DNA from: Pseudomonadota bacterium
GTDB taxonomy: Bacteria; Pseudomonadota; Gammaproteobacteria; Steroidobacterales; Steroidobacteraceae
DNA: 64,000 bases
Assembly (NCBI GenBank): GCA_018241505.1
Contig: JAFEDS010000010.1
Location: forward strand, 613,355 to 677,354
Direction: 5' to 3'
Shown here: in pieces, positions 1 to 64,000 of the stretch
Layout of the letters: each line of letters starts with the position of its first letter
Numbering within the stretch: position 1 is the stretch's first letter
Notes under the pieces: generated by a model
Database searches by the model: none
What the model saw: the letters and a program-made list of their open reading frames with translations, nothing else
Told to the model about the DNA's origin: nothing
Made by a program: the position numbers and the translations under genes

Positions 1-477
1 GACGACGGCGGCGCGCTGAACGCCCACGTAATTGATAACCCCGATGAGGACGATCGCCGCAGCAGCCACGTACCGCACCTGCTGAGGACTCATCGGGACA
101 AAGTATCCGAGGTATTCGGCGAAAATAGTCGACGTGGCGCCGAGGGCCGAGGCACGTACAACGGCCAGCTCGGTCCAACCAAACATGAAGGCCGGTAGCG
201 GCCCGAAGCTCTCCAGCAGGTAGGCAAAAATTCCACCGGACCGCGGCAACGCGCCCGCCAGCTCGGAAATGGTGAGCGCCCCGAACAGGGCAATGAGGCC
301 GCCGAGTATCCAGCAAAGCACGACCGGTCCCGGGTCATGAAGCTGGGCAGCCACCGTGGCCGGCACGCGAAAGATCCCGCTGCCGATCGTCACTCCGACC
401 AGCACGGCCACTGCATTCAACAGCCCGATCTGCCGGGGCAGACGTTCGCCCCACCGATCTGGCGCTGGCTGTTCCAT
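1..477 (-). CDS. APC-family amino acid permease, N-terminal part (runs off the left edge)
   Basis: The visible 159 residues start MEQPAPDRWGERLPRQIGLL and continue into hydrophobic helices typical of the amino acid-polyamine-organocation superfamily. The first helix carries the unwound GVTIGSGIFRVP segment that binds the substrate backbone in this family, and a later stretch reads SELAGALPRSGGIFAYL, another family hallmark. It should be an inner-membrane amino acid transporter, probably of the LAT-like branch; the substrate cannot be told. The C-terminal part lies outside the window. The ATG at 475-477 follows the stop of the upstream GGDEF gene by 7 bases on the same strand, so the two may be cotranscribed. 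Confidence 0.85.
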   Translation of the reverse strand, partial: MEQPAPDRWGERLPRQIGLLNAVAVLVGVTIGSGIFRVPATVAAQLHDPGPVVLCWILGGLIALFGALTISELAGALPRSGGIFAYLLESFGPLPAFMFGWTELAVVRASALGATSTIFAEYLGYFVPMSPQQVRYVAAAAIVLIGVINYVGVQRAAVV

Positions 478-484
478 CAAATGA

Positions 485-2416
485 TCAGGCTTCTGCTGCA
501 AGCGAATCCACGCCCGGCGTTGGGTCCGCCGGTAACTTCGGCTCCGTTTCCACGCAATTGCGTCCGTTCCTCTTCGCAGCATACAACGCAAAGTCGGCTC
601 GTTTCAGCATGGTGCTCGGAGTGTCCGCACCGGGGTTGGACACCGCACATCCGAGACTTGCGGTGACCCGCCGATGGTCCGAGCACCAGCGCGAAGTGTC
701 GATCGCCATGATCGCCTCACGGAACTGCTCAGCCGCCCGCCGCGCGCCGCCCAGGTCCATCCGTGGCAACACAATGAGGAATTCTTCCCCTCCCAGGCGG
801 CCGAAGAAGCCCGGCTCGGCAACGAGATTGCGTACGGTGGTCGCGACGGCTTTCAACACCTCATCTCCCGTGGGATGCCCGAACTGGTCGTTGATTTTTT
901 TGAAATGATCGACATCCACGATCAGGGCGGCGCACGTCCCCTGCTCCGGATCGCGCAGCAGCGGATCGAGGCGCGACAACACCGACCGTCGGTTCGGCAC
1001 ATGGGTCAGCTCATCGGTCAACGCCAGATACTTCATGCGAAGCGCATGGCGCCGCTGGTGTATCGCAAGCATCGCCAGTACCAAACCCAGTGTCACTGAC
1101 AACAGGATGACGGCCCCCTGCAGATGCCGCAGGCTCTGCGCCTGGGCCAGCGCCTGTTGGTTAATGGCGTTCTCATGGATCAGCAGCGCGTTTTCCTTGT
1201 CCTTGGCCGTCGTATCGAATTCGACCTTCAAAGTGGCGAAGCGCTGGTCGAGCTGATTATTCAGAAGCCGGTCGGAGGTCTCCTTGGCCTGCGTGCGTCG
1301 ATCATAGGCGGCCCGCCAGTTGCCGCTCTCGGCATAGACCTCGGCAAGCTCCGAATAGGTGGCATTCAACTCATTCATGGCATCGGCCTGGCGGAAGACC
1401 CGCAGAGCGTCTTCCAGGGCGGCCGTGCTCTCGGGCAGCTTATCCAACTTGTGATAGGCGATGCCGCGCGCCAGTTGGATCTGCGCGCGCAAACGCGCAT
1501 CCGGCGTCTGACTCTGCAGGACCTCTGCACGAGCCAACGTTTCCAGCGCACCCTTGGGGTCGCCCGAAGCATTGGCAACAGCCGCCAGTCCACGCAGGGC
1601 ATACGCTTCCCCACGGGGGTATGCGAGCTGACGACTCACTGCCAATGAACCCGCAAATGACTTGCGGGACTCATCCCACTCATGCAGGTTCTCGTAGGCA
1701 CGGCCCAGGTTGTGCAGCGTGACGGCCACTTCGCGCTGCATGCCCGCTTCCCGCTGAGCCTTCAGTGCGCGGGAATAAATTGTCACGGCCTGCCCATAGT
1801 CGCCCATCCGGTTATAGAGGGTGGCGATGCTGTTCATCACCGTGAGCCCATGAACCGGCTTGCGGAGTTTCTCGTACAGGGTTTCTGCGCGCCGCAGATC
1901 GCTCAGGCCGGAGGCATACTCTCCCTCCAACCCCAGCAGGTACCCGCGCGAAAACAAGCTTTGCGCCAACATATCATCGTCGTGGGTTTCTGCGGCGACC
2001 GTGACTGCCTGCTCATACAGGGCACGCGCCTTGGCATTATTGCCGGCCGTCTCGAAGATCTGGCCGCGGCAATCGAGCAGGCCGGCCTTGAGGCCTTTAC
2101 GGTGCGCGTTGGGCAGTAGCGCGGTGCCGGCGTCGATTTCGCGCTCGGCCGCCGCTGTATCGCGCTCTGCAAAATAGTCGCAAAGGAGCAAGTGCGCCTG
2201 CACTTGGAGGTCCACGTCGGGCCGTTCGCCAAGCAGTTTGAGCGCTGCGTCCGCGTCCCGCTTGCTGGCCTCGGGGTCGGTCCGCATCTCAATGGTCGCG
2301 CGTTCGAGATACTCTATGGCTGGATGCGGGCCGGGCGGTGCATCCGCCGCCCACGCCAGTCCTGCCCCAAGCAGGGTAATGAGCCAAATCGAGTGCTTGG
2401 ATCGGACCGGCAGCAT
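485..2416 (-). CDS. TPR-repeat diguanylate cyclase (GGDEF), signal peptide and one TM helix
   Basis: The protein has a signal sequence (MLPVRSKHSIWLITLLGAG...AWA), about 350 residues of tetratricopeptide-like helices, a transmembrane helix (GAVILLSVTLGLVLAMLAIH) and a C-terminal GGDEF domain. The layout suggests a periplasmic or extracytoplasmic TPR sensor controlling a cytoplasmic cyclase that makes c-di-GMP from two GTP. The signature loop reads RLGGEEF, an active variant, with LIVDVDHFKKINDQFGH upstream. The RxxD inhibitory site normally just before the loop is absent (AEPG there), so product inhibition at that site is unlikely. I start at the ATG at 2414-2416, which opens the signal peptide; a GTG at 2464 would add 16 residues and overlap the end of the upstream cysB remnant. 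Confidence 0.85.
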   Translation of the reverse strand: MLPVRSKHSIWLITLLGAGLAWAADAPPGPHPAIEYLERATIEMRTDPEASKRDADAALKLLGERPDVDLQVQAHLLLCDYFAERDTAAAEREIDAGTALLPNAHRKGLKAGLLDCRGQIFETAGNNAKARALYEQAVTVAAETHDDDMLAQSLFSRGYLLGLEGEYASGLSDLRRAETLYEKLRKPVHGLTVMNSIATLYNRMGDYGQAVTIYSRALKAQREAGMQREVAVTLHNLGRAYENLHEWDESRKSFAGSLAVSRQLAYPRGEAYALRGLAAVANASGDPKGALETLARAEVLQSQTPDARLRAQIQLARGIAYHKLDKLPESTAALEDALRVFRQADAMNELNATYSELAEVYAESGNWRAAYDRRTQAKETSDRLLNNQLDQRFATLKVEFDTTAKDKENALLIHENAINQQALAQAQSLRHLQGAVILLSVTLGLVLAMLAIHQRRHALRMKYLALTDELTHVPNRRSVLSRLDPLLRDPEQGTCAALIVDVDHFKKINDQFGHPTGDEVLKAVATTVRNLVAEPGFFGRLGGEEFLIVLPRMDLGGARRAAEQFREAIMAIDTSRWCSDHRRVTASLGCAVSNPGADTPSTMLKRADFALYAAKRNGRNCVETEPKLPADPTPGVDSLAAEA

Positions 2417-2460
2417 GGGCAAGAAGATGGCAACCTCGAGCGGAAGCCATCCATTATCGC

Positions 2461-3208
2461 TCACACCGTGCGAACGGGAAGCCTGAAGTTCCGATTATCG
2501 CAGGCTGGGCGGCGAGGCAGGGCAATGCGGGCACACAGCTCGTCCACCTCTGCCTGGGTGGAACAGCGGGCCGCCCGGTCGACCTGCTCGCGGTCCAGGT
2601 GAGGAGCCACCATCGCCATCAGCTCGTGCATGAACCCGCGCAACAGCCGGTCCCGTTCAAATCCAATCCAGGTGGTATGGAGTGGAAAGAGGTGCTCCGC
2701 CTCGACAGATACCAATCCCCGATCGCGCCCGGGATCCAACGCAACATCGGCGACGATCCCCACACCCAACCCGAGCCGCACATAGGTCTTGATCACATCC
2801 GCATCCCGCGCCGTCAGCGCGACATTGACGGCGAGGCCGGCCGCCGCACAAGCATCGTGCAACGCTGCTGAACAACTCGCGTGACCCGGTGGCCATGGCA
2901 AAGTCGATCCGGTTGACGTCCGCCATCTGCGCGATCTGCTCGGAAGTGCCCTGGTGCAGATGAAACTGCACGTTGGGATACCGCCGCCGGAACTGTTGGA
3001 TGATGTGTGGCAGTACGTAACGAGCCTGCGTGTGGGTGGTCCCGATCGACAGCGAGCCGCGATCGTCCTCCTTCAGGTCTTCCGACAGGCCCTGAATGTT
3101 TTCCGTTTCTCGCAACATCCTCAGCGCATGGCGAATGGCCGCGGCCGCGGTCATGTTCAAATCGCTCTGGACGACCGCCGCCAGATAGCGCAGTTGCTGC
3201 AATTTCAT
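2461..3208 (-). pseudogene. Degenerate cysB-like LysR regulator, two internal deletions
   Basis: The N-terminus MKLQQLRYLAAVVQSDLNM matches CysB-type LysR regulators of sulfur assimilation. After about 23 residues the text jumps to IRHALRMLRETENIQ, so the recognition part of the helix-turn-helix is gone. The effector domain resumes normally (SIGTTHTQARYVLPHIIQQF, then LHQGTSEQIAQMADVNRIDF) until RELF near 2880, where the frame is lost. In another frame, downstream of a second missing piece of the effector domain, it continues with TARDADVIKTYVRLGLGVGI to a TGA at 2461. The DNA-binding domain is deleted and the frame is broken, so no working regulator can be made. The comparison with CysB is from memory of the family; the breaks themselves are visible in the sequence. 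Confidence 0.8.
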
Positions 3209-3328
3209 GAGGTAGCGGCAGTCTATCGGGGCCATACTCACAAAGCGGTCGCGCGCCGGTAGCGAAGTGGTGACCGGTTTTCCAGTGGATCCAAATCCGC
3301 GAGCACTCATCCCGAACCGAGGACTTGC

Positions 3329-5851
3329 ATGGCCAAGAGCATAAACGCCCCGTCTTCCGACCCACCCACCCGCATACCCGTCGCGGGAATCGGCGCGTCC
3401 GCGGGCGGAATCGAGGCTTTGCGCGAGTTCTTCTCCGCAGTGCCCTCGGATCTCGGAATCGCATATGTGGTCGTTGTTCACTTGGCGCCGGATCGTGCGA
3501 GCGACCTCGCTCCCATTCTCGCTCGCTGCACCCAAATGAAAGTCACCGAGGTCAGCGACCATAAGAGGCTGCCGCTGAAGCCCGACTCGGTGTATGTCAT
3601 TGCGCCCGATCACAATCTGGAAATGCACGATGGCATGGTCGGTGCCGGGCCTTTGGACCAGCCGTTGGGGCGCCGCAGCGCAATTGACCTGTTTTTCCGC
3701 TCCCTGGCCGACGGCCATGGCGATGGTTACGCCATCATCCTCTCAGGCGGCGGCTCCGATGGCGCCTTGGGAGCAAAGGCCGTCAAAGAGGCCGGGGGCG
3801 TGGTGTTAGTGCAGGATCCGCGCGAGGCTCAGCACGAGGGGATGCCACGGTCGGTTATCGGCGCCGAAGTTGCAGACGTCGTGCTTCCCGTGCGCGAGCT
3901 AGCAAAAAGGCTCGCGGAGCTGGTGCAGAGCCGTGCCCAGCTCGCACGCATGGTCACTCCGTCAACGGCCGCCCCGAGCGTCGATGCGGACGACGAAACG
4001 ACCCTGAAGCGCATTTTCGAGCTGGTGCGATCGCGAACGGGACACGACTTCTCGCGCTACAAGCGGCCCACGATCCTGCGCAGGCTCGCGCGGCGAATGC
4101 AGCTCAACCACGCAGCCGGGCTCGATCAATATCTCACGTTCCTGCGCGACAACTCGGAGGAGGTGCAGAGCCTGTTTGACGATCTGTTGATTTCCGTGAC
4201 GACGTTCTTTCGTGATCCAGCCGCGTGGGAGGCTCTGCGCCAGCAGATCGTCATCCCCCTCGTCGATAACTGCAATGCGGATCAATCGATCCGTATCTGG
4301 GTCCCCGGTTGTGCAACCGGGGAGGAAGCCTATACGGTGGCGATTTTGTTCCGGGAGGAAATCAGTCGGCGCGATATGCACTGCGAGCTCGTGATTTTCG
4401 GGTCCGACGTGGACCAGGGCGCCCTCGCAATCGCACGCGAGGGCATTTACCCCTCATCCATCACAGCGGACGTGTCGGAGGCGCGGCTCGCACGCTATTT
4501 CCGTGCGGAAGGCGATCACTATCGCGTGTCATCCGAAATTCGCGACAGCGTGGTCTTCGCCGTACACAGCGTGCTGCGCGACCCGCCCTTCTCGAAACTG
4601 CACCTGATCTCGTGCCGCAACCTGCTCATTTACCTCGATCGGGAGCTGCAGCAACAACTTCACAACGTCTTTCGTTACGGATTGCGCGACGATGGTTATC
4701 TCTTCCTGGGGGTTTCGGAAACCACCGACAACGAACTGTTCGAATCAATCGACAAGCAGCATCGGATCTTCCGGGCCCGGATCCGGTCCGCGGGCCCACC
4801 GGTCCGGCTGCCTCAGCTTCCCGCCGTGCCGCAGGTGCCGACGATTGTCGAGCGCGTGCGTGAAAGATCCAATCGCCTGAAGCGCTCGCCGATCGAGTCC
4901 CACCTGGAGGCGCTGGAGGACTTCGCCCCTCCAAGCGTACTGATCGATGAGCACTGGGCGATCGAGCATTTGTCCGAGTCCGCCGGACGTTACCTACAGC
5001 CTCGCGGTGGCGCGCCCAGTCAGATAATCACGGAATTGGTTCGCGCCGAGCTCGTTGACGAGCTTCGCTCGGCACTCCACAAGACTTTCGAGTTGCGCCA
5101 GCCTTCCCTGTCCGCGTTTGTGCCGGTCCGCTTCAATGGCACACCCCAGTTGGTGGGCCTGCTCGTGCAGCCGCTCACGAGATCCGATGAGCAGGAGCCA
5201 TCCGCCGTGGTCTTTTTCCTCGAAGCCGGCAAGGCCAGCAAGGAAGAGATCGCGCCACGGAACGAGTCGAGCGACTCGTTCGTTCTAAGTCTTCGGGACA
5301 ATCTGCGCATTGCGGAACAGCGCCTGGAAAGCATGCGCCAGGACCATGGTATGGCCTATGAGGACCTGCGGGCGGCGAATGAGGAGCTCCAGAGTCTCAA
5401 CGAGGAATACCGGTCCACGACCGAAGAGCTGGAGACGAGCAAAGAAGAATTGCAAAGCGTCAACGAAGAGCTGCAGACCGTCAATCACGAGCTCAAGATG
5501 AAGCTGGAGGAAGTCTCGCGCGCCAACAACGACCTGGAAAACTTCATGGCAGCCACCGACATCCCCATGTTGTTTCTCGATCGCGGTCTGTGCATCAAAC
5601 GCTATACCGCGCCGCTGCGCCAACTCTTCAATGTCAAGAATCACGATCATGGCCGGCCCATTGGCGATCTCACCCATAACCTACAGGACTACGACTCCCT
5701 GGAAAGGGATGTGTTGCAAGTGTTAAACGACCTGGTGCCGATCGAACGGCCGGTGAACACGCGCGACGGTCAGCGTCTCGCGGTGCGTATCCGGCCTTAT
5801 CGGACATCCGAGGACAAGATCGACGGTGTGGTAGTCACCTTCGTACGGTAG
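3329..5851 (+). CDS. CheB-CheR fusion signalling protein with coiled coil and PAS-like domain
   Basis: The 840-residue protein combines a CheB methylesterase domain (about 15-195), a CheR methyltransferase domain (about 215-480), a region of unclear fold, a glutamate-rich coiled coil (about 665-735, repeats of the SxNEEL type) and a PAS-like domain at the end. The CheB triad is intact: Ser in GIGASAGG, His in VVHLAPD and Asp in LSGGGSDGA. The CheR SAM loop reads VPGCATGEEAYT. It has no receiver domain and no chemoreceptor, CheA or CheW gene nearby, so its targets are unknown; such fusions are usually sensory proteins outside classical chemotaxis. The next gene begins 12 bases after its stop, implying an operon. 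Confidence 0.88.
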   Translation: MAKSINAPSSDPPTRIPVAGIGASAGGIEALREFFSAVPSDLGIAYVVVVHLAPDRASDLAPILARCTQMKVTEVSDHKRLPLKPDSVYVIAPDHNLEMHDGMVGAGPLDQPLGRRSAIDLFFRSLADGHGDGYAIILSGGGSDGALGAKAVKEAGGVVLVQDPREAQHEGMPRSVIGAEVADVVLPVRELAKRLAELVQSRAQLARMVTPSTAAPSVDADDETTLKRIFELVRSRTGHDFSRYKRPTILRRLARRMQLNHAAGLDQYLTFLRDNSEEVQSLFDDLLISVTTFFRDPAAWEALRQQIVIPLVDNCNADQSIRIWVPGCATGEEAYTVAILFREEISRRDMHCELVIFGSDVDQGALAIAREGIYPSSITADVSEARLARYFRAEGDHYRVSSEIRDSVVFAVHSVLRDPPFSKLHLISCRNLLIYLDRELQQQLHNVFRYGLRDDGYLFLGVSETTDNELFESIDKQHRIFRARIRSAGPPVRLPQLPAVPQVPTIVERVRERSNRLKRSPIESHLEALEDFAPPSVLIDEHWAIEHLSESAGRYLQPRGGAPSQIITELVRAELVDELRSALHKTFELRQPSLSAFVPVRFNGTPQLVGLLVQPLTRSDEQEPSAVVFFLEAGKASKEEIAPRNESSDSFVLSLRDNLRIAEQRLESMRQDHGMAYEDLRAANEELQSLNEEYRSTTEELETSKEELQSVNEELQTVNHELKMKLEEVSRANNDLENFMAATDIPMLFLDRGLCIKRYTAPLRQLFNVKNHDHGRPIGDLTHNLQDYDSLERDVLQVLNDLVPIERPVNTRDGQRLAVRIRPYRTSEDKIDGVVVTFVR

Positions 5852-5863
5852 GAGCCAACAGTT

Positions 5864-8800
5864 GTGTACATAGTCGGCATCGGCGCTTCAGCCGGGGGCC
5901 TCTCCGCCCTCCAGGTCCTGCTCAGCTCGATGCCACCACAACCCGGCTTCGCCTGTGTGATCGTGATGCACCTCTCGCCCGATCATGAAAGTCATCTTGC
6001 TGAGTTTCTGCAGCCATCCACGCCGATGCCGGTCACGCAGGTGAACGCCACGATCGCGCTCGAAGCAAATCACGTCTATGTCATACCGCCCAATGCCAAT
6101 CTGAACTCGATCGACACTCATTTGCGGCTTTCGGAGCTCGAGGAGCGCCGGTTGGAGCGTGCTCCCATCGATCACTTCCTGCGTACTCTCGCGAGCACCC
6201 ACGACGGCACGGCGATAGTCATCATTCTGACAGGAGCGGGCGCGGACGGTTCCATCGGCGTGCGTTATATCAGTCAATGTGGTGGGCTCGCCATCGCCCA
6301 GGATCCACAGGAAGCCGAATTTGACAGCATGCCGCGCAGTGCCATTGCGACAGGAGCAATCGACATAGTGTTGCCCCTGCGGCGGATGGCGGGTGAGATC
6401 CTCCGGTTCTGTAACACCCGGCCGCAACTGCCAGTCCCCGATGGCGAGGGCAGGATACAAGACAGCGAGGAAGCGCTTCTCAAACGGGTTACGACCGACC
6501 TGGAACAAACAACCCATCAGAATTTTGACGTCTACCGGCGACCGAGGTTGCTCAAACGTCTGCGCCGGCGAATGCAGTTGCAGCACGTCACCCGCGTAAA
6601 GGACTACCTGGACATACTCGGAAGCAAAAAACAGGAAGCAGAGGCCCTTGCCGAGGACCTGCTGCTCGCCCCCACCGAGTTCTTCGGTGACCCGGGCGCG
6701 TTTCGCGAGCTCGAGAAAAAGATCATTCCGGAGCTGTTGGAGCGAAAATCCGGCACCGACGGGCGGCTGCGAGTGTGGACCATTGGTTGCTCGACGGGCG
6801 AAGAGGCCTACTCACTGGCCATTCTCTGCACGGAAGCCGCGGAAGAGCACGGGCGTCCCGTGCGGCTGCAGATTTTCGCAACCGACAACTCCGCCAGATC
6901 CTTGGCTGCGGCGCGCGATGGCGTCTATCCCCGGGAGATCGGCGCCGCGGTTTCAGCGAAACGTCTCGAGCGTTTCTTCACGGCCGAACGCGGCTCATTT
7001 CGGGTCAAGCGGCCGATCCGTGACGTTGTATTGTTTGCAGCCCATAGCCTGTTCCGCGATCCGCCGTTCGCGCGGATCGACCTCATTGTCTGCCGGAACC
7101 TCATGAACGAGCTGCAGCCCGAGGTCCGTCGGGCCGTGCTGGCCCTGTTCCACTATGCCCTGGAGCCCCAGGGCCTGCTGGTTCTGGGCGACCAGGACGC
7201 GCAGCAGGCCGACGGATTCGAGCCGCTGCAGGCGGACTCAGGAACCCTGTTGCGCAAGATCCCGGGGCCGCGCCATCATCACGATGCCCCGGCGCTGGTG
7301 CAACCGTTCGCGGCCGAGCGCACACAGCCGCAACGGCCCTCCTCCGCCGGCGATATAAACATCCGAATCAACGGCCATTACCAGTCAGCACTCGAGTCAT
7401 ATGCGCCTCCGAGTGTGCTCATCAACGCCGCCAACGAAGTCGTGCATTTTGCGATGACGGCCTCGCGATACCTGCGGATCCCGGGGGGCGCGCTCACGGA
7501 TGACCTGACTCGCCTCGTTCCGGAGCCGGCCCGTTCCGCGCTGTTGGAGGGGTTGCGCGTCCTGCGTAACGGTGCAAAAAATTGGCGCTCGGAGCCGCTG
7601 TCCTTGGCGGCCGAGGATGGATTGAGACGCATCTGCCTGCGCCTCGAGCGCGTCGCGGCAACCGAGTTGATTCTCGTTGTATTTGACGACCGCGATCAAG
7701 GCACTTCCCGGCCGGAGCTGCACGCGGAAGCCGCGCAGATCATCGTGGATCTCGAAGCCCAGATCCGCTCGTTGAATTCGCGACTGCAGGAGCTGACGCG
7801 CCGGCCCGTAACCGAAGATCTCAACACCGTGCGCGGCATGTTGGATGAGGCGACCGCCGAGTTGCACCTGGTTCTGGGCGAGCTTGCCGCCTCGAAGGAA
7901 GAGCTACAGGCGGTCAATGAAGAGCTCGTGGCTCTCGATGATGAGAACCGCCGGCGTCTGGCCGAGCTGACCCAGATATCGACGGATCTGCAGCATCTGC
8001 TGGCCTCTACCGGCGTGGCCACACTGTTTCTCGACAGGAATCTCAACATCGTGCGTTTCACGCCGCTGTTTGGCGACCTGTTTGGCTTGCGCGCGACCGA
8101 CATCGGCCGGCGCGTATCGGATCTGACGCGCCTCGCGCAATATCAGGGGCTCGAAGATGACGCAGTCCGGGTGCTGGGGAGTCTGCAGCCCGTGGAGCAG
8201 GAAATCATGCGTTCCGACGGGCGCTGGTATCTGAGCCGCATGCTGCCCTATCGCACTGCCGCGGGGCTGGTGCAGGGACTGGTCCTCACTTTCATGGACA
8301 TCACCGATCGCAAGCGCGCCGAGCTCGCATTGCAGGCTGCCAACCGGGGCAAGGACGAATTCCTGGCCGTTCTAGGCCATGAGCTGCGCAACCCGCTCGC
8401 GCCCATCAGCTCCGGCGTCGAAGTGTTGAAAGCCGCGCCCGGCGATCGCGATATTGTCAAGAAGATGGCCGCCACGATGGGACGCCAGACCCAACAGCTC
8501 GTGCGGCTCGTAGATGACCTGCTGGAGGTATCGCGCATCAGCGGGGGCAAGCTGCAGATTCGCACCGCCCCCCTGGATTTGCGCGAAGTCATCCAGGACG
8601 CCATCGCGGCTGCCAGATCCGCCATTGAGCGGGCCGGCCATTCATTGGAAGTGGCCCTGCCCGCGGAGCCGATCCGGATCATGGGCGATGCCGCGCGGCT
8701 GGTCCAAGTCGTCTCGAATCTTCTCAACAACGCGGTGCGCTACACACCATCTCCCGGGACGATTGCCGTGCGCGCGACGTGCCAACAGAATCTCGCGTTG

Positions 8801-9451
8801 CTCGAAGTCGAGGACACCGGGGTGGGAGTCCCTCAGGATCTGTTGGAGAATATCTTCGAGATGTTCTTTCAGGGAGCTAACACCCAGGCAGAAGGCGGAG
8901 CCGGGCTCGGTATCGGCCTGACGCTGGCCAAAACGCTGGTCGAGCTGCACGGCGGTCAGATCACCGCCCGCAGCGGTGGCGCGCACCAGGGCAGTACCTT
9001 CGAGATCCGGCTGCCGCTGGCCCGCGATGTTGAGTTGCCTTGCGCTGTGCAGCCCGAGCAGCCGATCGGCAACGGCGAGCATCGCATCCTGATTGTCGAT
9101 GACAACACCGATGCAGCCGAGACGCTTCGCGCCTTGTTGAAGTCGCTTGGAGAGAACCAGGTCTTCACGGTTTCCAGCGGCGAGCAGGCGCTCGAGAGCG
9201 CATCGGAGCTGCATCCGGACATTGTATTGCTCGATCTCATGATGCCCGGAATCGACGGCTATGAAGTTGCGCGCCGCATGCGCCGGCAACCCTGGGGAAA
9301 AGACCTGATGATCGTCGCCCTGTCAGGATGGGGACAAGACGAGCATCGCCGCAGGACTCGGGAAGCGGGTTTCGACCGCCACGTCACCAAGCCGGCGGAC
9401 CTCGTAGCACTCAGGTCGGTGTTGCACGCCTCGACACCCATCCATCACTGA
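5864..9451 (+). CDS. CheB-CheR-PAS-hybrid histidine kinase with C-terminal receiver
   Basis: The 1195-residue protein carries, in order, CheB methylesterase (1-185, intact Ser in GASAGG, His in VMHLSPD, Asp in GAGADGS), CheR (about 205-465, SAM loop IGCSTGEEAYS), a coiled coil, PAS, a HisKA dimerization domain with H-box GHELRNPLAPI, an HATPase domain (N-box NLLNNAVRYT, G-box EDTGVGVP) and a receiver (ILIVDDN, phospho-acceptor Asp in DIVLLDLMMPG, Lys in VTKPA). It joins methylation-type and phosphorelay signalling in one soluble protein. The start is GTG at 5864, 8-9 bases after an AGGAG ribosome site that overlaps the upstream stop. Its last 7 bases overlap the convergent gene at 9445. Confidence 0.9.
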   Translation: MYIVGIGASAGGLSALQVLLSSMPPQPGFACVIVMHLSPDHESHLAEFLQPSTPMPVTQVNATIALEANHVYVIPPNANLNSIDTHLRLSELEERRLERAPIDHFLRTLASTHDGTAIVIILTGAGADGSIGVRYISQCGGLAIAQDPQEAEFDSMPRSAIATGAIDIVLPLRRMAGEILRFCNTRPQLPVPDGEGRIQDSEEALLKRVTTDLEQTTHQNFDVYRRPRLLKRLRRRMQLQHVTRVKDYLDILGSKKQEAEALAEDLLLAPTEFFGDPGAFRELEKKIIPELLERKSGTDGRLRVWTIGCSTGEEAYSLAILCTEAAEEHGRPVRLQIFATDNSARSLAAARDGVYPREIGAAVSAKRLERFFTAERGSFRVKRPIRDVVLFAAHSLFRDPPFARIDLIVCRNLMNELQPEVRRAVLALFHYALEPQGLLVLGDQDAQQADGFEPLQADSGTLLRKIPGPRHHHDAPALVQPFAAERTQPQRPSSAGDINIRINGHYQSALESYAPPSVLINAANEVVHFAMTASRYLRIPGGALTDDLTRLVPEPARSALLEGLRVLRNGAKNWRSEPLSLAAEDGLRRICLRLERVAATELILVVFDDRDQGTSRPELHAEAAQIIVDLEAQIRSLNSRLQELTRRPVTEDLNTVRGMLDEATAELHLVLGELAASKEELQAVNEELVALDDENRRRLAELTQISTDLQHLLASTGVATLFLDRNLNIVRFTPLFGDLFGLRATDIGRRVSDLTRLAQYQGLEDDAVRVLGSLQPVEQEIMRSDGRWYLSRMLPYRTAAGLVQGLVLTFMDITDRKRAELALQAANRGKDEFLAVLGHELRNPLAPISSGVEVLKAAPGDRDIVKKMAATMGRQTQQLVRLVDDLLEVSRISGGKLQIRTAPLDLREVIQDAIAAARSAIERAGHSLEVALPAEPIRIMGDAARLVQVVSNLLNNAVRYTPSPGTIAVRATCQQNLALLEVEDTGVGVPQDLLENIFEMFFQGANTQAEGGAGLGIGLTLAKTLVELHGGQITARSGGAHQGSTFEIRLPLARDVELPCAVQPEQPIGNGEHRILIVDDNTDAAETLRALLKSLGENQVFTVSSGEQALESASELHPDIVLLDLMMPGIDGYEVARRMRRQPWGKDLMIVALSGWGQDEHRRRTREAGFDRHVTKPADLVALRSVLHASTPIHH

Positions 9452-11916
9452 ACATCAATAAATGTGATGACGACGCCTTCGACACGACTTTCCGCCGCCC
9501 GGTATGGGAGCGCACGGCGCACGTAACGCCGGCCGTTATGGCTCACGACGACCCGTTCTGAAGGAGAGTGATCATTCAATACCGCGCGTGAGTCATCGAG
9601 CAATTTCTCGTCCGAGAACTTGAGCGCGATGTCCGTCACGGGACGGCCGATATCCGCGCCGATGAGTCGCAGCAGGTCGGTCACCCGCGGAGTGAAGCGC
9701 CGCACCCGCAGCTCGCGGTCCAGGAACAGCACCGCAAGGTTGGTACTGCTGAGCACGTTCGCCAGGTCGTTGGTGGTGGCTTCGAGTTGCAGAATCTTCT
9801 CCTGCAACTGCGCGTTTACCGTGGTGATCCCTTCATTGACCGCCTGCAACTCCTCCTTGCTGGTTTTCAACTCCTCGTTCGCGCTCTGCAATTCTTCATT
9901 GACGGAGGTCGCTTCCTCGTTGGCGGCTTTCAGCTCTTCACTGGTCGCCTCGTACGCTTCGATCGTGTTCTGCAATTCGCTGCGCAGCCTGCGGATCTCT
10001 TCGTACGTGCGGGCCTCGTCCGGCATCGCGCCGGTCATGTCAGCTTTGTTGTCGGCCATTGATCCCTCCCGCAGGCTACGGAAGCTGACGAGGAAATGGT
10101 CCGGGTCGCGGCTCGGTATGACTGGAGCCGCGGTGATTTCCAGCCGGCTAGCCGCGGTACCGGCTTCGCAGAGGTCAATGTGACTCACCATCGGCCGGTT
10201 TTCCCGAACTGCCGTCCGTAGCAGACCCTGTACCAGTACCCGCAGCGGCGGCCGCACCAGGCGCAACAGATCCCGGGTTGGCTCGCCTGCCGGTCGTCGC
10301 AGAAAGGGGTCGGTCGCACCGTGGAAGTAGACGATTTGCTCAGCTCTGTCCACGACCACGGTCGGCGGCCCATATCGCTCCAGCAGCGCCCGTTGTAACA
10401 ACAAAACACCCGTGGGGCGCTCGGCGCTCGCCGGGCCGGGCTCGCGCAGCAACGGATCGATTTGCAGCGCGGGACGCACAACAAATCCCGGCACGTCGGA
10501 AAATCGCTTTTGGCCCAGGGCAGCCGTGCGGAAAATTCGCCATCGACGGCTGACTGGTTCAAACTGCACCGAGTTGTTGCAAGTCTCGGTGTTACCCAGA
10601 AACAGGTAGCCGCCGCTGCGCAGCGCAAAATGCAACAGGGCAGTGACCCGGTGCTGCGTTTCCGGCTCGAGATAGATGAGCAAGTTGCGGCAGGTACACA
10701 GATCGATGCGCGAGAACGGCGGATCGCGCAGGATGTCGTGATTGGCGAACACCACCATGTCGCGAATGTGCTTCTTTACCCGAAACGTGAATTCATCCCT
10801 CAGAAAGTAGCGTTCCAACAGCTCCGCGGGCACTTCCGCTTCGATGCCGGCGGGAAACACTCCGGCGCGCGCCAGCGCGAGCGGCCGGTCCGCCATGTCA
10901 GTGGCGAATATCTTGACCTCCGACGGCTCGGCCCCCCGGCGCCGATAGGCCTCCGCGAGCAGGATTGCGAGCGTATAGGCTTCCTCGCCGCTCGCGCAGG
11001 CCGTGACCCAGGCACGAAGAGCCACTCCGTCATCTTTTGTTTCGCACAAGGGATCGATAACAGAGCTGCGCAGTGCCTCCCACGCCTCGCGATCACGGAA
11101 GAATCCGGTAACATTGACCATCAGATCATTCGCGAGGGCCGCGACTTCGTCCGCGGTCTCCCGCAACAACGCCGTGTAATCGGCCAACTGCACGACGCCG
11201 GCTAGTCCCATGCGACGGTGTACACGCCGCAGCAGTGTCGATTTTCGATAGCCAGTGAAGTCGTGCCGCGTGCGCACACGCAGAATGGCCAGAACGTCGG
11301 TCAGATCGCTCGAACGATTCTGGCATGACTCTTCAGCGTCGAAATACCGGCTGAGGGCCGCGGGCATTTCAGAGGGCTCGAGCACCTGGTCCGCACAGCC
11401 GGCGTGAATGAGACTGTGAGGCATACCCGGAAACGCGGTGGACTCGGGATTCTGTGCCAGGCAGATCCCCCCAGCCGCCCGGATAGCCTGGGCTCCAGCG
11501 GTGCCATGGGTGCCGGTACCTGAGAGAATCACTGCGGCGGCGCGCCGCATCTGCTGCTGCGCCAGCGACCGTAAAAAATCGTCCAGCGAATGCCGATGTG
11601 CGCGTCTCTCAATAGGATCGCCCAGCCAAAGCTTTCCGTCCCGCACTGACAGCTTGAAACCCGGCGCGGTCACATAGACGTGATCGGCCACTACCGACAT
11701 GCCATTGGTGATCTGATGCACTGGCTTCGACGTGTGCCGCGCCACCATCTGCGCCAGCAACCCGTTGTTTTCCGGCGAGAGATGCTGAACGACCACAAAC
11801 GCCAGCCCGGATTCGGGGGCAACATGGCTGAAAAAGGCTTCGAGCGCCTCGAGCCCTCCCGCGCCGGCACCGATCCCGACAATCGGAAAAGTCAGTGCAG
11901 CAACCGTTTCGTCCAT
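9445..11916 (-). CDS. CheB-CheR fusion with degenerate methylesterase active site
   Basis: This third fusion of the cluster has the same layout as the first: CheB-like (about 10-190), CheR (about 205-465), coiled coil rich in EELKxxNEE repeats and a final PAS-like domain. The CheR SAM loop VTACASGEEAYT looks functional. The CheB domain does not: the nucleophile motif reads GIGAGAGG (Gly in place of catalytic Ser) and the Asp motif reads GTGTHGT (His in place of Asp), while the His in VVQHLSPE remains. I read both codons directly from the DNA. The domain probably binds partners without hydrolysing methyl esters. The ATG at 11914-11916 is used; a TTG two codons earlier is possible. Divergent from the HWE kinase gene across about 100 bases. 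Confidence 0.88.
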   Translation of the reverse strand: MDETVAALTFPIVGIGAGAGGLEALEAFFSHVAPESGLAFVVVQHLSPENNGLLAQMVARHTSKPVHQITNGMSVVADHVYVTAPGFKLSVRDGKLWLGDPIERRAHRHSLDDFLRSLAQQQMRRAAAVILSGTGTHGTAGAQAIRAAGGICLAQNPESTAFPGMPHSLIHAGCADQVLEPSEMPAALSRYFDAEESCQNRSSDLTDVLAILRVRTRHDFTGYRKSTLLRRVHRRMGLAGVVQLADYTALLRETADEVAALANDLMVNVTGFFRDREAWEALRSSVIDPLCETKDDGVALRAWVTACASGEEAYTLAILLAEAYRRRGAEPSEVKIFATDMADRPLALARAGVFPAGIEAEVPAELLERYFLRDEFTFRVKKHIRDMVVFANHDILRDPPFSRIDLCTCRNLLIYLEPETQHRVTALLHFALRSGGYLFLGNTETCNNSVQFEPVSRRWRIFRTAALGQKRFSDVPGFVVRPALQIDPLLREPGPASAERPTGVLLLQRALLERYGPPTVVVDRAEQIVYFHGATDPFLRRPAGEPTRDLLRLVRPPLRVLVQGLLRTAVRENRPMVSHIDLCEAGTAASRLEITAAPVIPSRDPDHFLVSFRSLREGSMADNKADMTGAMPDEARTYEEIRRLRSELQNTIEAYEATSEELKAANEEATSVNEELQSANEELKTSKEELQAVNEGITTVNAQLQEKILQLEATTNDLANVLSSTNLAVLFLDRELRVRRFTPRVTDLLRLIGADIGRPVTDIALKFSDEKLLDDSRAVLNDHSPSERVVVSHNGRRYVRRALPYRAAESRVEGVVITFIDVQ

Positions 11917-12014
11917 CGGCAACGCTTCTCGATCCCGGGGTTCGGGGCCATACTATCAACGCAACGGAGTTTCCCGACAATCACATGGGATGAGCCGGCC
12001 CGTGGCCGGCCCGA

Positions 12015-13673
12015 ATGAACGATCCTGGCGATGACAATGCCGTGGCGCCGACCCACGCAGCCCCGCTGCTCATTGCGTGGCCTAGGGGCGACGGCGAAAT
12101 GGCCGCCCGGATCCGCAACCACGATTGGTGCCATAGCGCGCTCGGTCCGGCCGCGGGCTGGCCGCACAACTTGCGCCACGCGACCCAGTTGACTCTCGAC
12201 TCCATCGAGCCGACTTGCCTGCTGTGGACGGCGGCGGGGATCCTCATCTACAACGATGCGTATATTGCGATTCTCAACATTCGGCATCCGGCGGCCCTGG
12301 GCCAACCGCTCGCCCGCGTCTGGCCGGAGCTGGCCGAGCTCGAAACAGCACAACATGCGCACGTCTGGCGCACGGGTTGTGCCACGCTGATCCAGAATCG
12401 CCCGAATGTGATTTTCACACAGCACATTCCACGCGAGCGCTGGTTTACCGTCTCCGCCACACCGGTTCGCGGCGAAACGAGCGCCGTTGAGGGAATCATC
12501 CAGAGGTTGTTCGATACTACCGAGCACGCGGAGTCACAACGTCGTCTGCGCCACGCCGTGGCAAAGCTCGACGAGCATCAGGCCGGACTCACTATGCAGT
12601 TGGCGCTGTCGGATGCAATCACTGACGAAAGCGCGCGGCAACGTGAACAGGCGCAGTTGAAACTGCGCGACATCGAAATGCACCAAAGAGCGCTCATTGA
12701 AGGGTTGCCCCAGCTCATCTGGCGGGCCGACTCCCGGGGTCATTGGACCTGGAGCAGCCCACAATGGACGCGTTACACAGGGCTTTCGCTCGATGACAGT
12801 CTGAGTGAAGGCTGGCTCGACGCCGTCCATCCGGATGATCGACCGCGGGCGCGCACAGCCTGGGGGAACGCGGTCAGCCAGGGTGTGTTTGATGTGGAAT
12901 ATCGGATCGGTCCGGCCGCAACCGGCCCGTATCGTTGGTTCCAGACTCGTGCTGCGCCAATCCGCAACGTGGAAAATGGCGTGATCGAATGGCTCGGAAC
13001 CTCGACCGACGTCGATGAGCTGCGCCAGGCGCGCGAGCGCCAGATACTGTTGGTTGCGGAGCTCCAACATCGGACGCGCAATCTCATTGGAGTGGTGAGG
13101 TCCCTGGCATCGATGACAGCCCGCGACTGCCTCGAGCTCGGATCCTTCCACACCCAGTTCGGCGAACGCCTCGAAGCACTTTCGCGGGCGCAGGGACTGC
13201 TGTCGCGCGCCGATGAGGAACCGATCACCCTCGGCGCGTTGCTTCGGATGGAGTTGGATGCGCTGGGTACGTCTGCCGTGGCTGGCCGAGTCACCTTGCA
13301 GGGACCGGAGGTACGGCTCAAGGCCTCGGTAGTGCAGACATTCGCTCTGGCCATCCACGAGCTCGCGACCAACGCGTTGAAGCACGGAGCACTGCACACA
13401 TCCGCGGGCCGGTTGGCGGTCTCCTGGACCCTGCAGGGTGAGTCATCCGAGAGAACGCTGCGCCTGCATTGGCAGGAGATGGGCAGCGAGCCCGTGCCGG
13501 CACGCGAGGCGCAGTCGGGCTACGGCCGTGAGCTGCTGGAGCAGATGCTGCCTTACGTGTTGGATGCGAAAACCACCTACGAAATTACAACTTCCGGCGC
13601 GCAGTGCACGATCGAGCTGCCGGCACGTCTCGATGCGGCCACCGGCCTGCCGAAGATCGGCGCCGCCCAATGA
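12015..13673 (+). CDS. PAS-domain HWE-family sensor histidine kinase
   Basis: The 552-residue soluble kinase has two PAS-like regions (about 20-170 and 225-340) followed by an HWE kinase core. The phospho-accepting His is in VAELQHRTRN, the HWE-specific His lies in the N-box AIHELATNALKHGAL, and the WxE motif is seen as LHWQE. HWE kinases autophosphorylate and pass phosphate to receiver domains, often as single-domain or general stress partners; a receiver is available at the C-terminus of the neighbouring hybrid kinase. The first PAS contains WTAAGILIYNDAYIAIL, typical of the PAS fold. The gene is convergent with the NarL-type regulator, 2 bases apart. Confidence 0.88.
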   Translation: MNDPGDDNAVAPTHAAPLLIAWPRGDGEMAARIRNHDWCHSALGPAAGWPHNLRHATQLTLDSIEPTCLLWTAAGILIYNDAYIAILNIRHPAALGQPLARVWPELAELETAQHAHVWRTGCATLIQNRPNVIFTQHIPRERWFTVSATPVRGETSAVEGIIQRLFDTTEHAESQRRLRHAVAKLDEHQAGLTMQLALSDAITDESARQREQAQLKLRDIEMHQRALIEGLPQLIWRADSRGHWTWSSPQWTRYTGLSLDDSLSEGWLDAVHPDDRPRARTAWGNAVSQGVFDVEYRIGPAATGPYRWFQTRAAPIRNVENGVIEWLGTSTDVDELRQARERQILLVAELQHRTRNLIGVVRSLASMTARDCLELGSFHTQFGERLEALSRAQGLLSRADEEPITLGALLRMELDALGTSAVAGRVTLQGPEVRLKASVVQTFALAIHELATNALKHGALHTSAGRLAVSWTLQGESSERTLRLHWQEMGSEPVPAREAQSGYGRELLEQMLPYVLDAKTTYEITTSGAQCTIELPARLDAATGLPKIGAAQ

Positions 13674-13675
13674 CC

Positions 13676-14326
13676 TCAGGCCGGCACGGCCTCGACCGCG
13701 CCGCAATCGCGCGCCAGGCGGTATAACTCGATATCCGTGCTGATTCCCAGCTTCTGGCGAATGAGCGAATGGTTGTTGGCCACGGTCTTCACACTGACAT
13801 TCAGCAGCTCGGCAATAGCCTCGTGCGTCTTGCCACCGGCGACCAGCCGGAAGATCTCGAACTCGCGTGCCGACAAACCCAGCGTCGGCTGCGACAGGGT
13901 GGAGCTCTGCGCCAGTGCCATCTTCGAGGCCACATCCGCGCTCAGCGCCTGCACGCCGGAAACGACACTGCGGACAGCTTTCACCATCGACTCCGGCTCG
14001 CTGCTCTTGGTGATATAGCCATTGGCACCGGCGCGCAGCGCCTGCACTACGAACGGCAGATTGTCATGCATGCTGAAAATCAACACCGGCAGCAGCGGCC
14101 AGCGCAGCTTCATGCGCCGCAGCACCGACAGCCCCCCCTGCCCCGGCATGCTCACATCCAGAATCACAACGTCCGGCTCGATCGTCTGCAGCAACGCGTA
14201 GGCCTCTTCTCCGGAAGAAGCCTCGCCCACGACCTGGCAGTCCGGCTCCTGTTCCAGGAAACGACGGTATCCCGCCCGCACCACACTGTGATCGTCAACC
14301 AACAGGATGCGAATCGGGCTACGCAT
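13676..14326 (-). CDS. NarL/FixJ-type response regulator
   Basis: A 216-residue regulator with an N-terminal receiver (IRILLVDDHSVVRAG, phospho-Asp in VVILDVSMPGQGG, Lys in GYITKSS) and a C-terminal LuxR-type helix-turn-helix (LSAREFEIFRLVAGGKTHEAIA, then VSVKTVANNHSLIRQKL). When phosphorylated it should dimerize and bind DNA. Its start overlaps the end of the sensor kinase gene by 8 bases on the same strand, so the two form a translationally coupled two-component pair. The inducing signal and target genes are not visible. Confidence 0.9.
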   Translation of the reverse strand: MRSPIRILLVDDHSVVRAGYRRFLEQEPDCQVVGEASSGEEAYALLQTIEPDVVILDVSMPGQGGLSVLRRMKLRWPLLPVLIFSMHDNLPFVVQALRAGANGYITKSSEPESMVKAVRSVVSGVQALSADVASKMALAQSSTLSQPTLGLSAREFEIFRLVAGGKTHEAIAELLNVSVKTVANNHSLIRQKLGISTDIELYRLARDCGAVEAVPA

Positions 14327-15641
14327 GGGGCATCCAGGCGCGCAACGACAGCCCCCCGTTGGGCTCGAAGCTCAGATTCAACTCGCCGCCGTGGGCTTCA
14401 ACCCGTTCGCGCATACCCAGAAGGCCGCTGCCGCTGGAGCGCACCGTGCCCGCGTTTCCCGTGGTTTCCGATTCCGTGACTGCCAGCAATACCCGGCCAC
14501 CCTCCAGTGACAGCCGCAGTTGGATCTTGCGCGCGCTCGAATGTTTGACGGCATTGGTGAGACACTCCTGGATCAGCCGGTACACCGTCATGTTGAGATC
14601 GGACGGCAATGAATCCACATTGCCCTCAATCTGCAGCGCGCATGCAAACCGATCTGCCACCCGCACCTGCCACCCATTCACCAGGTCGTGGATGGTCTCA
14701 CGCAATCCCACGGTCTCGAGCCCATACGGCCGCAATCGTGCCAACATGGTGCGGATCAGCTCCATGATGTTGGTACTGAGGGTCTCGATGGAATGCGCGC
14801 TGTTGACTATTTTGGGCGCGCTGTTGGCTGCTTCGCGCGCGATGTATGCGGCGTCGACCTTGATGGCGGTCAGGCTCTGGCCGAGCTCATCGTGCAACTC
14901 GCGCGCCAGTCGTTTGCGCTCCTCCTCCTCCGCCTCGATGACCCGGCGCGTGAGGTCGCGCCGTTGCTTTGCAGCTTCCTGCATCGCGGCCGCGCATTGA
15001 TTGAACCGTTGCGAGATCTCATCGACATCGCGGATTCGGAACCTCGGCAGCCGCGTCTCGAGATGACCTGCCTGCAGATTCGCCAGCGCCGCTTGCACCT
15101 GGGCGATGGGTTCGAGTCCGCGCCGTACCATCCAATAGATTGCGCCGCTGAGGGCGAGTACCGTCAATGCCAACAACGCCACGTCCCCGCCCACCCGCTG
15201 CTCGATCTCCGCGAATTCAGACATCGGGTTGGATGAAACACGCAGCTCTCCCAAAGGCACAGCACGATAGGACACCGGGTAGACGAGAGTCTTCGGTGAG
15301 CTGGACGACAGCAACGTCTTCGTGATTACGCCCACTTGTGGCTCTGCCGCGGGACTGGTTGCCAGCAGCGCGCCAGTGTCGTCAACCAGTGTGATTTGCA
15401 CGTGCCTCAGATCTTTGGCGCGGTGGATTTCGTCGCGAGCCGCGAGCCTCGCCTCGGCGCTACCCGCGGCGTTTCCCACTGCGTGTTGCACATCCAGCAG
15501 GAGCTGCGCCAACTGCATGGACGCATCGGTCTCACGCGCGACATCGCCGCGAATCGACTCGAGCGGCATCAGCAGGCTCACGAGCAGCGCCACCAGCGTG
15601 ACTGTTCCGATTCCGAACAGCAGCCGCGTACGCAAATACAT
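14319..15641 (-). CDS. NarX/UhpB-type membrane sensor histidine kinase
   Basis: The 440-residue kinase has an N-terminal TM helix (LLFGIGTVTLVALLVSLLMP), a roughly 130-residue periplasmic region, a second TM helix (VALLALTVLALSGAIYWMV), a HAMP linker, a HisKA_3 domain with the phospho-His in LARELHDELGQSLTAIK, and an HATPase domain (NAVKHSSARKI, GSGLLGMRERV). HisKA_3 kinases phosphorylate NarL-type regulators, here surely the overlapping downstream gene. I start at the ATG at 15639-15641, where the first membrane helix begins; a longer reading would add 24 charged residues. Confidence 0.88.
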   Translation of the reverse strand: MYLRTRLLFGIGTVTLVALLVSLLMPLESIRGDVARETDASMQLAQLLLDVQHAVGNAAGSAEARLAARDEIHRAKDLRHVQITLVDDTGALLATSPAAEPQVGVITKTLLSSSSPKTLVYPVSYRAVPLGELRVSSNPMSEFAEIEQRVGGDVALLALTVLALSGAIYWMVRRGLEPIAQVQAALANLQAGHLETRLPRFRIRDVDEISQRFNQCAAAMQEAAKQRRDLTRRVIEAEEEERKRLARELHDELGQSLTAIKVDAAYIAREAANSAPKIVNSAHSIETLSTNIMELIRTMLARLRPYGLETVGLRETIHDLVNGWQVRVADRFACALQIEGNVDSLPSDLNMTVYRLIQECLTNAVKHSSARKIQLRLSLEGGRVLLAVTESETTGNAGTVRSSGSGLLGMRERVEAHGGELNLSFEPNGGLSLRAWMPHA

Positions 15642-15796
15642 GGAACGGCCCCTATGCTTGGCGGACCGCGGCAGCTTACACCGCTGCTCCGCTTCGTAGG
15701 AGCTTGCCGACACGAATCCGGGAGCAACGACGATGCCGCGCCTGCCCCGAAAGTAGCATGCTCGCGCGGACTATCCCGGGATCCGAAGGAGGCATC

Positions 15797-16096
15797 ATGA
15801 AACGTAGTACGCTCCGCGCTACAGCCGCTTCGTTGCTTTGCATCGGCTTGTTGGCGGCCAGCACTGCGGCGTTCGCCCAGGAGCCCCCGAAGACCCCGCA
15901 GGATACGCGCAATCAACCCGCTCCTGAGGACAAATCGGCCGCTTCCACACAGAGCTTGATGAAAAAGTGCGTGCAGCGCGAACGCGCCACCGACAGCACG
16001 AAGTCAGAATCGGAAGCGCAACAGATTTGTCAGGATGCGATGCGTGCCAAACGCGAAAATCGCGACAACGAACCGAAATCCCCGCATCATCCCTAG
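15797..16096 (+). CDS. Small secreted protein of unknown function
   Basis: A 99-residue protein starts with a clear signal peptide (MKRSTLRATAASLLCIGLLA...AAFAQ) followed by a short polar region rich in Lys, Glu, Asn and Pro with two cysteines (KKCVQRE and QQICQDAM) that could form a disulfide in the periplasm. The start at 15797 is set by a strong AAGGAGG ribosome site 7 bases upstream. No family is recognised. It is divergent from the sensor kinase gene. Confidence 0.65.
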   Translation: MKRSTLRATAASLLCIGLLAASTAAFAQEPPKTPQDTRNQPAPEDKSAASTQSLMKKCVQRERATDSTKSESEAQQICQDAMRAKRENRDNEPKSPHHP

Positions 16097-16159
16097 AACC
16101 GATCGCGCTCGTGAGCCGGGGTTGGCTGGTGGTCCCCAGCCTCTCCGGCTCTTTCTATC

Positions 16160-16672
16160 TCAGCCCACTCGCACAAAGCGCCCTGCTTCCCTGTCCTTGC
16201 GTACCGCCCCGCCCGGAAACACTTCCCCGTTCATGACAATATAAACACCGGGCGCGGCGACCTGCGTCGTGGCGAACGCCATTCCAAGATTGAATGACGC
16301 ATCACTCTCGCTGAAGCGCGCTGGCGACAGCGCACCGGTCAGAACAATTGTTTTCCCCGGAATCGACGCGAGCCGAGCGGCAGTGACCGCCATGGTGTCA
16401 GTTCCGTGCGTAATGACCACCCGCGGTGTTTTCAAAGCCGAGACACATTGATGCAGCTCGTCGCGATCTGCATCCGTGAGCTCCAGGCTGTCCTTGCGCA
16501 GAGCCTCGAGGATCTCAAAGGGGTATTTGACATTGCCGATGGCGAGCAGCTTGCGGACGACAGATTCGCCGACCTTGTATTCGCTCAGGGCATCGAAATA
16601 GAGCTTGTCGATCGTGCCACCGGTGGTCACGACGGTGATGGCGGGTGGCGCCAGGGTCTGGGGTGTATCCAT
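16160..16672 (-). CDS. Short asparaginase-domain protein
   Basis: The 170-residue protein matches only the N-terminal domain of L-asparaginases, which are usually over 300 residues. It keeps both nucleophile/threonine motifs, VVTTGGTIDK and VITHGTDTM, and ends soon after GEVFPGGAVRKD. Single-domain asparaginase homologues occur widely in proteobacteria. Asparagine hydrolysis is plausible, but the C-terminal domain that helps form the usual dimer site is missing, so activity is uncertain. No signal peptide is present, so it is cytoplasmic. No frameshift was seen, and the short form looks intact rather than truncated. Confidence 0.8.
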   Translation of the reverse strand: MDTPQTLAPPAITVVTTGGTIDKLYFDALSEYKVGESVVRKLLAIGNVKYPFEILEALRKDSLELTDADRDELHQCVSALKTPRVVITHGTDTMAVTAARLASIPGKTIVLTGALSPARFSESDASFNLGMAFATTQVAAPGVYIVMNGEVFPGGAVRKDREAGRFVRVG

Positions 16673-16761
16673 CCGGAAATGATACTTCGGATACAGCGCC
16701 CCGCCACATCTACGATCCGATCACGATTCAGCCGCGCGCCCCTATCGGCGGCCGGATCCGG

Positions 16762-17076
16762 TCAGCCGGGCTGCCAACGGCCCGGCACGAAGTGATACCG
16801 GCCACGCCGCTCAACCCAGTGCTCGGGAACCCAATGCGAGCCACGGCGCTCATGGATCCAGCGGCCGTCCACCCAGATGTGCCGATGGCCGTCCCAACGA
16901 TAGTAGCCAGGAGCCCAGACGAATCCGGGACGGGGCGCGGGTGCCGCCATCACCCGCGGTGCCGGCGGCGCGATGTTGACATCGATATCGACCGCGGCAA
17001 AAGCAGGCGCCACGGAGCCGATCAGCAGCGCGCCGGTCAGTGTCACCACCAAGAGACGACATGTGGGGGTAGTCAC
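16762..17076 (-). CDS. Secreted YXWQ/WxxGxW-repeat protein
   Basis: A 104-residue exported protein: signal peptide (CRLLVVTLTGALLIGSVAPA...AFA), then a short Pro/Ala linker and repeats of the form PGYYRWDGHRHIWVDGRWI, GSHWVPEHWV and GRYHFVPGRW. This matches the small family of periplasmic or outer-membrane-associated proteins with WxxGxW repeats, whose function is unknown. GTG at 17074-17076 is chosen because a GGAGG ribosome site lies 9 bases upstream and the signal peptide starts there. Confidence 0.72.
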   Translation of the reverse strand: MTTPTCRLLVVTLTGALLIGSVAPAFAAVDIDVNIAPPAPRVMAAPAPRPGFVWAPGYYRWDGHRHIWVDGRWIHERRGSHWVPEHWVERRGRYHFVPGRWQPG

Positions 17077-17164
17077 TCGGGTCAACCTCCATTGAGAGCA
17101 GGCCACAGTTCTGTTAACGCCTCCGCCCGCGGGACAGTTCCGGCGTCGCTGGACTATGCGGCTT

Positions 17165-17323
17165 TCACGCCCACAGCGGCGCGCACAGGAAGGCCGCCGC
17201 AATCAAGCCGCCGCTGAAAACAAACAGCCGCTCGCCGAAGTGATTCCAACCGAGGAAGTGACTGATACGAAAGCTCAATGAGCCGAAGGACAGGGCTGCA
17301 ATGGTCGTCAACGCATATTTCAC
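17165..17323 (-). CDS. Small membrane protein, unknown
   Basis: A 52-residue protein starting GTG at 17321-17323 (MKYALTTIAALSFGSLSFRI) with two hydrophobic stretches, the second reading RLFVFSGGLIAAAFLCAPLW. A GGCGGAG sequence sits about 8 bases before the start. No family is recognised. A longer reading to 17491 has no hydrophobic or conserved content and is less likely. Short length keeps confidence low. Confidence 0.45.
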   Translation of the reverse strand: MKYALTTIAALSFGSLSFRISHFLGWNHFGERLFVFSGGLIAAAFLCAPLWA

Positions 17324-17529
17324 GGCTACGATCTCCGCCTGGCGCCCGGCAATGACGCACCGGGCAATCGACGGCGCGCATTCTACGAAGCAAGGCGGAC
17401 CGGATCTGCATGAGCTGAATGGATTCGTGAACAGCCCAGCAGATTCTGCATGCCGAGACCGGACATAAGCCGTTGCCGCGGCGGACGGCATCCGCGGCTA
17501 ACGAAAAAACACTCTATCTTTCAGGGAGT

Positions 17530-17606
17530 TGGCGCGGCCGGAGGGATTCGAACCCCCGACCCCAACGTTCGTAGCGTTGTACTCTATCCAACTGAGCTAC
17601 GGCCGC
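17530..17606 (-). tRNA. tRNA-Arg (anticodon ACG)
   Basis: The minus strand folds into a complete cloverleaf: 7-bp acceptor (GCGGCCG with CGGCCGC), D arm with loop AGTTGGATA, anticodon stem CAACG/CGTTG with loop CTACGAA (anticodon ACG, read as ICG for Arg CGU/CGC/CGA), 5-base variable loop and T arm with TTCGAAT. The CCA end is encoded (17530-17532). It is a complete gene, not a fragment. Confidence 0.97.
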
Positions 17607-17702
17607 GCACTTGCGAATCGCACCCTCACCGACGCGGGCGGACTCCCGGCCGGAATTTTGGGGGCCGCGATCTTACCACAACGATTTGGGGCCACAAGAA
17701 CG

Positions 17703-17927
17703 CTAAAACCAGCCGGTCAGGAGCCCTTCGCAGCGCAGGACAAAGCGATCGGAGCCGAACCGGCCCGCCGCCAGAATCAGCGCTCCAATACCGGCACTGA
17801 TGCGGCCGGCCAGCTCCGGCGCGACCGCAGCCACCGCCGGCACCATTTCCAGCGCAAACCCGAGCGCGACGAAAACGCCACCCAGTAAATAAAGGAAGTA
17901 TCGAGCGCGCCGCGCGGGATCCTGCAT
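17703..17927 (-). CDS. Small two-helix membrane protein, unknown
   Basis: A 74-residue protein (MQDPARRARYFLYLLGGVFV...) with two hydrophobic segments (FLYLLGGVFVALGFALEMVP and ISAGIGALILAAGRFGS). No family is recognised. The ATG at 17925-17927 has only a weak CGCGGG upstream. It lies between the tRNA and another small gene on the same strand. Confidence 0.5.
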   Translation of the reverse strand: MQDPARRARYFLYLLGGVFVALGFALEMVPAVAAVAPELAGRISAGIGALILAAGRFGSDRFVLRCEGLLTGWF

Positions 17928-17938
17928 CCCGCGGAATT

Positions 17939-18118
17939 CTATCGCACGAGGCCCACGGACCTGCAGATCGCAGGCTCCCGCACCAGCAGAACGAGCAAAC
18001 CGGCCCGAGTCACCTCTAGACGCGCCGGCCGGGCGCTGGGCGGGGGTGGTACCACTGCTTCGGGGGCATCGGTTGCATCCTGCACCGAGCGCGCCCTGAT
18101 TTGTTTCCCATGTCGCAT
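17939..18118 (-). CDS. Hypothetical 59-residue protein
   Basis: The ATG at 18116-18118 is preceded by GGAG about 7 bases upstream. The product (MRHGKQIRARSVQDATDAPE...) has a Pro-rich middle and no recognisable domain. It ends 11 bases before the next small membrane protein gene, so the two could be cotranscribed. Coding status is uncertain. Confidence 0.35.
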   Translation of the reverse strand: MRHGKQIRARSVQDATDAPEAVVPPPPSARPARLEVTRAGLLVLLVREPAICRSVGLVR

Positions 18119-18187
18119 GAGTCGCTCCCTCACACACATACGCTCGTGCGTATCTCTAACATAGAGCCCCCGAACGTGAAACTGTTT

Positions 18188-20275
18188 CTAACGCAGCGTT
18201 GGATCGGAGCGGGGCGCAGTCGCTGTCTTCGATCGCGTCGAGGCCCGGTTCGGTGATTCAAAGTCGGACTTCGGAGCCTTGGGACCCTTGCTGTCCGCTT
18301 CGGCAATCATCTGCGCGCAGTTCTGATCCTTCGCCAGGCCCGGGTCCACAAAGGCAAGGACTGCTGCAAGCGGTGTTACAAGCGTCCCCAACGCTGCAGC
18401 CACCGCACCCTGCTTCGCCGTATCACCAACGTTGAGTCCGACCGATGGTTTCTTCAGGTGGCCCTTCACCTCAATCGGGCTGCGCAGCCGTGTGAAGCGG
18501 AATTTCTTCGGCTCGCCCTTGATCTCGAGATTCAGGGATTCAGGACCCAGATCAATGTCCCCTTTGCCCTTGATAACCACGTTCTGAGTGTCGAAGGTGA
18601 TGTTCTGCGCGCTCATGATGCCGTCCCTGATGTTGAATTGCGCCACGCCGCAACGGATCGGCGCCTTGTCATCGGCCTTGGTCAGCAGCAGCCCGAGACC
18701 CTTGGCGACATTGATACCCGTCAGCTCGGCGAAAGCAGATCGTACTTCGCCATTGGGCAGAATCACTGTGAACGTGCCGTTCGCATCGGACATCACCCGA
18801 TGGACGGAATCGCCGCTGCCGTTGATCACCATCCGCGCCTGCATCACTCCGCTCAGCGGAGGTTGGGCGTCGGGCGCCTTGCCCTTGAGTTGATCGAGTT
18901 GGATATCTTTGATCCGCGCATCGATGTGCACCTTCGGGACGTCCATGCGAGCATCGATTTTTGCATTTCCGGACAGACGCCCCTGCGGCATCTCAAACGC
19001 AAACGGATCGAGAGCCAGGACGCCGTCGTCGAGCTTTACGCGAAACGCCACCTTCTTGAAAGGGACAGTGCCTGCCTCAATCGACTTCGCGCGAAAATGC
19101 ACGTCCGCATCCATGGCGCGCACGCGAGCGAGCTGCAGGTGAGCGTCCGGGAACAAGAGCGCGTTGGGATTGGGCGCTTTTGCAGGCTCGGCCGCCTGTT
19201 TCGCGGCCGCCGCTTGTTCCGCTTTGGCGTCCAGCGAATTGCCGCCCTTGGGGGTCTTACCGCCGAGGGACTGCGCGAGATCCTTCATTCGCAATTGATC
19301 GGACACCAGCTCGCCGGTCATCGACGGCCGTTTGCGCGTGGCATCGATATCGAGCTTGCCGTGCAGGTCGCTTTCGCCCACCTTGCCGGCAATGTCAGTC
19401 ACCGTGAAGCGCAAGCCATTGCGCGCGATGTGCGCGCGCAGGTCGAAGGGTGCTGTGTTGGGTAGCGCGAGCTGGGTCAGATAGTACCCTTCTGCCAGGT
19501 CCTTGCCGCTCAATGCAACATCGGCCTCCATCCCGCTCAGATCGAACGGCTTCAACACCCGCCCTTTGGATGCAACTTTGATATCGCCTGCCGTGATATC
19601 CAGGTCGTAGGGATACGGGTGCTCGGGGTCGAGGTTGACGAGGGGGCCGCCGGCAACATGCAGCTCAAACGGCTGGTCATTGATCGTACCGTGGCCCTCG
19701 ATACGGAATGGCGTGGGATCCGCCTGCGATTTCTGCTCGTGCGCCTGGATGGTGCCATCCACCTTCAACTTGCGCATCTCGTCGACTATCTGCAGCTTGC
19801 CGTCCTGAATGAGCAGGTCGCGCATGGCGGGAAGCTTCGTGGGTTTCGACGCCGGCTCCTTTGTCGGTGCTTTGTTTTCGAACGTCCAGTTGGCGCGGCC
19901 CGCTTCATCCTGATGCAGATACACGTCCGGTTTGAAAAGGGCCACACGCGGCAGGATCACGTCTCCTTTCAGCAACGGCAGCAGCTTCAGATGAATTTCC
20001 AACCGCTCGATCCTGGCCATTGGGCGGTTCGATTCCCACGGTGGATTGCCGAGTGTCAGGCCGTTCACAACCACCGTCGGCGTCCAGGACCAGATATGCA
20101 CATTCAAATTACCGGCAATGGTGACGGTCCGTCCGGTATCCGCGCTGACGATGCGCTCAATGGGATGCTTGAACCAGTTCCAGTCCATGAACGCGAGCAC
20201 CAGGACCAGAATGAGCACCACACTGCCTATCCCGATGCCGGTCCACTGCAAAGATTGTTTGACTGTCGGGTTCAA
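18188..20275 (-). CDS. AsmA-family inner-membrane-anchored envelope protein
   Basis: The protein starts MNPTVKQSLQWTGIGIGSVV, has one N-terminal membrane helix (GIGSVVLILVLVLAFMDWNW) and then a long periplasmic region of beta-rich AsmA type: the early signature RTVTIAGNLNVHIWSWTPTV...VNGLTLGNPPW, and a C-terminal part with GDIDLGPESLNLEIKGEPK and SPIEVKGHLKKPSVGL. AsmA-like proteins are thought to help lipid transport or outer-membrane assembly. A TTG at 20275 is chosen because GAGGG lies about 8 bases upstream; another TTG at 20305 lacks a ribosome site. A Lys/Ala-rich linker (about 370-400) interrupts the domain. About 695 residues, within the family range. Confidence 0.85.
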   Translation of the reverse strand: MNPTVKQSLQWTGIGIGSVVLILVLVLAFMDWNWFKHPIERIVSADTGRTVTIAGNLNVHIWSWTPTVVVNGLTLGNPPWESNRPMARIERLEIHLKLLPLLKGDVILPRVALFKPDVYLHQDEAGRANWTFENKAPTKEPASKPTKLPAMRDLLIQDGKLQIVDEMRKLKVDGTIQAHEQKSQADPTPFRIEGHGTINDQPFELHVAGGPLVNLDPEHPYPYDLDITAGDIKVASKGRVLKPFDLSGMEADVALSGKDLAEGYYLTQLALPNTAPFDLRAHIARNGLRFTVTDIAGKVGESDLHGKLDIDATRKRPSMTGELVSDQLRMKDLAQSLGGKTPKGGNSLDAKAEQAAAAKQAAEPAKAPNPNALLFPDAHLQLARVRAMDADVHFRAKSIEAGTVPFKKVAFRVKLDDGVLALDPFAFEMPQGRLSGNAKIDARMDVPKVHIDARIKDIQLDQLKGKAPDAQPPLSGVMQARMVINGSGDSVHRVMSDANGTFTVILPNGEVRSAFAELTGINVAKGLGLLLTKADDKAPIRCGVAQFNIRDGIMSAQNITFDTQNVVIKGKGDIDLGPESLNLEIKGEPKKFRFTRLRSPIEVKGHLKKPSVGLNVGDTAKQGAVAAALGTLVTPLAAVLAFVDPGLAKDQNCAQMIAEADSKGPKAPKSDFESPNRASTRSKTATAPRSDPTLR

Positions 20276-20492
20276 TCGGACGCCCTCGCGACTGCTGCCA
20301 CTCAATCGAGCAATCGCCGTTCCAATCGAAGCCGCAAGTCACTGATTCTGGCGACGGGTCAGACAATACCGACACGCAATTGGGCCTTTACCGACAACAG
20401 CGCGCAGCGCGGGTTGAGATTCTTCCACCTACTTTGAGTGAGTCACCGGTGAACCCTTCCGGTCATGGCGCTCGTAACCGTCACCGAGCAAC

Positions 20493-20864
20493 ATGTACAC
20501 CATGGAACATCGTTGGGGACATCGACATGAAGTCATACAGTCAGTGCGGATCGCAACGCACAATGGAGTAATTGGACGCGGCAGGATTCGCAACATCAGC
20601 ACGAGCGGTGCATTTGTAGAAGCAGACCTGCCCCTGCAGCTTTTCAGCCGCTTGCGAATCCAGTTCAACTCGGCCCTGGACGGCCGACCGACTGTGGTTG
20701 AGGGTCAGGTAGTCAGGAAAGACATCAAGGGCTACGGGATCGAATGGCGCGAGCTGGCGCCCGAAGCGGTGGCCGCGTTGGTGGTGCGCCCCCTGTCTGG
20801 GACGAATACGTATACTCCCCGGCTAGTTTTCCGACGGCCGGCGGCTGGCGGCTCGACTGACTGA
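20493..20864 (+). CDS. PilZ-domain protein
   Basis: A 123-residue protein consisting of one PilZ domain, a c-di-GMP receptor fold. The second binding motif (D/N)xSxxG is clear as NISTSGAFVEADL. The first arginine motif is only loosely matched by HRWGHRHE, so binding is not certain. A GGDEF protein in the window (485-2416) could be a source of the ligand. The start may be the second ATG, 9 bases on. Its 3' end overlaps the convergent gene at 20823. Confidence 0.8.
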   Translation: MYTMEHRWGHRHEVIQSVRIATHNGVIGRGRIRNISTSGAFVEADLPLQLFSRLRIQFNSALDGRPTVVEGQVVRKDIKGYGIEWRELAPEAVAALVVRPLSGTNTYTPRLVFRRPAAGGSTD

Positions 20865-21050
20865 AGCCAGGTGAGTGTCGGGGTGGCGTGCTTCATCCGA
20901 AGAAGGCGCATCCACCACGCTGGTCGGCGCATTGGCTCCCGCCACCTTGGCCTTGATCAAGGACACCGCAGGCCCCGTTTGCGCGGCTAGCACAACCGCC
21001 AGCATCAGCACGCCGGTGGTCAGAAGCACCGCATACGGATTGAACTTCAT
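20823..21050 (-). CDS. Small membrane-anchored hypothetical protein
   Basis: A 75-residue protein starting MKFNPYAVLLTTGVLMLAVVL, with one N-terminal hydrophobic helix and a polar tail. No family is recognised. The start could be 15 bases upstream (MELGS). Its last 42 bases overlap the convergent PilZ gene, so one of the two ends may be annotated slightly long. Confidence 0.45.
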   Translation of the reverse strand: MKFNPYAVLLTTGVLMLAVVLAAQTGPAVSLIKAKVAGANAPTSVVDAPSSDEARHPDTHLASVSRAASRRPSEN

Positions 21051-21224
21051 ACTGCCTAGCTCCATCAGGCGGACATACAACGGAGCTAGCATGAATCGCG
21101 CCAGGGGTCTTTGCGAGGCCGCAGGCAGTGAGGAGACACTGAGACGCGGACCGCACGCTGCAAATCTTTCAAAAGCAGCGCCCGCGTTGCGCGAGGAATG
21201 CGGTTTGCTTAGTCTCCCGGCGCT

Positions 21225-21395
21225 ATGTCAACCGCACTCGTTGTTATATTAGTTGTGATCGCGATCCTGGCCGGAACGATTGTGACCTTGAAGACCACTA
21301 CCCGGCAGGGCCTGCCCCCCAAAGACGTACTGGATCGCGCCAAGCAGCGCGCTCGCGCGGAAGATGCGCGTGATGAGGCAGAGCGTCGCCGGTAG
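21225..21395 (+). CDS. Small single-helix membrane protein (DUF2897-like)
   Basis: A 56-residue protein, MSTALVVILVVIAILAGTIV followed by TLKTTTRQGLPPKDVLDRAK and a charged Arg/Glu-rich tail. One N-terminal membrane helix, then a conserved-looking LPPKDVL motif, resembling the short DUF2897 family of gammaproteobacteria (function unknown). The family call is from memory of its pattern. Confidence 0.6.
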   Translation: MSTALVVILVVIAILAGTIVTLKTTTRQGLPPKDVLDRAKQRARAEDARDEAERRR

Positions 21396-21473
21396 GCTAG
21401 TCGCCTCGCGAGCCCCGGCCCAGGGCCGCGGCCATCTTGAACCCTTGCCGGGCCCCGTGCCGCGATCGCCCGC

Positions 21474-21713
21474 TCAGCCCTTCACATCCACATCGGGCCG
21501 GTCGTTTCCCTTGGAAACCTCATCGTGCCAGCGTCCCCTGTCGTCCTCGTACGAAATCGTGGTGGTCTCACCAGGCTCCAGTTGCTCACGCGCGGCCCGC
21601 TCTGCCGCCTTCCGGGCCGCATCGTGGGTCGCGAAGCTCTCCGAATACGTTCCATTGGCCCGATACGCCCAACCGCCATCGTGCTTCACAATTTCATAGG
21701 TTATTTTCGCCAT
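21474..21713 (-). CDS. DUF2188-like small protein
   Basis: A 79-residue protein (MAKITYEIVKHDGGWAYRAN...) with the pattern of DUF2188: a strand ending in HDGGWAYR, a Ser-Phe-Ala-Thr-His stretch, then an alanine-rich helix (AARKAAERAAREQL) and a final strand TTISYEDDRG. Function unknown; members are small cytoplasmic proteins. It is divergent from the flavoprotein gene, 29 bases apart. Confidence 0.7.
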   Translation of the reverse strand: MAKITYEIVKHDGGWAYRANGTYSESFATHDAARKAAERAAREQLEPGETTTISYEDDRGRWHDEVSKGNDRPDVDVKG

Positions 21714-21742
21714 AGACCGTCCACTCCCTCTCAGGACCTCGC

Positions 21743-23116
21743 ATGAATCAGCATTTCGATGCCATCGTAGTCGGCGCCGGCCAGGCCGGCCCCTCGATGA
21801 TCCAGCGCCTCACGAGCGCGGGCATGACCGTGGCCATCGTGGAGCGGCATCTCTTCGGCGGAACCTGTGTCAACACGGGCTGTACACCGACCAAGACCCT
21901 CGTCGCCAGCGCTGAAGTCATCTACCAGGCGCGCCGGAGTGCCGAATACGGTATCCAGATCGAGGGCCGTATCTCCGCTGACATGCGTGCGATCAAGGCT
22001 CGCAAGGACGCAATAGTCCGCACCTCGCGGACCGGCCTGGAGAGCTGGTTGCGTGAAATGAAAAACTGCACGGTCTATAAAGGTCATGCCCGTTTCGAGT
22101 CGGCGCACCAGTTGCGCGTCGGCGACGATCTAATTTCCGCGGACAAGATCTACCTCAACGTCGGGGGTCGGGCAGTTGTTCCAGACATGCCCGGAATCGC
22201 TGCCGTCCCTTATCTGACCAACACCACTCTTCTTGACCTCGAGGTGCTGCCGCGCCACCTGCTCATTGTGGGTGGTAGCTATATCGGGCTCGAGTTCGCG
22301 CAGATGTTTCGCCGCTTCGGCAGCGAGGTTACGGTCATCGAAAAAGGCCCGCACCTGTTGTGGCGCGAGGACGCCGATATCTGCAGTGCTATTGAAGGCA
22401 TATTCGCGAACGAAGGCATACACATCCGCACCGACGCCGAGTGCGTGCGCTTTGCACGGCGCGGTGAGGACATCGTCGCAGGAGTCAACTGCACGAACGG
22501 CGAACCTGAGGTCGTCGGCTCGCACGTGCTGCTGGCGGTCGGCCGCCGCCCCAACACCGACGACCTCGGGATCGAGAAGGCCGGGCTCAAAGTCGACGCG
22601 CACGGCTACCTCGAGGTGGACGATCAACTGCGAACTAACGTCCCGGGAATCTGGGCACTGGGCGACTGCAATGGCCGGGGCGCCTTCACCCATACGGCCT
22701 ACAACGATTTCGAGATTGCCGCCCAGAACCTGCTCGATGGCCGTTCGCGGCGTGTGAGCGACCGGATCCCCTGCTATGGCTTGTTCATCGATCCGCCGCT
22801 GGGCCGTGTTGGTGTGTCAGAAACTCAGGCGCGCGCGAGTCGACGCAACATTCGCGTCGGCCAGCGCCCGATGACTCGTGTGAAGCGAGCGGTTGAAAAA
22901 GGCAACGCGCAGGGGTTGATGAAAGTGGTGGTGGATGCCGAAACCAACGAGATACTGGGCGCCGCGGTGCTCGGCCCGGGCGGGGACGAGGCGGTGCATT
23001 GCTTCCTGGATACCATGTCGGCGAAGGCGCCTTACACCACGCTTCGCGATACCGTACATATCCACCCTACCGTGTCAGAGCTGATACCCACCATTCTCGG
23101 TGAACTGAGCCCCTGA
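21743..23116 (+). CDS. Pyridine nucleotide-disulfide oxidoreductase (mercuric reductase/lipoamide dehydrogenase-like)
   Basis: The 457-residue flavoprotein has an FAD-binding GxGxxG-type start (VVGAGQAGPS), the redox-active disulfide in GGTCVNTGCTPTK, an NAD(P)H Rossmann segment (LLIVGGSYIGLEFA), the second FAD motif NVPGIWALGDCNG and the C-terminal dimerization domain with the active-site HIHPTVSEL. All catalytic parts of class I disulfide reductases are present. It lacks the N-terminal metal-binding domain and the C-terminal CC pair of true mercuric reductases, so the substrate is unknown. It stands alone, divergent from the DUF2188-like gene. Confidence 0.87.
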   Translation: MNQHFDAIVVGAGQAGPSMIQRLTSAGMTVAIVERHLFGGTCVNTGCTPTKTLVASAEVIYQARRSAEYGIQIEGRISADMRAIKARKDAIVRTSRTGLESWLREMKNCTVYKGHARFESAHQLRVGDDLISADKIYLNVGGRAVVPDMPGIAAVPYLTNTTLLDLEVLPRHLLIVGGSYIGLEFAQMFRRFGSEVTVIEKGPHLLWREDADICSAIEGIFANEGIHIRTDAECVRFARRGEDIVAGVNCTNGEPEVVGSHVLLAVGRRPNTDDLGIEKAGLKVDAHGYLEVDDQLRTNVPGIWALGDCNGRGAFTHTAYNDFEIAAQNLLDGRSRRVSDRIPCYGLFIDPPLGRVGVSETQARASRRNIRVGQRPMTRVKRAVEKGNAQGLMKVVVDAETNEILGAAVLGPGGDEAVHCFLDTMSAKAPYTTLRDTVHIHPTVSELIPTILGELSP

Positions 23117-23193
23117 CTCCGGACGCGACATTGCGTTAGCAGCGACCACGCTGCCCGCCAGACTCGCCCTGGCCGCTACACTCCGCGCCTGAG

Positions 23194-24126
23194 CTAGCGG
23201 GCCTTACGCCGCGCCAACGCCTGTTCGACCCGCTCATTGAGCTTCGTGTTTCGCTCGTAGACGGCCAGGGCCTCCACGGCCGCATCGGCATGCCGCTTTG
23301 CCCCCGTCTCAATAATGGACATCAGCCAATCAAACGCGGGCTCGGTCCGATTCAAGGCGGCGGCCCGGATCAACACAATGGGAAATTCGCCGAGGGCTCC
23401 GCAGGCATCCCAGGCGGTCCGCAGGTACTCAACCACCTTGGGATTGCGGCACTCACCCAGCGCCAACGCCGCGAAGTCACGGATATTGTCATTCTCGCCG
23501 CCGAGATACGTGGCCACAAACGGCAAACACTCGAGGGGCGCAATGCTCAAAATACCCGTGAAGCATTCGCCAATCACTTCCGCCTCCTCGTCCCCAACCA
23601 GCACCTTCAGGCGCAACACCGCCTCTGCTTCTTTCGGATTGCCGCAGGAGATCGCGTGCGCCGCGCCTGTCCGGGCCCGCGATTCCTTATCCTGGAGCAG
23701 CGCCGTCAGTTCATGAATGGCGCGTGAGTACCCGGTATTCACCAACCCCAACGCGCAACTGCAGCGCACATCGATCGCACTATCCGCGGAGCCTCCCCAC
23801 ACCGGCTCGGGCTGCGTGTAGCGAATGCCCGCCAGGTAGAAATCAACATCGTCACATCCCAGATTCACCAGCGCACGCGCGATCGCACTCTTCGCAATGC
23901 AGTTCGGATCTCGCTTGACCGGCTCGTCCAGAAACCGCGCGTAAGCGGCCAGCAAATCCGCTGTCAGCTCCGGCATCGACCGTTCGCCGGCCAGAGTCGC
24001 CGCCTTCGCCACCACGCGGAAATGTTTGTCGCCCAGGAAAGGCTGGAGCGTTGCATGCTCCAGAGCTCGATCGGCGGCGATCCGGCCGAGGGTCTCCAGC
24101 TTCTTTTCTTCGGGTCGGGGCCGCAT
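23194..24126 (-). CDS. HEAT-repeat protein
   Basis: A 310-residue soluble all-helical protein with repeated helix pairs of HEAT type, for example IDVRCSCALGLVNTGYSRAI, ESRARTGAAHAISCGNPKEA and IRDFAALALGECRNPKVVEY. Such solenoids serve as binding scaffolds. No catalytic motif is visible. It is on the strand opposite its neighbours and looks like a single-gene unit. Confidence 0.7.
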   Translation of the reverse strand: MRPRPEEKKLETLGRIAADRALEHATLQPFLGDKHFRVVAKAATLAGERSMPELTADLLAAYARFLDEPVKRDPNCIAKSAIARALVNLGCDDVDFYLAGIRYTQPEPVWGGSADSAIDVRCSCALGLVNTGYSRAIHELTALLQDKESRARTGAAHAISCGNPKEAEAVLRLKVLVGDEEAEVIGECFTGILSIAPLECLPFVATYLGGENDNIRDFAALALGECRNPKVVEYLRTAWDACGALGEFPIVLIRAAALNRTEPAFDWLMSIIETGAKRHADAAVEALAVYERNTKLNERVEQALARRKAR

Positions 24127-24230
24127 AAGTTAACTTTAACGCGAAGCGCCACCTGATTTCTGCACGCCTTTAACCCGTTTTGCTTCACCGCCTCGTTTGA
24201 CCGTCAGAGCTTCTTTGGACTGGAGTCAAT

Positions 24231-25103
24231 ATGAGACGGGTAATCAGCCTTCTGGCATCAATGACCCTTGTGGCCGGCTGTCACGTGGTCACCGCGCACG
24301 GACTTGCGGACGACGAGGCCGCCGTAGGTAGCATTGCTCGGGTGTCCATTGTCGACCGCCGCAGTGGAGCCGAGATCGTCCCGCACTACTATCGAGGCGA
24401 ATACTGGGTTGCGGGCGCGCCGGGTGCCACCTACTCGATCTCCATTCGAAATCGACTGGGCGAGCGCCTCTTGGCTGTAGCGTCGGTGGATGGCGTGAAC
24501 GTAGTTTCTGGTGCTACTGCCTCGTGGGACCAAACCGGCTACGTGTTCAGTCCGAACCAACGCTATGAAATTACTGGCTGGCGAAAGAGTGATTCGGAGG
24601 TGGCCGCATTTACGTTTACAGCATCACCCAATTCGTACGCGGAACGTACTGGTCGTCCAGCAAACGTCGGAATCATTGGGGTGGCGCTCTTTCGCGAGAG
24701 ACAGCCTGAACCATTCTACGAAGACGAGAAAATTGCGCCGCGCGCACCGGCGGTCCCAGCACCCGCGGAGCCCGCCCCTTCTCCTGACGAGGCCCCTTCA
24801 AATAGGGCGTCCAACGCCGGGCAAATGCGCCAGGAGACAAGGTCGCTGAACTCACTAGCCAGTGCACCAAAGCTTGGCACGGGCCACGGCGAGCGCGAGT
24901 ATTCTCACGTTGACCACACCGATTTCAAGCGCCTCCAGTCCGAGCCCAACGAGATCATCCGCATCCGCTATGACAGCTACGACAACCTCATTGCCATGGG
25001 CGTCATCAAGCGCCCGCGCTTTGCATCGCCGGCATTGAATCCCTTTCCGGGCTCGCATGCGCAGGAATACGTACCTGACCCTCCCGGAACGTTTGACCGA
25101 TAG
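24231..25103 (+). CDS. Putative lipoprotein of unknown function
   Basis: A 290-residue protein with a lipoprotein signal: MRRVISLLASMTLVAGCHVV places Cys17 in a good lipobox (LVAGC). A beta-rich domain of about 130 residues follows (ARVSIVDRRSGAEIVPHYYR...), then a Pro/Ala-rich linker and a C-terminal polar region. A TGGAG ribosome site precedes the ATG. It ends 40 bases before the methyltransferase gene. The family is not recognised. Confidence 0.7.
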   Translation: MRRVISLLASMTLVAGCHVVTAHGLADDEAAVGSIARVSIVDRRSGAEIVPHYYRGEYWVAGAPGATYSISIRNRLGERLLAVASVDGVNVVSGATASWDQTGYVFSPNQRYEITGWRKSDSEVAAFTFTASPNSYAERTGRPANVGIIGVALFRERQPEPFYEDEKIAPRAPAVPAPAEPAPSPDEAPSNRASNAGQMRQETRSLNSLASAPKLGTGHGEREYSHVDHTDFKRLQSEPNEIIRIRYDSYDNLIAMGVIKRPRFASPALNPFPGSHAQEYVPDPPGTFDR

Positions 25104-25143
25104 TCGCCTGCAAGCACTGCGCTGGCGGGCTATCATCCCCGCC

Positions 25144-26136
25144 ATGCGCACATCACTTTCCGATTTACTTGCGAGCGATCGCGTGCTGCTGGCCGACGGG
25201 GCCACGGGCACCAACTATTTCCAGGCCGGGCTCACCTCGGGCGAGCCCCCGGAGTTCTGGACGACCGACCGGCCCGAAGAGGTCACGAAGCTGCACCAGC
25301 AATTTGTCGATGCCGGTGCCGACATCATCCTGACAAACACATTCGGCTGTAACCCCCACCGCCTGAAACTCCACAACGCGCAAGATCGCACTTACGAGCT
25401 CGCCAAACGCGCAGCCGAGCTTGCGAGGAAAGTAGCCGACGGCGTGGACCGTCCTGTTGTGGTCGCGGGTTCGGTAGGTCCTACCGGCGAATTATTCGAG
25501 CCTATGGGCGCGCTTACACACGTCACCGCCGTGGAGTCGTTTACGACTCAAATGCGTGGTCTGCTCGATGGCGGTGCTGACGTCGCGTGGATCGAAACAA
25601 TGTCGTCACCGGAAGAAGTGCGCGCGGCAGCGGAAGCAGCAACGAGCGTCGGTCTGCCTTACGTCGCAACCTATTCATTCGACACAGCCGGCCGCACAAT
25701 GATGGGCGTGTTGCCGCAGGCATTAGCCGACACGTTCGCTTCGCACGCCGCTGCACCGTTGGCGATTGGTGCGAACTGTGGCGTGGGTGCCTCCGACATT
25801 CTCGTGACACTGTTGCACATGAATAACGCCCCTTGCGCCATTGTTACGAAGGGAAATTGCGGTGTGCCCCATTTTGAGGGCACTCAGGCAGTTTATTCCG
25901 GCACTCCGAAATTGATGGCGAATTACGCGACTCTGGCGGTGGATGCGGGCGCGCGAATCATCGGCGGCTGCTGTGGCACGACGCCGGAGCATCTCGCCGC
26001 CATGCGAGCTGCCATCGACAGTCATGTTCGCGGCACTCCCCCGACGATTGAGACCATCGTCGAACAGATAGGTCCGCTCACGAACGCGGCCCCCACGGAC
26101 AACGCCAAAAAGCCCACCCGCCGATCGAGGCGCTGA
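25144..26136 (+). CDS. Betaine-homocysteine S-methyltransferase family protein
   Basis: About 330 residues of the homocysteine S-methyltransferase fold: LADGATGTNYFQAGL at the start, TNTFGCNPHRL, AGSVGPTGELFEPMG, then the zinc-binding cysteines in GANCGVGA and GGCCGTTPEH. It should transfer a methyl group from a donor to homocysteine to give methionine. Sequence features fit the BHMT-like branch used for betaine or dimethylglycine-type donors, but the donor cannot be fixed. I start at the ATG at 25144, which opens the conserved domain; an in-frame ATG at 25057 lies inside the previous gene. The RNase H gene follows after 10 bases. Confidence 0.87.
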   Translation: MRTSLSDLLASDRVLLADGATGTNYFQAGLTSGEPPEFWTTDRPEEVTKLHQQFVDAGADIILTNTFGCNPHRLKLHNAQDRTYELAKRAAELARKVADGVDRPVVVAGSVGPTGELFEPMGALTHVTAVESFTTQMRGLLDGGADVAWIETMSSPEEVRAAAEAATSVGLPYVATYSFDTAGRTMMGVLPQALADTFASHAAAPLAIGANCGVGASDILVTLLHMNNAPCAIVTKGNCGVPHFEGTQAVYSGTPKLMANYATLAVDAGARIIGGCCGTTPEHLAAMRAAIDSHVRGTPPTIETIVEQIGPLTNAAPTDNAKKPTRRSRR

Positions 26137-26146
26137 GAACAGCGAG

Positions 26147-26896
26147 TTGGCCAAGAAATTCTATGTTGTATGGGCCGGGCGGCAGACCGGCGTGTTTACG
26201 GATTGGCCGACGGCTCATCAATCCGTGGACGGTTTCGCGGGTGCGAAGTTCAAATCCTTCCCCACCCGCGCCGAGGCGGATGTTGCATTCAAGTCGGGCA
26301 GCCCTCCTCGTGTGACGCGCCCGGCAAAAGCCAGGCAAAACCAGACGGCGACGAACGAGTCTGAAGCGGACGAAGTTGCTCCAACCAACTCCGGTTTGCG
26401 GATATATTGCGATGGCGCCTGCGAGCCGAATCCGGGCAACGCCGGGTCGGGCGTCGTCATCTATCGGGACGGCAACCTTGCCGAGCTGTGGTACGGCCTC
26501 TATAACCCGAACGGGACCAACAACACCGCGGAGCTCAACGCTTTGCTGTCCGCTCTGCTGATGGTGGAGAAATCGGGCGAGCCGGCGCAGATACTGTGTG
26601 ATTCGGTTTATGCCATCAACTGCGTGTCCAAGTGGGCGGCCGGCTGGGAGCGCAAGGGCTGGCGCAAGGCGGACGGCGAGATCAAGAATCTCGCTATCAT
26701 CCAGGCTGCCTACGCCGTGTACGGGAAGATCGAGTCCCGCGTGGAGCTGATTCATGTACGCGGGCACGCCGGCAACGAAGGCAATGAGCTGGCGGATCGC
26801 ATGGCCATGCACGCCGTTGAAAGTCGCGAGCCGCATCTGCGGCAGTGGGATGGCAGCCTGGACGTGAAGACCCTTCTGCGAATGCGACGCGGCTAG
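26147..26896 (+). CDS. Ribonuclease H with N-terminal hybrid-binding (viroplasmin-like) domain
   Basis: A 249-residue protein with an N-terminal RNA/DNA hybrid-binding domain (KKFYVVWAGRQTGVFTDW...SFPTRAEADVAF), a polar linker, and an RNase HI domain from about residue 82. The catalytic acids are all visible: Asp in YCDGACEPNPG, Glu in NNTAELNA, Asp in LCDSVYA, and the His/Asp end HVRGHAGNEGNELADRMA. It degrades RNA in RNA/DNA hybrids. The start is TTG at 26147, giving MAKKFYVVW, the usual beginning of this domain. It lies 10 bases after the methyltransferase gene, probably in one transcript. Confidence 0.9.
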   Translation: MAKKFYVVWAGRQTGVFTDWPTAHQSVDGFAGAKFKSFPTRAEADVAFKSGSPPRVTRPAKARQNQTATNESEADEVAPTNSGLRIYCDGACEPNPGNAGSGVVIYRDGNLAELWYGLYNPNGTNNTAELNALLSALLMVEKSGEPAQILCDSVYAINCVSKWAAGWERKGWRKADGEIKNLAIIQAAYAVYGKIESRVELIHVRGHAGNEGNELADRMAMHAVESREPHLRQWDGSLDVKTLLRMRRG

Positions 26897-27047
26897 AAAT
26901 CGCAGCCAATCGCCGGCCACGCTGGCGTTGCATTATGACGAATGCACCCGCGCCGCTGGAAGAAATGGGCGCTGTGTTGCTTCCAAAGCAAACGAATAGT
27001 GACCCGCTTGGAGGCCGCATTGCGCCCTTTGCATCTACTGTGCGGAT

Positions 27048-27527
27048 ATGAAAATGCAGGCGGGGACGGCACAGACAGAATCTGTGACCGATTCGACAAC
27101 CATCGAGGTCATGCTCAGCGCTCAACAAATGAGCGCCCTGGCGGGCGGCCCCAGACTTGACGCGTCGCAACACCCCAAATCGCGTGTTATTATCGGCGCC
27201 GCGATCGCGGCAGTGTTGGTCGTGGCGGGAGGCGTTGCGCATCTCGCAGCAAAACAGAACCCAACCCCCGCGCCAGTGGCGCGGGCATCGGCGGCGCCAC
27301 CACCGCCGCCGCCTGCAGTCGAGGCACCTGCCCCCGTCGGCGAACCGGTCCTGTTCAAAAATCCATTTGATCGCAACGAGGTGTTTGAATTTCCGCCCGG
27401 CACGACCCGGGATGAAGCGCGCGACGCGGTCGCAAAAGCGCTCATGGAAAGGGCGCACGGGCGCGGAGCCGATGTTCTCAAACTGAGAATCCGGAAAATC
27501 CACCCCTCACGCCAAGCGAAGAATTAG
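27048..27527 (+). CDS. Single-TM protein of unknown function
   Basis: A 159-residue protein with a polar N-terminus, one membrane helix (VIIGAAIAAVLVVAGGVAHL), a Pro/Ala-rich linker and a C-terminal soluble region containing DRNEVFEFPPGTTRDEARDA and VAKALMERAHGR. The layout suggests an inner-membrane anchor with a small periplasmic domain. No family is recognised. It is convergent with the SRPBCC gene. Confidence 0.6.
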   Translation: MKMQAGTAQTESVTDSTTIEVMLSAQQMSALAGGPRLDASQHPKSRVIIGAAIAAVLVVAGGVAHLAAKQNPTPAPVARASAAPPPPPPAVEAPAPVGEPVLFKNPFDRNEVFEFPPGTTRDEARDAVAKALMERAHGRGADVLKLRIRKIHPSRQAKN

Positions 27528-27560
27528 CGCAGCAACGCCTTTATGCGATCCGTCGCTGCG

Positions 27561-28100
27561 TCACGTTGGACTCCCGGTTTCAATCCATTTCTTCAGCCTT
27601 CCCACCTGCGATGCGAGCACGCCGTCGACCGCCTTTGCAAGCTCGTCAAAGCCTGCCTTGTAGTAACCGCCGACGACATAGGTAAGCGTTAGTTCGGTTC
27701 CGCCACCGGTGGCCGTGAGTTTGACAGTCATCGAACCCGCAACGCCCATGGCTTGCAATGGACCCAACGCGCCGCGAAATCGAATCACCTTGCCGGGTGC
27801 GAAATATACAACCGAGAGGTGCTCAACGGAGCCTCCGCCAGGCAGTGTCTCGCACCAGCAGCCGCCCGCTTTGGCGTCGAGTGTCAGATTCTGAGCATTC
27901 CCTGAGTAGGTATGCTGGGGATCCCACCACCGCTTGGGTGAAAGCAACGAACCGTATACCGCATCGGGCGCCGCGGAGACATGTATTTGCTCGCGGATCT
28001 CGAAGCCAGCCGCCCCCACCGAGGTAACCTCGGCGGTTGCGACTGGAACCACGAGTACCGAAGCGGCTGCGGCCAGGGCAATGGGCATCGTTGTCGGCAT
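27561..28100 (-). CDS. Exported SRPBCC (START-like) domain protein
   Basis: A 179-residue protein with a signal peptide (MPTTMPIALAAAASVLVVPV...) and an SRPBCC/START-like domain: the opening strand GFEIREQIHVSAAPDAVYGS, then AGGCWCETLPGGGSVEHLSV and TEVL-type strands ending in a long C-terminal helix (DELAKAVDGVLASQVGRLKK). The fold forms a hydrophobic ligand pocket; the ligand is unknown. An exported form is less usual than the cytoplasmic AHSA1 type. The next gene on the strand starts over 1.9 kb away, so it may be transcribed with the acyltransferase gene downstream. Confidence 0.72.
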   Translation of the reverse strand: MPTTMPIALAAAASVLVVPVATAEVTSVGAAGFEIREQIHVSAAPDAVYGSLLSPKRWWDPQHTYSGNAQNLTLDAKAGGCWCETLPGGGSVEHLSVVYFAPGKVIRFRGALGPLQAMGVAGSMTVKLTATGGGTELTLTYVVGGYYKAGFDELAKAVDGVLASQVGRLKKWIETGSPT

Positions 28101-28121
28101 TTGCCGGCGATCATACCCGAG

Positions 28122-30071
28122 CTACCGGTCGAGCGCCGCTTCAGCCACAAGCTGCGCGAATCCTGAATTCTCCGCGAAACGCCGCGCCCCCGCGGGGCTC
28201 AAGTGCATCTTGTCGCTATACAGGACCTGGCCTCCCCGGCTCGTCTGGGAGCACGAGGTCGATCCACACAGCGAGGGGATCGGATCCACGACCAGCATGT
28301 CAGGATGTTGAACGTGGATCTCCCGCACGCTTTGTTGGTACACCGCGCGGGACGCCACCAGGGAACCGCGTGAAATGCGCTCGGAACAGCGGCTGCCCGG
28401 CAGCTTCACCGGACGCAGAAAACACGCGGGCGCGGTTTCGAAGGTGGGTATCTCGAGAACGTAGGCAACCCTCGAGTAGGGCTCGAGGCGCGTCACCAAA
28501 TCATTGAGACCCGCGCGAAACGCGGCCGGATTGCCGGTGGCGGCCTCGAGCTCATTGTCATCCGTGGGGACGAGGCCGAAAAAACGCGATCCATCGCCGA
28601 CGAGCACCACCAGCTCAGGCCGCGTGCGGCGCACGTAGTCGGCAAATTCCGCCCACGTCCGGTTACACATCTCACGGCGCTCTTCCGACTCATACACGCC
28701 CGGGGAAGACACTACGTTCAGTCCCGGCGGGCAACCTCCCCGCCCCAACAGGATCATGGAGCGTTTTTGACTCAGGGCATCCACGACACCTTCGTAAATG
28801 CCTTGCGCCTGCGAGTCACCGAGAAAAACCACCTGCGGTGTATCTGCTCGGGTGCGCTTGCAATAGTTGTATTGCGTTTTCAGCCCGACACTGTTGCGGC
28901 ACGATTCGTCTTCGCGAGGCGGCTGGGACATGGCTGATACCGCCGGCGGAAAGCGGCTCGGCAGGCCTCGATGCACGGCGATGGCGAGCCCAAACAAACC
29001 GATCATCGCAGCGCCACTCGCCAAAGCTATGCCGATCGGCACCGCGCGCTTGTGACGTATCGGCAGCTCCAGGCAATAGTAGGTCAGAGTTGCCAGCACC
29101 ACGCTCAACAAGACCGCCGCCACGCGGTAAATCGGGTGTGGCGTGCCGGCGTGCAAAATGGCTTCGAATGACAGCAAAGGCCAATGCCATAAATACAACG
29201 GGTAACTGATGAGCCCGATAAAGACCAGCGGCCGGCTGGCCAGGATGCGGCGGCGAAACCAGGAATCCTCCTCGGAAGCCAGAATTGTCACGGCACCCAG
29301 AGTCGGTAGCAGTGCGGCAACTCCCGGAAACGGCGTGCGCCGGTCGAAGGCAAGAATGGAGATGCCAATGAGAACGGCACCAAACGAGGCGCCATGACGC
29401 AATAGTCGCCGCGCAGGTCCAGACGCAACCGACCTCTTGCTGACAATGGCCAGACAACATCCGAGGCCCAGCTCCCAGAATCGCGACAGCGGAAAATAGA
29501 ATCCCGCCACGGAGTCGATCGGTGTCACAACCAGGTTCAACGCGAACGACACCGCTGTCAACGCGAGTATGACGCGCGTGAGGTTGAAGCCGCGGCGCCA
29601 CGCAACCGCGAGCACGACCGGCCAGACCAGATAGAACTGCTCCTCGATTCCCAGCGACCACAGATGCAGCAATGGCTGAAATTCCGAGGCGGGGGCGAAG
29701 TATCCACTCTCCCGCCAGAATGACAGATTGGCGGCAAACGCCGCGGCGGCAGCCATGTGCCGGCCCAGGTTCGCGAATTCCTCCGGCAGCAGCGCCAGGT
29801 AGCCGAACCCGAGACAGGCCAACAGCACCAGGCACAGGGCCGGCAGAATCCGCCGGGCGCGCCGGCTGTAGAAGCGGGTGAACGAAATTCCGCCCGCGTG
29901 CACCTGGTGCGCCAGGATCGAGGTGATCAGGAATCCCGAGATGACGAAAAACACATCGACGCCGACGAATCCGCCGGGAACCAGGTCGGGGAAAGCGTGA
30001 AAGGCGACTACGGCCGCGACCGCAATGGCTCGCAGTCCATCAATGTCGGCTCGGTATCGATTGGCAAGCAT
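28122..30071 (-). CDS. OafA/YrhL-type acyltransferase with C-terminal SGNH domain
   Basis: The 649-residue protein has an N-terminal acyltransferase-3 membrane domain of about ten helices (YRADIDGLRAIAVAAVVAFH with the catalytic His, and later LWSLGIEEQFYLVWPV) and a C-terminal SGNH-hydrolase-like domain (GDS in VVFLGDSQAQGIYEG). Proteins of this layout O-acetylate sugars of lipopolysaccharide O-antigen or other exported glycans. The ATG at 30069-30071 opens the conserved domain; a longer TTG start is possible. It begins 344 bases from the divergent fumarylacetoacetate hydrolase-family gene. Confidence 0.87.
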   Translation of the reverse strand: MLANRYRADIDGLRAIAVAAVVAFHAFPDLVPGGFVGVDVFFVISGFLITSILAHQVHAGGISFTRFYSRRARRILPALCLVLLACLGFGYLALLPEEFANLGRHMAAAAAFAANLSFWRESGYFAPASEFQPLLHLWSLGIEEQFYLVWPVVLAVAWRRGFNLTRVILALTAVSFALNLVVTPIDSVAGFYFPLSRFWELGLGCCLAIVSKRSVASGPARRLLRHGASFGAVLIGISILAFDRRTPFPGVAALLPTLGAVTILASEEDSWFRRRILASRPLVFIGLISYPLYLWHWPLLSFEAILHAGTPHPIYRVAAVLLSVVLATLTYYCLELPIRHKRAVPIGIALASGAAMIGLFGLAIAVHRGLPSRFPPAVSAMSQPPREDESCRNSVGLKTQYNYCKRTRADTPQVVFLGDSQAQGIYEGVVDALSQKRSMILLGRGGCPPGLNVVSSPGVYESEERREMCNRTWAEFADYVRRTRPELVVLVGDGSRFFGLVPTDDNELEAATGNPAAFRAGLNDLVTRLEPYSRVAYVLEIPTFETAPACFLRPVKLPGSRCSERISRGSLVASRAVYQQSVREIHVQHPDMLVVDPIPSLCGSTSCSQTSRGGQVLYSDKMHLSPAGARRFAENSGFAQLVAEAALDR

Positions 30072-30413
30072 GTTTGAATTCCATGGGAGTCTGGAATGCA
30101 GGTCCGCCGCGGCGGACCCTCCGGCGTTGCTCAACCGACAGTCAGGTTGGAATCGTCGAGCCGACGATCCGAAAAATCTCGCCGCGCTGGGGCGCGGTCG
30201 CGAACTCGAACGTGACGTTGTTGAAATAACACCAGATCATGCTGCTGCCAAAGCTGCAAATCGCGTACCTGAATGAGCCGTTCAGGTTCGCGGCCGTGGT
30301 GCGCGATACGCAGGCCTTGCGAAGCGGCAGGGTGTGCCTCACTGAAATCGAGTGGCGGTCGCGTGAAAGATTTATAATCCATGACTTTGCACATACCGCG
30401 AGAGCACTCCGAC
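30072..30413. other. Divergent intergenic region without a confident gene
   Basis: This stretch separates the acyltransferase and hydrolase genes and should hold both promoters. Short readings on the minus strand, such as 30142-30342 (66 residues, Cys-containing but with no signal peptide or family), are possible but not supported. No hairpin or repeat stands out. Confidence 0.4.
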
Positions 30414-31268
30414 ATGAAACTGTGCCGCTTTGGACCCCCAGGACAGGAAAAACCAGGCCTGATCGATAGCGCGGGCGCCCTGCGCGATCTCTCCGGTGTC
30501 ATTCAAGACCTGGGGCCCGACCAGCTCGGACCCGCCAGCCTGCAGAAACTGGCGCAATTGAAGGCGCAGTCCTTGCCCGCCGTCAGCGGCAATCCGCGGC
30601 TGGGACCGCCTGTCAGCGGTACCCGCCAGTTCATGGCGATCGGGCTCAACTACTCCGATCACGCCAGGGAGTCCAACATGGAGATTCCCAAGGAGCCGGT
30701 GGTGTTCACCAAGGCGGTGAGCTGCATCCAGGGTCCCAACGATCCCATCGTGCTGCCCCGTGGCTCCGTGAAGACCGACTGGGAAGTCGAGCTCGGCGTC
30801 ATTATCGGCTCGCGGGCCTCCTACATCACTGAAGCGCAGGCGTTGGCCCATGTTGCCGGCTACTGTGTCATCAACGATGTCTCGGAGCGCGAATACCAAC
30901 TCGAGCGCGCCGGCACCTGGGACAAGGGTAAGGGCTGTCCCACGTTCGGACCTCTCGGCCCCTGGCTGGTCACGGCGGACGAAGTGGGTGACCCGCAAAC
31001 CCTGTCAATGTGGCTGGACGTCAATGGCCGTCGGTTGCAAAACGGCAGTACCCGCACCATGATCTTCGGAATAGCGCGACTGGTTTCCTACCTGTCCAAC
31101 TTCATGACCCTGCTGCCGGGAGATGTGATTACAACCGGTACTCCGCCGGGTGTCGGCCTGGGGATGAAGCCGAGCCCCCTGTATCTGCAAGCCGGTGATG
31201 TGGTGACGCTCGGCATCGAGAAGTTGGGTGAGCAGCGCCAGCAGGTGGTGCCCTGGCAGGCGGGCTGA
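30414..31268 (+). CDS. Fumarylacetoacetate hydrolase-family enzyme
   Basis: A 284-residue protein of the FAH superfamily (MKLCRFGPPGQEKPGLIDSA start). The metal-binding acids are seen in DWEVELGVIIG and in the second FAH motif VINDVSEREYQLERAGTWDKG, followed by GPLGPWLVTADEV and PGDVITTGTPPGVGLG. Members hydrolyse or isomerize acylpyruvate-type compounds in aromatic degradation or act as 2-hydroxyhepta-2,4-diene-dioate isomerases or ureidoglycolate lyases; the specific substrate cannot be told. I prefer the ATG at 30414 with a GAGAG site upstream over an ATG 33 bases earlier. A hairpin terminator follows the stop. Confidence 0.85.
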   Translation: MKLCRFGPPGQEKPGLIDSAGALRDLSGVIQDLGPDQLGPASLQKLAQLKAQSLPAVSGNPRLGPPVSGTRQFMAIGLNYSDHARESNMEIPKEPVVFTKAVSCIQGPNDPIVLPRGSVKTDWEVELGVIIGSRASYITEAQALAHVAGYCVINDVSEREYQLERAGTWDKGKGCPTFGPLGPWLVTADEVGDPQTLSMWLDVNGRRLQNGSTRTMIFGIARLVSYLSNFMTLLPGDVITTGTPPGVGLGMKPSPLYLQAGDVVTLGIEKLGEQRQQVVPWQAG

Positions 31269-31296
31269 TGCGCCCGCCTCGAGAATTCTTTGCGGC

Positions 31297-31316
31297 GCGG
31301 CTCTACCAAGAGCCGC
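31297..31316 (+). terminator. Hairpin terminator after the FAH-family gene
   Basis: GCGGCTCT, loop ACCA, AGAGCCGC forms a perfect 8-bp stem 28 bases after the stop. No long T tract follows, so termination strength is uncertain. Confidence 0.55.
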
Positions 31317-31895
31317 TCCCGCCGGGAATATCTCCGACCCCTTCGCAGTCGTGCCCGCCGTCACCCCCGCCGGGGAACAGAAGAAAATCCCTCCATTGCA
31401 ACCTGTTGGTTCACGTTTGAAATCGCCCGTCATATAGTCGCGGCCGCGTGCGCCTCCGGCAGCACTTGGGGTGACCTATTCTTTCTGAAGAAACTCCGGA
31501 CACGGCCAGGGATCGGGCACCGGGAGAGCCGGTCGCCCATCCTCGCCCGTCACTGATTGTGCCGCCGCTGCTGCTGACGTACCTGTTGGATGTTCACAAG
31601 GTATCCATTCAAAAGGCCCGGGAGGCGGAGCGGAGCCGCCTGAACCCGATGCCTCATCGGCCTTTGGGCGCGCGCAGGTAACGCTACATACGCACAGGTA
31701 GGCCTCCGCTGCGGAGGATCCCCCTCCACAGCGGAGGCATCTGCCGCGGTCCCAGACCCGATCCTGACGAGACCTGACCGCGGATTTCCATCCGGAAAAT
31801 CCGCCGCCATTATTTCATTGCTACTTTTTGCTGCAAAGTCATATCGCTGCAAAACACGAAAAAAAGGTACCCAGGTAGCTTTATCTTGACCTTAT
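31317..31895. other. Gene-free region with several GC-rich hairpins
   Basis: No reading frame here has a family match or good coding character. It contains several inverted repeats, such as GGCGGAGCGGAGCCGCC near 31625 and CCTCCGCTGCGGAGG followed by a further AGCGGAGG copy near 31705-31740. It becomes AT-rich from about 31800, approaching the promoter of the PQQ-repeat gene. Confidence 0.6.
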
Positions 31896-31914
31896 ATGGG
31901 ACAATATGTCTCAC
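31896..31914 (+). promoter_or_regulatory. Imperfect TGTCTCAC palindrome upstream of the PQQ-repeat gene
   Basis: ATGGGACAATATGTCTCAC is an imperfect 8-3-8 inverted repeat (6 of 8 pairs) in an AT-rich stretch 176 bases before the gene start. It matches 16 of 19 bases of the perfect palindrome upstream of the convergent secreted-protein gene (35978-35996). A TTGACC lies just upstream at 31886. A common DNA-binding regulator is inferred. Confidence 0.55.
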
Positions 31915-32089
31915 CTGTGGCCTTCGCGCCGTGCATGCGGGCGGCGAGCGCCGCATCCGCGGTGCCCTTCAGCACTGAATCTCCCATTTCGCAGGACTGC
32001 GAATGTGGCTCCACTCACGCCACGCAGGCGGTGCGGGGGTGGATGCAAGAAGACTAATTGCATCAGTCCATTCGACGAGGGGAAAAAAA

Positions 32090-33769
32090 ATGAACCGATC
32101 CGTTAGATTGGCGGCGCGATCTGCTTCGCGCGCCACATGCTGGCTGGGTCTCACGGCCAGCCTGGCATTCACCAGTACGACGTTCGCGCAAAATTGGCCT
32201 TCGGCCGGCGTCGATCTCAACAACTCGCATTTTCAGAAAGCCGAAACGCAGATCTCGCCCAAAACCGTGACCAACTTGCGGCAGAAGTGGAGTTTTGCCA
32301 CCGCGGGAGATGTGACGGCGATTCCGGCGGTCGTGAACGGTTACGTCTACTTTCCGGATAGCGCCGGCTACATCTACAAAGTCAACGCGGCAACCGGGCA
32401 ACTCGCCTGGAGCCAGCCGGTTTCGGTCGCGGCGATCACCGGCGCGCCGAACGACTTCGCACGCGCAACACCCGCTATCACGGGCAACACGTTGATTATT
32501 GGGACACAGTCCGGTCGATCCTTTGTTCCACCGCAGCTCATTGCACTCGATATCAGGGACGGCAGCTTGATTTGGAAGATGACGGCCGATTCGACAGCGC
32601 AGGCTTTTATCACGAACTCGGCGGTCATCGCTCCCGGACGCACCAACGGGATTGCAATCGTAGGCATTGCGTCGAACGAAGAGCTGACAGCAGCGTTCGT
32701 ACCTCCATCGTTCTGGCAGTGGCAATTCCGCGGTAGCGCCCTAGCTGTCGATGTCGCAACGGGTGAGCGAGTGTGGCAAACCTACGTGACCGCACCGGGC
32801 TATTACGGCAACGCCATCTGGGGCAGCACCGCTTCAGTAGATCTGGCGCGAAACCAGGTTTACGTCGCCACAGGCGACACCTATATGGCGCCTCCCGGCG
32901 TGCTGAATTGCCTGGCCTTGGGTGGCGGGCAGGCATGCGTCGACCCAACGAACTATGCCGACGCGATTGTGGCTCTCGATCTCACCACCGGTAAGGTCAA
33001 ATGGGCTGGGCGAGGATGGCCTTACGATGTATGGAGCGTCGCGTGTGGTCTGGGAGTGCCGGGATTCTCATTGCCTGGCCCGTTCGTCTCGACACCGGGA
33101 ATTCCGGGTAACTGCCCCGACACGTCCGACCCGACCAGCGAATACCAAACGACTCCCAAGGTGGTCGGTCCCGACTACGACTTCGCACAAGGCCCGATGC
33201 TGTTCTCCGACACCGGCACAAACGATCTCGGACTCGTCGGCGCAGGCGAAAAGAGCGGCGTGTTCTGGACCTTCCGTGCAAAAGATGGCGCGAAAGTGTG
33301 GGCGACCCAGGTCTCCCCCGGGGGCGTCACGGGCGGCATGCAATGGGGATCCGCGACCGATGGAAGCACCTTGTACGTCTCCGCATCGAATGCTGGAACT
33401 TCACTCAGCGGCGGCGGCCAGGCGCCGGGCCCGTGGAAGCTGGCCAATGGTCAGGTCGTGCGCTCCGGCGGCTGGGCTGCCGTCGATGCGGCGACCGGCA
33501 AGGTGAAATGGACGACGCCGGATCCCTACGGAAGCCGGGCTGAGGGACCCGTCACGCTCGCCAACGGAGTTGTTTTCGGCTGCAACATGCAAGGCACCAT
33601 GTTTGCGCTCAATGCAAAGACCGGCAGTCCGCTCTGGCAGCAGTCTCTGGCCAGCCCGAATGCCTGCACGGCGGGAGCCGCCATCTCTAATGGAATGGTG
33701 TTCTGGGGTAGCGGCGACGGCCGCGGCAACCCCGGTGCGGCGAAAACCTTGTTCGCGTTCGGCTTGTAA
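32090..33769 (+). CDS. Exported PQQ-type beta-propeller protein (polyvinyl alcohol dehydrogenase-like)
   Basis: The 559-residue protein has a signal peptide (ATCWLGLTASLAF...TFAQ) and repeated PQQ-propeller blades of the form GxVYxxDxxGxLYALDAATG: GYVYFPDSAGYIYKVNAATG, ALAVDVATGERVWQTYV, AIVALDLTTGKVKWAGRGWP and VVFGCNMQGTMFALNAKTG. It resembles periplasmic PQQ-dependent alcohol dehydrogenases of the polyvinyl alcohol dehydrogenase kind, but I see no c-type heme motif CxxCH, so electrons would pass to a separate carrier, or it may be non-catalytic. Start ATG at 32090 follows a GAGGGG site. It faces the secreted 687-residue gene across a shared terminator and probably shares its regulator. Confidence 0.8.
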   Translation: MNRSVRLAARSASRATCWLGLTASLAFTSTTFAQNWPSAGVDLNNSHFQKAETQISPKTVTNLRQKWSFATAGDVTAIPAVVNGYVYFPDSAGYIYKVNAATGQLAWSQPVSVAAITGAPNDFARATPAITGNTLIIGTQSGRSFVPPQLIALDIRDGSLIWKMTADSTAQAFITNSAVIAPGRTNGIAIVGIASNEELTAAFVPPSFWQWQFRGSALAVDVATGERVWQTYVTAPGYYGNAIWGSTASVDLARNQVYVATGDTYMAPPGVLNCLALGGGQACVDPTNYADAIVALDLTTGKVKWAGRGWPYDVWSVACGLGVPGFSLPGPFVSTPGIPGNCPDTSDPTSEYQTTPKVVGPDYDFAQGPMLFSDTGTNDLGLVGAGEKSGVFWTFRAKDGAKVWATQVSPGGVTGGMQWGSATDGSTLYVSASNAGTSLSGGGQAPGPWKLANGQVVRSGGWAAVDAATGKVKWTTPDPYGSRAEGPVTLANGVVFGCNMQGTMFALNAKTGSPLWQQSLASPNACTAGAAISNGMVFWGSGDGRGNPGAAKTLFAFGL

Positions 33770-33777
33770 TACCGCGA

Positions 33778-33809
33778 AAGAGGCCCGGTCAACACTGACC
33801 GGGCCTCTT
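33778..33809. terminator. Bidirectional terminator between convergent genes
   Basis: AAGAGGCCCGGTCA, loop ACAC, TGACCGGGCCTCTT forms a perfect 14-bp stem in the 46-base gap between two convergent genes. The A and T ends at the stem base suit termination in both directions. Confidence 0.85.
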
Positions 33810-33815
33810 CCGTCC

Positions 33816-35879
33816 TCACGGAGTCAGCTTGCTGATGCGTGTGGACCAGTTTCCAAGGGCAGCGCGCGCGCCTGCCGCCCCCGGAGTAGGCGCGCAAGTG
33901 CCGAGTTTGTTGTCACCGCCACTGCCAGTGAAGAACCTGCCACCCCAATCGGTGTAGTTGCAGGCCTGACCGATGTACTCGCTGGCAATCCAGATGGAAT
34001 TGCCGTCCACGGCGGCCGCGCCGTAGTCACCCCAGCGCGTCCGTGGCGGATCTCCGACCTGGGCTTTGTAACCAGTAAATCCATCGTTCGGCGCCGCCCC
34101 CTGGCCGCCGGGGACGATGTTCCACTGGGTCACCCCGGTGTTGGCATCGATCGCCGCGAAGGCAGCGCTGGGATTGGTTGCACCGCCGCTCGCGGTGAAG
34201 GCCATCACACCGCGTCCCGAGGCAGTGACTCCGATCGCCGGATACGTGAAATCGTAGCCGGTGGACCCGAGATACCCCTGCTGCACTACCTTGTTGGCAT
34301 CCGGGTTGACGATGTACCAGGCAATACCGGCGCGCTGGCCGCCGCCATCTGGATTTATAGCCGTATCCAGTGCGCCCCAAAGACGTCCGTTGGCGTACGT
34401 GACCTGCTGCATGCGCGTGTCGTTTGAATCCGCGACCGATCCCACTTCGTTGTGAGCCGGCTCTCCACCAAACAACAACTGCCAGCACCCAACCACGCCG
34501 AACGGCACCAACACCGTTGACGTGTCATTGATGCAGTGACCTTGCGGCACCGCGGTGCCAGGCAGAACACCGGAACCCGGCTGCTGCTGCTTCGGAGGAA
34601 TCGCATACAGATTCACATTCAGCAACTTGGTGCTCAAGTTGAGCGCAGGCGCATTGCTGTCCAGGGACGATGTATTGGTCAAAGTCCACACGACTATCTG
34701 ATTTGAGGTGTAGTTGCCACCCGTACCCGCGGCAGGATGAGTTGCCTCATCGGCGGCATTGGAGCTCATGAAGTACTCCGTACCCCCGGATGCCCGGTTG
34801 AACGATGAGATACCCGGCGACTGCGCGGGCCACACGGTGAAGCCCGGCTGACTCGGCCCCGCATCACTTGCAACAGGCACCCGCCCCGTCGTATCAAAGT
34901 GCACCATGTTGACGTTGGCTGCGCCGGCAGCCAGTTGGGCTTTCGAGAACGCATAGATTTGCGCACCCCCAAATCCGGGACCGTTCCACGGATAAGAGTT
35001 GGTTGTCACGTAGAAGCCGTAGGCATCTGCGCCAATGTGCGGGTAGTCACCCAAATACGGCCCGCCATTGGCCACGCCGCCGATATTTGTGCCATCGTTC
35101 GTGACATCTACCCGATAGATTGTCCATCCCGCCGTCGGATCCGGCGTCTTGCTGACTGCAATATCCAGGTGATTTACCAGGGTCCGTACCCCGTTCGGGA
35201 GATTTTCCAGGGTCAGCGCAACAAAGAAGAAGCGCTGTGTGGCGGCATCGTACAGGCACGAAGGATCGGTAACGGACTGGGCCCGAACGCCGGTGCTGCG
35301 ATTGATCGCAGGCAAGTAACCCAGGAAGGAGTTCAGGTCGACGGCATGATTCACATCGGTCGGAGCTCCCGAGACGATATTGGTAGCGGTGTTGTCGGGG
35401 AGAACCGATTGGCCGGAGGTGTTGAAGACGTTGAGAACGTCATTCACCGCCTCAACTACATAACCGCCGCCGGCGCACAGGGCTTGGTCGGGCGGTTCCA
35501 CGGTGAATTGGTTACCACCGCGGGCATAGCGCTGCTGGAACAGGTTCAATCCTTCAAAACCAATGTTGAATTGCGGGTTCGACTTCGCTTTCTGGCCGCT
35601 GGTGATGGTCGCACCCGGAGCAGAGCCCTGTGAAAGACTTCGGTTCGTGATGATTCCCGGGTATGGGCCCGGGCCGTCCGCCTCGTCCTCCTGCTGCGGA
35701 AACTCCACCTTGGTTACATCCCCATCGCCGGAGGGCGTATATGCGCCGGTCCGTGGGGAAGTTGAGCCAGCGGCGACCACCTTCGTTGCCGCGTCGGCCT
35801 GTAGAGCCGGCAGCAACAGCGCCGCGGTTCCGGCCAACAGTGTCATTGTCGACACCATTCCGATCGTTTGGGATTTCAT
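33816..35879 (-). CDS. Large secreted protein of unknown function
   Basis: A 687-residue exported protein: signal peptide MKSQTIGMVSTMTLLAGTAA...QADA, an acidic low-complexity segment, then a beta-rich domain rich in Gly, Asn and Thr with segments such as PPDQALCAGGGYVVEAVNDV, LGDYPHIGADAYGFYVTTNS, TPDPTAGWTIYRVDV and RWGDYGAAAVDGNSIWIASE. The repeat pattern suggests a beta-propeller or jelly-roll surface, and it has scattered cysteines. No catalytic motif is recognised. GAGG precedes the ATG by 8 bases. A perfect palindrome lies in its promoter, shared with the facing PQQ-repeat gene. Confidence 0.75.
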   Translation of the reverse strand: MKSQTIGMVSTMTLLAGTAALLLPALQADAATKVVAAGSTSPRTGAYTPSGDGDVTKVEFPQQEDEADGPGPYPGIITNRSLSQGSAPGATITSGQKAKSNPQFNIGFEGLNLFQQRYARGGNQFTVEPPDQALCAGGGYVVEAVNDVLNVFNTSGQSVLPDNTATNIVSGAPTDVNHAVDLNSFLGYLPAINRSTGVRAQSVTDPSCLYDAATQRFFFVALTLENLPNGVRTLVNHLDIAVSKTPDPTAGWTIYRVDVTNDGTNIGGVANGGPYLGDYPHIGADAYGFYVTTNSYPWNGPGFGGAQIYAFSKAQLAAGAANVNMVHFDTTGRVPVASDAGPSQPGFTVWPAQSPGISSFNRASGGTEYFMSSNAADEATHPAAGTGGNYTSNQIVVWTLTNTSSLDSNAPALNLSTKLLNVNLYAIPPKQQQPGSGVLPGTAVPQGHCINDTSTVLVPFGVVGCWQLLFGGEPAHNEVGSVADSNDTRMQQVTYANGRLWGALDTAINPDGGGQRAGIAWYIVNPDANKVVQQGYLGSTGYDFTYPAIGVTASGRGVMAFTASGGATNPSAAFAAIDANTGVTQWNIVPGGQGAAPNDGFTGYKAQVGDPPRTRWGDYGAAAVDGNSIWIASEYIGQACNYTDWGGRFFTGSGGDNKLGTCAPTPGAAGARAALGNWSTRISKLTP

Positions 35880-35969
35880 GCCAGGCACCTCTTCGATTCG
35901 TTTTGTTTGAGGTTGTGCGAATCGCCCGGGGCAACCACGGGGAGTGCCGGGGCGCAGAACGCTCCGGCT

Positions 35970-35998
35970 ATCGTAAAGTGAGACAAAATGTCTCACAA
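35970..35998 (-). promoter_or_regulatory. Promoter with perfect GTGAGACA palindrome
   Basis: On the minus strand TTGTGA, 17 bases, TACGAT gives a plausible sigma-70 promoter 90 bases before the secreted-protein gene. The palindrome GTGAGACAAAATGTCTCAC (35978-35996) covers the -35 element and spacer, a position expected for a repressor operator. Confidence 0.6.
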
Positions 35999-36066
35999 GC
36001 GGCAATTATTCCTCGATTATTGCAGGGCAGCAGTGCGGGCGCATTATGTCAACCGGCAGAGCCCTT

Positions 36067-37470
36067 TTACGCCTGGACTCGACGCCACGCCGCCAACACA
36101 GCCGCGGCCAGACGGTCGATGTCCGCTTCCGTCAGGGGCGCGGCAATGACTGACACTCGCAACACCGATAGACCACGCCAATCGGCTCCGCCGGCCAGGC
36201 AAATATTGTCGGTTTGAAGCTGAGCGACGGTTGCGCGGGTGAGCGCGTCGCACTCATCAACACTTCCGGTCCCGAACCGCACAATGATCTGGTTGAGGAC
36301 GACCTCATTGATGACCTGGACACCCTTTTCAGCAGCGAGGCGCTGCGCCAGGCGCCGCGCCAATGCGCAATGTGTGCGCACCAGGTTTGTCAGGCCCTGG
36401 CGGCCCATGGCGCGCAGTTGTGCCCAGACCGGAAATCCTCGGGCACGCCTCGACAGCTCCGGTACAAACTGCCCCGGGTCATACTCACCTTCGTTGGCCG
36501 GAGGCAGATAGCTGGCACTCATGGCCATGGCGCGCCGATGGGCGGACGCATCACGCACTATCGCGAAACCGCTGTCGTAGGGGAGCTGCAACCATTTGTG
36601 GCCGTCCGTCGACCAGGAATCGGCTTGCTCCAAACCCACGGTCAACTCATTCATTTCGGGAACGAGCCGTGCCCACAGTCCAAACGCTCCGTCTACGTGC
36701 AGCCACGCGCCGTGCCGGCGGCAGGCGTTAGCGATGGCCCCGGCAGGATCAAAGGCGCCCGTGTTGATTTGACCCGCTTGCGCTACGACGATCGCAGGGC
36801 CGCCCCCTTCTGACAGGAGAGCGCTCAACGCTGCTGCGTCCATGCGTCCCTGAGAATCGCACGGCACGCGGGTTGCCCGGTTGCCAAATCCCAGGTAGCG
36901 CAGGGCGGCAAGGATCGTTACATGGGTGTCCTGGCCAACAAACAGTCGCACGGCCGGGGCACCCACCAGTCCGTCGGTTTCAACATCCCAACCAACACGG
37001 GCCAGCACGGCGGTGCGAGCGGCAGCGAGGCACACAAAGCTCGCCATCGTCGCCCCCGTAACAAATCCAACCGAGCTTTCGCCGGGCAGCCTGAGAATGT
37101 CGAGCAACCAACGGGCAGCGACCTTTTCCGCCATCGCGGCCGCCGGCGAGCACGCGTACAGTGCGGCGTTCTGTCCCCAGACACTCGTCAGCATATCGGC
37201 GGCCACCCCCACGGGCTGCGATGCGCCAATCACCCAGCCGAAGAATCGCGGCCCCACCGAGCCCGTCAAGCCAGGCACGGCAGCAGCGTTCAATGCATCA
37301 ATCACCGCTACAGGATCTTCACTGACTTCAGGTGTCGGCCCGTCGAAAGCCGCGCAGAGTGCCTCAGGCGAGATGATGGGGCGCGGGACGCGGTCTGACA
37401 CGGCGTCGCGGAATTCGCACGCGTGCTGGTATGCACGCCCAAAGATCTGAGCGGTGATTGAGTCTTTCAT
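36067..37470 (-). CDS. Group II PLP-dependent decarboxylase (aromatic amino acid or glutamate decarboxylase-like)
   Basis: The 467-residue enzyme has the group II decarboxylase core: VTGATMASFVCLAAAR, the cofactor-contacting His in GQDTHVT, HGAWLHVDGAFGLWA with the PLP-contacting Asp, and the Schiff-base Lys in SWSTDGHKWLQLPYD. It should remove the carboxyl group of an amino acid to give an amine; the substrate (aromatic amino acid, glutamate or other) cannot be fixed by eye. Its neighbour upstream is the LAL regulator gene on the same strand, separated by a hairpin, so separate transcription is likely. Confidence 0.85.
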   Translation of the reverse strand: MKDSITAQIFGRAYQHACEFRDAVSDRVPRPIISPEALCAAFDGPTPEVSEDPVAVIDALNAAAVPGLTGSVGPRFFGWVIGASQPVGVAADMLTSVWGQNAALYACSPAAAMAEKVAARWLLDILRLPGESSVGFVTGATMASFVCLAAARTAVLARVGWDVETDGLVGAPAVRLFVGQDTHVTILAALRYLGFGNRATRVPCDSQGRMDAAALSALLSEGGGPAIVVAQAGQINTGAFDPAGAIANACRRHGAWLHVDGAFGLWARLVPEMNELTVGLEQADSWSTDGHKWLQLPYDSGFAIVRDASAHRRAMAMSASYLPPANEGEYDPGQFVPELSRRARGFPVWAQLRAMGRQGLTNLVRTHCALARRLAQRLAAEKGVQVINEVVLNQIIVRFGTGSVDECDALTRATVAQLQTDNICLAGGADWRGLSVLRVSVIAAPLTEADIDRLAAAVLAAWRRVQA

Positions 37471-37504
37471 GGTGAGTCGCGATCCTCCTGGCCCTACTGT
37501 AGAA

Positions 37505-37521
37505 GGGGCGGCAGCCGCCCC
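37505..37521 (-). terminator. Hairpin between LAL regulator and decarboxylase genes
   Basis: GGGGCGG, loop CAG, CCGCCCC lies 39 bases after the stop of the upstream regulator (minus strand), followed on that strand by TTCTAC. It probably ends that transcript, though the T tract is short. Confidence 0.5.
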
Positions 37522-37559
37522 GCATCGGGGGAGACTACCTATTTGTGCCGCTCCGCTGC

Positions 37560-40163
37560 CTACTTCTCACGTAAATCCAGCATCCCACGGTCGCGGGCTG
37601 CCTTCAGCGCGTCGCGTCGTGTGGTGATTTCCAGTCGGGTCATAACGGCGGAGACGTGATGCTCGGCCGTTTTCAACGAGATGCTGAGGCGCTCCGCAAT
37701 GTCTGCGTTGCTTTTCCCCTGGATCAGCAGTGTCAGCACCTCGGATTGCCGGGCCGTCAATCCCGCTGGGCTGGCGCGGGTCTTCGCGATGGGACCCCGA
37801 GGTATGTCGCGCAGGCCATCGGCGCGCATTTGACGGCGCAGTCGCGCGGCCGCCGGCACGGCGCCGATCTGCTCAAACAATCCCAGTGCTTCACGCCGCG
37901 CAGACTCATCGCCGGCGGCCAGCGCAATGGCCTGCTCATAAGGGCAGCCGAGGTCGGACCAGGCATCACAGGCCGCGCGCCATTCGCCTGCAAGGTGCGC
38001 TTTGTATCGGGAGTGAACTCGTTGCGTAGTGGCCGGCAAATTCGGAATCGGTTCACCCAGAATTTTCAGCCATAGAGCCGTTTCGGCCAGATACCATAAC
38101 TGCCCTTGCGCAAGCTGTGCGTGCGCATGAGCGGCCCGAAGGCGCTCTACCGCTCCAGGGCGCGGCAGCCCCAGCCACAGTGCTTCTGCATCGACCACTG
38201 CCAACGGCGCGCGGCGCATGATGTCGCGTGTGGATGTTGGCAAGGAACGCGCTTCGTCGAGAACACCCTCTTCCGGTATCCCGGTGCGGATACGCGCGCG
38301 TGCAAGCGCGAGTCGTGCAGTGAAGCTGCTGGTACCACGGGGATAGGGTCCAAAGACCACGAACTCCGCCTCAGTGATCGCCTCCCGAGTGCGTCCAAGA
38401 TCCAACAAAGCGAGCGCCCGCGTGCCACGCATGTACGCTTCGAGAGGCGCGTTGTCACGAGCAACGGCGGCTTCGACTCCCTCATCAATGAGCTCAAAGA
38501 GATTCAGATAGACGCGGTCGTGCATCATCATGTAAACGAGGTTTGTATACAGTCGCGGCAGCAGATCAGGTTGGCCCCGGCGGCCGGCCTCATCGATAGC
38601 CGCCAGAATTTCCACGCTACCCGCTTGCACATCGGCTGAGCAACGCGCTGCAGTCAGGTTGGTAAGCGCGTGGAGGTAGATGTCCCATCGATTCAGCTTC
38701 TCGGCAAGCGCCATAGCCTGGCGCGCGCCGGGGACGGCCAGTTGCGGGCGCAGGGCCAACATGTCGAGCTGTGATTGGGCGCTCGAGGCCATCGCGTACT
38801 GTGGCGACTGAGGATGATCGCGCAGGATTTCCAGCGCCTCGGCCGACTGTGCTTCAGCCACATCCGATTCGCCATGCAGCCAATGAATGCGGGCCGAGAT
38901 GCGCAGCGCATCGCCGAGTCCCAGGATGTCGCCGGCATGCTTGCGCGCGATGATTCCGTCCTCGATCGCAGTGATGGCTTCCGAAAGTGCACCACACTGT
39001 TCACCCGCCTCCGCTTGCCGTTGCAACATGTTGGCACGATCGGCATTGGACAGGCCGGTACCCTGACGCAACGCACGCGCGAAATGGGCAAACGCTTCGC
39101 GGTGAGCCCCCAGAGACTGAGCCTCCTCGGCAGCAAGCTGAGCATAGTGAACCAGATCTTGCGCCGCACCCGCTTGCTCCGCATGGTGTGCGATCTCCGC
39201 GGCCCGCACATGTTCCTTTGATTTCAATATCCCGAGGGCGGCTGCGTGCATTTCGAGCCGCCGCAACGGCGACATGGCGTCATGTATGGCCCGGCGCGCC
39301 AGCTCGTGTCTGAATGCCAGGGTATTTCCGGCCGGGCTCAACATTCCGGCACGCATGCATTCCTCCACGCCCTGATCGTTGACATCCTGCGTCAACTCTC
39401 GCAGAACCGACTGATCGATGTGTCGTGGAAATATCGAGGCACAATCCAACGCTCGGCGCGCATGCGAGCTGAGGCGGGCCGTCCGCGCCAAGGTGGCATC
39501 ACGCACGCTGCGGGGGACGGCGGTACGGCCCGCCGCAAGATACTCGGTAACGTGAAATGGATTACCACCCGTGACTGAATAAATTTCTTCCGCGGCAGCC
39601 CAACGGACACCGGCCGACAAGGTTGCGACGGCAGCGGGGGAGAGTCGCTCCAGCTCGATTCGTTCACGCGAATCGCGCGGCATGTCCGACCACAGGGCCG
39701 CCAGCCGCGGCTGCGAATTCACCTCGTCGTTGCGGAAAGTGGCAATGACGAGTAGCCGCGCCGTCCGGATCCGCCTACCCAGGAAGCGAAACAAATCGAG
39801 CGTCGGATCGTCAGCCCAATGAAGATCCTCGACCAGCAACAGTCCGGGATCAGACTGCGAAGTCATCAGACGCAGGAGTGAATTGAACGTTGTCAACGGA
39901 CTGTTCGCCGCTACGTTGAATCTCCCTCGGTTATTGCGTTCGATATCGCGCAGCGGCCCAAGCGGCTCCGGAGTACTCAGGTGCTCGCAACCACCGACAT
40001 ACACTTGTGTGTCAGACCGGTGCGCTTCGAGAAAGTCGAGCGCCGCGGACGTCTTGCCAATCCCGGCTTCGCCCTCCAGCGAGACGATGCGTCCGGTACC
40101 CGCGCGGGCACCGCGCAGCGCGGCTTCCAATCGCAACCTGGGTTGTTCACGTTCCAGCAGCAT
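37560..40163 (-). CDS. LAL-type (MalT-like) ATP-dependent LuxR transcription regulator
   Basis: An 867-residue regulator with an N-terminal ATPase module (Walker A GEAGIGKTS at about 33-41, Walker B LLLVEDLHWAD at about 102-112), a long middle of helical TPR-like repeats and a C-terminal LuxR helix-turn-helix (GLTARQSEVLTLLIQGKSNA, then ADIAERLSISLKTAEHHVSA). Large ATP-binding LuxR regulators sense ligands or protein partners and activate nearby operons. It is divergent from the TonB receptor gene across 273 bases, so that receptor is the likeliest target. Confidence 0.87.
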   Translation of the reverse strand: MLLEREQPRLRLEAALRGARAGTGRIVSLEGEAGIGKTSAALDFLEAHRSDTQVYVGGCEHLSTPEPLGPLRDIERNNRGRFNVAANSPLTTFNSLLRLMTSQSDPGLLLVEDLHWADDPTLDLFRFLGRRIRTARLLVIATFRNDEVNSQPRLAALWSDMPRDSRERIELERLSPAAVATLSAGVRWAAAEEIYSVTGGNPFHVTEYLAAGRTAVPRSVRDATLARTARLSSHARRALDCASIFPRHIDQSVLRELTQDVNDQGVEECMRAGMLSPAGNTLAFRHELARRAIHDAMSPLRRLEMHAAALGILKSKEHVRAAEIAHHAEQAGAAQDLVHYAQLAAEEAQSLGAHREAFAHFARALRQGTGLSNADRANMLQRQAEAGEQCGALSEAITAIEDGIIARKHAGDILGLGDALRISARIHWLHGESDVAEAQSAEALEILRDHPQSPQYAMASSAQSQLDMLALRPQLAVPGARQAMALAEKLNRWDIYLHALTNLTAARCSADVQAGSVEILAAIDEAGRRGQPDLLPRLYTNLVYMMMHDRVYLNLFELIDEGVEAAVARDNAPLEAYMRGTRALALLDLGRTREAITEAEFVVFGPYPRGTSSFTARLALARARIRTGIPEEGVLDEARSLPTSTRDIMRRAPLAVVDAEALWLGLPRPGAVERLRAAHAHAQLAQGQLWYLAETALWLKILGEPIPNLPATTQRVHSRYKAHLAGEWRAACDAWSDLGCPYEQAIALAAGDESARREALGLFEQIGAVPAAARLRRQMRADGLRDIPRGPIAKTRASPAGLTARQSEVLTLLIQGKSNADIAERLSISLKTAEHHVSAVMTRLEITTRRDALKAARDRGMLDLREK

Positions 40164-40436
40164 CGATCAACATGATATCCGGAGTTGGATCAATGCCCTA
40201 CGCCTCTTGCAAAGAGGTGACAGATTGCGCTCGAAGAGCGGCGCGACCCGATGGAATTTTTCGCCGGGTCTGCCGGTCTTGCTGAGGGAACAAACATTTT
40301 TTAGGCCTTCTGGCCCATTCGCACGATTGTTGCGCGTGTGCAAGTGACAACCATGGCTTGTTAGAAATTTTGCTACGCATTACATTTCGCGTCGCCACCG
40401 GATCTAAGCGTTTAGATATCTGAGAGAGGGGGATTC

Positions 40437-43007
40437 ATGAATATGTCAGTCTCGGGCGGTCCAGGGCGCGGCCAGCGCACCCTTGCCGTCCTTTCATCCA
40501 CGAAAGCTTCCACCGCCAGCATCGCCGCCGCGGTAGCCGGCATTCTTTGGGGCATCGGTGCGCCGGTTTACGCACAGGAGGCCGCAGAGTCGGCCCCCGC
40601 TGCGAACGATGCACTGTCCGAGGTGGTGGTGACCGCCAACGCCCTGCAGGGCGTGCGCAAGCTGGATGCAAGTTACAACATCGTGTCCCTGGGACTCGAC
40701 GAAATCAAAGCCGCCAATCCGCAGAGCGCGGCCGAGATATTCAAGCTATCGCCGGGCGTCTGGCCGGAGGCCTCGGGCGGCCAGACCGGCGTGAACATCG
40801 ATATCGCCGGCTTCCCGAACGGCGGCGGCGATTCACCCTATTTCACCACCATGATCCAGGGCTCGCCTCTGTATGGCCACGCGGCCTTGGGGTTCCTGGA
40901 CTCGAGCTCCCTCGTCCGCCTCGATGACACCGTCGAGCGAGTCGAAATCGTCCAGGGCGGCACGAGCGCCATCTTCGGCCCGGGCCAGGCGGGCGCGACA
41001 GCCAACTTCATCCTGCGAACCGGCTCCGACCAGAGTACGGGATCGGTCGCGGGTACTTATGGATCCGAGGGTTTGGGGCGCATTGATGCGTTCTATAGCG
41101 GGAAGATCGTTGAGGGGTGGTACGGAAGCATCGGCGGCTTCTACCGCTCATCCGATGGCGTGCGCGATCCGCAATACACATCCGATGTCGGTGGGCAGTT
41201 GACGGCGACGTTGAAGCACACCATGGACAACGGCTCCATTATGTTCTGGTATCGCGTTCTAAACGATAAGAATCAATGGGTCGCCGACTTCCCCTACACG
41301 GTCAACGGCGGCTCGGTGGCTCCGTATCCAGGCTTCAATCAGCTCAATTCCACCTACAACAGCAAGCAGTTGCAGAACTTCCTGGTGCCGAACCCCGGTG
41401 GCGGCTTTCGCAATGACGACATCAGCTCCGGCCGCGGTGCGCAGCTCAATTATGTGGGCTCCGAGTTGAAGTTGAAATTCGACAGCGGCGTGTCGATCAG
41501 CAACAACTTCCTGTTCGACGGCGGGTATGTGAACACCCACGCGCTGGTCAACAACGGCAATCCGCAGACGCTGGGGAACTTCATCAGCGGCTTGCAGTTA
41601 CCGGGTGTCTTGAGCGCGGGTGCCATCATTCCAACCTTCACGAACGGCGCTCCGGTGAGCCTCGACCAGAGCGTCGTGACGCAGCAGGTCTGGTACATCG
41701 AAAAGAAGCTCGTGAACGTGACCGATGAGTTCCGCGTGTCCATGGAGATCGGTGCGGGCAATACCTTGACGGGCGGTATCTATGGCGCCTACTACACGGA
41801 CAACGACGCCTGGTCGCTGGGCTCCAACGTGCTCATCACCAACCAGCCGAACGCCAGCCCGATCGTTCTGCAGGGTGTTGGCACGGATGGCGGCCTCTAC
41901 AATGTGACCAGCCATCAAGGTTTGATTGCCAACAACGGCAACAACATCTTTCAGCAGGGCCGCGCTGAGAATGTCGCGTTCTATCTCTCCGACTCCTGGA
42001 AGCTCGACCAATGGCTGTTCGATGCATCGGCTCGTGTTGAGCACATCAGCCTGTGGGATACGTCCAGCAACCTGACAAACCGGCAACTCGGCTCACAGTT
42101 CGACCTGTGGGACAACGCAGTCGCCTTGCCCAATGGGACCGTGACGGAGCGGGACGAGCACAACACGATCCCCACCTTCTCGGTCGGTGCCAACTACGAG
42201 TTCACAGACCACATGAGCGCCTACGTGCGCGTCAACAACGGTGTGAATTTTGCGAGCTTCGATGACCTGCAATGCAACGTGGTCAACGGCACGAATGGAT
42301 GCGGCCGAAGCCAGCCCCTGACGCATATTCGCAACTACGAGGCCGGCTTCAAGGTGCAGAACGAGTTCACCTACATCGACGCCTCTATCTACGATAAGGA
42401 GTTCAGGGGCCTCGGATACCAGCCGGTGGACCGCCAGAACCTGCCGATCGGGAAGAACACCACCTACGGGTCAACCGCGAAGGGCATACGCTTCATCGGC
42501 AGCGTCAATCCATTCGCGCTGGCGGAGAATCAAGCGGTGAAGTCCTTCAAGATCACCGTGAATGGCAACTGGGAAGATGCGCACTACCGGGATTTCATCG
42601 GCTGCTATCTCTACCAGGACATCAATAACGTCAAGCAGTGCCAGGACGTCAACGGCAAGCAGCTCGCACGCCTGCCCAAGTTTCAGGTGCGCGTAACGCC
42701 TGAAGACACACAGGTCTTTGGCTGGGGCTCGATCACCGAGTACCTGACGTACGAGCACATCGGCCAGCACTTCCAGGACTTCACCGGCCTGAACCCGCTG
42801 GGCAGTTACTACGATCTGTCTGCAGGTATCGTTGCCAACTACGGCGAGAACTGGGAGGCCCGCCTGTCCGGCTCGAATCTGACCAATCAGATCGGACTGA
42901 CCGAGGGTAACGCCCGCGTGGGCGGCAACGCGGTGGTAAACAATGTTGGTTTCGGCCGGTCCATTGTCGGCCGGGAAGTCAACATTCAGATAAAGTATAA
43001 GTGGTAG
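40437..43007 (+). CDS. TonB-dependent outer membrane receptor
   Basis: An 856-residue receptor with an extended signal peptide (to about 46, ending VYAQ), a TonB box-like SEVVVTANAL, a plug domain (SAAEIFKLSPGVWPE, VERVEIVQGGTSAIFGPGQAGATANFI) and a long beta-barrel ending GREVNIQIKYKW with the terminal aromatic residue expected for outer-membrane insertion. The lengthy signal region and the plug fit receptors of the FecA/CirA type, but the substrate is unknown. GGGGG lies just before the ATG. It is divergent from the LAL regulator and followed by a hairpin. Confidence 0.9.
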   Translation: MNMSVSGGPGRGQRTLAVLSSTKASTASIAAAVAGILWGIGAPVYAQEAAESAPAANDALSEVVVTANALQGVRKLDASYNIVSLGLDEIKAANPQSAAEIFKLSPGVWPEASGGQTGVNIDIAGFPNGGGDSPYFTTMIQGSPLYGHAALGFLDSSSLVRLDDTVERVEIVQGGTSAIFGPGQAGATANFILRTGSDQSTGSVAGTYGSEGLGRIDAFYSGKIVEGWYGSIGGFYRSSDGVRDPQYTSDVGGQLTATLKHTMDNGSIMFWYRVLNDKNQWVADFPYTVNGGSVAPYPGFNQLNSTYNSKQLQNFLVPNPGGGFRNDDISSGRGAQLNYVGSELKLKFDSGVSISNNFLFDGGYVNTHALVNNGNPQTLGNFISGLQLPGVLSAGAIIPTFTNGAPVSLDQSVVTQQVWYIEKKLVNVTDEFRVSMEIGAGNTLTGGIYGAYYTDNDAWSLGSNVLITNQPNASPIVLQGVGTDGGLYNVTSHQGLIANNGNNIFQQGRAENVAFYLSDSWKLDQWLFDASARVEHISLWDTSSNLTNRQLGSQFDLWDNAVALPNGTVTERDEHNTIPTFSVGANYEFTDHMSAYVRVNNGVNFASFDDLQCNVVNGTNGCGRSQPLTHIRNYEAGFKVQNEFTYIDASIYDKEFRGLGYQPVDRQNLPIGKNTTYGSTAKGIRFIGSVNPFALAENQAVKSFKITVNGNWEDAHYRDFIGCYLYQDINNVKQCQDVNGKQLARLPKFQVRVTPEDTQVFGWGSITEYLTYEHIGQHFQDFTGLNPLGSYYDLSAGIVANYGENWEARLSGSNLTNQIGLTEGNARVGGNAVVNNVGFGRSIVGREVNIQIKYKW

Positions 43008-43016
43008 AAGACTGGG

Positions 43017-43047
43017 GCCTCCCCTCGCGCCCAGCGTGAGGGGAGGC
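43017..43047. terminator. Hairpin after the TonB receptor gene
   Basis: GCCTCCCCTC and GAGGGGAGGC pair as a 10-bp stem with an 11-base loop, 9 bases after the stop and before the end of the convergent gene. It could serve both genes. Confidence 0.65.
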
Positions 43048-43058
43048 GCGCCGGTCCG

Positions 43059-43829
43059 CTAAGGCGCCGGGTGCTCCAACGCTGTCAGCAACTCTTGCAT
43101 TGGCGCCTGCGACACCAGGATCAGTCCACGGCGCGGCTGCTCGAGATCGACCGTCACATAGAAAACCAGCGCGACGAGACACACGTAGGCGCTGATGCGA
43201 AACAGACTGCCACGACCTCGCTGATCGTGCAGACGTCCCAGCGTGAATGTCGTGAAAATTCCGAACAGCACGAGCATCAGCACTATGCTGCCTGTGACAT
43301 GGTCACGCACGCCGTAGAGACGCTTGTCATGCGAGGAAGTGACACCGTTGAACGCGTTGAGCAGCGGTACGTGCACGGTCGGGGTGTTCTTGTTGGCAAT
43401 CGCGTGCCTGACGAGCGCGAGCATTCGGGCATGTGTATCCCGCCCTTCCGCTATCAACTGCAACATTCGCGGGTCATCCAAACGCATCGGGCCGAACTCG
43501 AGGCGCTGTTCCACGTACGTACGTATCTCACGATTGAGAGCGCTGCGCTCCGGCTCCTCGAGCACGGAGCTCACCGTTGCGAAATCCCCGATCGCGATGG
43601 CATCGTCACGCAGCAGTTCCTTGCGGACCTCGTACCTGCTGGCAGCGCCTGAGAAGCAAAACGCCAACAGCAGCCCGAACAGCGCGAGCCCGCCGTCCTC
43701 GATGCGGGTCGAAGACACCGGCTCGGGGGTCGACCCGCGAGCGCGAACACCTACCAGCCAGCCGAGGATCATCAGGCCAGCCAAAATCAGCGCAGACTCC
43801 CAGGCATCGAGTTGAACGAAAATGTTCAA
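43059..43829 (-). CDS. Bestrophin-like membrane protein (DUF4239)
   Basis: A 256-residue protein with four hydrophobic helices, two at the N-terminus (SALILAGLMILGWLVGVRAR, LALFGLLLAFCFSGAASRYE) and two at the C-terminus (GSIVLMLVLFGIFTTFTLGR, ISAYVCLVALVFYVTV), enclosing a soluble helical region with RDDAIAIGDF and LNREIRTYVEQRL. This is the layout of the DUF4239 family, related to bestrophin channels; function unknown. TTG at 43827-43829 is used because GGAGAAG lies about 6-8 bases upstream. Confidence 0.75.
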   Translation of the reverse strand: MNIFVQLDAWESALILAGLMILGWLVGVRARGSTPEPVSSTRIEDGGLALFGLLLAFCFSGAASRYEVRKELLRDDAIAIGDFATVSSVLEEPERSALNREIRTYVEQRLEFGPMRLDDPRMLQLIAEGRDTHARMLALVRHAIANKNTPTVHVPLLNAFNGVTSSHDKRLYGVRDHVTGSIVLMLVLFGIFTTFTLGRLHDQRGRGSLFRISAYVCLVALVFYVTVDLEQPRRGLILVSQAPMQELLTALEHPAP

Positions 43830-44080
43830 GGCGCTTCTCCAGCAGGTGAAGAATACAGCGATTGTCAGGGAGCGCCATTATCGACGAGGATGTCGGTTGC
43901 GTCGATCCGGCTTTCGCGTGCGGCGCTGTGGCCGCGGGCTACATCAGCGATGATTCAACAGTAGTCCCGACCTCCGCCGGACAGATCTGAAAGACGATGC
44001 CGGGGTGAAACTCCTGAACTGAGCGCAGCAACTGCCTTGCACGTGTTTCGGGTAGGAAAAAGTAGACGCGCACCGCCGAA
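43830..44080. other. Region with no confident gene
   Basis: A minus-strand reading (43939-44304, 121 residues) contains a possibly protein-like tail (YFFLPETRARQLLRSVQEFH) but no start, family or neighbour supports it. The stretch may be part of the debris left of the truncated gene that follows. Confidence 0.3.
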
Positions 44081-45141
44081 TTGACCGACAGATCGACCAT
44101 CCGTTCATCGTGGAAGTATCCATGCCTGCCGAATCCAGCCGCCGTCTGCGTAGCGGTACCGCCGGGCAATCCAGCCGTGGCGGCCCTGGCCATCGCAGTG
44201 TGGCTGGCGATTGAAGGTTTCAGGAAACAAGACTCTTGGCCTGTACGCTTCAATAAGCAGTTGCTTTTGTTCGTCCCGAGGGCCACCACCGCTCTACTGC
44301 TCAATGGATACTACATTGCGACCGTCGGACTGAAAGCACTTACGTTCCTTATGTGGCCTACCCTCGCCTTTATCTGGGCGCTGTATGGTACGCGCCATTG
44401 ACACACTTACCTCGGCATCTTTCGTTCTCCAATCTGACGGGGGCGTTTCAACTCCTGGCAGCCTATGTCATTTTTGCGCCCATCTACGCGATCTCCCTCT
44501 ACAAGTGCTTCAACGCACTGCGCAGCCCCCATCCTGAGAGCGCCGCACGCGCGAGTCTGATTGCGACCGTCGGACTTGCCCTGCTTTTGGAGGTTGCTCA
44601 GAGTCCCAGTTGGTTCCGGTTATATTGTCTGGCCGCACCCGCGATCGCCCTGTTGCCCTGGCTCCTTGACGGGCCGGGCCGACTCAAATTGCAAGCAGTT
44701 CGGTTATTGTGGATCTCGGCCATCTGTATCGCCGCGCACGACACCTGGTCGAGGTACGCGACATACTCGGTAGTTGAGAACTTTCCGGGAGGACGACTGG
44801 CAACAACTCCGTTGTCGGCGGAGAAGCTGAGTTGGTTGGCAGGTCGCACCCAAGCAAATGAGTTTGTGCTTCAGGCCGCGTGGCCTGGGGTGTATCTCCC
44901 TCTGGGACTGCGCAATCCGCTTTGTCTCGAAGACCTGGAAACCGGTGGTGAGCGGCAGCTTGGTTATGTTGACGCGAGCATTCAGCAATTGTCTGCCAAA
45001 CACGTTCGCCTGATACTTTGGTCGCCTATCTTGAACTCACCCGCGTTCGATCTCGAGCCGCTTCGTGAATACATCGAGAAGAGATATCGGCGTATCTGGG
45101 TGTTCTCTGATCGGGATGAGGTGTGGGAGACCAGATCCTAG
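44081..45141 (+). pseudogene. 5'-truncated, frameshifted glycosyltransferase-like membrane protein
   Basis: Two overlapping frames carry successive parts of one protein. The first (to 44401) reads membrane segments ending NGYYIATVGLKALTFLMWPT; the second (44353-45141) continues with GAFQLLAAYVIFAPIYAISL, several hydrophobic helices and a soluble tail ending EKRYRRIWVFSDRDEVWETR. The order and style match the C-terminal half of dolichyl-phosphate-mannose-type (GT39/PMT-like) membrane proteins. The N-terminal catalytic half is missing, and one frameshift near 44380 breaks the rest. The family match is from memory; the frame break is direct. Confidence 0.65.
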
Positions 45142-45150
45142 CCGCGCTTG

Positions 45151-45166
45151 CGGGGCGCTAGCCCCG
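45151..45166. terminator. Short hairpin upstream of the Fic promoter region
   Basis: CGGGGC, loop GCTA, GCCCCG followed by TCTT, 10 bases after the stop of the pseudogene. It may insulate the Fic gene from upstream transcription. Confidence 0.5.
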
Positions 45167-45171
45167 TCTTC

Positions 45172-45268
45172 TGCGGAGATTGGCCCTTTATTCTCCGCAT
45201 TTTTTCCGGAAATTAAGATAGTCACTGCGGAGAATATATGGCATAATCACCGCACAAAATGCGGAGAT
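45172..45268 (+). promoter_or_regulatory. Four TGCGGAGA repeats in the Fic gene promoter
   Basis: The motif TGCGGAGA(A/T) occurs at 45172-45180, inverted as TTCTCCGCAT at 45191-45200, and again at 45226-45235 and 45260-45268, the last ending 3 bases before the ATG. A possible -10 element CATAAT lies at 45242-45247. Repeats in both orientations around a promoter suggest an operator for a DNA-binding protein, perhaps the Fic protein itself, which ends in a winged-helix domain. Confidence 0.65.
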
Positions 45269-45271
45269 TAG

Positions 45272-46381
45272 ATGTACATCTGGGAACGGAGCAACTGGCC
45301 CGACCTGACCTGGGACAGCGAGCGCTTGGCCGCCCTGCTCGGGCACGTGTCCCGGGAGCAAGGTCGTCTGCTCGGCAGGATGCAGGACCTCGGCTTCGAA
45401 TTGCGCCGCGAGGCCCAGCTAAGCACGCTGACGGAGGACGTGGTCCGCTCGAGTGAGATCGAGGGTGAAAAACTGGACAGCGACCAAGTCAGATCGTCAA
45501 TCGCGCGCCGCCTCGGCATGGATGTCGGCGGGCTGGTAGCCGTCGACCGCGACGTCGAGGGCGTGGTCCAGATGATGCTCGACGCAACAATCAACTATTC
45601 GCAGCCTTTAACCGCTGACAGGTTGTTCGGCTGGCATGCGGCGCTCTTCCCCACTGGCAGGAGCGGACTCCACAAAATCACTGTTGGCGACTGGCGCACT
45701 GACAGCACCGGACCGATGCAAGTCGTCTCGGGCCCGATAGGTCGACAGAAAGTGCACTACGAAGCGCCCCCCAACGCCCGCGTGCGTAAAGAAATGGAAC
45801 GCTTCCTGAGCTGGTTCGAAGCACCCGGCGATACCGATTCCCTCTTCGTAGCCGCGCTCGCACACCTGTGGTTCGTTACCATCCACCCCTTCGATGACGG
45901 CAACGGACGCATCGCGCGTGCCATCGCCGACATGGCGCTCGCCCGCTCTGAAGGCAGCCCACAGCGCTTCTACAGTATGTCAGCACAAATCCGGCGCGAA
46001 CGGAACGACTACTACACCACGCTCGAGCGCACGCAAAAAGGCGGGCTCGATGTCACCTCATGGCAGGAATGGTTCCTTGCGTGCCTGCGCCGTGCAATCG
46101 AAGGATCACAAGACACCCTCAGCTCGGTGCTACAAAAGGCGCGCTTCTGGGAGCGCTTTGCCCAGCAATCGTTAAACAAACGCCAAGTGAAGGTGCTGAA
46201 TAATCTGCTGGACGGCTTCGAAGGGAAACTCACGACATCAAAGTGGGCCAAGCTGACCAAATCTTCACAGGATACTGCCTACCGGGATATCACGGATCTC
46301 GTCGACCGGGGGGCGCTGCGCAAGGACGCCGGCGGCGGACGCAGCACGAGCTATTCGCTGGTCGTGGATATCAGCAAATGA
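45272..46381 (+). CDS. Fic-family AMPylating enzyme with C-terminal winged helix
   Basis: A 369-residue protein with a DUF4172-like N-terminal region, an inhibitory helix motif SSEIEGE (fits S/TxxxEG), the Fic core HPFDDGNGRIARA with catalytic His, and a C-terminal winged-helix DNA-binding part (KWAKLTKSSQDTAYRDITDL). Fic enzymes transfer AMP or another nucleotide to protein hydroxyl groups; the inhibitory helix normally keeps them off until a signal. The target is unknown. It lacks a neighbouring FicA-type antitoxin because the inhibitor is built in. The promoter carries four TGCGGAGA repeats. Confidence 0.88.
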   Translation: MYIWERSNWPDLTWDSERLAALLGHVSREQGRLLGRMQDLGFELRREAQLSTLTEDVVRSSEIEGEKLDSDQVRSSIARRLGMDVGGLVAVDRDVEGVVQMMLDATINYSQPLTADRLFGWHAALFPTGRSGLHKITVGDWRTDSTGPMQVVSGPIGRQKVHYEAPPNARVRKEMERFLSWFEAPGDTDSLFVAALAHLWFVTIHPFDDGNGRIARAIADMALARSEGSPQRFYSMSAQIRRERNDYYTTLERTQKGGLDVTSWQEWFLACLRRAIEGSQDTLSSVLQKARFWERFAQQSLNKRQVKVLNNLLDGFEGKLTTSKWAKLTKSSQDTAYRDITDLVDRGALRKDAGGGRSTSYSLVVDISK

Positions 46382-46433
46382 CTTGTTTTAGCCTCTCACT
46401 CTAAACTCACAGCTCGACTCGAGGAGGGGTGCC

Positions 46434-47663
46434 ATGCAAAGAGGGCGATTTTTCATCGGGCTCCTGGCCATACTCCCAACACTAGCCGTCGCCGATGTCG
46501 CGGTGCCGGACACACCCGCAGGACATGCCCTCAGCGTGTGGCTCAACGCCTTCAACAGGGGCGATCCAGCGAATCCTCAGGTCGATATGCAATGGCGATC
46601 TCAGGTCAGTGGTTACGATCTGCTCGAAATCTATTCCAGTAATCAGACGAGCATCTTTTTCCATCTAAAGCCGAAACAGCCCGGCCCCGATGAGCTCGGC
46701 AAACTGAAAGTTGATCGCACCAAACCCACGCTGGTGACGGAGTTGGGCACCTGGCGGATGGTAGTCGGCGCCCGGTTTGAGGCAGTGACGCTCGACGCCA
46801 CGGGGCGCGCTAAGCTGGTAGAGCGCGTAGCTCGACTATTCAACGATCTGTACGTCTATCCTGATGTCGGGAAGAATGTCTCAGACGCTCTGCGTAAACG
46901 CCGAGCTCGCGGCGAATATCGCGACATCATCGATGCCGAAGACTTCGCAAAAAAGCTCTCCGGTGACCTGCGCGACGTCAGTCACGACAAGCACGCCGAG
47001 GTGCGTTTCAGCTATCTCGTGCAACCCCCGCAGGTTCCAAATGACTCGAAGCGGCTGGCCGCCATCAACTGTGGTTTCGAAACGGCAGAGCATTTACCCA
47101 ACAACGTCGGCTATCTGAAATTCAACATGTTTGCGGACCCTCAGGTGTGTTCTCAAACAGCCAGCGCCGCCATGACCTTTCTCGCCGACAGCGATGCCCT
47201 GATCATCGATCTGCGCGACAACAACGGCGGGTCAGGTGCGATGGTTGAATTCATTGCCAGCTATCTGTTTGCTGGTCGCACGCATCTGAACGATATCTAT
47301 CGGCGCCCGGAGAATGTCACAGCACAGTCATGGACGTTGCCGAATGTGCCCGGCCGGAGATTCATCGGAAGGCCGGTGTACGTGCTTACATCAAAGCGGA
47401 CATTCTCAGCCGCCGAGGATCTCGCAGACGCGCTCAAGAGCCGGAAGCGAGCGACGTTGGTTGGAGATGTTACCGGTGGCGGCGCACATCCAGTGGATGT
47501 GAAGCCGCTTGACGATCATTTCACTGTGATTGTGCCAACAGGGCGCTCCATCGATTCGATCACCGGCGGCGACTGGGAGGGAGTTGGTGTTCAGCCGGAC
47601 GTGCTGGTGGAAGCGGCGCACGCACTCGAGGTCGCAACGAAACTTGCCACCCACGAACACTGA
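46434..47663 (+). CDS. Exported S41-family peptidase
   Basis: A 409-residue protein with a signal peptide (MQRGRFFIGLLAILPTLAVA) and a C-terminal S41 (tail-specific protease) domain. The fold is seen in NVGYLKFNMFADPQVC, DALIIDLRDNNGGSG and RPVYVLTSKRTFSAAEDLA, where the Ser of TFSAAED is the likely nucleophile, followed by GDVTGGGAHPVDV. It lacks a PDZ domain, as do several small S41 members. It should cleave peptides in the periplasm or outside; the substrate is unknown. A GAGGAGG ribosome site precedes the ATG. It is 52 bases after the Fic gene. Confidence 0.8.
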   Translation: MQRGRFFIGLLAILPTLAVADVAVPDTPAGHALSVWLNAFNRGDPANPQVDMQWRSQVSGYDLLEIYSSNQTSIFFHLKPKQPGPDELGKLKVDRTKPTLVTELGTWRMVVGARFEAVTLDATGRAKLVERVARLFNDLYVYPDVGKNVSDALRKRRARGEYRDIIDAEDFAKKLSGDLRDVSHDKHAEVRFSYLVQPPQVPNDSKRLAAINCGFETAEHLPNNVGYLKFNMFADPQVCSQTASAAMTFLADSDALIIDLRDNNGGSGAMVEFIASYLFAGRTHLNDIYRRPENVTAQSWTLPNVPGRRFIGRPVYVLTSKRTFSAAEDLADALKSRKRATLVGDVTGGGAHPVDVKPLDDHFTVIVPTGRSIDSITGGDWEGVGVQPDVLVEAAHALEVATKLATHEH

Positions 47664-47813
47664 TCTGATGACGAGCGGCAGGGACCGACTTGCGAAGTCG
47701 CAGGGAGCGAGCAACCTGCGACCCGTGCCACACGCACGTAAGAAATTCTGCGCTTGATCTAGGCTACCAAGCAGTCGTCTGTTCAAAAGCTCATCCAGCT
47801 AGGAAGGTTTTGG

Positions 47814-47861
47814 TTGATCGCCCGAGTTGCCTGCGGTATACTTATCCAATTGGATAAGTAT
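47814..47861 (+). promoter_or_regulatory. Promoter and 24-bp palindromic operator of the ArsR-type gene
   Basis: TTGATC (47814-47819), a 17-base spacer and TATACT (47837-47842) make a near-consensus sigma-70 promoter. A perfect 24-bp palindrome (47838-47861) consists of ATACTTATCCAA followed by its exact reverse complement and overlaps the -10 element and the expected transcript start. Both features suit an autorepressed ArsR-type promoter, and place the start of the mRNA near 47850. Confidence 0.75.
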
Positions 47862-48173
47862 CTTCACATTAGATTCCAGGCGCTTGGCGATCCGACCAGG
47901 CTCTCTGTAGTTCAACAGCTATTGAGAGGGCCGGCATCTGTCAGTGAGCTCGCCAAGCCGCACAAGATGGCTCTACCGCCCTTCACCAAGCATCTTCATG
48001 TGCTGGAAAAGGCCGGGTTGATCACGAGCGAAAAAAACGGACGTATCCGGACCTGTACGATCGATCCTCGAGCGTTCGCCGACATGGACCGATGGTTTTC
48101 CGATCGGCGGCGGCTCTGGACTGGGCGCCTCGGCCGCCTTGCCAAGCACCTCTGCACAGATCCCGAGGATTAG
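47850..48173 (+). CDS. ArsR-family transcription regulator (SRPBCC-linked)
   Basis: A 107-residue winged-helix protein. The text LDKYLHIRFQALGDPTRLSV is the usual opening of ArsR proteins that pair with SRPBCC genes, and HTH residues PASVSELAKPHKMALPPFTK with KHLHVLEKAGLITSEK follow. No metal-binding cysteine motif is visible. The start is TTG at 47850, which lies inside the palindrome and near the predicted transcript start, so the mRNA may be leaderless. A TTG at 47814 has AGGAAGG upstream but lies within the promoter. The SRPBCC gene starts 2 bases after its stop. Confidence 0.85.
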   Translation: MDKYLHIRFQALGDPTRLSVVQQLLRGPASVSELAKPHKMALPPFTKHLHVLEKAGLITSEKNGRIRTCTIDPRAFADMDRWFSDRRRLWTGRLGRLAKHLCTDPED

Positions 48174-48175
48174 TC

Positions 48176-48631
48176 ATGGACATCATCCACGAAACTTTGA
48201 CTTTCAAGCAGTCGTTCCCTGTATCCCTGAAGCGTTTGTTTCGCGCCTTCACCGATCCCCGCGAACGCGAAGCCTGGGGGCGGCCCTCCGAAACGGCTGA
48301 GATCAGAATAGAACATTCAGACGTTCGCACTGGCGGAACCGAAACTGCACGGTGTGGCACGAAAGGCGATCTGCGATGGACCGTGCATGTTAGCTATCAT
48401 CTCGTCGAGACCGACCGCCTCATCGTTTATTCGGAAGCCGTCAGCGAAGCGGGAGCCATTCAACACACGTCACTTGTCACGGTCGAATTTCTCAAAAGCG
48501 CAGACGGTAGCGCTTCAGTAATCCTGACAGATCAGATTGCCTCCTTCATTGGCAGAGATGGAATCAAGGGCCATCAGTTCGGCCATTCCAAAGCTTTGGC
48601 GAATCTGCGCTCTCTGCTCCAAAATTCCTGA
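48176..48631 (+). CDS. SRPBCC (AHSA1-like) domain protein
   Basis: A 151-residue cytoplasmic protein with the SRPBCC fold: TLTFKQSFPVSLKRLFRAFT, DPREREAWGRP, HVSYHLVETDRLIVYSEAV and a C-terminal helix HSKALANLRSLLQNS. Members of this family are often adjacent to an ArsR regulator, as here, and bind small hydrophobic ligands or act in detoxification. The ligand is unknown. ATG at 48176 follows the regulator's stop by 2 bases. Confidence 0.85.
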   Translation: MDIIHETLTFKQSFPVSLKRLFRAFTDPREREAWGRPSETAEIRIEHSDVRTGGTETARCGTKGDLRWTVHVSYHLVETDRLIVYSEAVSEAGAIQHTSLVTVEFLKSADGSASVILTDQIASFIGRDGIKGHQFGHSKALANLRSLLQNS

Positions 48632-49005
48632 GATGGCGGCCGTCTCCGACCATCTCACGCCCACACTCGGGATTGCGTTCCATCAAATCGATGACGCCAA
48701 CAGCACCGCTACAAACCCCACGGTCGGCACAATAGGTGCACCCGAGCGGCAATGCTCAACTACTGTCGCGTAGCGTCGTCCGGCAGACCAAATGAGTCCG
48801 ACGTCGCCGCGATCGAGCAGGCGATGGGTTGGAGGCATGAAGCGAAACGCCCAGCCGGTCTGCTCTCCAACATCAAACATCTGCTCGCGCGCTCGAGTGT
48901 GAGCGACATTCGGCTGCCGAAACCGAGCTTCAGCATCTGGCACTGGATCTGCCACCAGAAAAGCGGCCGGTGCAGTTAACCGACTGAAACGCCGCGAAAA
49001 TAAAC
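48632..49005. other. Region with no confident gene
   Basis: No reading frame here has a recognisable domain or a good ribosome site. A minus-strand reading through 48683-49183 and a short plus-strand one at 48752-48979 compete, and neither is supported. It may be decayed DNA next to an element boundary. Confidence 0.5.
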
Positions 49006-49024
49006 TGGCGGAGAGAGAGGGATT
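49006..49024. repeat. tRNA-Ser 3'-end-like repeat, first copy
   Basis: TGGCGGAGAGAGAGGGATT is identical to the second copy at 49197-49215 and, read on the minus strand, matches the 3' end of a tRNA-Ser (acceptor stem, discriminator G and CCA). It ends at the acceptor/T-stem part, so only a fragment of the tRNA is present. Confidence 0.65.
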
Positions 49025-49026
49025 GC

Positions 49027-49137
49027 TGCGGCCATCGTGGCCGCAGGCCCTTCGGGCCCGACGCGCCAAAGCGCGTGTCGTCCAAAATTGCTCCCGGCGA
49101 TTTTGTCGAACCCTCTTGTTTATGTTCGAGGGTTCGA
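49027..49137. repeat. Five stacked hairpins
   Basis: Inverted repeats follow each other: 49027-49045 (TGCGGCCA/TGGCCGCA), 49046-49058 (GGCCC/GGGCC), 49061-49076 (ACGCGC/GCGCGT), 49083-49105 (CAAAATTGC/GCGATTTTG, one mismatch) and 49106-49137 (TCGAACCCTC/GAGGGTTCGA). The last right arm is a tRNA T-arm-like sequence. The array sits between the two tRNA-Ser-like repeats. Confidence 0.65.
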
Positions 49138-49196
49138 ATCCAGTGCCACGCCACCCAAGCGAGCCGCGGAAGCAACACGTCAACTATTGCGTAATT

Positions 49197-49240
49197 TGGC
49201 GGAGAGAGAGGGATTCGAACCCTCGAAGGGCTTTTGACCC
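49197..49240 (-). repeat. tRNA-Ser 3'-end fragment, candidate attachment site
   Basis: On the minus strand this reads the final part of a tRNA-Ser: CGAGGGTTCGAATCCCTC, then TCTCTCCGCCA. No 5' half of the tRNA is present next to it. Such duplicated tRNA ends mark the far border of elements that integrate into tRNA genes. From the orientation the element would lie to the right, with the intact tRNA beyond the window. Confidence 0.6.
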
Positions 49241-49623
49241 GTCGGAGGGGTCATAGGAATCAGCAACTTGCTGATTTCCCTGCAGATATGGTCCCCCTCA
49301 CATCCCCCCAAATCCCCTTCGCTGGCAGTAGAGCTGGCAGTAGGCCGCCAGATTGTGTCGCGCGCCATTCGTGTCACAGGCGACCTTCCCTCGGCTTGGC
49401 AATCAAATGAGCAGGCATGCGCCGCACTGGGGGACACCCTGCTGGTCGGGGGTGCTCCGGTTGCAGGCACATTGCCCCGACGCGCACTCCTGCTCCTCAC
49501 GGCAAGCCCAGTGATGCAAGGAGTCGCATCGGGTGGCACCCAGTCGCCATCTTCGCCCGGCTTTCGCAGTGCCATTGCGCGTGGCCCTACCGGCCGTGCC
49601 AAAATTGCAGGACGATGCACAAG
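49241..49623. other. Region with no confident gene
   Basis: Between the tRNA fragment and the GIY-YIG gene only overlapping, unmatched readings occur on both strands. No promoter, hairpin or repeat stands out. It probably belongs to the proposed element's left end. Confidence 0.45.
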
Positions 49624-50262
49624 ATGATCCTTGAAGAGCTGCTTCATCCGGAACGTCTTCTGAGTTGTCCTGAGATTCTTGCCAGGCCCTGCCCGGTGAT
49701 CCAAGAGCCAGGCGTGTACGCCTGGTACTTCCGGCAAGTGCCAACCGGCGTACCGATTGAAGGATGCCATATGATCGGAGTGCATACCCTCCTGTACATC
49801 GGTATATCACCGTGCCGACCACCCAAGGCGGGCTCCAAGCGACGTCAATCGCTCCGGAAGCGGGTTCGTTATCATGCTCGCGGAAATGCTGAGGGCTCGA
49901 CGCTTCGGCTTTCCCTCGGCTGCCTCTTGGCGCGCAAGCTCGGAATCGAATTGCGGCGCGTAGGCAGCGGAGATCGAATGACATTCACCGTGGGTGAGCG
50001 GATTTTGTCCGCGTGGATGGCTGAGAATGCATTCGTGGCCTGGACTAAATTTCACGCGCCTTGGGAAGTGGAGGAGGCACTGATCTCTGCGAGCTGCCTG
50101 CCCCTCAACATTGACCAGAACGCCCATCCGTTTGCCGCTCGCTTGTCCTCCATCCGATGTGCTGCCAAAGCTCGAGCGCGCGCACTACCGATATGGAGCG
50201 AGTTCGCGGGAACAGAGTGCGAACCCCTGGAAGGCCCTGATCGTGTTCAGCCAGGAAGATGA
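49624..50262 (+). CDS. GIY-YIG-type nuclease family protein
   Basis: A 212-residue protein with the two strand motifs of the GIY-YIG fold near the N-terminus, EPGVYAWYFRQVP and LLYIGISP, then an Arg-rich helix (RKRVRYHARGNAEGSTLRLS) and a helix-rich region with SAWMAENAFVAWTKF and PLNIDQNAHPF ending AAKARARALP. The Arg and Glu of the active-site type may be present, but nuclease activity is inferred from family membership. An ATG 9 bases upstream is also possible. It is the first gene right of the tRNA fragment. Confidence 0.72.
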   Translation: MILEELLHPERLLSCPEILARPCPVIQEPGVYAWYFRQVPTGVPIEGCHMIGVHTLLYIGISPCRPPKAGSKRRQSLRKRVRYHARGNAEGSTLRLSLGCLLARKLGIELRRVGSGDRMTFTVGERILSAWMAENAFVAWTKFHAPWEVEEALISASCLPLNIDQNAHPFAARLSSIRCAAKARARALPIWSEFAGTECEPLEGPDRVQPGR

Positions 50263-50299
50263 GAGCATCAAGAAATCCACGCACCGGGGCGATTCGCCT

Positions 50300-50959
50300 A
50301 TGCGTGGATTTGTAGTCAAGCTTCTCACCGGCCTTTTATCCGCCGCGGCATTGGCCGTTTTCGACATTCAGATCAAAGGGCAGTGGGCACCCTGGGCGCA
50401 ACTGCTAACTCTCGTCCTTCTCGGAGCCATTGCGCTGTATTTCCTGGTCTGGGCCGGAATGACTGGACTGTCGTGGTGGAGAGGGCGTCGAGAGGCTCGC
50501 CGGATCGAAATGCAGACTCGCGGGCCGCTGCTGGCCTGTGCAGCCATGTTTACAGAGGCCCTGAGCCAGAGTTTTGTGAAGGGCGCGGGAAACGTTCTGA
50601 ACTCGCTGCACGAAGCTCACGCACTGGACCCGCGGACCTGCAATGCCTATCACACGCATTTGGGTACCTTGGCCACCGGCGCGCGCTACCTGGGTACCGA
50701 CCTTCGATCCGAACGGTTGTCTGCGGACGAGGGATTGCAGCGCCTCTCAGAAATGCACAGGGACTATGTGCGCATGAATTGCGAAATAGCCTCTGCAGTC
50801 TCAACGACTGACCGCACCGACATCCGGCGATCATGGGATGAGATACGCGAGCACACCAACCTCATCAGCAACCGACTAACCGAGCTCGGTACTGAGATGC
50901 GCGAGAGCGGGCATGCACGCGTGTCCCACCCGTACTTTCCAAGCGTTCCGCGACCGTGA
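50300..50959 (+). CDS. Two-TM membrane protein of unknown function
   Basis: A 219-residue protein with two N-terminal helices (VVKLLTGLLSAAALAVFDIQ and LLTLVLLGAIALYFLVWAG) and a soluble helical C-terminal part (SQSFVKGAGNVLNSLHEAHA, RSWDEIREHTNLISNRLTEL). The layout suggests a small sensor or scaffold in the inner membrane. No family is recognised. Confidence 0.6.
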   Translation: MRGFVVKLLTGLLSAAALAVFDIQIKGQWAPWAQLLTLVLLGAIALYFLVWAGMTGLSWWRGRREARRIEMQTRGPLLACAAMFTEALSQSFVKGAGNVLNSLHEAHALDPRTCNAYHTHLGTLATGARYLGTDLRSERLSADEGLQRLSEMHRDYVRMNCEIASAVSTTDRTDIRRSWDEIREHTNLISNRLTELGTEMRESGHARVSHPYFPSVPRP

Positions 50960-51027
50960 GTGGGTGCGCGAAATTGCGGTAGGCCTGGGTGGATAAGAAT
51001 CCGCCGCTGTAAACAACAGGTACGTTT

Positions 51028-51504
51028 GTGAAACCCTTGTATTACGGAACCATTAATTCACTCGCCGTGGGATCCTCCAAGGGTGCCGGGGCATCTTCCT
51101 ACCCTCACGCTGATAAAGCTCTCGATGCGGCAAGCCCATATGGGGTGTTGAGAAGCGGCGCTGTGTTTGTCGCAGGAAGCATCATTGAAGCCACCGCATT
51201 TGCAGCCGCACAGTTTCGTGTGCCAAACCATTCGACCTTGCACGTGTACCGGATCGATATGACGCCATTGCATAGCGCACCCATGGCAATTGTTCATGAG
51301 CTTGAAAAGCGTGTGGCAGGCGGGGGCGCTATCGCTCAGTTGGTTCGCGAGTACTGGAAGCCGACTGGCAAGTGGCATTTCACCGAGATTCTGGGCACCG
51401 GCTTTACGATCATCGAAGAGGTTCCAGCAGCCTCTGAGGCGGATACTTACACTCTCCGATACATACAGTATGGCCTAGACCAAGACCGTGCTAAATCATT
51501 GTGA
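51028..51504 (+). CDS. Hypothetical protein, possibly ADP-ribosyltransferase-like
   Basis: A 158-residue protein starting GTG at 51028 (MKPLYYGTINSLAVGSSKGA). Segments such as GVLRSGAVFVAGSIIEATAF and STLHVYRIDMTPLHSAP recall the small DUF or ART-like folds that begin with a YYGT-type strand, but no catalytic triad is certain. It lies just before the IS66 insertion. The function is not assigned. Confidence 0.55.
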   Translation: MKPLYYGTINSLAVGSSKGAGASSYPHADKALDAASPYGVLRSGAVFVAGSIIEATAFAAAQFRVPNHSTLHVYRIDMTPLHSAPMAIVHELEKRVAGGGAIAQLVREYWKPTGKWHFTEILGTGFTIIEEVPAASEADTYTLRYIQYGLDQDRAKSL

Positions 51505-51690
51505 GCGGCCTTTTTGCGAAAAGGGGGCCGGCCCGCCTCATGCGTGATAGGGGATCACTGACTCTCACAATCGGGGAAAGGAGAGGGCACGCCTGTCCGT
51601 AGCCAATCGTGCCTTATCCCCCGCGCTGATCGCTGACATATAGAAAACCTCCTGCGACCACCCTTGTGGCCATTCTGCAGACCTGATCTC

Positions 51691-51698
51691 GGTGGACG
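51691..51698. repeat. IS66 target site duplication, left copy
   Basis: GGTGGACG directly abuts the left inverted repeat and is repeated exactly at 54570-54577 right of the element. An 8-bp duplication is typical of IS66. Confidence 0.85.
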
Positions 51699-51764
51699 GT
51701 AAGCATCCGCTGAGCACCGTATTGACTCGCATTCTTGAATGCGCGCCGCCTAGCGGTCGGGCGG

Positions 51765-52061
51765 TTACCAGAAGCTGAAAAGTCCCGTTAGAGCAGCGAT
51801 GAAGAGCATCGCGATCGAGGCAAAGATCACCACGATGCAGACCGCTAGAGGGCGTTCTTTGTACTTTTGCGTTTTGAGAAGGGCAAATTGAAGAACCGGT
51901 GCTAAGACAATCAGCACAAACGCGCCCAGGAGCGATAGCAATGCAGCGCCAGGGCCCACGCCAATCGTAGCTGCCAATGCAATCAGCGAAACACCTAGCA
52001 ACGGCCCTACGAAGAAAGAAACTCGGCGGGTTCGAGCTCCCGATGACACATCGATATCCAT
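51765..52061 (-). CDS. Passenger gene in the IS66 element: small membrane protein
   Basis: A 98-residue protein (MDIDVSSGARTRRVSFFVGP...) with about three hydrophobic helices (LIALAATIGVGPGAALLSLL, FVLIVLAPVLQFALL, CIVVIFASIAMLFIAALTGL). It lies inside the inverted repeats of the IS, downstream of tnpC, and is not a known IS66 component. No family is recognised. Confidence 0.65.
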   Translation of the reverse strand: MDIDVSSGARTRRVSFFVGPLLGVSLIALAATIGVGPGAALLSLLGAFVLIVLAPVLQFALLKTQKYKERPLAVCIVVIFASIAMLFIAALTGLFSFW

Positions 52062-52090
52062 GTTGGTACAGCGACTTCCTTGTGATTGAG

Positions 52091-53641
52091 TTATGCAGCG
52101 TGCGCCAAAGAAGAGACTTGAGCGGCGAGGTTCCAGGGGAGCAACTCGTCTATCCGATTGATCGGGTGGTCGGCGATCCGGGCGAGCACATGGCGCAGAT
52201 AGGCTTCGGGGTTGAGGCCGTTGAGTTTGGCTGTCCCAATAAGAGAGTAGACCGCAGCAGCGCGATCGCCACCGTCATCCGATCCCGCGAACAACCAGTT
52301 CTTGCGTCCCAGTGCGACTGCTCGCAACGCACGTTCCGCGGTGTTGTTGTCGATCTCCACTCGGCCGTCATCGCGATAACGTGTGAGTGAAGTCCAGCGA
52401 GACAATGCGTAGCGGATCGCTGTTGCCAACTCGCTCTTTTTTGAGAGCGTGGGCAACACGGAACCCAACCAACTATGCAGGCTTTCGAGTTCGGGACCGG
52501 CACGCGCTCGTCGAACTTCGACCCGTTCCGAAGGGGATCGACCGCGGATCTCGCTCTCGATTGCATATAGTCGCCCGATCCGATCGAGTGCCTCCGCGGC
52601 AATCGGCGAGCCTATCGCGACGTGGATCTCGTAAAAGTTGCGACGCGCGTGAGCCCAACACGCCGCCTCCTGGATCTGCTCGCCATATAGGCGTTCAAAG
52701 CCGGCATAGGCATCGGCTTGCAGGATCCCTTTGAAGGACGCCAGATGTGCTCGTGGACGCTCTCCTTTGCGGTCCGGGGAGTATCGAAACAATACCGCCG
52801 GTGGCTCGTTACTCGCCGCCGCTCGATCGTCACGGACATACGTCCACAACCGGCCTTGTTTGGTGGTGCCGCGTCCTGGGCAAAGCACGGGCACCGGAGT
52901 ATCGTCACCGTGGATCTTCTGAGCGCTCAACACATATCGACCCACCGCGCTCACCAGCGGCTGAAGCAATGCGCTCGACTCACCGACCCAATCGCACAAC
53001 GTCGAAGTACTCAGATCCAACTCATCGCGCTTATAGATTTGACTCTGTCGATACAGAGGCAAGTGGTCGAGGTATTTGGACACCAGGACATGAGCAAGAA
53101 AGCCAGGTCCGGCCAAGCCTCGGGCGATCGGTCGACTCGGCGCAGGTGACTGAACGATCTTCTGACACTTCGGGCAGGAGAGCTTCGGACGCACGTGCCG
53201 GATGACTTTGTAGCGCTCTGGCACATACTCGATCATCTCGCTCACATCTTCGCCCAGTACCCGCATCGTGCCGCCGCAGTCGGGGCAGCTGCAGGCACTC
53301 TCATGGACAATCTCTTCGCGCGGCAGATGGGGCGGTAATGCGCGTCGAGCAGGCTTCTCGGCCGGCTCCTGGACTGGCGGGCGCACTTCCGGTGGTCGCT
53401 CTGCCAGGCTCGTCTCCAGATCCTCGATCGACAACTGCATTTGGATGAGCTGCTGATCGAGTTGCTCGGAGGAGCGTCCATACCGTTCCCGCTTGAGTAC
53501 TGCGATCTGGAACCGCAGCTTCTCGAGCTCCAACTTCTGGGAGATGCACAGCGCCTCAGCTACTTCGAGCGCACGACTGCTCTCGATCACCATGCTCTTC
53601 AGAGCGTGAATATCGTCTGGTAAGGTCGCCTGCTTGGGCAT
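52091..53641 (-). CDS. tnpC: IS66 transposase TnpC
   Basis: A 516-residue DDE transposase. The N-terminal coiled-coil region (RFQIAVLKRERYGRSSEQLD) is followed by a zinc-finger-like segment with CSCPDCGG and CPKC, then the catalytic core with the DD(E) acids, the first in KIHGDDTPVPVL and the second in LQADAYAGFERLYG, and the end DNNTAERALRAVALGRKNWL with the Glu. Together with TnpA and TnpB it moves the element by cut-and-paste or copying. It is the last of the three transposition genes. Confidence 0.92.
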   Translation of the reverse strand: MPKQATLPDDIHALKSMVIESSRALEVAEALCISQKLELEKLRFQIAVLKRERYGRSSEQLDQQLIQMQLSIEDLETSLAERPPEVRPPVQEPAEKPARRALPPHLPREEIVHESACSCPDCGGTMRVLGEDVSEMIEYVPERYKVIRHVRPKLSCPKCQKIVQSPAPSRPIARGLAGPGFLAHVLVSKYLDHLPLYRQSQIYKRDELDLSTSTLCDWVGESSALLQPLVSAVGRYVLSAQKIHGDDTPVPVLCPGRGTTKQGRLWTYVRDDRAAASNEPPAVLFRYSPDRKGERPRAHLASFKGILQADAYAGFERLYGEQIQEAACWAHARRNFYEIHVAIGSPIAAEALDRIGRLYAIESEIRGRSPSERVEVRRARAGPELESLHSWLGSVLPTLSKKSELATAIRYALSRWTSLTRYRDDGRVEIDNNTAERALRAVALGRKNWLFAGSDDGGDRAAAVYSLIGTAKLNGLNPEAYLRHVLARIADHPINRIDELLPWNLAAQVSSLAHAA

Positions 53642-53701
53642 GCGCCGAGTATACCAACTCGGTGTTGTATTTAACAGTAAATAAGCTGCAGATACGGCGT
53701 A

Positions 53702-54049
53702 TCAGGCAGCCGCGTGTGGATCGAATGAGCGCTCCACTCTGCGCCAGTCAATCCCTTCCAACAGCATCGACAACTGCGCGCTCGTTAGGCTGACCGTTCC
53801 TTGTGTTGTGTGCGGCCAGACAAACCGGCCTCGCTCCAAACGCTTCGCGAACAAACAAAGACCATCCCCAGACCACCACAGAATCTTGACACGGTCACCG
53901 GCTCGTCCTCGAAAAACGAAAAGCTGACCGGAAAAGGGATCTTCGGATAGTTGGGTCTGAACCAGGGCTGCCAATCCATCGAACCCCTTGCGCATGTCTG
54001 TTGCACCGGCGGCCAGATACACCTGCACACCCGCAGGCAGCGCTATCAT
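53702..54049 (-). CDS. tnpB: IS66 accessory protein TnpB
   Basis: A 115-residue protein (MIALPAGVQVYLAAGATDMR...) matching the IS66 Orf2 family: GFDGLAALVQTQLSEDPFSG, LFVFRGRAGDRVKILWWSGD, LFAKRLERGRFVWP. Its role in transposition is required but unclear. The ATG overlaps the tnpA stop by 4 bases (ATGA), giving coupled translation. Confidence 0.9.
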   Translation of the reverse strand: MIALPAGVQVYLAAGATDMRKGFDGLAALVQTQLSEDPFSGQLFVFRGRAGDRVKILWWSGDGLCLFAKRLERGRFVWPHTTQGTVSLTSAQLSMLLEGIDWRRVERSFDPHAAA

Positions 54050-54468
54050 CGCGACGTCAGAGCGGAAATCAGTTCGCGCAGCAGTGTGGCGTCGAAAGGA
54101 CCCAGGACGCGAAGTCGCCTGCCGGACCCGAAGTCTACCTCGATCGTCGCAGAAGTCGTTCGCGCAGGAGGTGATGCGGCCACCGTGCGCTCCGTCGGCA
54201 ACAACGTCGGCGTGGTCACTTGCACAGGCAGCAAGGCCGGCGGCTTTGACCGCCTCTCCTCGATCAATGTGCCCTGTCGTTCCAATCGGCGCCAAACGGA
54301 CAGCAGGTTGGCATTAACTCCATGCCGCTGTGCAACCTCAGGAACCGAAGCTCCTGGTTGCCGGGTCTCTTCGACCATCGATCGCTTCTCGGCTACGGAA
54401 TACTTGCGTCTCGGACCGCTGCGGCGACCCAGTTTATCTGTCAACACTCTCTCTGGCGAAGTCCCCAT
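54046..54468 (-). CDS. tnpA: IS66 TnpA, HTH protein
   Basis: A 140-residue protein with a helix-turn-helix of the IS3/IS66 orfA type (KYSVAEKRSMVEETRQPGAS, VPEVAQRHGVNANLLSVWRR) and a C-terminal strand-rich part. It is the first gene of the transposition operon and overlaps tnpB by 4 bases. Confidence 0.88.
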   Translation of the reverse strand: MGTSPERVLTDKLGRRSGPRRKYSVAEKRSMVEETRQPGASVPEVAQRHGVNANLLSVWRRLERQGTLIEERRSKPPALLPVQVTTPTLLPTERTVAASPPARTTSATIEVDFGSGRRLRVLGPFDATLLRELISALTSR

Positions 54469-54569
54469 CTAGCTCCTACGCGGGCACGTAGAGATGCACG
54501 CTTAACGTCTAGACGGCATGATCTGGCGTCACCGGCGGAATGGCTACGCGGCCCTCAGCGGATGCTTAC

Positions 54570-54577
54570 GGTGGACG
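54570..54577. repeat. IS66 target site duplication, right copy
   Basis: GGTGGACG matches the left copy exactly, next to the right inverted repeat. Confidence 0.85.
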
Positions 54578-54724
54578 CGAAAATCGTCCACTTGGTCCAG
54601 CGCTTTGAGGAATGGCTCGGATTGACCTGAGGGCCGTTTGCTCCAGTTGATGCCATAGGTGCGACAAACCTTTGCGCGGACGCCGCTGCCAGCACGCCGG
54701 TGTAGTTCTCTTTTCTGGGAAGTT

Positions 54725-54755
54725 CTTCTCTTTTTGGAGAAGTACGCCGTATACT
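54725..54755 (+). promoter_or_regulatory. Inverted repeat and -10-like element before the ubiquitin-like operon
   Basis: CTTCTC, spacer TTTTTG, GAGAAG (54725-54742) is followed by TATACT at 54750-54755, a good -10 element, 37 bases before the HTH gene. The repeat would overlap the -35 region, as expected for a self-regulating HTH repressor. A clear -35 was not found. Confidence 0.5.
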
Positions 54756-54791
54756 TGGTCACACGCACTGAACTGCAAGGGGACCAACGTC

Positions 54792-55160
54792 ATGAAACTC
54801 ACGCCATTTGGGGAGGCTGCACGATCGCTACGCATGCGTTTCGATGTGTCAATGAAGTCAATGGCGGACTTCATGGGCATCAGTTCCTCGCATCTGAGCG
54901 GCATTGAGTATGGCGAGAAACGCCTGTCTGCGAAGCATATTGACTGTGCTGTGGCGTTTTTTCGCGACCGTGCCTCGGACGAAGAAATCGCGAAATTAAG
55001 ACGCGCGGCGGAACAGTCGAGGGACATGGTTGATACGTCGAAGCTAAACCCGGACGCGCGAGGCCTGGTCGCCGCGTTCGCGCGACGGCTGCAGGAGGGT
55101 GACACGCCGACATCCGAGATCCGCGAGTGGATCACCAATCGAAAGGAGCCTGGCAAATGA
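54792..55160 (+). CDS. XRE-family-like HTH regulator paired with ImmA/IrrE protease
   Basis: A 122-residue protein with a Cro/XRE-type helix-turn-helix near the N-terminus (FGEAARSLRMRFDVSMKSMA, FMGISSSHLSGIEYGEKRLS) and a C-terminal helical part. Its stop overlaps the start of the ImmA/IrrE metallopeptidase gene by 4 bases (ATGA). Such pairs act as repressor and protease switches, where the protease cleaves or removes the repressor under stress. AGGGG precedes the ATG. It is the first gene of the ubiquitin-like operon. Confidence 0.78.
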   Translation: MKLTPFGEAARSLRMRFDVSMKSMADFMGISSSHLSGIEYGEKRLSAKHIDCAVAFFRDRASDEEIAKLRRAAEQSRDMVDTSKLNPDARGLVAAFARRLQEGDTPTSEIREWITNRKEPGK

Positions 55161-55762
55161 TCTTCGGCAACGCACGGGGATCTCGCACGCCTTCAGGATT
55201 GAAGGTGGCACCCATGAGTTACAAGAAGCTGGAAGCTGTGGCGGAGGGTGTGCGCCGGTATCTACCGCTAACTGAGGCATACGACGGCCAGCGCTGGAGC
55301 GTGAATGCGCAGCAAATTCTCGAGGACACCCTGCCGCGGGCTGGCTTCAACTTTCACATCGCGGAAGACAGCGAGTTGCAGCAGTGCGCAGCATTCGCAG
55401 TGCCGGAGCACAACTTGATAGTCGTCCGGCAGGACGTTTACGAAGGCTTGTTCACCGACGAGGTGTTCTCGCGCAGCACGGTCGTGCACGAACTCTCGCA
55501 CATAGTGCTGCGGCATGCTGTGACGCTGCACCGGGGAGCACCGGTAGGACAGCACGAGTTCTATGAAGACAGCGAGTGGCAGGCGAACGCGCTTATGGCG
55601 GCGATCATGATGCCGGTCCCAGCATGTGCGGCGGCCGCTTCTGCGCAGGACCTCGCCACAATGTGTGGGACCAGCGTCCTGTCGGCGACCTATCGGATCG
55701 ACGGCCTGGTGAAGCGCAAAGTCATTCCCGAAAAGAGCCTCAATGGCAAGCTCTTCGGGTGA
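55157..55762 (+). CDS. ImmA/IrrE-family metallopeptidase
   Basis: A 201-residue protein with the zinc motif HELSH in RSTVVHELSHIVLRH (H-E-x-x-H) and the third metal ligand candidate Glu in EDSEWQANALMAAIMMPVPA, typical of ImmA/IrrE peptidases. Together with the HTH gene it likely forms a stress-sensing switch: the protease inactivates the repressor. ATG at 55157 overlaps the HTH stop. It is followed by a 221-base gap, then the conjugation genes. Confidence 0.85.
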   Translation: MIFGNARGSRTPSGLKVAPMSYKKLEAVAEGVRRYLPLTEAYDGQRWSVNAQQILEDTLPRAGFNFHIAEDSELQQCAAFAVPEHNLIVVRQDVYEGLFTDEVFSRSTVVHELSHIVLRHAVTLHRGAPVGQHEFYEDSEWQANALMAAIMMPVPACAAAASAQDLATMCGTSVLSATYRIDGLVKRKVIPEKSLNGKLFG

Positions 55763-55983
55763 GCGGAACCGAGGACAGCAGCAGAGGAGGAACCAAGATG
55801 CCCAGCGAATAAAAACGGCCGAGTACGTTAATACCCGGCCGCGGTAGGCAAGCTACAGAAGCAACTCGCCAGCCTAGTCACTTGCGATTCTCTGTAGTCC
55901 CCCGTGCCGCTGTCAATGCGACTGCGTGCCGGTTGCGGCACGTGGCGCTGTGTTCTAGTGCTTTCTACGGAGAATTTGCAGTT
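55763..55983. other. Gap between protease and ubiquitin-like genes
   Basis: No gene is evident. A strong GAGGAGG site precedes a four-codon mini reading frame (ATG at 55798, MPSE then stop), perhaps a relic or a leader. A GGCCG-type hairpin (ACGGCCG ... CGGCCGC near 55815-55845) may attenuate transcription into the next genes. Confidence 0.4.
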
Positions 55984-56301
55984 ATGCCAGTTGACGTTCA
56001 GACCCATGGGGAGCGCCATGCGGCGCCAAACAAGACGATCGCCGTTCGCGTCCGTTACCTCGGCGCTCGCCATCCCTTCGAGGATCCGAAAGCCCCCGCC
56101 GGGGAGAACTTGGCGGAGCTGAAGCCTCGCGTGCTCGACTTCTTCAAGCTGAAGGAGGGCCCGGTGGACGGCGGAACCAAGGTGTACGTCTTCGCGATGG
56201 ATGGCCTCGTACTCACCGACCTCAACACGACCTTGGGGGTATTGGCCAAGGAGCATCACGAGCTCAAGCTCGATCTACTCGAGCGCTTCGAGCAGGGTTG
56301 A
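55984..56301 (+). CDS. Ubiquitin-like (multiubiquitin-family) modifier with a C-terminal Gly
   Basis: A 105-residue protein related to the prokaryotic multiubiquitin domain family: NKTIAVRVRYLGARHPFEDP, GTKVYVFAMDGLVLTDLNTT and LGVLAKEHHELKLDL. It appears to hold one domain. It ends LERFEQG, so a free Gly is exposed, as needed for adenylation by E1 and transfer to a target; many relatives have a Gly-Gly end, and here only one Gly is seen. It should be the modifier of the operon, attached to targets by the E1 and E2 that follow. GGAGA lies 11 bases before the ATG. Confidence 0.8.
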   Translation: MPVDVQTHGERHAAPNKTIAVRVRYLGARHPFEDPKAPAGENLAELKPRVLDFFKLKEGPVDGGTKVYVFAMDGLVLTDLNTTLGVLAKEHHELKLDLLERFEQG

Positions 56302-56305
56302 TCCG

Positions 56306-56749
56306 ATGGCCACCGACCTCGAACTCGCCCTCTTCGCGGAGGAGTTGTTGGAGGTTCGGCGGTTACCGGAAGCCGGCCGCTGGCAGCTCGAGCGGGACGA
56401 ATCCGTTCCGCTCGGGCTGTTCGCGGTAATGCATCCGCTCTCCAAACCGTCGGACCTGTATCGGGCGCGGCTACGTTGGACGGATTTCTTCGGGCCGCCC
56501 TCGCTGAAATTTATCAACATGACGACCGGAGTCGAAAATGATCCGACGGCATGGCCGCTGTGTTTCGGCTTTCGACCGACTTCGCTCGACGCTTGCCTGC
56601 CGTGGACGGCAGAAGGACACGCTCATCATCTGGAGTGGAAGAACTCGTCCGCGCAGTCATTCCCTGTGGTGGATGCGCCAATGCAGTACGCGCTGCTGCG
56701 GGTGCAATCGTCGCTTGACAACACCTACCAAGGGAGGGGGCAGCGATGA
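56306..56749 (+). CDS. E2-like ubiquitin-conjugating enzyme
   Basis: A 147-residue protein of the prokaryotic E2 family found beside ThiF-type E1 and JAB genes. The core reads PPSLKFINMTTGVENDPTAW, then SLDACLPWTAEGHAHHLEW, where the Cys of DACLPW is the likely thioester-forming residue. It lacks the flanking helices of eukaryotic E2 proteins. It follows the Ubl gene by 4 bases and its stop overlaps the JAB start (ATGA). Confidence 0.8.
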   Translation: MATDLELALFAEELLEVRRLPEAGRWQLERDESVPLGLFAVMHPLSKPSDLYRARLRWTDFFGPPSLKFINMTTGVENDPTAWPLCFGFRPTSLDACLPWTAEGHAHHLEWKNSSAQSFPVVDAPMQYALLRVQSSLDNTYQGRGQR

Positions 56750-57255
56750 CCGAATTGCATTGGACTTTACCGCAGGAACTGTTGGACACATCGATCGAGT
56801 GCATGCGGCCCCATGGTGCACGCGGCAATGAAGGGCTCGCGCTGTGGTTTGGCAGCGGTGATGAACGGCACGTGCAATTCACCCATATCGTCGAGGTCTT
56901 CGGACCCGGGTTTACGACAACACCTCTCTACATGAGCCTGTCGTTACATGCCATGGCCGCACTGACTGACTTTGCCGACGGGCACGGGGTATTTCTCGCC
57001 GGCCAGATCCACTCGCATCCGGGCAAATTCATTGAACTTTCGGAACTCGATGAGGCACATGGCATCCGGGTACCGGGCTATCTATCCGTTGTCTGCCCGT
57101 TCTACGCGCAGCGTGCACTCGAAGGCCTGGGCTCCTGCGGCGTGCACACCTTCGATGGCAACCGATACCGCCGCATGGAAGTCGATGAAGTCAGGCGGCG
57201 CATCGAGGTGCGCAAAGTTCCCCTCAAAAAGCTCCGTCTGGAGGTTCAAGCATGA
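56746..57255 (+). CDS. JAB/MPN-family metallopeptidase (deubiquitinase-like)
   Basis: A 169-residue protein with a complete JAMM motif: GQIHSHPGKFIELSELDEAH, matching HxHP followed by SxxD. The Glu that activates water could be the Glu in FTHIVEVFGPGF or nearby. In these operons it trims the modifier to expose its C-terminal Gly or removes it from targets. The single-Gly end of the local Ubl means a maturation step may not be needed. It overlaps both neighbours by 4 bases, so translation is coupled. Confidence 0.83.
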   Translation: MTELHWTLPQELLDTSIECMRPHGARGNEGLALWFGSGDERHVQFTHIVEVFGPGFTTTPLYMSLSLHAMAALTDFADGHGVFLAGQIHSHPGKFIELSELDEAHGIRVPGYLSVVCPFYAQRALEGLGSCGVHTFDGNRYRRMEVDEVRRRIEVRKVPLKKLRLEVQA

Positions 57256-58796
57256 ATGTCTCAATCGAGCAAGCAGTGAGCCGCCCCTTGGCCGTCGCGG
57301 AGGGTTTGCTACGGCGCCCGATCGACGAGACAGTTGTGTACTCTAAGGTCGTGGTCCTTACGGGCGAGACCGGTGTTGTAGCGACTGCAAATGGGCGTTG
57401 GTGTTTTCTCGACGCCCTGGCACTGCTGTCGCGCGTGGTGGGCCACCTCATCGTGGCGGTGCCGCCCGAGGCGAAACACTTGCGCCAGGAAGTGGACGCA
57501 TACTGCGAACGCGCTTGGACGCGCGGTGCCATTAGCATCGTTGATGGCGCAGAGCTGACGCTGCTTCGTGGCGCGCACGCCGTCCTCAACATTGGCGCCG
57601 AAATGCGACCCGAACTGCCGTGGACATCGATCAACGCGAACGGCTGGATTGCTCGGGTGTCCTCACGCACGAAGCTGCCTGCTGACACGCACGAGCCAAA
57701 CCCGATAGCGGCGTTGCTGGCCGCTTCGCTCGGGGTCACTGAGATCTTCAAACGCATCTTTGAAGTTCCGGAGGAGATCGCCCCCCTACTGGGCCTGACG
57801 CAGTTCTCCCTATACGAGCTGACAACGTCACCAACTTGCTTGGGACCGGCCCTGCCCTCCCAGCTTCGGTTTCCCGACACGCTGCTCACTGGGGCCGGCG
57901 CGATCGGAAACGCGATTGCACTGCTACTCGCCCAGCTGCGGATCGAGGGACGGCTCCACATCATCGACCGGCAGCGCTATCGCGACGAGAATATGGGGAC
58001 GTGCCTGCTCATGGAGAGGAACGGCTGGCTGAAAGAGCCCAAGGCATTGCGCCTTGCGGCCTGGTTGAAACAGCACAGCATCCTCAACGTGACAAGTGAT
58101 GAGATCACGATCGAGGCAGCCATCGCGGACAACCGGCTGGACGGTCTGACGATCGATCTAGCACTGAACGGCCTTGACGACCCAGGCGCGCGCCGCGAAA
58201 CGCAGCGCCTTTGGCCATCAGTAATCATCGACGGTGGCATCAACGAAGTCGGCGCCGCGGTCACTGAGTACCGGCTGGATTGGCAAGAGTGTGGATGTCT
58301 GATGTGCTGGTTCGATGCGCCCCAACTAGATGAAAAAGCCCTGCAGAGCCGCTGGACGGGCCTGCGTCGAGACTCGCTCGATGATGCGAATCGCCAGCTG
58401 TCCGATCGAGACATCGTGACAGCAGACGAGTCGAAGCGCGAGTGGTTGCGGGCACGGCAACGCGAGGGCAAGACTGTCTGCTCCGTAGTTACGGAGGCAC
58501 AGCTCGCAGCACGTCTTGGCGTTGCTGCAAACGAAGGATTCAGACCGTCCGTGCCTTTTGTCGCGGCAGCATCGGCGTCACTGGTGGTCGGAGCGGCAGT
58601 GAGAGCGTTTGTCTTCCCGCAGGAACCGGCACCTTCGATGTTTCAAATCGGAAGTCTTTTCCTCGGGCCGGCACACAGCGCGACGGCAAAGCGGTCGCCT
58701 TCGGAACGGTGTCAATGTGTATTGCAGCGGAAACTCATCATGGCAGTGCACGCGCGAAGGATGCGCAATTGTGATCGGAAGAGTGACGCAATCTGA
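57252..58796 (+). CDS. ThiF/E1-like ubiquitin-activating enzyme
   Basis: A 514-residue protein with an N-terminal domain of about 190 residues and an E1/ThiF adenylation domain. The nucleotide-binding loop reads TLLTGAGAIGNAIALLLAQL, followed by HIIDRQRYRDENMGTCLLME, which holds the acidic and Arg residues for ATP. Later DWQECGCLMCWFDAP and CSVVTEAQ carry candidate catalytic cysteines. It should activate the Ubl's terminal Gly by adenylation and pass it to the E2. It overlaps the JAB gene by 4 bases and ends the operon. Confidence 0.83.
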   Translation: MNVSIEQAVSRPLAVAEGLLRRPIDETVVYSKVVVLTGETGVVATANGRWCFLDALALLSRVVGHLIVAVPPEAKHLRQEVDAYCERAWTRGAISIVDGAELTLLRGAHAVLNIGAEMRPELPWTSINANGWIARVSSRTKLPADTHEPNPIAALLAASLGVTEIFKRIFEVPEEIAPLLGLTQFSLYELTTSPTCLGPALPSQLRFPDTLLTGAGAIGNAIALLLAQLRIEGRLHIIDRQRYRDENMGTCLLMERNGWLKEPKALRLAAWLKQHSILNVTSDEITIEAAIADNRLDGLTIDLALNGLDDPGARRETQRLWPSVIIDGGINEVGAAVTEYRLDWQECGCLMCWFDAPQLDEKALQSRWTGLRRDSLDDANRQLSDRDIVTADESKREWLRARQREGKTVCSVVTEAQLAARLGVAANEGFRPSVPFVAAASASLVVGAAVRAFVFPQEPAPSMFQIGSLFLGPAHSATAKRSPSERCQCVLQRKLIMAVHARRMRNCDRKSDAI

Positions 58797-58945
58797 ATTG
58801 TGCTGGTCCGCTCGTTCAACTCTGCCTGGCGAAGATCGCTCGCGCGCCGCCGCTAACGTTTGATGCGCGAATCCACTGCCGGTTAGTTCGAGCCGGTGGC
58901 GTCTCTTCTGACTTGAGCGGCAGCGTTTCGGATAAAGGGGAGTGC

Positions 58946-60667
58946 CTATTCATACAACCGAAAACCAAGGACTGCCAGGTCGTATCGTTGAACGAAGGCA
59001 CGGCAGGTCGAAACAAAACCAAATGCATCAGCAACTGAGATAGTTTCAGCTCGATGGATGAACATGTCTCTTTTTGCACCCAGATGTTGGAGCTGCTGCC
59101 TGTACGGCAGCCGAGATCCCTTTGCGAGGATCGCACGCTCCTTTAGAGTTCGCTCGAAAGCACCGAACGCAGCATTGAATCCAATTGTTGTACCTTTTGC
59201 ATCCGCATGAATCAACTCATCTGAGTCCATATGCAGCAAGCAGCCGTACAAGAAATGCTCCAGACCATGATAAGCAGCCACGGTCGCGAGAGGTCCATCG
59301 GTGTAGTCTTCAGACAGTACGAGTTGCTCGCTTTTTAGGAGAAGAGATCTAGCAGATGCTAGATAGGAGTTTAAGGTGCCCGGCCGTTCGGCTCGGGACT
59401 GAAAATACTCCACCACCTGGGCTGTGAGGTGTGTCTCCCATAGGCCGCTTTTCTCCCACCAAAGTCCAGGAGCCCTCTGATGTTGAAGAAGAAACCTCTC
59501 TCCGCGAGCAATTGACGGATGATCGGACGGCATGTCGGTGTACCTCAACGCCTCTAGCACCTGCGTCGTTGTTGAGATTGGAAGAGTTGGCGATCCAGAA
59601 TTGGTGGAACTCCAGCTTCCATCCTCCGCTTGCGCCCCTACTAGCCATCGCTGACCACGGGTGCAAGCATCTTTAGCCTCCTCAGCAGATCCATATCGCG
59701 CAAAAAACAATATCGCGCCGGAGGTCGTCCCTGCGTCGTCCACCAAAGATGGTGGACCCTTATCCTGCGCTCCACGGCTCCAGTCAGACCAAGCGCCGTT
59801 GCGACGCTGCAAACGAAGCACTGAAGGCGTCGCTCTGCGCGCGATTGGCAATAACACATGCCGAACTGTGCGGCATCGCGCATAGGCAACCATCAGGTCC
59901 ACGAACCGTGGAAACTCGAACGCGGCATTCTCACCTCCCGAATGAACCGTTGCCGCAAATTGTCGGACCTCATCCCCGAATTCCCGAGCTTCACTGAGAA
60001 GTAGTTCCCGAGCGTCCTTCGGTTCGAAGATCTCGTAATATCTCAGATAACTCGTGTACCAGTAGGGCTCGTAACCCCGCGCTGATGTCTGCATGGCCTT
60101 TCCACTTAAGAGGTCTTGGCGACGACGTGCAATGCTGTCTTTGAATCGCCTTCGGGACTCCTCAACACCAAACACACATAGAGCGTCCGGCGGTCCGTCA
60201 TCGCCTTCCAGGAGAATTTCATGAGCGAGCGCAGCCCGAGCTTTGTCAATACTGGAAGGTATCTGGGCTAAATCACCTTCAATCTCGGTCCGCCTATTTG
60301 TGATCGCAGCATCGATCACCTTCTCAGAAGGGCTCTTAGACGTGCGTGAGCGTCCAGTCCTGGATCGTCCCAGCCGACGAGCGCTTGATGCCACTGACTT
60401 CAGGTATCGCTTGATCGCCTTGACTGAACCGTCATCCGTAATGCCAGCTTTCGCTGCTAGCTCACACGCCTCGGAAATAATCACGGACACCGGCGAGACC
60501 TTAATTCCTCGCGCTAACGCCTCTTTCACCTTGAGGGTGGAAACCATGGCACGCATCGCCAATGACTCATACACGCCTTGCTTGAACCGGATCAGCGCTG
60601 CGTACTGATCGAGCAAGTTTTCATGTTTGGCAGAAAAATGAGAGTAGTCAGTCGGAGCTAAAGACAT
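58946..60667 (-). CDS. Terpene-cyclase-like toroid protein with C-terminal HEPN-like Rx4H
   Basis: A 573-residue protein convergent with the E1 gene. The middle (about 270-470) has repeated helix pairs with QxxxGxW-like motifs of prenyltransferase/squalene-cyclase alpha-toroids: LRLQRRNGAWSDW, AQAEDGSWSST, LLQHQRAPGLWWEKSGLWET. No DxDD cyclization motif is visible, so an enzymatic cyclase role is unlikely. The last 100 residues are helical and hold KRDMFIHRAE, an Rx4H pattern as in HEPN RNases. The N-terminal third is helical with no family match. I infer a defense-type effector joining a ligand-sensing toroid to a HEPN domain; this is a hypothesis. The start is the ATG at 60665-60667. Confidence 0.65.
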   Translation of the reverse strand: MSLAPTDYSHFSAKHENLLDQYAALIRFKQGVYESLAMRAMVSTLKVKEALARGIKVSPVSVIISEACELAAKAGITDDGSVKAIKRYLKSVASSARRLGRSRTGRSRTSKSPSEKVIDAAITNRRTEIEGDLAQIPSSIDKARAALAHEILLEGDDGPPDALCVFGVEESRRRFKDSIARRRQDLLSGKAMQTSARGYEPYWYTSYLRYYEIFEPKDARELLLSEAREFGDEVRQFAATVHSGGENAAFEFPRFVDLMVAYARCRTVRHVLLPIARRATPSVLRLQRRNGAWSDWSRGAQDKGPPSLVDDAGTTSGAILFFARYGSAEEAKDACTRGQRWLVGAQAEDGSWSSTNSGSPTLPISTTTQVLEALRYTDMPSDHPSIARGERFLLQHQRAPGLWWEKSGLWETHLTAQVVEYFQSRAERPGTLNSYLASARSLLLKSEQLVLSEDYTDGPLATVAAYHGLEHFLYGCLLHMDSDELIHADAKGTTIGFNAAFGAFERTLKERAILAKGSRLPYRQQLQHLGAKRDMFIHRAETISVADAFGFVSTCRAFVQRYDLAVLGFRLYE

Positions 60668-60682
60668 TCTATTCTTGTTCCT

Positions 60683-61063
60683 TCATTGTCCTGAGCGGAC
60701 GCGATTGCGCAACCGTGGGGCTATATCGCTCACATGATCGTTTTGCAATCTTGCCCTCAAACGATCCAAATGGTTGCGCTCACTAACGAGGTTTGCAACA
60801 TATTTGTCGAGAGCAGGCGAACATCTTCCTGGGCTTTGAGAGTTCGGGTAGCTTTGTTCGACCGGCGGCGTCAACCTGTGAGTGCATTGCACACCGGCCC
60901 TTGCTCGAGCGCCTCCGAGCAAGCCGCTTGAGGGTGACGTAGCGCTGCGGTTCGGAGACTGGACTATCGGCTGACTCCATCCGCTCTCAATGATCTGCAT
61001 ACGCGCGAGGAACCCGCCACGCCAATCTTTCTCAGGATGAAATTCCTGCACGCGGTCCGTCAC
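60683..61063 (-). CDS. Hypothetical protein upstream of the toroid gene
   Basis: A 126-residue reading starting GTG at 61061-61063 and ending 15 bases before the toroid gene on the same strand. The C-terminal third may form a coiled coil (LVSERNHLDRLRARLQNDHV). The N-terminal part is rich in Ser, Pro and Arg with no family. Coding status is uncertain. Confidence 0.35.
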   Translation of the reverse strand: MTDRVQEFHPEKDWRGGFLARMQIIESGWSQPIVQSPNRSATSPSSGLLGGARARAGVQCTHRLTPPVEQSYPNSQSPGRCSPALDKYVANLVSERNHLDRLRARLQNDHVSDIAPRLRNRVRSGQ

Positions 61064-61186
61064 GACAAAATTCTTGGAACCGCTTCGTCGCTAACTCGAT
61101 GCGGGGCGGTGGAAGCCGGGCTTTACATACTGCCCGAGAGTGATCCTGAGCGCGCTACCGTCCGGCCGGCCTCATGGATCGGAAGT

Positions 61187-61609
61187 CTATCCGTCAATCG
61201 AGGCCTTCCCGACCCTTAAATCGAGAGGACGAGGACCTTCGGTTTGAAAGGGTTCGGCCGGCAAACGCCAGAGAACACGGTCGAGATCCTGTGAGATCGC
61301 TCTAAATAAGCTTCTGATCATGGAAGATGCCTCGTGCGATACCTCTCGCGCGAAATGCAGATCGTCCGCCTCCTTTTCGAGAACCCGGAGATTCACTTTA
61401 GCAGATTCCAGAAAGTGACTGAGTTGCGCTAAGCCATCATAGAATTCGACGAAGCTGCCGATATTGGCAGACACCTGCGTCAACGCCTCCTGTGTCAACT
61501 CCCACAGGGTTTCCAACTGGGTGAGCTGCGCGAGCAGGAATCCCTTGCCCAACCCGTCCTCAATGCGCTGCAACTGGGCGCGAGCACCCGCGATATCGTC
61601 TGTGTACAT
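61187..61609 (-). CDS. Hypothetical helical protein of the mobilization region
   Basis: A 140-residue soluble helical protein (MYTDDIAGARAQLQRIEDGL...) with heptad-like Leu spacing (FYDGLAQLSHFLESAKVNLR). No family recognised. It is 30 bases downstream of the SANT-like gene and may be cotranscribed. Confidence 0.5.
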   Translation of the reverse strand: MYTDDIAGARAQLQRIEDGLGKGFLLAQLTQLETLWELTQEALTQVSANIGSFVEFYDGLAQLSHFLESAKVNLRVLEKEADDLHFAREVSHEASSMIRSLFRAISQDLDRVLWRLPAEPFQTEGPRPLDLRVGKASIDG

Positions 61610-61639
61610 GGTTTGTGATCTCCTTGGAAGACGGCGGCG

Positions 61640-62035
61640 TCAGGATGCGGTCCGCTCCTTCGTGGTTCCTGTAAACGAATTTTGAGTCGTCCGCTGGTCT
61701 GCAGTGATTAACCCCAGGCGTTCAAGGCGCGCCTCAATCGCTCGCGGGGTGCGCTGGTGTTTTGCGGCGATCGAGACGATGTCCTCGCCGGCCTTAAACT
61801 CTGTGACGAGTTGCTGTTCCTCCTCCGGAGACCAGGTCACTCCGACATTCTCGGGAAGCTGTGCTCGCCGCTTTGTGCGTACTTCGAACTGATCAAACAC
61901 AGCAACGGCGGTATACAAGGCTCTGATGATTTCGGAGCGGAAAGTAATCGCGTTCTTGGGAAGGTCCGCGCCAGTCTCGGGATCAATTCCTTGGGTCAGC
62001 GCATGCAGAACTTCGCGGGCTCGGTCGGGTTTCAT
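61640..62035 (-). CDS. Small protein with C-terminal SANT/Myb-like helix-turn-helix
   Basis: A 131-residue protein. The N-terminal half (MKPDRAREVLHALTQGIDPE...ITFRSEIIRALYTAV) and the C-terminal half (VTWSPEEEQQLVTEFKAGED, VSIAAKHQRTPRAIEARLER) match a widespread family of small bacterial proteins that end in a Myb/SANT-like DNA-binding helix set. They often occur on mobile elements. Its target is unknown. It lies between the relaxase region and the unknown gene at 61187. Confidence 0.65.
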   Translation of the reverse strand: MKPDRAREVLHALTQGIDPETGADLPKNAITFRSEIIRALYTAVAVFDQFEVRTKRRAQLPENVGVTWSPEEEQQLVTEFKAGEDIVSIAAKHQRTPRAIEARLERLGLITADQRTTQNSFTGTTKERTAS

Positions 62036-62371
62036 AATGGCTCTGTCCTTGGTAATGGCGGATTGAAACCTAGCGGGTTGTCAAGTGGCCCAACATGTCG
62101 GCTCAGCGAATTCTTCTGCCTGCCTTCAAATTGGTCTCACCGTGCTTCGATCTTATGCCGAGACCATTTTGGAGGCAAGAGCTACAAGAACGGGCGTTGC
62201 GCCGACCCTGGCGCGAGTTCGGAATGCACCGGCCGGTCTAAGCTCGCGCAAATTGCTAAGGGTGTAGGGACCAAAAAGCGCTCGAGGGTTCGAATCGAGT
62301 CGCTCACTCTCCGCCATCTGTTTGGGGGTGATGCGCCTGGGTCGACCGCCGTTGGGTACGGAAGCGCACCT
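62036..62371. other. Region without a gene, containing a tRNA-like fragment
   Basis: No gene is supported here. TGGTCTC and GAGACCA (near 62133 and 62160) form a distant inverted repeat, and a tRNA-Ser 3'-end-like fragment lies at 62283-62316. Confidence 0.45.
62283..62316 (+). repeat. tRNA-Ser 3'-end-like fragment, degenerate
   Basis: CGAGGGTTCGAATC, then GAGTCG, then CTCACTCTCCGCCA is very close to the tRNA-Ser end at 49197-49240 but on the opposite strand and with an altered T stem. It has no 5' half and is not a working tRNA. It may be a second att relic. Confidence 0.5.
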
Positions 62372-63352
62372 TCAACGACTGGGAGGCGCCCGCTCGCGAG
62401 ACGCGGCCAGGATCTGCTCCGCGATAAGCTGCCGATCAGTTCCAACGTTTGGCATTGTTACAATAAATCTTCTGACCCACGCGGCAGTATCACGCTGTCC
62501 TGATCGCTCCATGAAATCAGCGACAGCCGCCCAGCCACGCTCAACTTCCAGACGCGTTTGTCTCAGTCGGAAGTCGCCTTTCTCAGGTTGAACATGTCCC
62601 GAGCGCAGCTCCCGCGTGATAGCCTCGACCCGCTGTTTCATGAAAGTAGATTCACCTCGAGCAGCAGCCCGGAAGATTCCCGCTTTGCGATTGTGATGCT
62701 GGGAGCCGCGGACTGCCCGCTCGGTGGCATTCGCCTCCACACCGAATTCACGAAGGTACCGCGCAAAGTCCCGTCGCCACTCTCGGAGCGTTGCCTTGTA
62801 GATATTCAGTCGTTCGCCGCGCTCGCTCATGGCTTTGACGACAACATGCACATGCGGATGCCCTTGGTCGGTATGCAGTGCCATTGCATATCGATGCTGA
62901 GCTCCGAACTTCTCCGTTGCAAACTTCCTGACCGCCTTGTGAACCCTGTTGGCCGGCGTACCTTTGGGCATCGAGAACACGAGGTTATGGACCAACTTCG
63001 GTGGCTTGCGCCCTGCGGCAATTCCCCTTTCGGTGTGGCGGCGCACCGCATCGACCTCAAGATCCCAGTCGTTCAAAAGCTCTCTCCCGAGCCCCTTCTC
63101 AGTCAGAATTGCTCCGTCATCTGTCTCAAGATCGGCACGCTCCTCCAAGTACTCTAGGTGTGTCGCGACCCCGCGAATCGTTCTCGCTCCCCCTGAGACC
63201 TTGATCATTACTTCGGGAACGCCGCGCGCCGTGCGACTGGCGTGTGCGACCTCAGCCGGAGTGAGCGGCCGATGGCCAGGACCACTACGACCATAAGAGG
63301 CGATATCGAGCAGGGGTTTCTGCGACCGCAGATCAACGAGTCGCTTCGGCAC
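62372..63352 (-). CDS. MOBP-type relaxase (MobA/VirD2-like)
   Basis: A 326-residue relaxase. The nucleophile Tyr candidate lies in GVATHLEYLEER, and the metal-binding motif III is clear as HTDQGHPHVHVVVKA (three His). It nicks one strand at oriT and stays bound during transfer. It is short, with no primase or helicase part, so it depends on a helper conjugation system. The start is GTG at 63350-63352, overlapping the end of mobC by 20 bases. Confidence 0.85.
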   Translation of the reverse strand: MPKRLVDLRSQKPLLDIASYGRSGPGHRPLTPAEVAHASRTARGVPEVMIKVSGGARTIRGVATHLEYLEERADLETDDGAILTEKGLGRELLNDWDLEVDAVRRHTERGIAAGRKPPKLVHNLVFSMPKGTPANRVHKAVRKFATEKFGAQHRYAMALHTDQGHPHVHVVVKAMSERGERLNIYKATLREWRRDFARYLREFGVEANATERAVRGSQHHNRKAGIFRAAARGESTFMKQRVEAITRELRSGHVQPEKGDFRLRQTRLEVERGWAAVADFMERSGQRDTAAWVRRFIVTMPNVGTDRQLIAEQILAASRERAPPSR

Positions 63353-63884
63353 TGCCGCTCTCCCAAGACTTCGTGTTCGCCAGCATCAGGCTCTTCACGT
63401 GATCCCTCAATCCCTTGAGCGCCCGGAGGACAGCTCGCAGATCTTCTGGTGTGGGCCCAGCCAAATTTCCCGTTTGGTTGGCAACCCGCGCAATCTGATT
63501 GAGGTTACGCCCGATCATGCCGAGCTCCCCTATCGCGCGCTTGAGTTCACTGAATTCACGATCCGGCAGCGGAGCCACTCCCCGAAGGTGCGCTCGCAAC
63601 ACCATCGATCCATAAGTGGCCGAAGCCATTCCCCTTGAGTCTGCACGCTCCCGCAGCAGGACGTGATCCTCCGGGCGTAGTCGCACGTAAAGTCGCGCGC
63701 CGCGCGCGACCGGTTCAACAGGAGCGACGGGTTGCGCATTCGTAATTCCGGAATTTTGCACGACCAGCTCGACGAGCCTTTGCAAAAAGGCCGAGTCGCT
63801 CAGATTGCGTTGTTGCGCCAGGGAGTGCAGCGCCGCTTTGATCTCCGGCGATGCTCGAAAGGCGATGAGTGGGTTCGCAGCCAT
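63333..63884 (-). CDS. MobC-like relaxosome accessory protein
   Basis: A 183-residue protein with an N-terminal ribbon-helix-helix-like region (FRASPEIKAALHSLAQQRNL) and the MobC signature ELGMIGRNLNQIARVANQTG. MobC proteins bind near oriT and help the relaxase melt DNA. Its 3' end overlaps the relaxase start, and a nic-like site lies 36 bases upstream of its ATG. Confidence 0.82.
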   Translation of the reverse strand: MAANPLIAFRASPEIKAALHSLAQQRNLSDSAFLQRLVELVVQNSGITNAQPVAPVEPVARGARLYVRLRPEDHVLLRERADSRGMASATYGSMVLRAHLRGVAPLPDREFSELKRAIGELGMIGRNLNQIARVANQTGNLAGPTPEDLRAVLRALKGLRDHVKSLMLANTKSWESGSAEATR

Positions 63885-63919
63885 TGCTGCGCAGTGTTAA
63901 ACATCAGCGGCCGCTAGGC

Positions 63920-63927
63920 TATCCTGC
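63920..63927 (+). other. Candidate nic site within oriT
   Basis: TATCCTGC matches the IncP/MOBP nic consensus YATCCTG|Y and lies 36 bases upstream of mobC, where oriT is expected. The GCGGCCGC palindrome at 63908-63915 sits just beside it. oriT may extend to the window end. Confidence 0.55.
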
Positions 63928-64000
63928 AAACAGCACCAAAACGCGCACTCATTCGTGTTGCAGCAGTCGCTGTGGTGTTGTCGTTTCCCTCTAACCATGG

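What the first reader, a model, noticed from the sequence alone, without database searches (positions are those of the whole stretch)
54725..58796. Bacterial ubiquitin-like conjugation operon with its own HTH/ImmA-IrrE switch
Six genes in a row, four of them overlapping, encode an HTH repressor, an ImmA/IrrE protease, a ubiquitin-like modifier ending in a single Gly, an E2 (Cys in DACLPW), a JAB peptidase (HSHP...SELD) and a ThiF-type E1. The set is complete for conjugation, and the front pair would switch it on under stress or phage attack. Related ubiquitin-like operons (described computationally by Aravind's group, and as the Bil antiphage system) are known, but the fixed linkage to an HTH/ImmA switch and the one-Gly end deserve study.
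Basis: partly seen in the sequence, partly recalled or inferred. Interest (0 to 1): 0.85.

Follow-up and report, generated by a model that had tools for sequence, protein, structure and literature searches.

The report
Bacterial ubiquitin-like operon with antisense RNA
A bacterium carries a complete ubiquitin-like protein-tagging operon of a known antiphage kind, and the unexpected part is not the repressor-and-protease switch in front of it but a small RNA, predicted to be made from the opposite strand of its leader, that recurs in front of two different kinds of ubiquitin-like operon.

Summary
The six genes are real: HTH, ImmA/IrrE peptidase, ubiquitin-like protein (Ubl), E2, JAB, E1. Order and matches make the last four a distant branch of the bilABCD kind (BilD 1.5e-22, BilC 7e-9). 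The switch is of the CapH/CapP kind, already in print beside other bacterial Ubl operons. It is not fixed: of 31 Bil-like loci 14 have HTH+ImmA, others WYL, CapK/S-like or nothing evident; the window's switch is nearest to one relative (62/58%), its core to another (52-66%). The single terminal Gly is conserved through the clade.

The new point lies in the 221-base gap before the Ubl gene: a 4-codon ORF with a strong ribosome site on the sense strand and, opposite, a sigma70-like promoter, two stem-loops and a U-run: a predicted ~74-nt antisense RNA. A covariance model trained on four Bil-like loci found two more Ubl operons blind, one with a different, JAB-E1 fusion cargo; a further locus (L015) shares the layout only. 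I propose two-key control as in tisB/istR: a damage-cleaved repressor plus an antisense-RNA threshold. Expression and function are untested.

The parts
54706..54743 (+). Tandem operator candidate for the HTH protein: TTCTCTTTTCTGGGAAGT (54706-54723) and TTCTCTTTTTGGAGAAGT (54726-54743), 20 bp apart
   Evidence: Pattern TTCWCTTTTTGGMGAAGT: 2 matches with up to 3 mismatches in the window, 0.05 expected; exact copy upstream of the closest HTH relative in L015, none in L012 whose HTH is only 27% identical. The pattern was derived from the window and L015, so the exact hits are by construction; the second tandem copy (3 mismatches) is not.
54792..55160 (+). HTH (Xre/CapH-like) repressor, 122 aa
   Evidence: HTH_3 1.5e-4; PADLOC HTH_VI 5.3e-7, capH 2.6e-4
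55157..55762 (+). ImmA/IrrE (M78, CapP-like) metallopeptidase, 201 aa, HELSH
   Evidence: Peptidase_M78 4.6e-6; capP 4.5e-6; only M78 hit in the genome
55798..55812 (+). Micro-ORF MPSE* with AGGAGG ribosome site, in the leader before the Ubl gene
   Evidence: Same layout in 5 of 5 clade loci; motif in 49 of 40000 background 60-mers; also in L062 and L064 (by eye)
55807..55880 (-). Predicted ~74-nt antisense RNA, two stem-loops, U-run at its 3' end
   Evidence: MFE z -6.2 on minus, -1.9 on plus; covariation; model R1 trained on 4 loci found 2 more beside Ubl operons
55815..55842 (-). 12-bp terminator stem of the antisense RNA
   Evidence: (48 of 48 cells pair on minus, 38 of 48 on plus, four loci)
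55887..55916 (-). Sigma70-type promoter TTGACA-18-GAGAAT of the antisense RNA
   Evidence: 10 of 12; 10 of 12 also in L012, L013, L014, 8 of 12 in L015
55984..56301 (+). Ubiquitin-like modifier, 105 aa, one beta-grasp domain, ends ..FEQG (BilA-like)
56306..56749 (+). E2 (BilB-like), 147 aa, catalytic C97
56746..57255 (+). JAB/JAMM isopeptidase (BilC-like), 169 aa
   Evidence: PADLOC BilC 7e-9; 8tyx_B 8.5e-8
57252..58796 (+). E1 (BilD-like), 514 aa, C410 candidate catalytic Cys, CxxC..CxC possible zinc site
   Evidence: PADLOC BilD 1.5e-22; 8tyz 9.3e-7; C349, C352, C410, C487, C489 invariant in 8 of 8

Best explanation
A Bil-type conjugation operon under two-key control. Shown: the gene set, the recurring but exchangeable regulators, the conserved micro-ORF and the conserved structured unit with promoter and terminator on the opposite strand. 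Inferred, key 1: the HTH protein sits on a tandem operator and represses its own promoter; in the window HTH, ImmA and the four core genes lie in one direction and are probably one transcript; on DNA damage or phage attack ImmA, as a CapP-like peptidase, cleaves the HTH protein. Inferred, key 2: a ~74-nt antisense RNA made steadily from its own promoter covers the 5' leader of the Ubl mRNA and keeps stray transcripts silent (by pairing, RNase cleavage or blocking the micro-ORF and the ribosome entry that follows it); only a burst of mRNA exceeds it. Inferred output: E1 loads Ubl, E2 passes it to targets (phage structural proteins in characterised Bil), JAB removes it. The design matches tisB/istR-1, where a LexA-repressed mRNA is also held by a constitutive antisense RNA, but the cargo is a conjugation system.
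For: Core. Switch. Leader RNA: promoter plus terminator in 5 of 5 clade loci and not in the other 23 loci with a Ubl gene, two of which (L011, L025) have 8-bp terminator-like stems without a fitting promoter; background for the pair 20 of 3000 random 250-mers at promoter >=8/12 and 9 of 3000 at >=10/12, drawn from the same five loci so true sites may be included. Fold z-scores minus -6.2, -3.9, -5.1, -4.5, -4.7, -5.3, -6.4 against plus -1.9, -1.7, -1.4, -0.5, -1.5, -0.4, -3.2 for window, L012, L013, L014, L015, L062, L064. Covariation on six loci: 93.8% of 113 cells paired, 6 pairs changed on both sides, 0 of 500 shuffles as high on these; 61 of 500 as high on number of pair types. Model R1, trained on four Bil-like loci, found L062 (2.5e-8) and L064 (3.8e-4) in 379 genomes, both directly before Ubl operons in the same orientation. 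A 10/12 promoter on the mRNA strand begins 62, 129 and 153 bases before the micro-ORF ATG in L014, L062 and L064, so the leader is in the mRNA there. Precedent passages: CapP cleaves CapH on ssDNA (PMC10904395); IstR-1 is a constitutive antisense RNA on LexA-controlled tisB (PMC2826370).
Against: No expression data for the RNA, the micro-ORF or the operon. L015 is missed by both covariance models and its promoter is only 8/12; it counts by layout alone. R1 alone does not separate true from chance: four other hits lie away from Ubl genes, and one (G1549, 3.0e-4) has a better E-value than L064; adjacency to a Ubl operon is what marks L064. One further R2 hit (G570, 5.0e-4) also has no Ubl gene beside it. 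In L064 the sense strand also folds well (z -3.2). No consensus promoter was found by scan upstream of the HTH gene. ImmA cleavage of this HTH, and DNA damage as trigger, are analogy. No link to phage was seen: no relatives in phage records or viral contigs with the queries used.
Confidence: 0.55

Rival explanations
1. Plain CapH/CapP-controlled Bil operon; the opposite-strand hairpin is only a terminator that stops antisense transcription from running into the regulator genes, and the RNA has no regulatory role.
For: The terminator faces the regulator genes; 23 other loci with a Ubl gene lack the unit.
Against: Also conserved are a promoter at similar spacing (87-101 bases from -35 to stem), a first stem-loop that varies in a paired way (83% of its cells paired, 2 of 7 pairs changed on both sides), and a 4-5 codon micro-ORF; a mere terminator needs none of them.
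Confidence: 0.2
2. Sense-strand attenuator: translation of the micro-ORF next to the hairpin senses ribosome or tRNA state (phage host shut-off) and opens the Ubl ribosome site; the antisense features are by-products.
For: Micro-ORF with a strong ribosome site in the 5 clade leaders and in L062 and L064 (by eye); a further GC inverted repeat before the Ubl start in the window and L012.
Against: The stem pairs fully only on the minus strand (48 of 48 against 38 of 48 cells) and no sense-strand terminator was found in the five leaders.
Confidence: 0.12
3. The small RNA acts in trans, or is a part of the effector: for instance an RNA sensor or cofactor bound by the conjugation enzymes, or an RNA antitoxin.
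For: Two stable stem-loops, one strong copy per genome, beside the operon; portable between two Ubl operon types.
Against: It is wholly complementary to the leader, which makes cis control the simpler reading; no strong copy apart from the operon in the nine genomes.
Confidence: 0.08
4. Not a defence system but a housekeeping or stress modification pathway on a mobile element.
For: No phage link seen; MobA relaxase and NikA/MobC genes lie 3.6 kb downstream; Bub operons have not been shown to protect against phage (passage of PMC13373217).
Against: Match to BilC and BilD, whose kin conjugate Ubl to phage tail proteins (passage of PMC12948488).
Confidence: 0.2

Closest known systems
Bil (bilABCD, bacterial ISG15-like), above all the branch of PDB 8TYX/8TYZ/8TZ0 and pNGR234a
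   Same: Order Ubl-E2-JAB-E1; BilC and BilD profile matches; top VIA row of the E2 model is 8tz0_C, tied with eukaryotic E2s; E1 with N-terminal region, adenylation domain, Cys and four further conserved Cys
   Different: Other side of the E1 tree (midpoint-rooted, 100/99 support); in the E2 the His at +8 of CEHH is not conserved and the last His is at +11 instead of +13; x-Q-G end that would need no trimming (inference); antisense-RNA leader
CapH/CapP (HTH + M78 peptidase controllers of immune operons)
   Same: Adjacent, overlapping HTH and M78 genes before an immune-type operon; capP and capH profiles weakly matched
   Different: Co-directional with the operon here; cleavage and ssDNA response untested
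Bub / multiubiquitin-type operons (type 6e of Iyer 2006, PMC1779556, section 14 read)
   Same: Ubl conjugation genes, frequent HTH+peptidase or CapK/CapS neighbours (PMC13373217); the same RNA leader stands before a JAB-E1 fusion operon in L062
   Different: Window has separate JAB and E1 and an E2 with active-site Cys; L062's first gene has no Pfam or NCBIfam match and only a weak pairwise match (0.012) to an annotated multiubiquitin protein, so calling L062 Bub-like rests on its JAB-E1 fusion
tisB/istR-1 (type I toxin-antitoxin, E. coli)
   Same: Damage-cleaved repressor on the mRNA promoter plus a constitutive antisense RNA over a leader with an upstream ORF (PMC2826370, passages read)
   Different: No sequence relation claimed; cargo is a four-gene conjugation operon, the RNA lies within the leader, and the repressor is of the Xre/ImmA kind

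Membership tests
Bil (bilABCD) | Four genes Ubl, E2, JAMM DUB, E1 in this order | tested here: met
   same order in 26 of 26 sources with all four
Bil (bilABCD) | E1 with inactive + active adenylation domains and a Cys domain (BilD) | tested here: met
   PADLOC BilD over 37-330 at 1.5e-22, 8tyz over 111-366, C410 invariant in 8 of 8; by sequence only, the E1 fold was not modelled
Bil (bilABCD) | JAMM DUB (BilC) | tested here: met
   H89, H91, S99, D102 invariant in 6 of 6
Bil (bilABCD) | E2 of UBC fold with CEHH motif (C138, E144, H146, H151 in BilB; review PMC11354881, passages read) | tested here: inconclusive
   UBC fold; C97, E103 and H108 invariant in 15 of 15; H at +8 present in the window but not in all relatives; last invariant His at +11 rather than +13
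Bil (bilABCD) | BilA of two ubiquitin-like domains (as that review states) | tested here: not met
   One domain, residues 17-105. The 98-aa Ubl of pNGR234a, whose E1 is 8TYZ-like by eye, is as short, so this is a feature of one Bil branch, not of the whole kind; I file the window as a variant, not as a plain member
Bil (bilABCD) | Protection against phage by conjugation to virion parts | not testable with these tools
   needs experiment
CapH/CapP | Adjacent HTH repressor and M78 peptidase before an immune operon | tested here: met
CapH/CapP | Peptidase cleaves the repressor on binding ssDNA | not testable with these tools
   precedent only
Bub / multiubiquitin operons | Multi_ubiq-type Ubl and JAB-E1 arrangement | tested here: not met
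   Ubl has no Pfam match at E<=0.1; JAB and E1 are separate genes. The genome-wide Multi_ubiq search was uninformative because no control rang
Known Rfam RNA family | Match above gathering score | tested here: not met
   best E 0.51, 19.4 bits against 95 needed

The most novel reading that the evidence does not exclude
A new family of cis-antisense RNA with a paired micro-ORF forms a portable control cassette for bacterial ubiquitin-like conjugation: it stands before Bil-like operons under several kinds of regulator (two HTH/ImmA lineages, WYL, fused HTH-ImmA) and before an unlike JAB-E1 fusion operon, so that these immune-type pathways are held by an RNA threshold as type I toxins are.
Probability: 0.55. 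Interest if true: 0.8.

Novelty: new variant of a known kind. Interest (0 to 1): 0.62.

Why it matters
How bacteria keep ubiquitin-like immune pathways silent until needed is open; in print are protein switches (CapW, CapH/CapP, CapK/CapS; PMC13373217). A conserved antisense RNA and micro-ORF in the leader would add an RNA layer, would help explain why protein switches can be swapped so freely, and gives a sequence tag (models R1, R2) for finding such operons. It also makes a direct test possible: remove the RNA promoter and ask whether conjugation becomes constitutive or toxic.

Tried and rejected
Rejected: 'fixed HTH/ImmA linkage'. Rejected: single-Gly end as special. Rejected as regulators: HTH-ImmA genes downstream of the core in L018-L020, which in L018 and L019 stand beside a small gene that looks RelE/HigB-like by eye and so resemble a toxin-antitoxin pair; and the HExxH protein of L044, which is not M78 by Pfam. 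Rejected: the hairpin as sense-strand terminator (none found). Rejected as chance: R1/R2 hits in L063, L065, L066, L067, L068 and L161 (no Ubl genes beside them).

Led nowhere: E1, E2 and ImmA scans of viral contigs, E1 in phages, single-sequence E1 scan of genome contigs, DNA pattern for the RNA promoter in viral contigs: 88 stretches, the 80 listed read with R1, 0 hits at E<=0.01. Rfam. Multi_ubiq in the own genome, uninformative. Papers: two that I took from memory to be Chambers 2024 and Lau 2022, and Gong 2025 (cited in PMC13373217), are not held; their content is recalled or comes from papers citing them. A search for a small or antisense RNA in such operons gave 43 papers of which 10 were listed, none on this by title and abstract start; antisense, small RNA, sRNA, leader, untranslated and noncoding are absent from the main text of PMC13373217. 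This is not proof that it is unpublished.


Full report

Relatives. An E1 profile scan of genome contigs gave 26 loci and plasmid searches gave more (E1 2 records, JAB 15, E2 2). Of 37 sources, 26 gave all four core proteins by phmmer and all 26 keep the order Ubl-E2-JAB-E1. The system is rare: E1 matches in 3 of 60 relatives, 4 of 398 genomes of the phylum and 3 of 398 of the family of the L014 genome; each count includes the window's own genome or the centre, and the other matches are weak (E 1e-7 to 8e-4). A tree of 32 E1 proteins, drawn with a midpoint root, puts the window in a clade of five with 100/100 support (window, L012 Burkholderiaceae MAG, L013 Ramlibacter MAG, L014 Trinickia, L015 Pelomonas), next to Deinococcus, Acidobacteria, Mesorhizobium and Brevundimonas, with an actinobacterial clade beside them; the pNGR234a type, like 8TYZ by eye, lies in the other half. 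Left out of the tree: L002, L003, L005-L007, L016, L028 (short, distant or duplicate), L045, L046, L051 (distant), and L062 and L064, found later.

The switch is exchangeable. Over 31 Bil-like loci whose flank I could read, 14 have HTH+ImmA (window, L012, L015 co-directional; L009, L021-L026, L037 divergent, in L023 and L024 within one ORF; L004, L035, L064 divergent and fused), 1 has M78 without HTH (L017), 1 WYL (L014), 2 CapK/CapS-like genes (L008, L027), and 13 none of these (L010, L011, L013, L018-L020, L029-L033, L044, L047). Not counted: L002, L003, L005-L007, L016, L028, L034, L036, L045, L046, L051 (short, truncated, duplicate or without the four-gene core); of these L045 also shows an HTH and a cut ImmA-like gene divergent from a JAB and an E1. 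The five Streptomyces loci are near-identical, so 14 is not 14 independent cases. Not every regulator was scanned with Pfam: L004 rests on annotation and an HEFAH motif, L012, L015 and L023-L026 on phmmer matches and HExxH. Part of the listing was cut; for L029-L031 I rely. The CapK/CapS label rests on DUF4325 (2.1e-6) and a weak HATPase match (0.0059) in L008, phmmer matches of L027 to them, the gene order, and the description in PMC13373217. Inside the clade, window against L012 is HTH 27, ImmA 30, Ubl 56, E2 66, JAB 54, E1 52%, while window against L015 is HTH 62, ImmA 58, Ubl 45, E2 47, JAB 49, E1 45%; the E1 tree pairs window with L012 (94/98) and L015 with L014, which has WYL (97/92). 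So switch and core have separate histories. Related HTH/ImmA pairs also occur with no core gene in the 10-13 kb read around them (L042, L043). Against chance: the own genome has one M78 hit at E<=1e-3, this one.

Operator. A pattern shared by the window and L015 upstream regions, TTCWCTTTTTGGMGAAGT, recurs as a second tandem copy 20 bp away in the window (2 matches with up to 3 mismatches, 0.05 expected). It is absent from L012. This fits an HTH operator; binding is untested.

The leader. Between ImmA and Ubl lie 221 bases. In all five clade loci the leader holds a strong ribosome site, ATG, 3-4 more codons and a stop (MPSE, MTQK, MAQK, MTTYK, MRKR), against 49 of 40000 background 60-mers. Right after it comes a stem that is a terminator on the minus strand, and 87-101 bases from its end a minus-strand promoter (10, 10, 10, 10 and 8 of 12). 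Stem 2 pairs in 48 of 48 cells on the minus strand and 38 of 48 on the plus strand over window and L012-L014 (alignment set by hand). Minus-strand z-scores are -3.9 to -6.2, plus-strand -0.5 to -1.9. None of the other 23 loci with a Ubl gene has the unit; two have 8-bp terminator-like stems (L011, L025).

Blind test. Model R1, built from four loci (its RNAalifold structure has stem 2 and some pairs in the promoter that I take to be spurious), matched only those four at E<=0.01 among 38 held sources, so it missed L015; in nine genomes it hit at the four training operons and in two weak rows, and not in the L015 genome. In 379 genomes of the order of the L012 genome it gave 7 hits at E<=0.01: that genome, two new ones beside Ubl operons (L062, 49.4 bits, 2.5e-8; L064, 32.7 bits, 3.8e-4) and four without Ubl genes (25.8-31.7 bits; one with E 3.0e-4). 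So L062 is clear by score, L064 by score plus place. L064 is the same Bil-like operon (E1 3e-146, JAB 4e-58, Ubl 2e-30; E2 not listed). L062 has another cargo: a 234-aa protein without a family match and a 483-aa JAB-E1 fusion (ThiF 4.6e-29; JAB motif by eye). Both have the micro-ORF (MNNQ in L064, MEYK in L062) and 67% identical divergent HTH-ImmA proteins. So here switch and leader are shared by two different Ubl operons, whereas in the clade of five the leader stays and the switch changes. Six-locus covariation: 93.8% of 113 cells pair and 6 pairs change on both sides, 0 of 500 shuffles as high; 61 of 500 reach the number of pair types; slid controls 35-43% (alignment and structure come from these sequences, which favours the structure). 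R2 on 340 genomes of the class found the window and one GC-rich hairpin without Ubl genes.

Mechanism. In L014, L062 and L064 a 10/12 promoter on the mRNA strand lies upstream of the micro-ORF, so the micro-ORF and the antisense target are in the 5' untranslated region there; in the window and L012 no sense promoter of 8/12 or more lies in the 400 bases before Ubl, in L015 only 8/12 ones, so the six genes are probably one transcript. I infer two-key control as in tisB/istR-1 (PMC2826370, passages): the repressor is cleaved by ImmA after damage (by analogy with CapP/CapH, PMC10904395 passage) and the mRNA must then exceed a constitutive antisense RNA. The conjugation step follows Bil (PMC11354881 and PMC12948488 passages).

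Setting. IS66 genes (52091-54468), a MobA relaxase and NikA/MobC (62372-63884) flank the operon, so it may lie on an integrated mobilisable element; ends were not defined.

Noticed in passing
L013:1165-4280: A second Ubl-type operon (Prok-E2_E 3.2e-33, JAB-E1 fusion, DUF6527, then a gene that by eye looks like an SppA/ClpP-type serine protease) sits directly upstream of the Bil-like operon and its RNA leader in a Ramlibacter MAG.
   Followed up: partly
L062:5416-6987 and L064:3353-4909: Fused HTH-ImmA regulators 67% identical are each followed by a PIN-like gene (weak PIN match 0.0036 in L062 only) divergent from the Ubl operons: a possible three-part controller.
   Followed up: partly
L017:511-2541: In an Acidobacteria MAG the divergent controller beside the Bil-like core is an M78 peptidase (5.5e-16) with a sigma-factor-like protein (Sigma70_r2 0.0031, below cut-off) and an unknown protein, perhaps protease control of a sigma factor.
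   Followed up: no
L016:6700-9401: A Nitrosomonadales MAG carries an E1 of this kind with no Ubl, E2 or JAB match in the locus, abutting a TnsD (Tn7-like) gene on the other strand.
   Followed up: no
window 58946-60667 (-): 573-aa protein with a squalene-hopene cyclase-like domain (SQHop_cyclase_C 1e-8) just downstream of the operon on the other strand.
   Followed up: no
window 52091-54468 and 62372-63884 (-): IS66 element and a MobA relaxase with NikA/MobC: signs of a mobilisable element around the operon.
   Followed up: partly
L015:5454-5471 and downstream: After the exact operator copy the half-site GCGAAGT recurs 20 bp further on, the same 20-bp period as the tandem sites of the window (by eye).
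   Followed up: no
G000: The window's genome is 7.88 Mb against 1.8-6.9 Mb for the genus mates searched, with 5.67% contamination; its large size may be partly composite.
   Followed up: no
window 49417-50262: GIY_YIG_2 domain protein (1.9e-30) next to tRNA-Arg (49197-49281), which may be near the element's edge.
   Followed up: no
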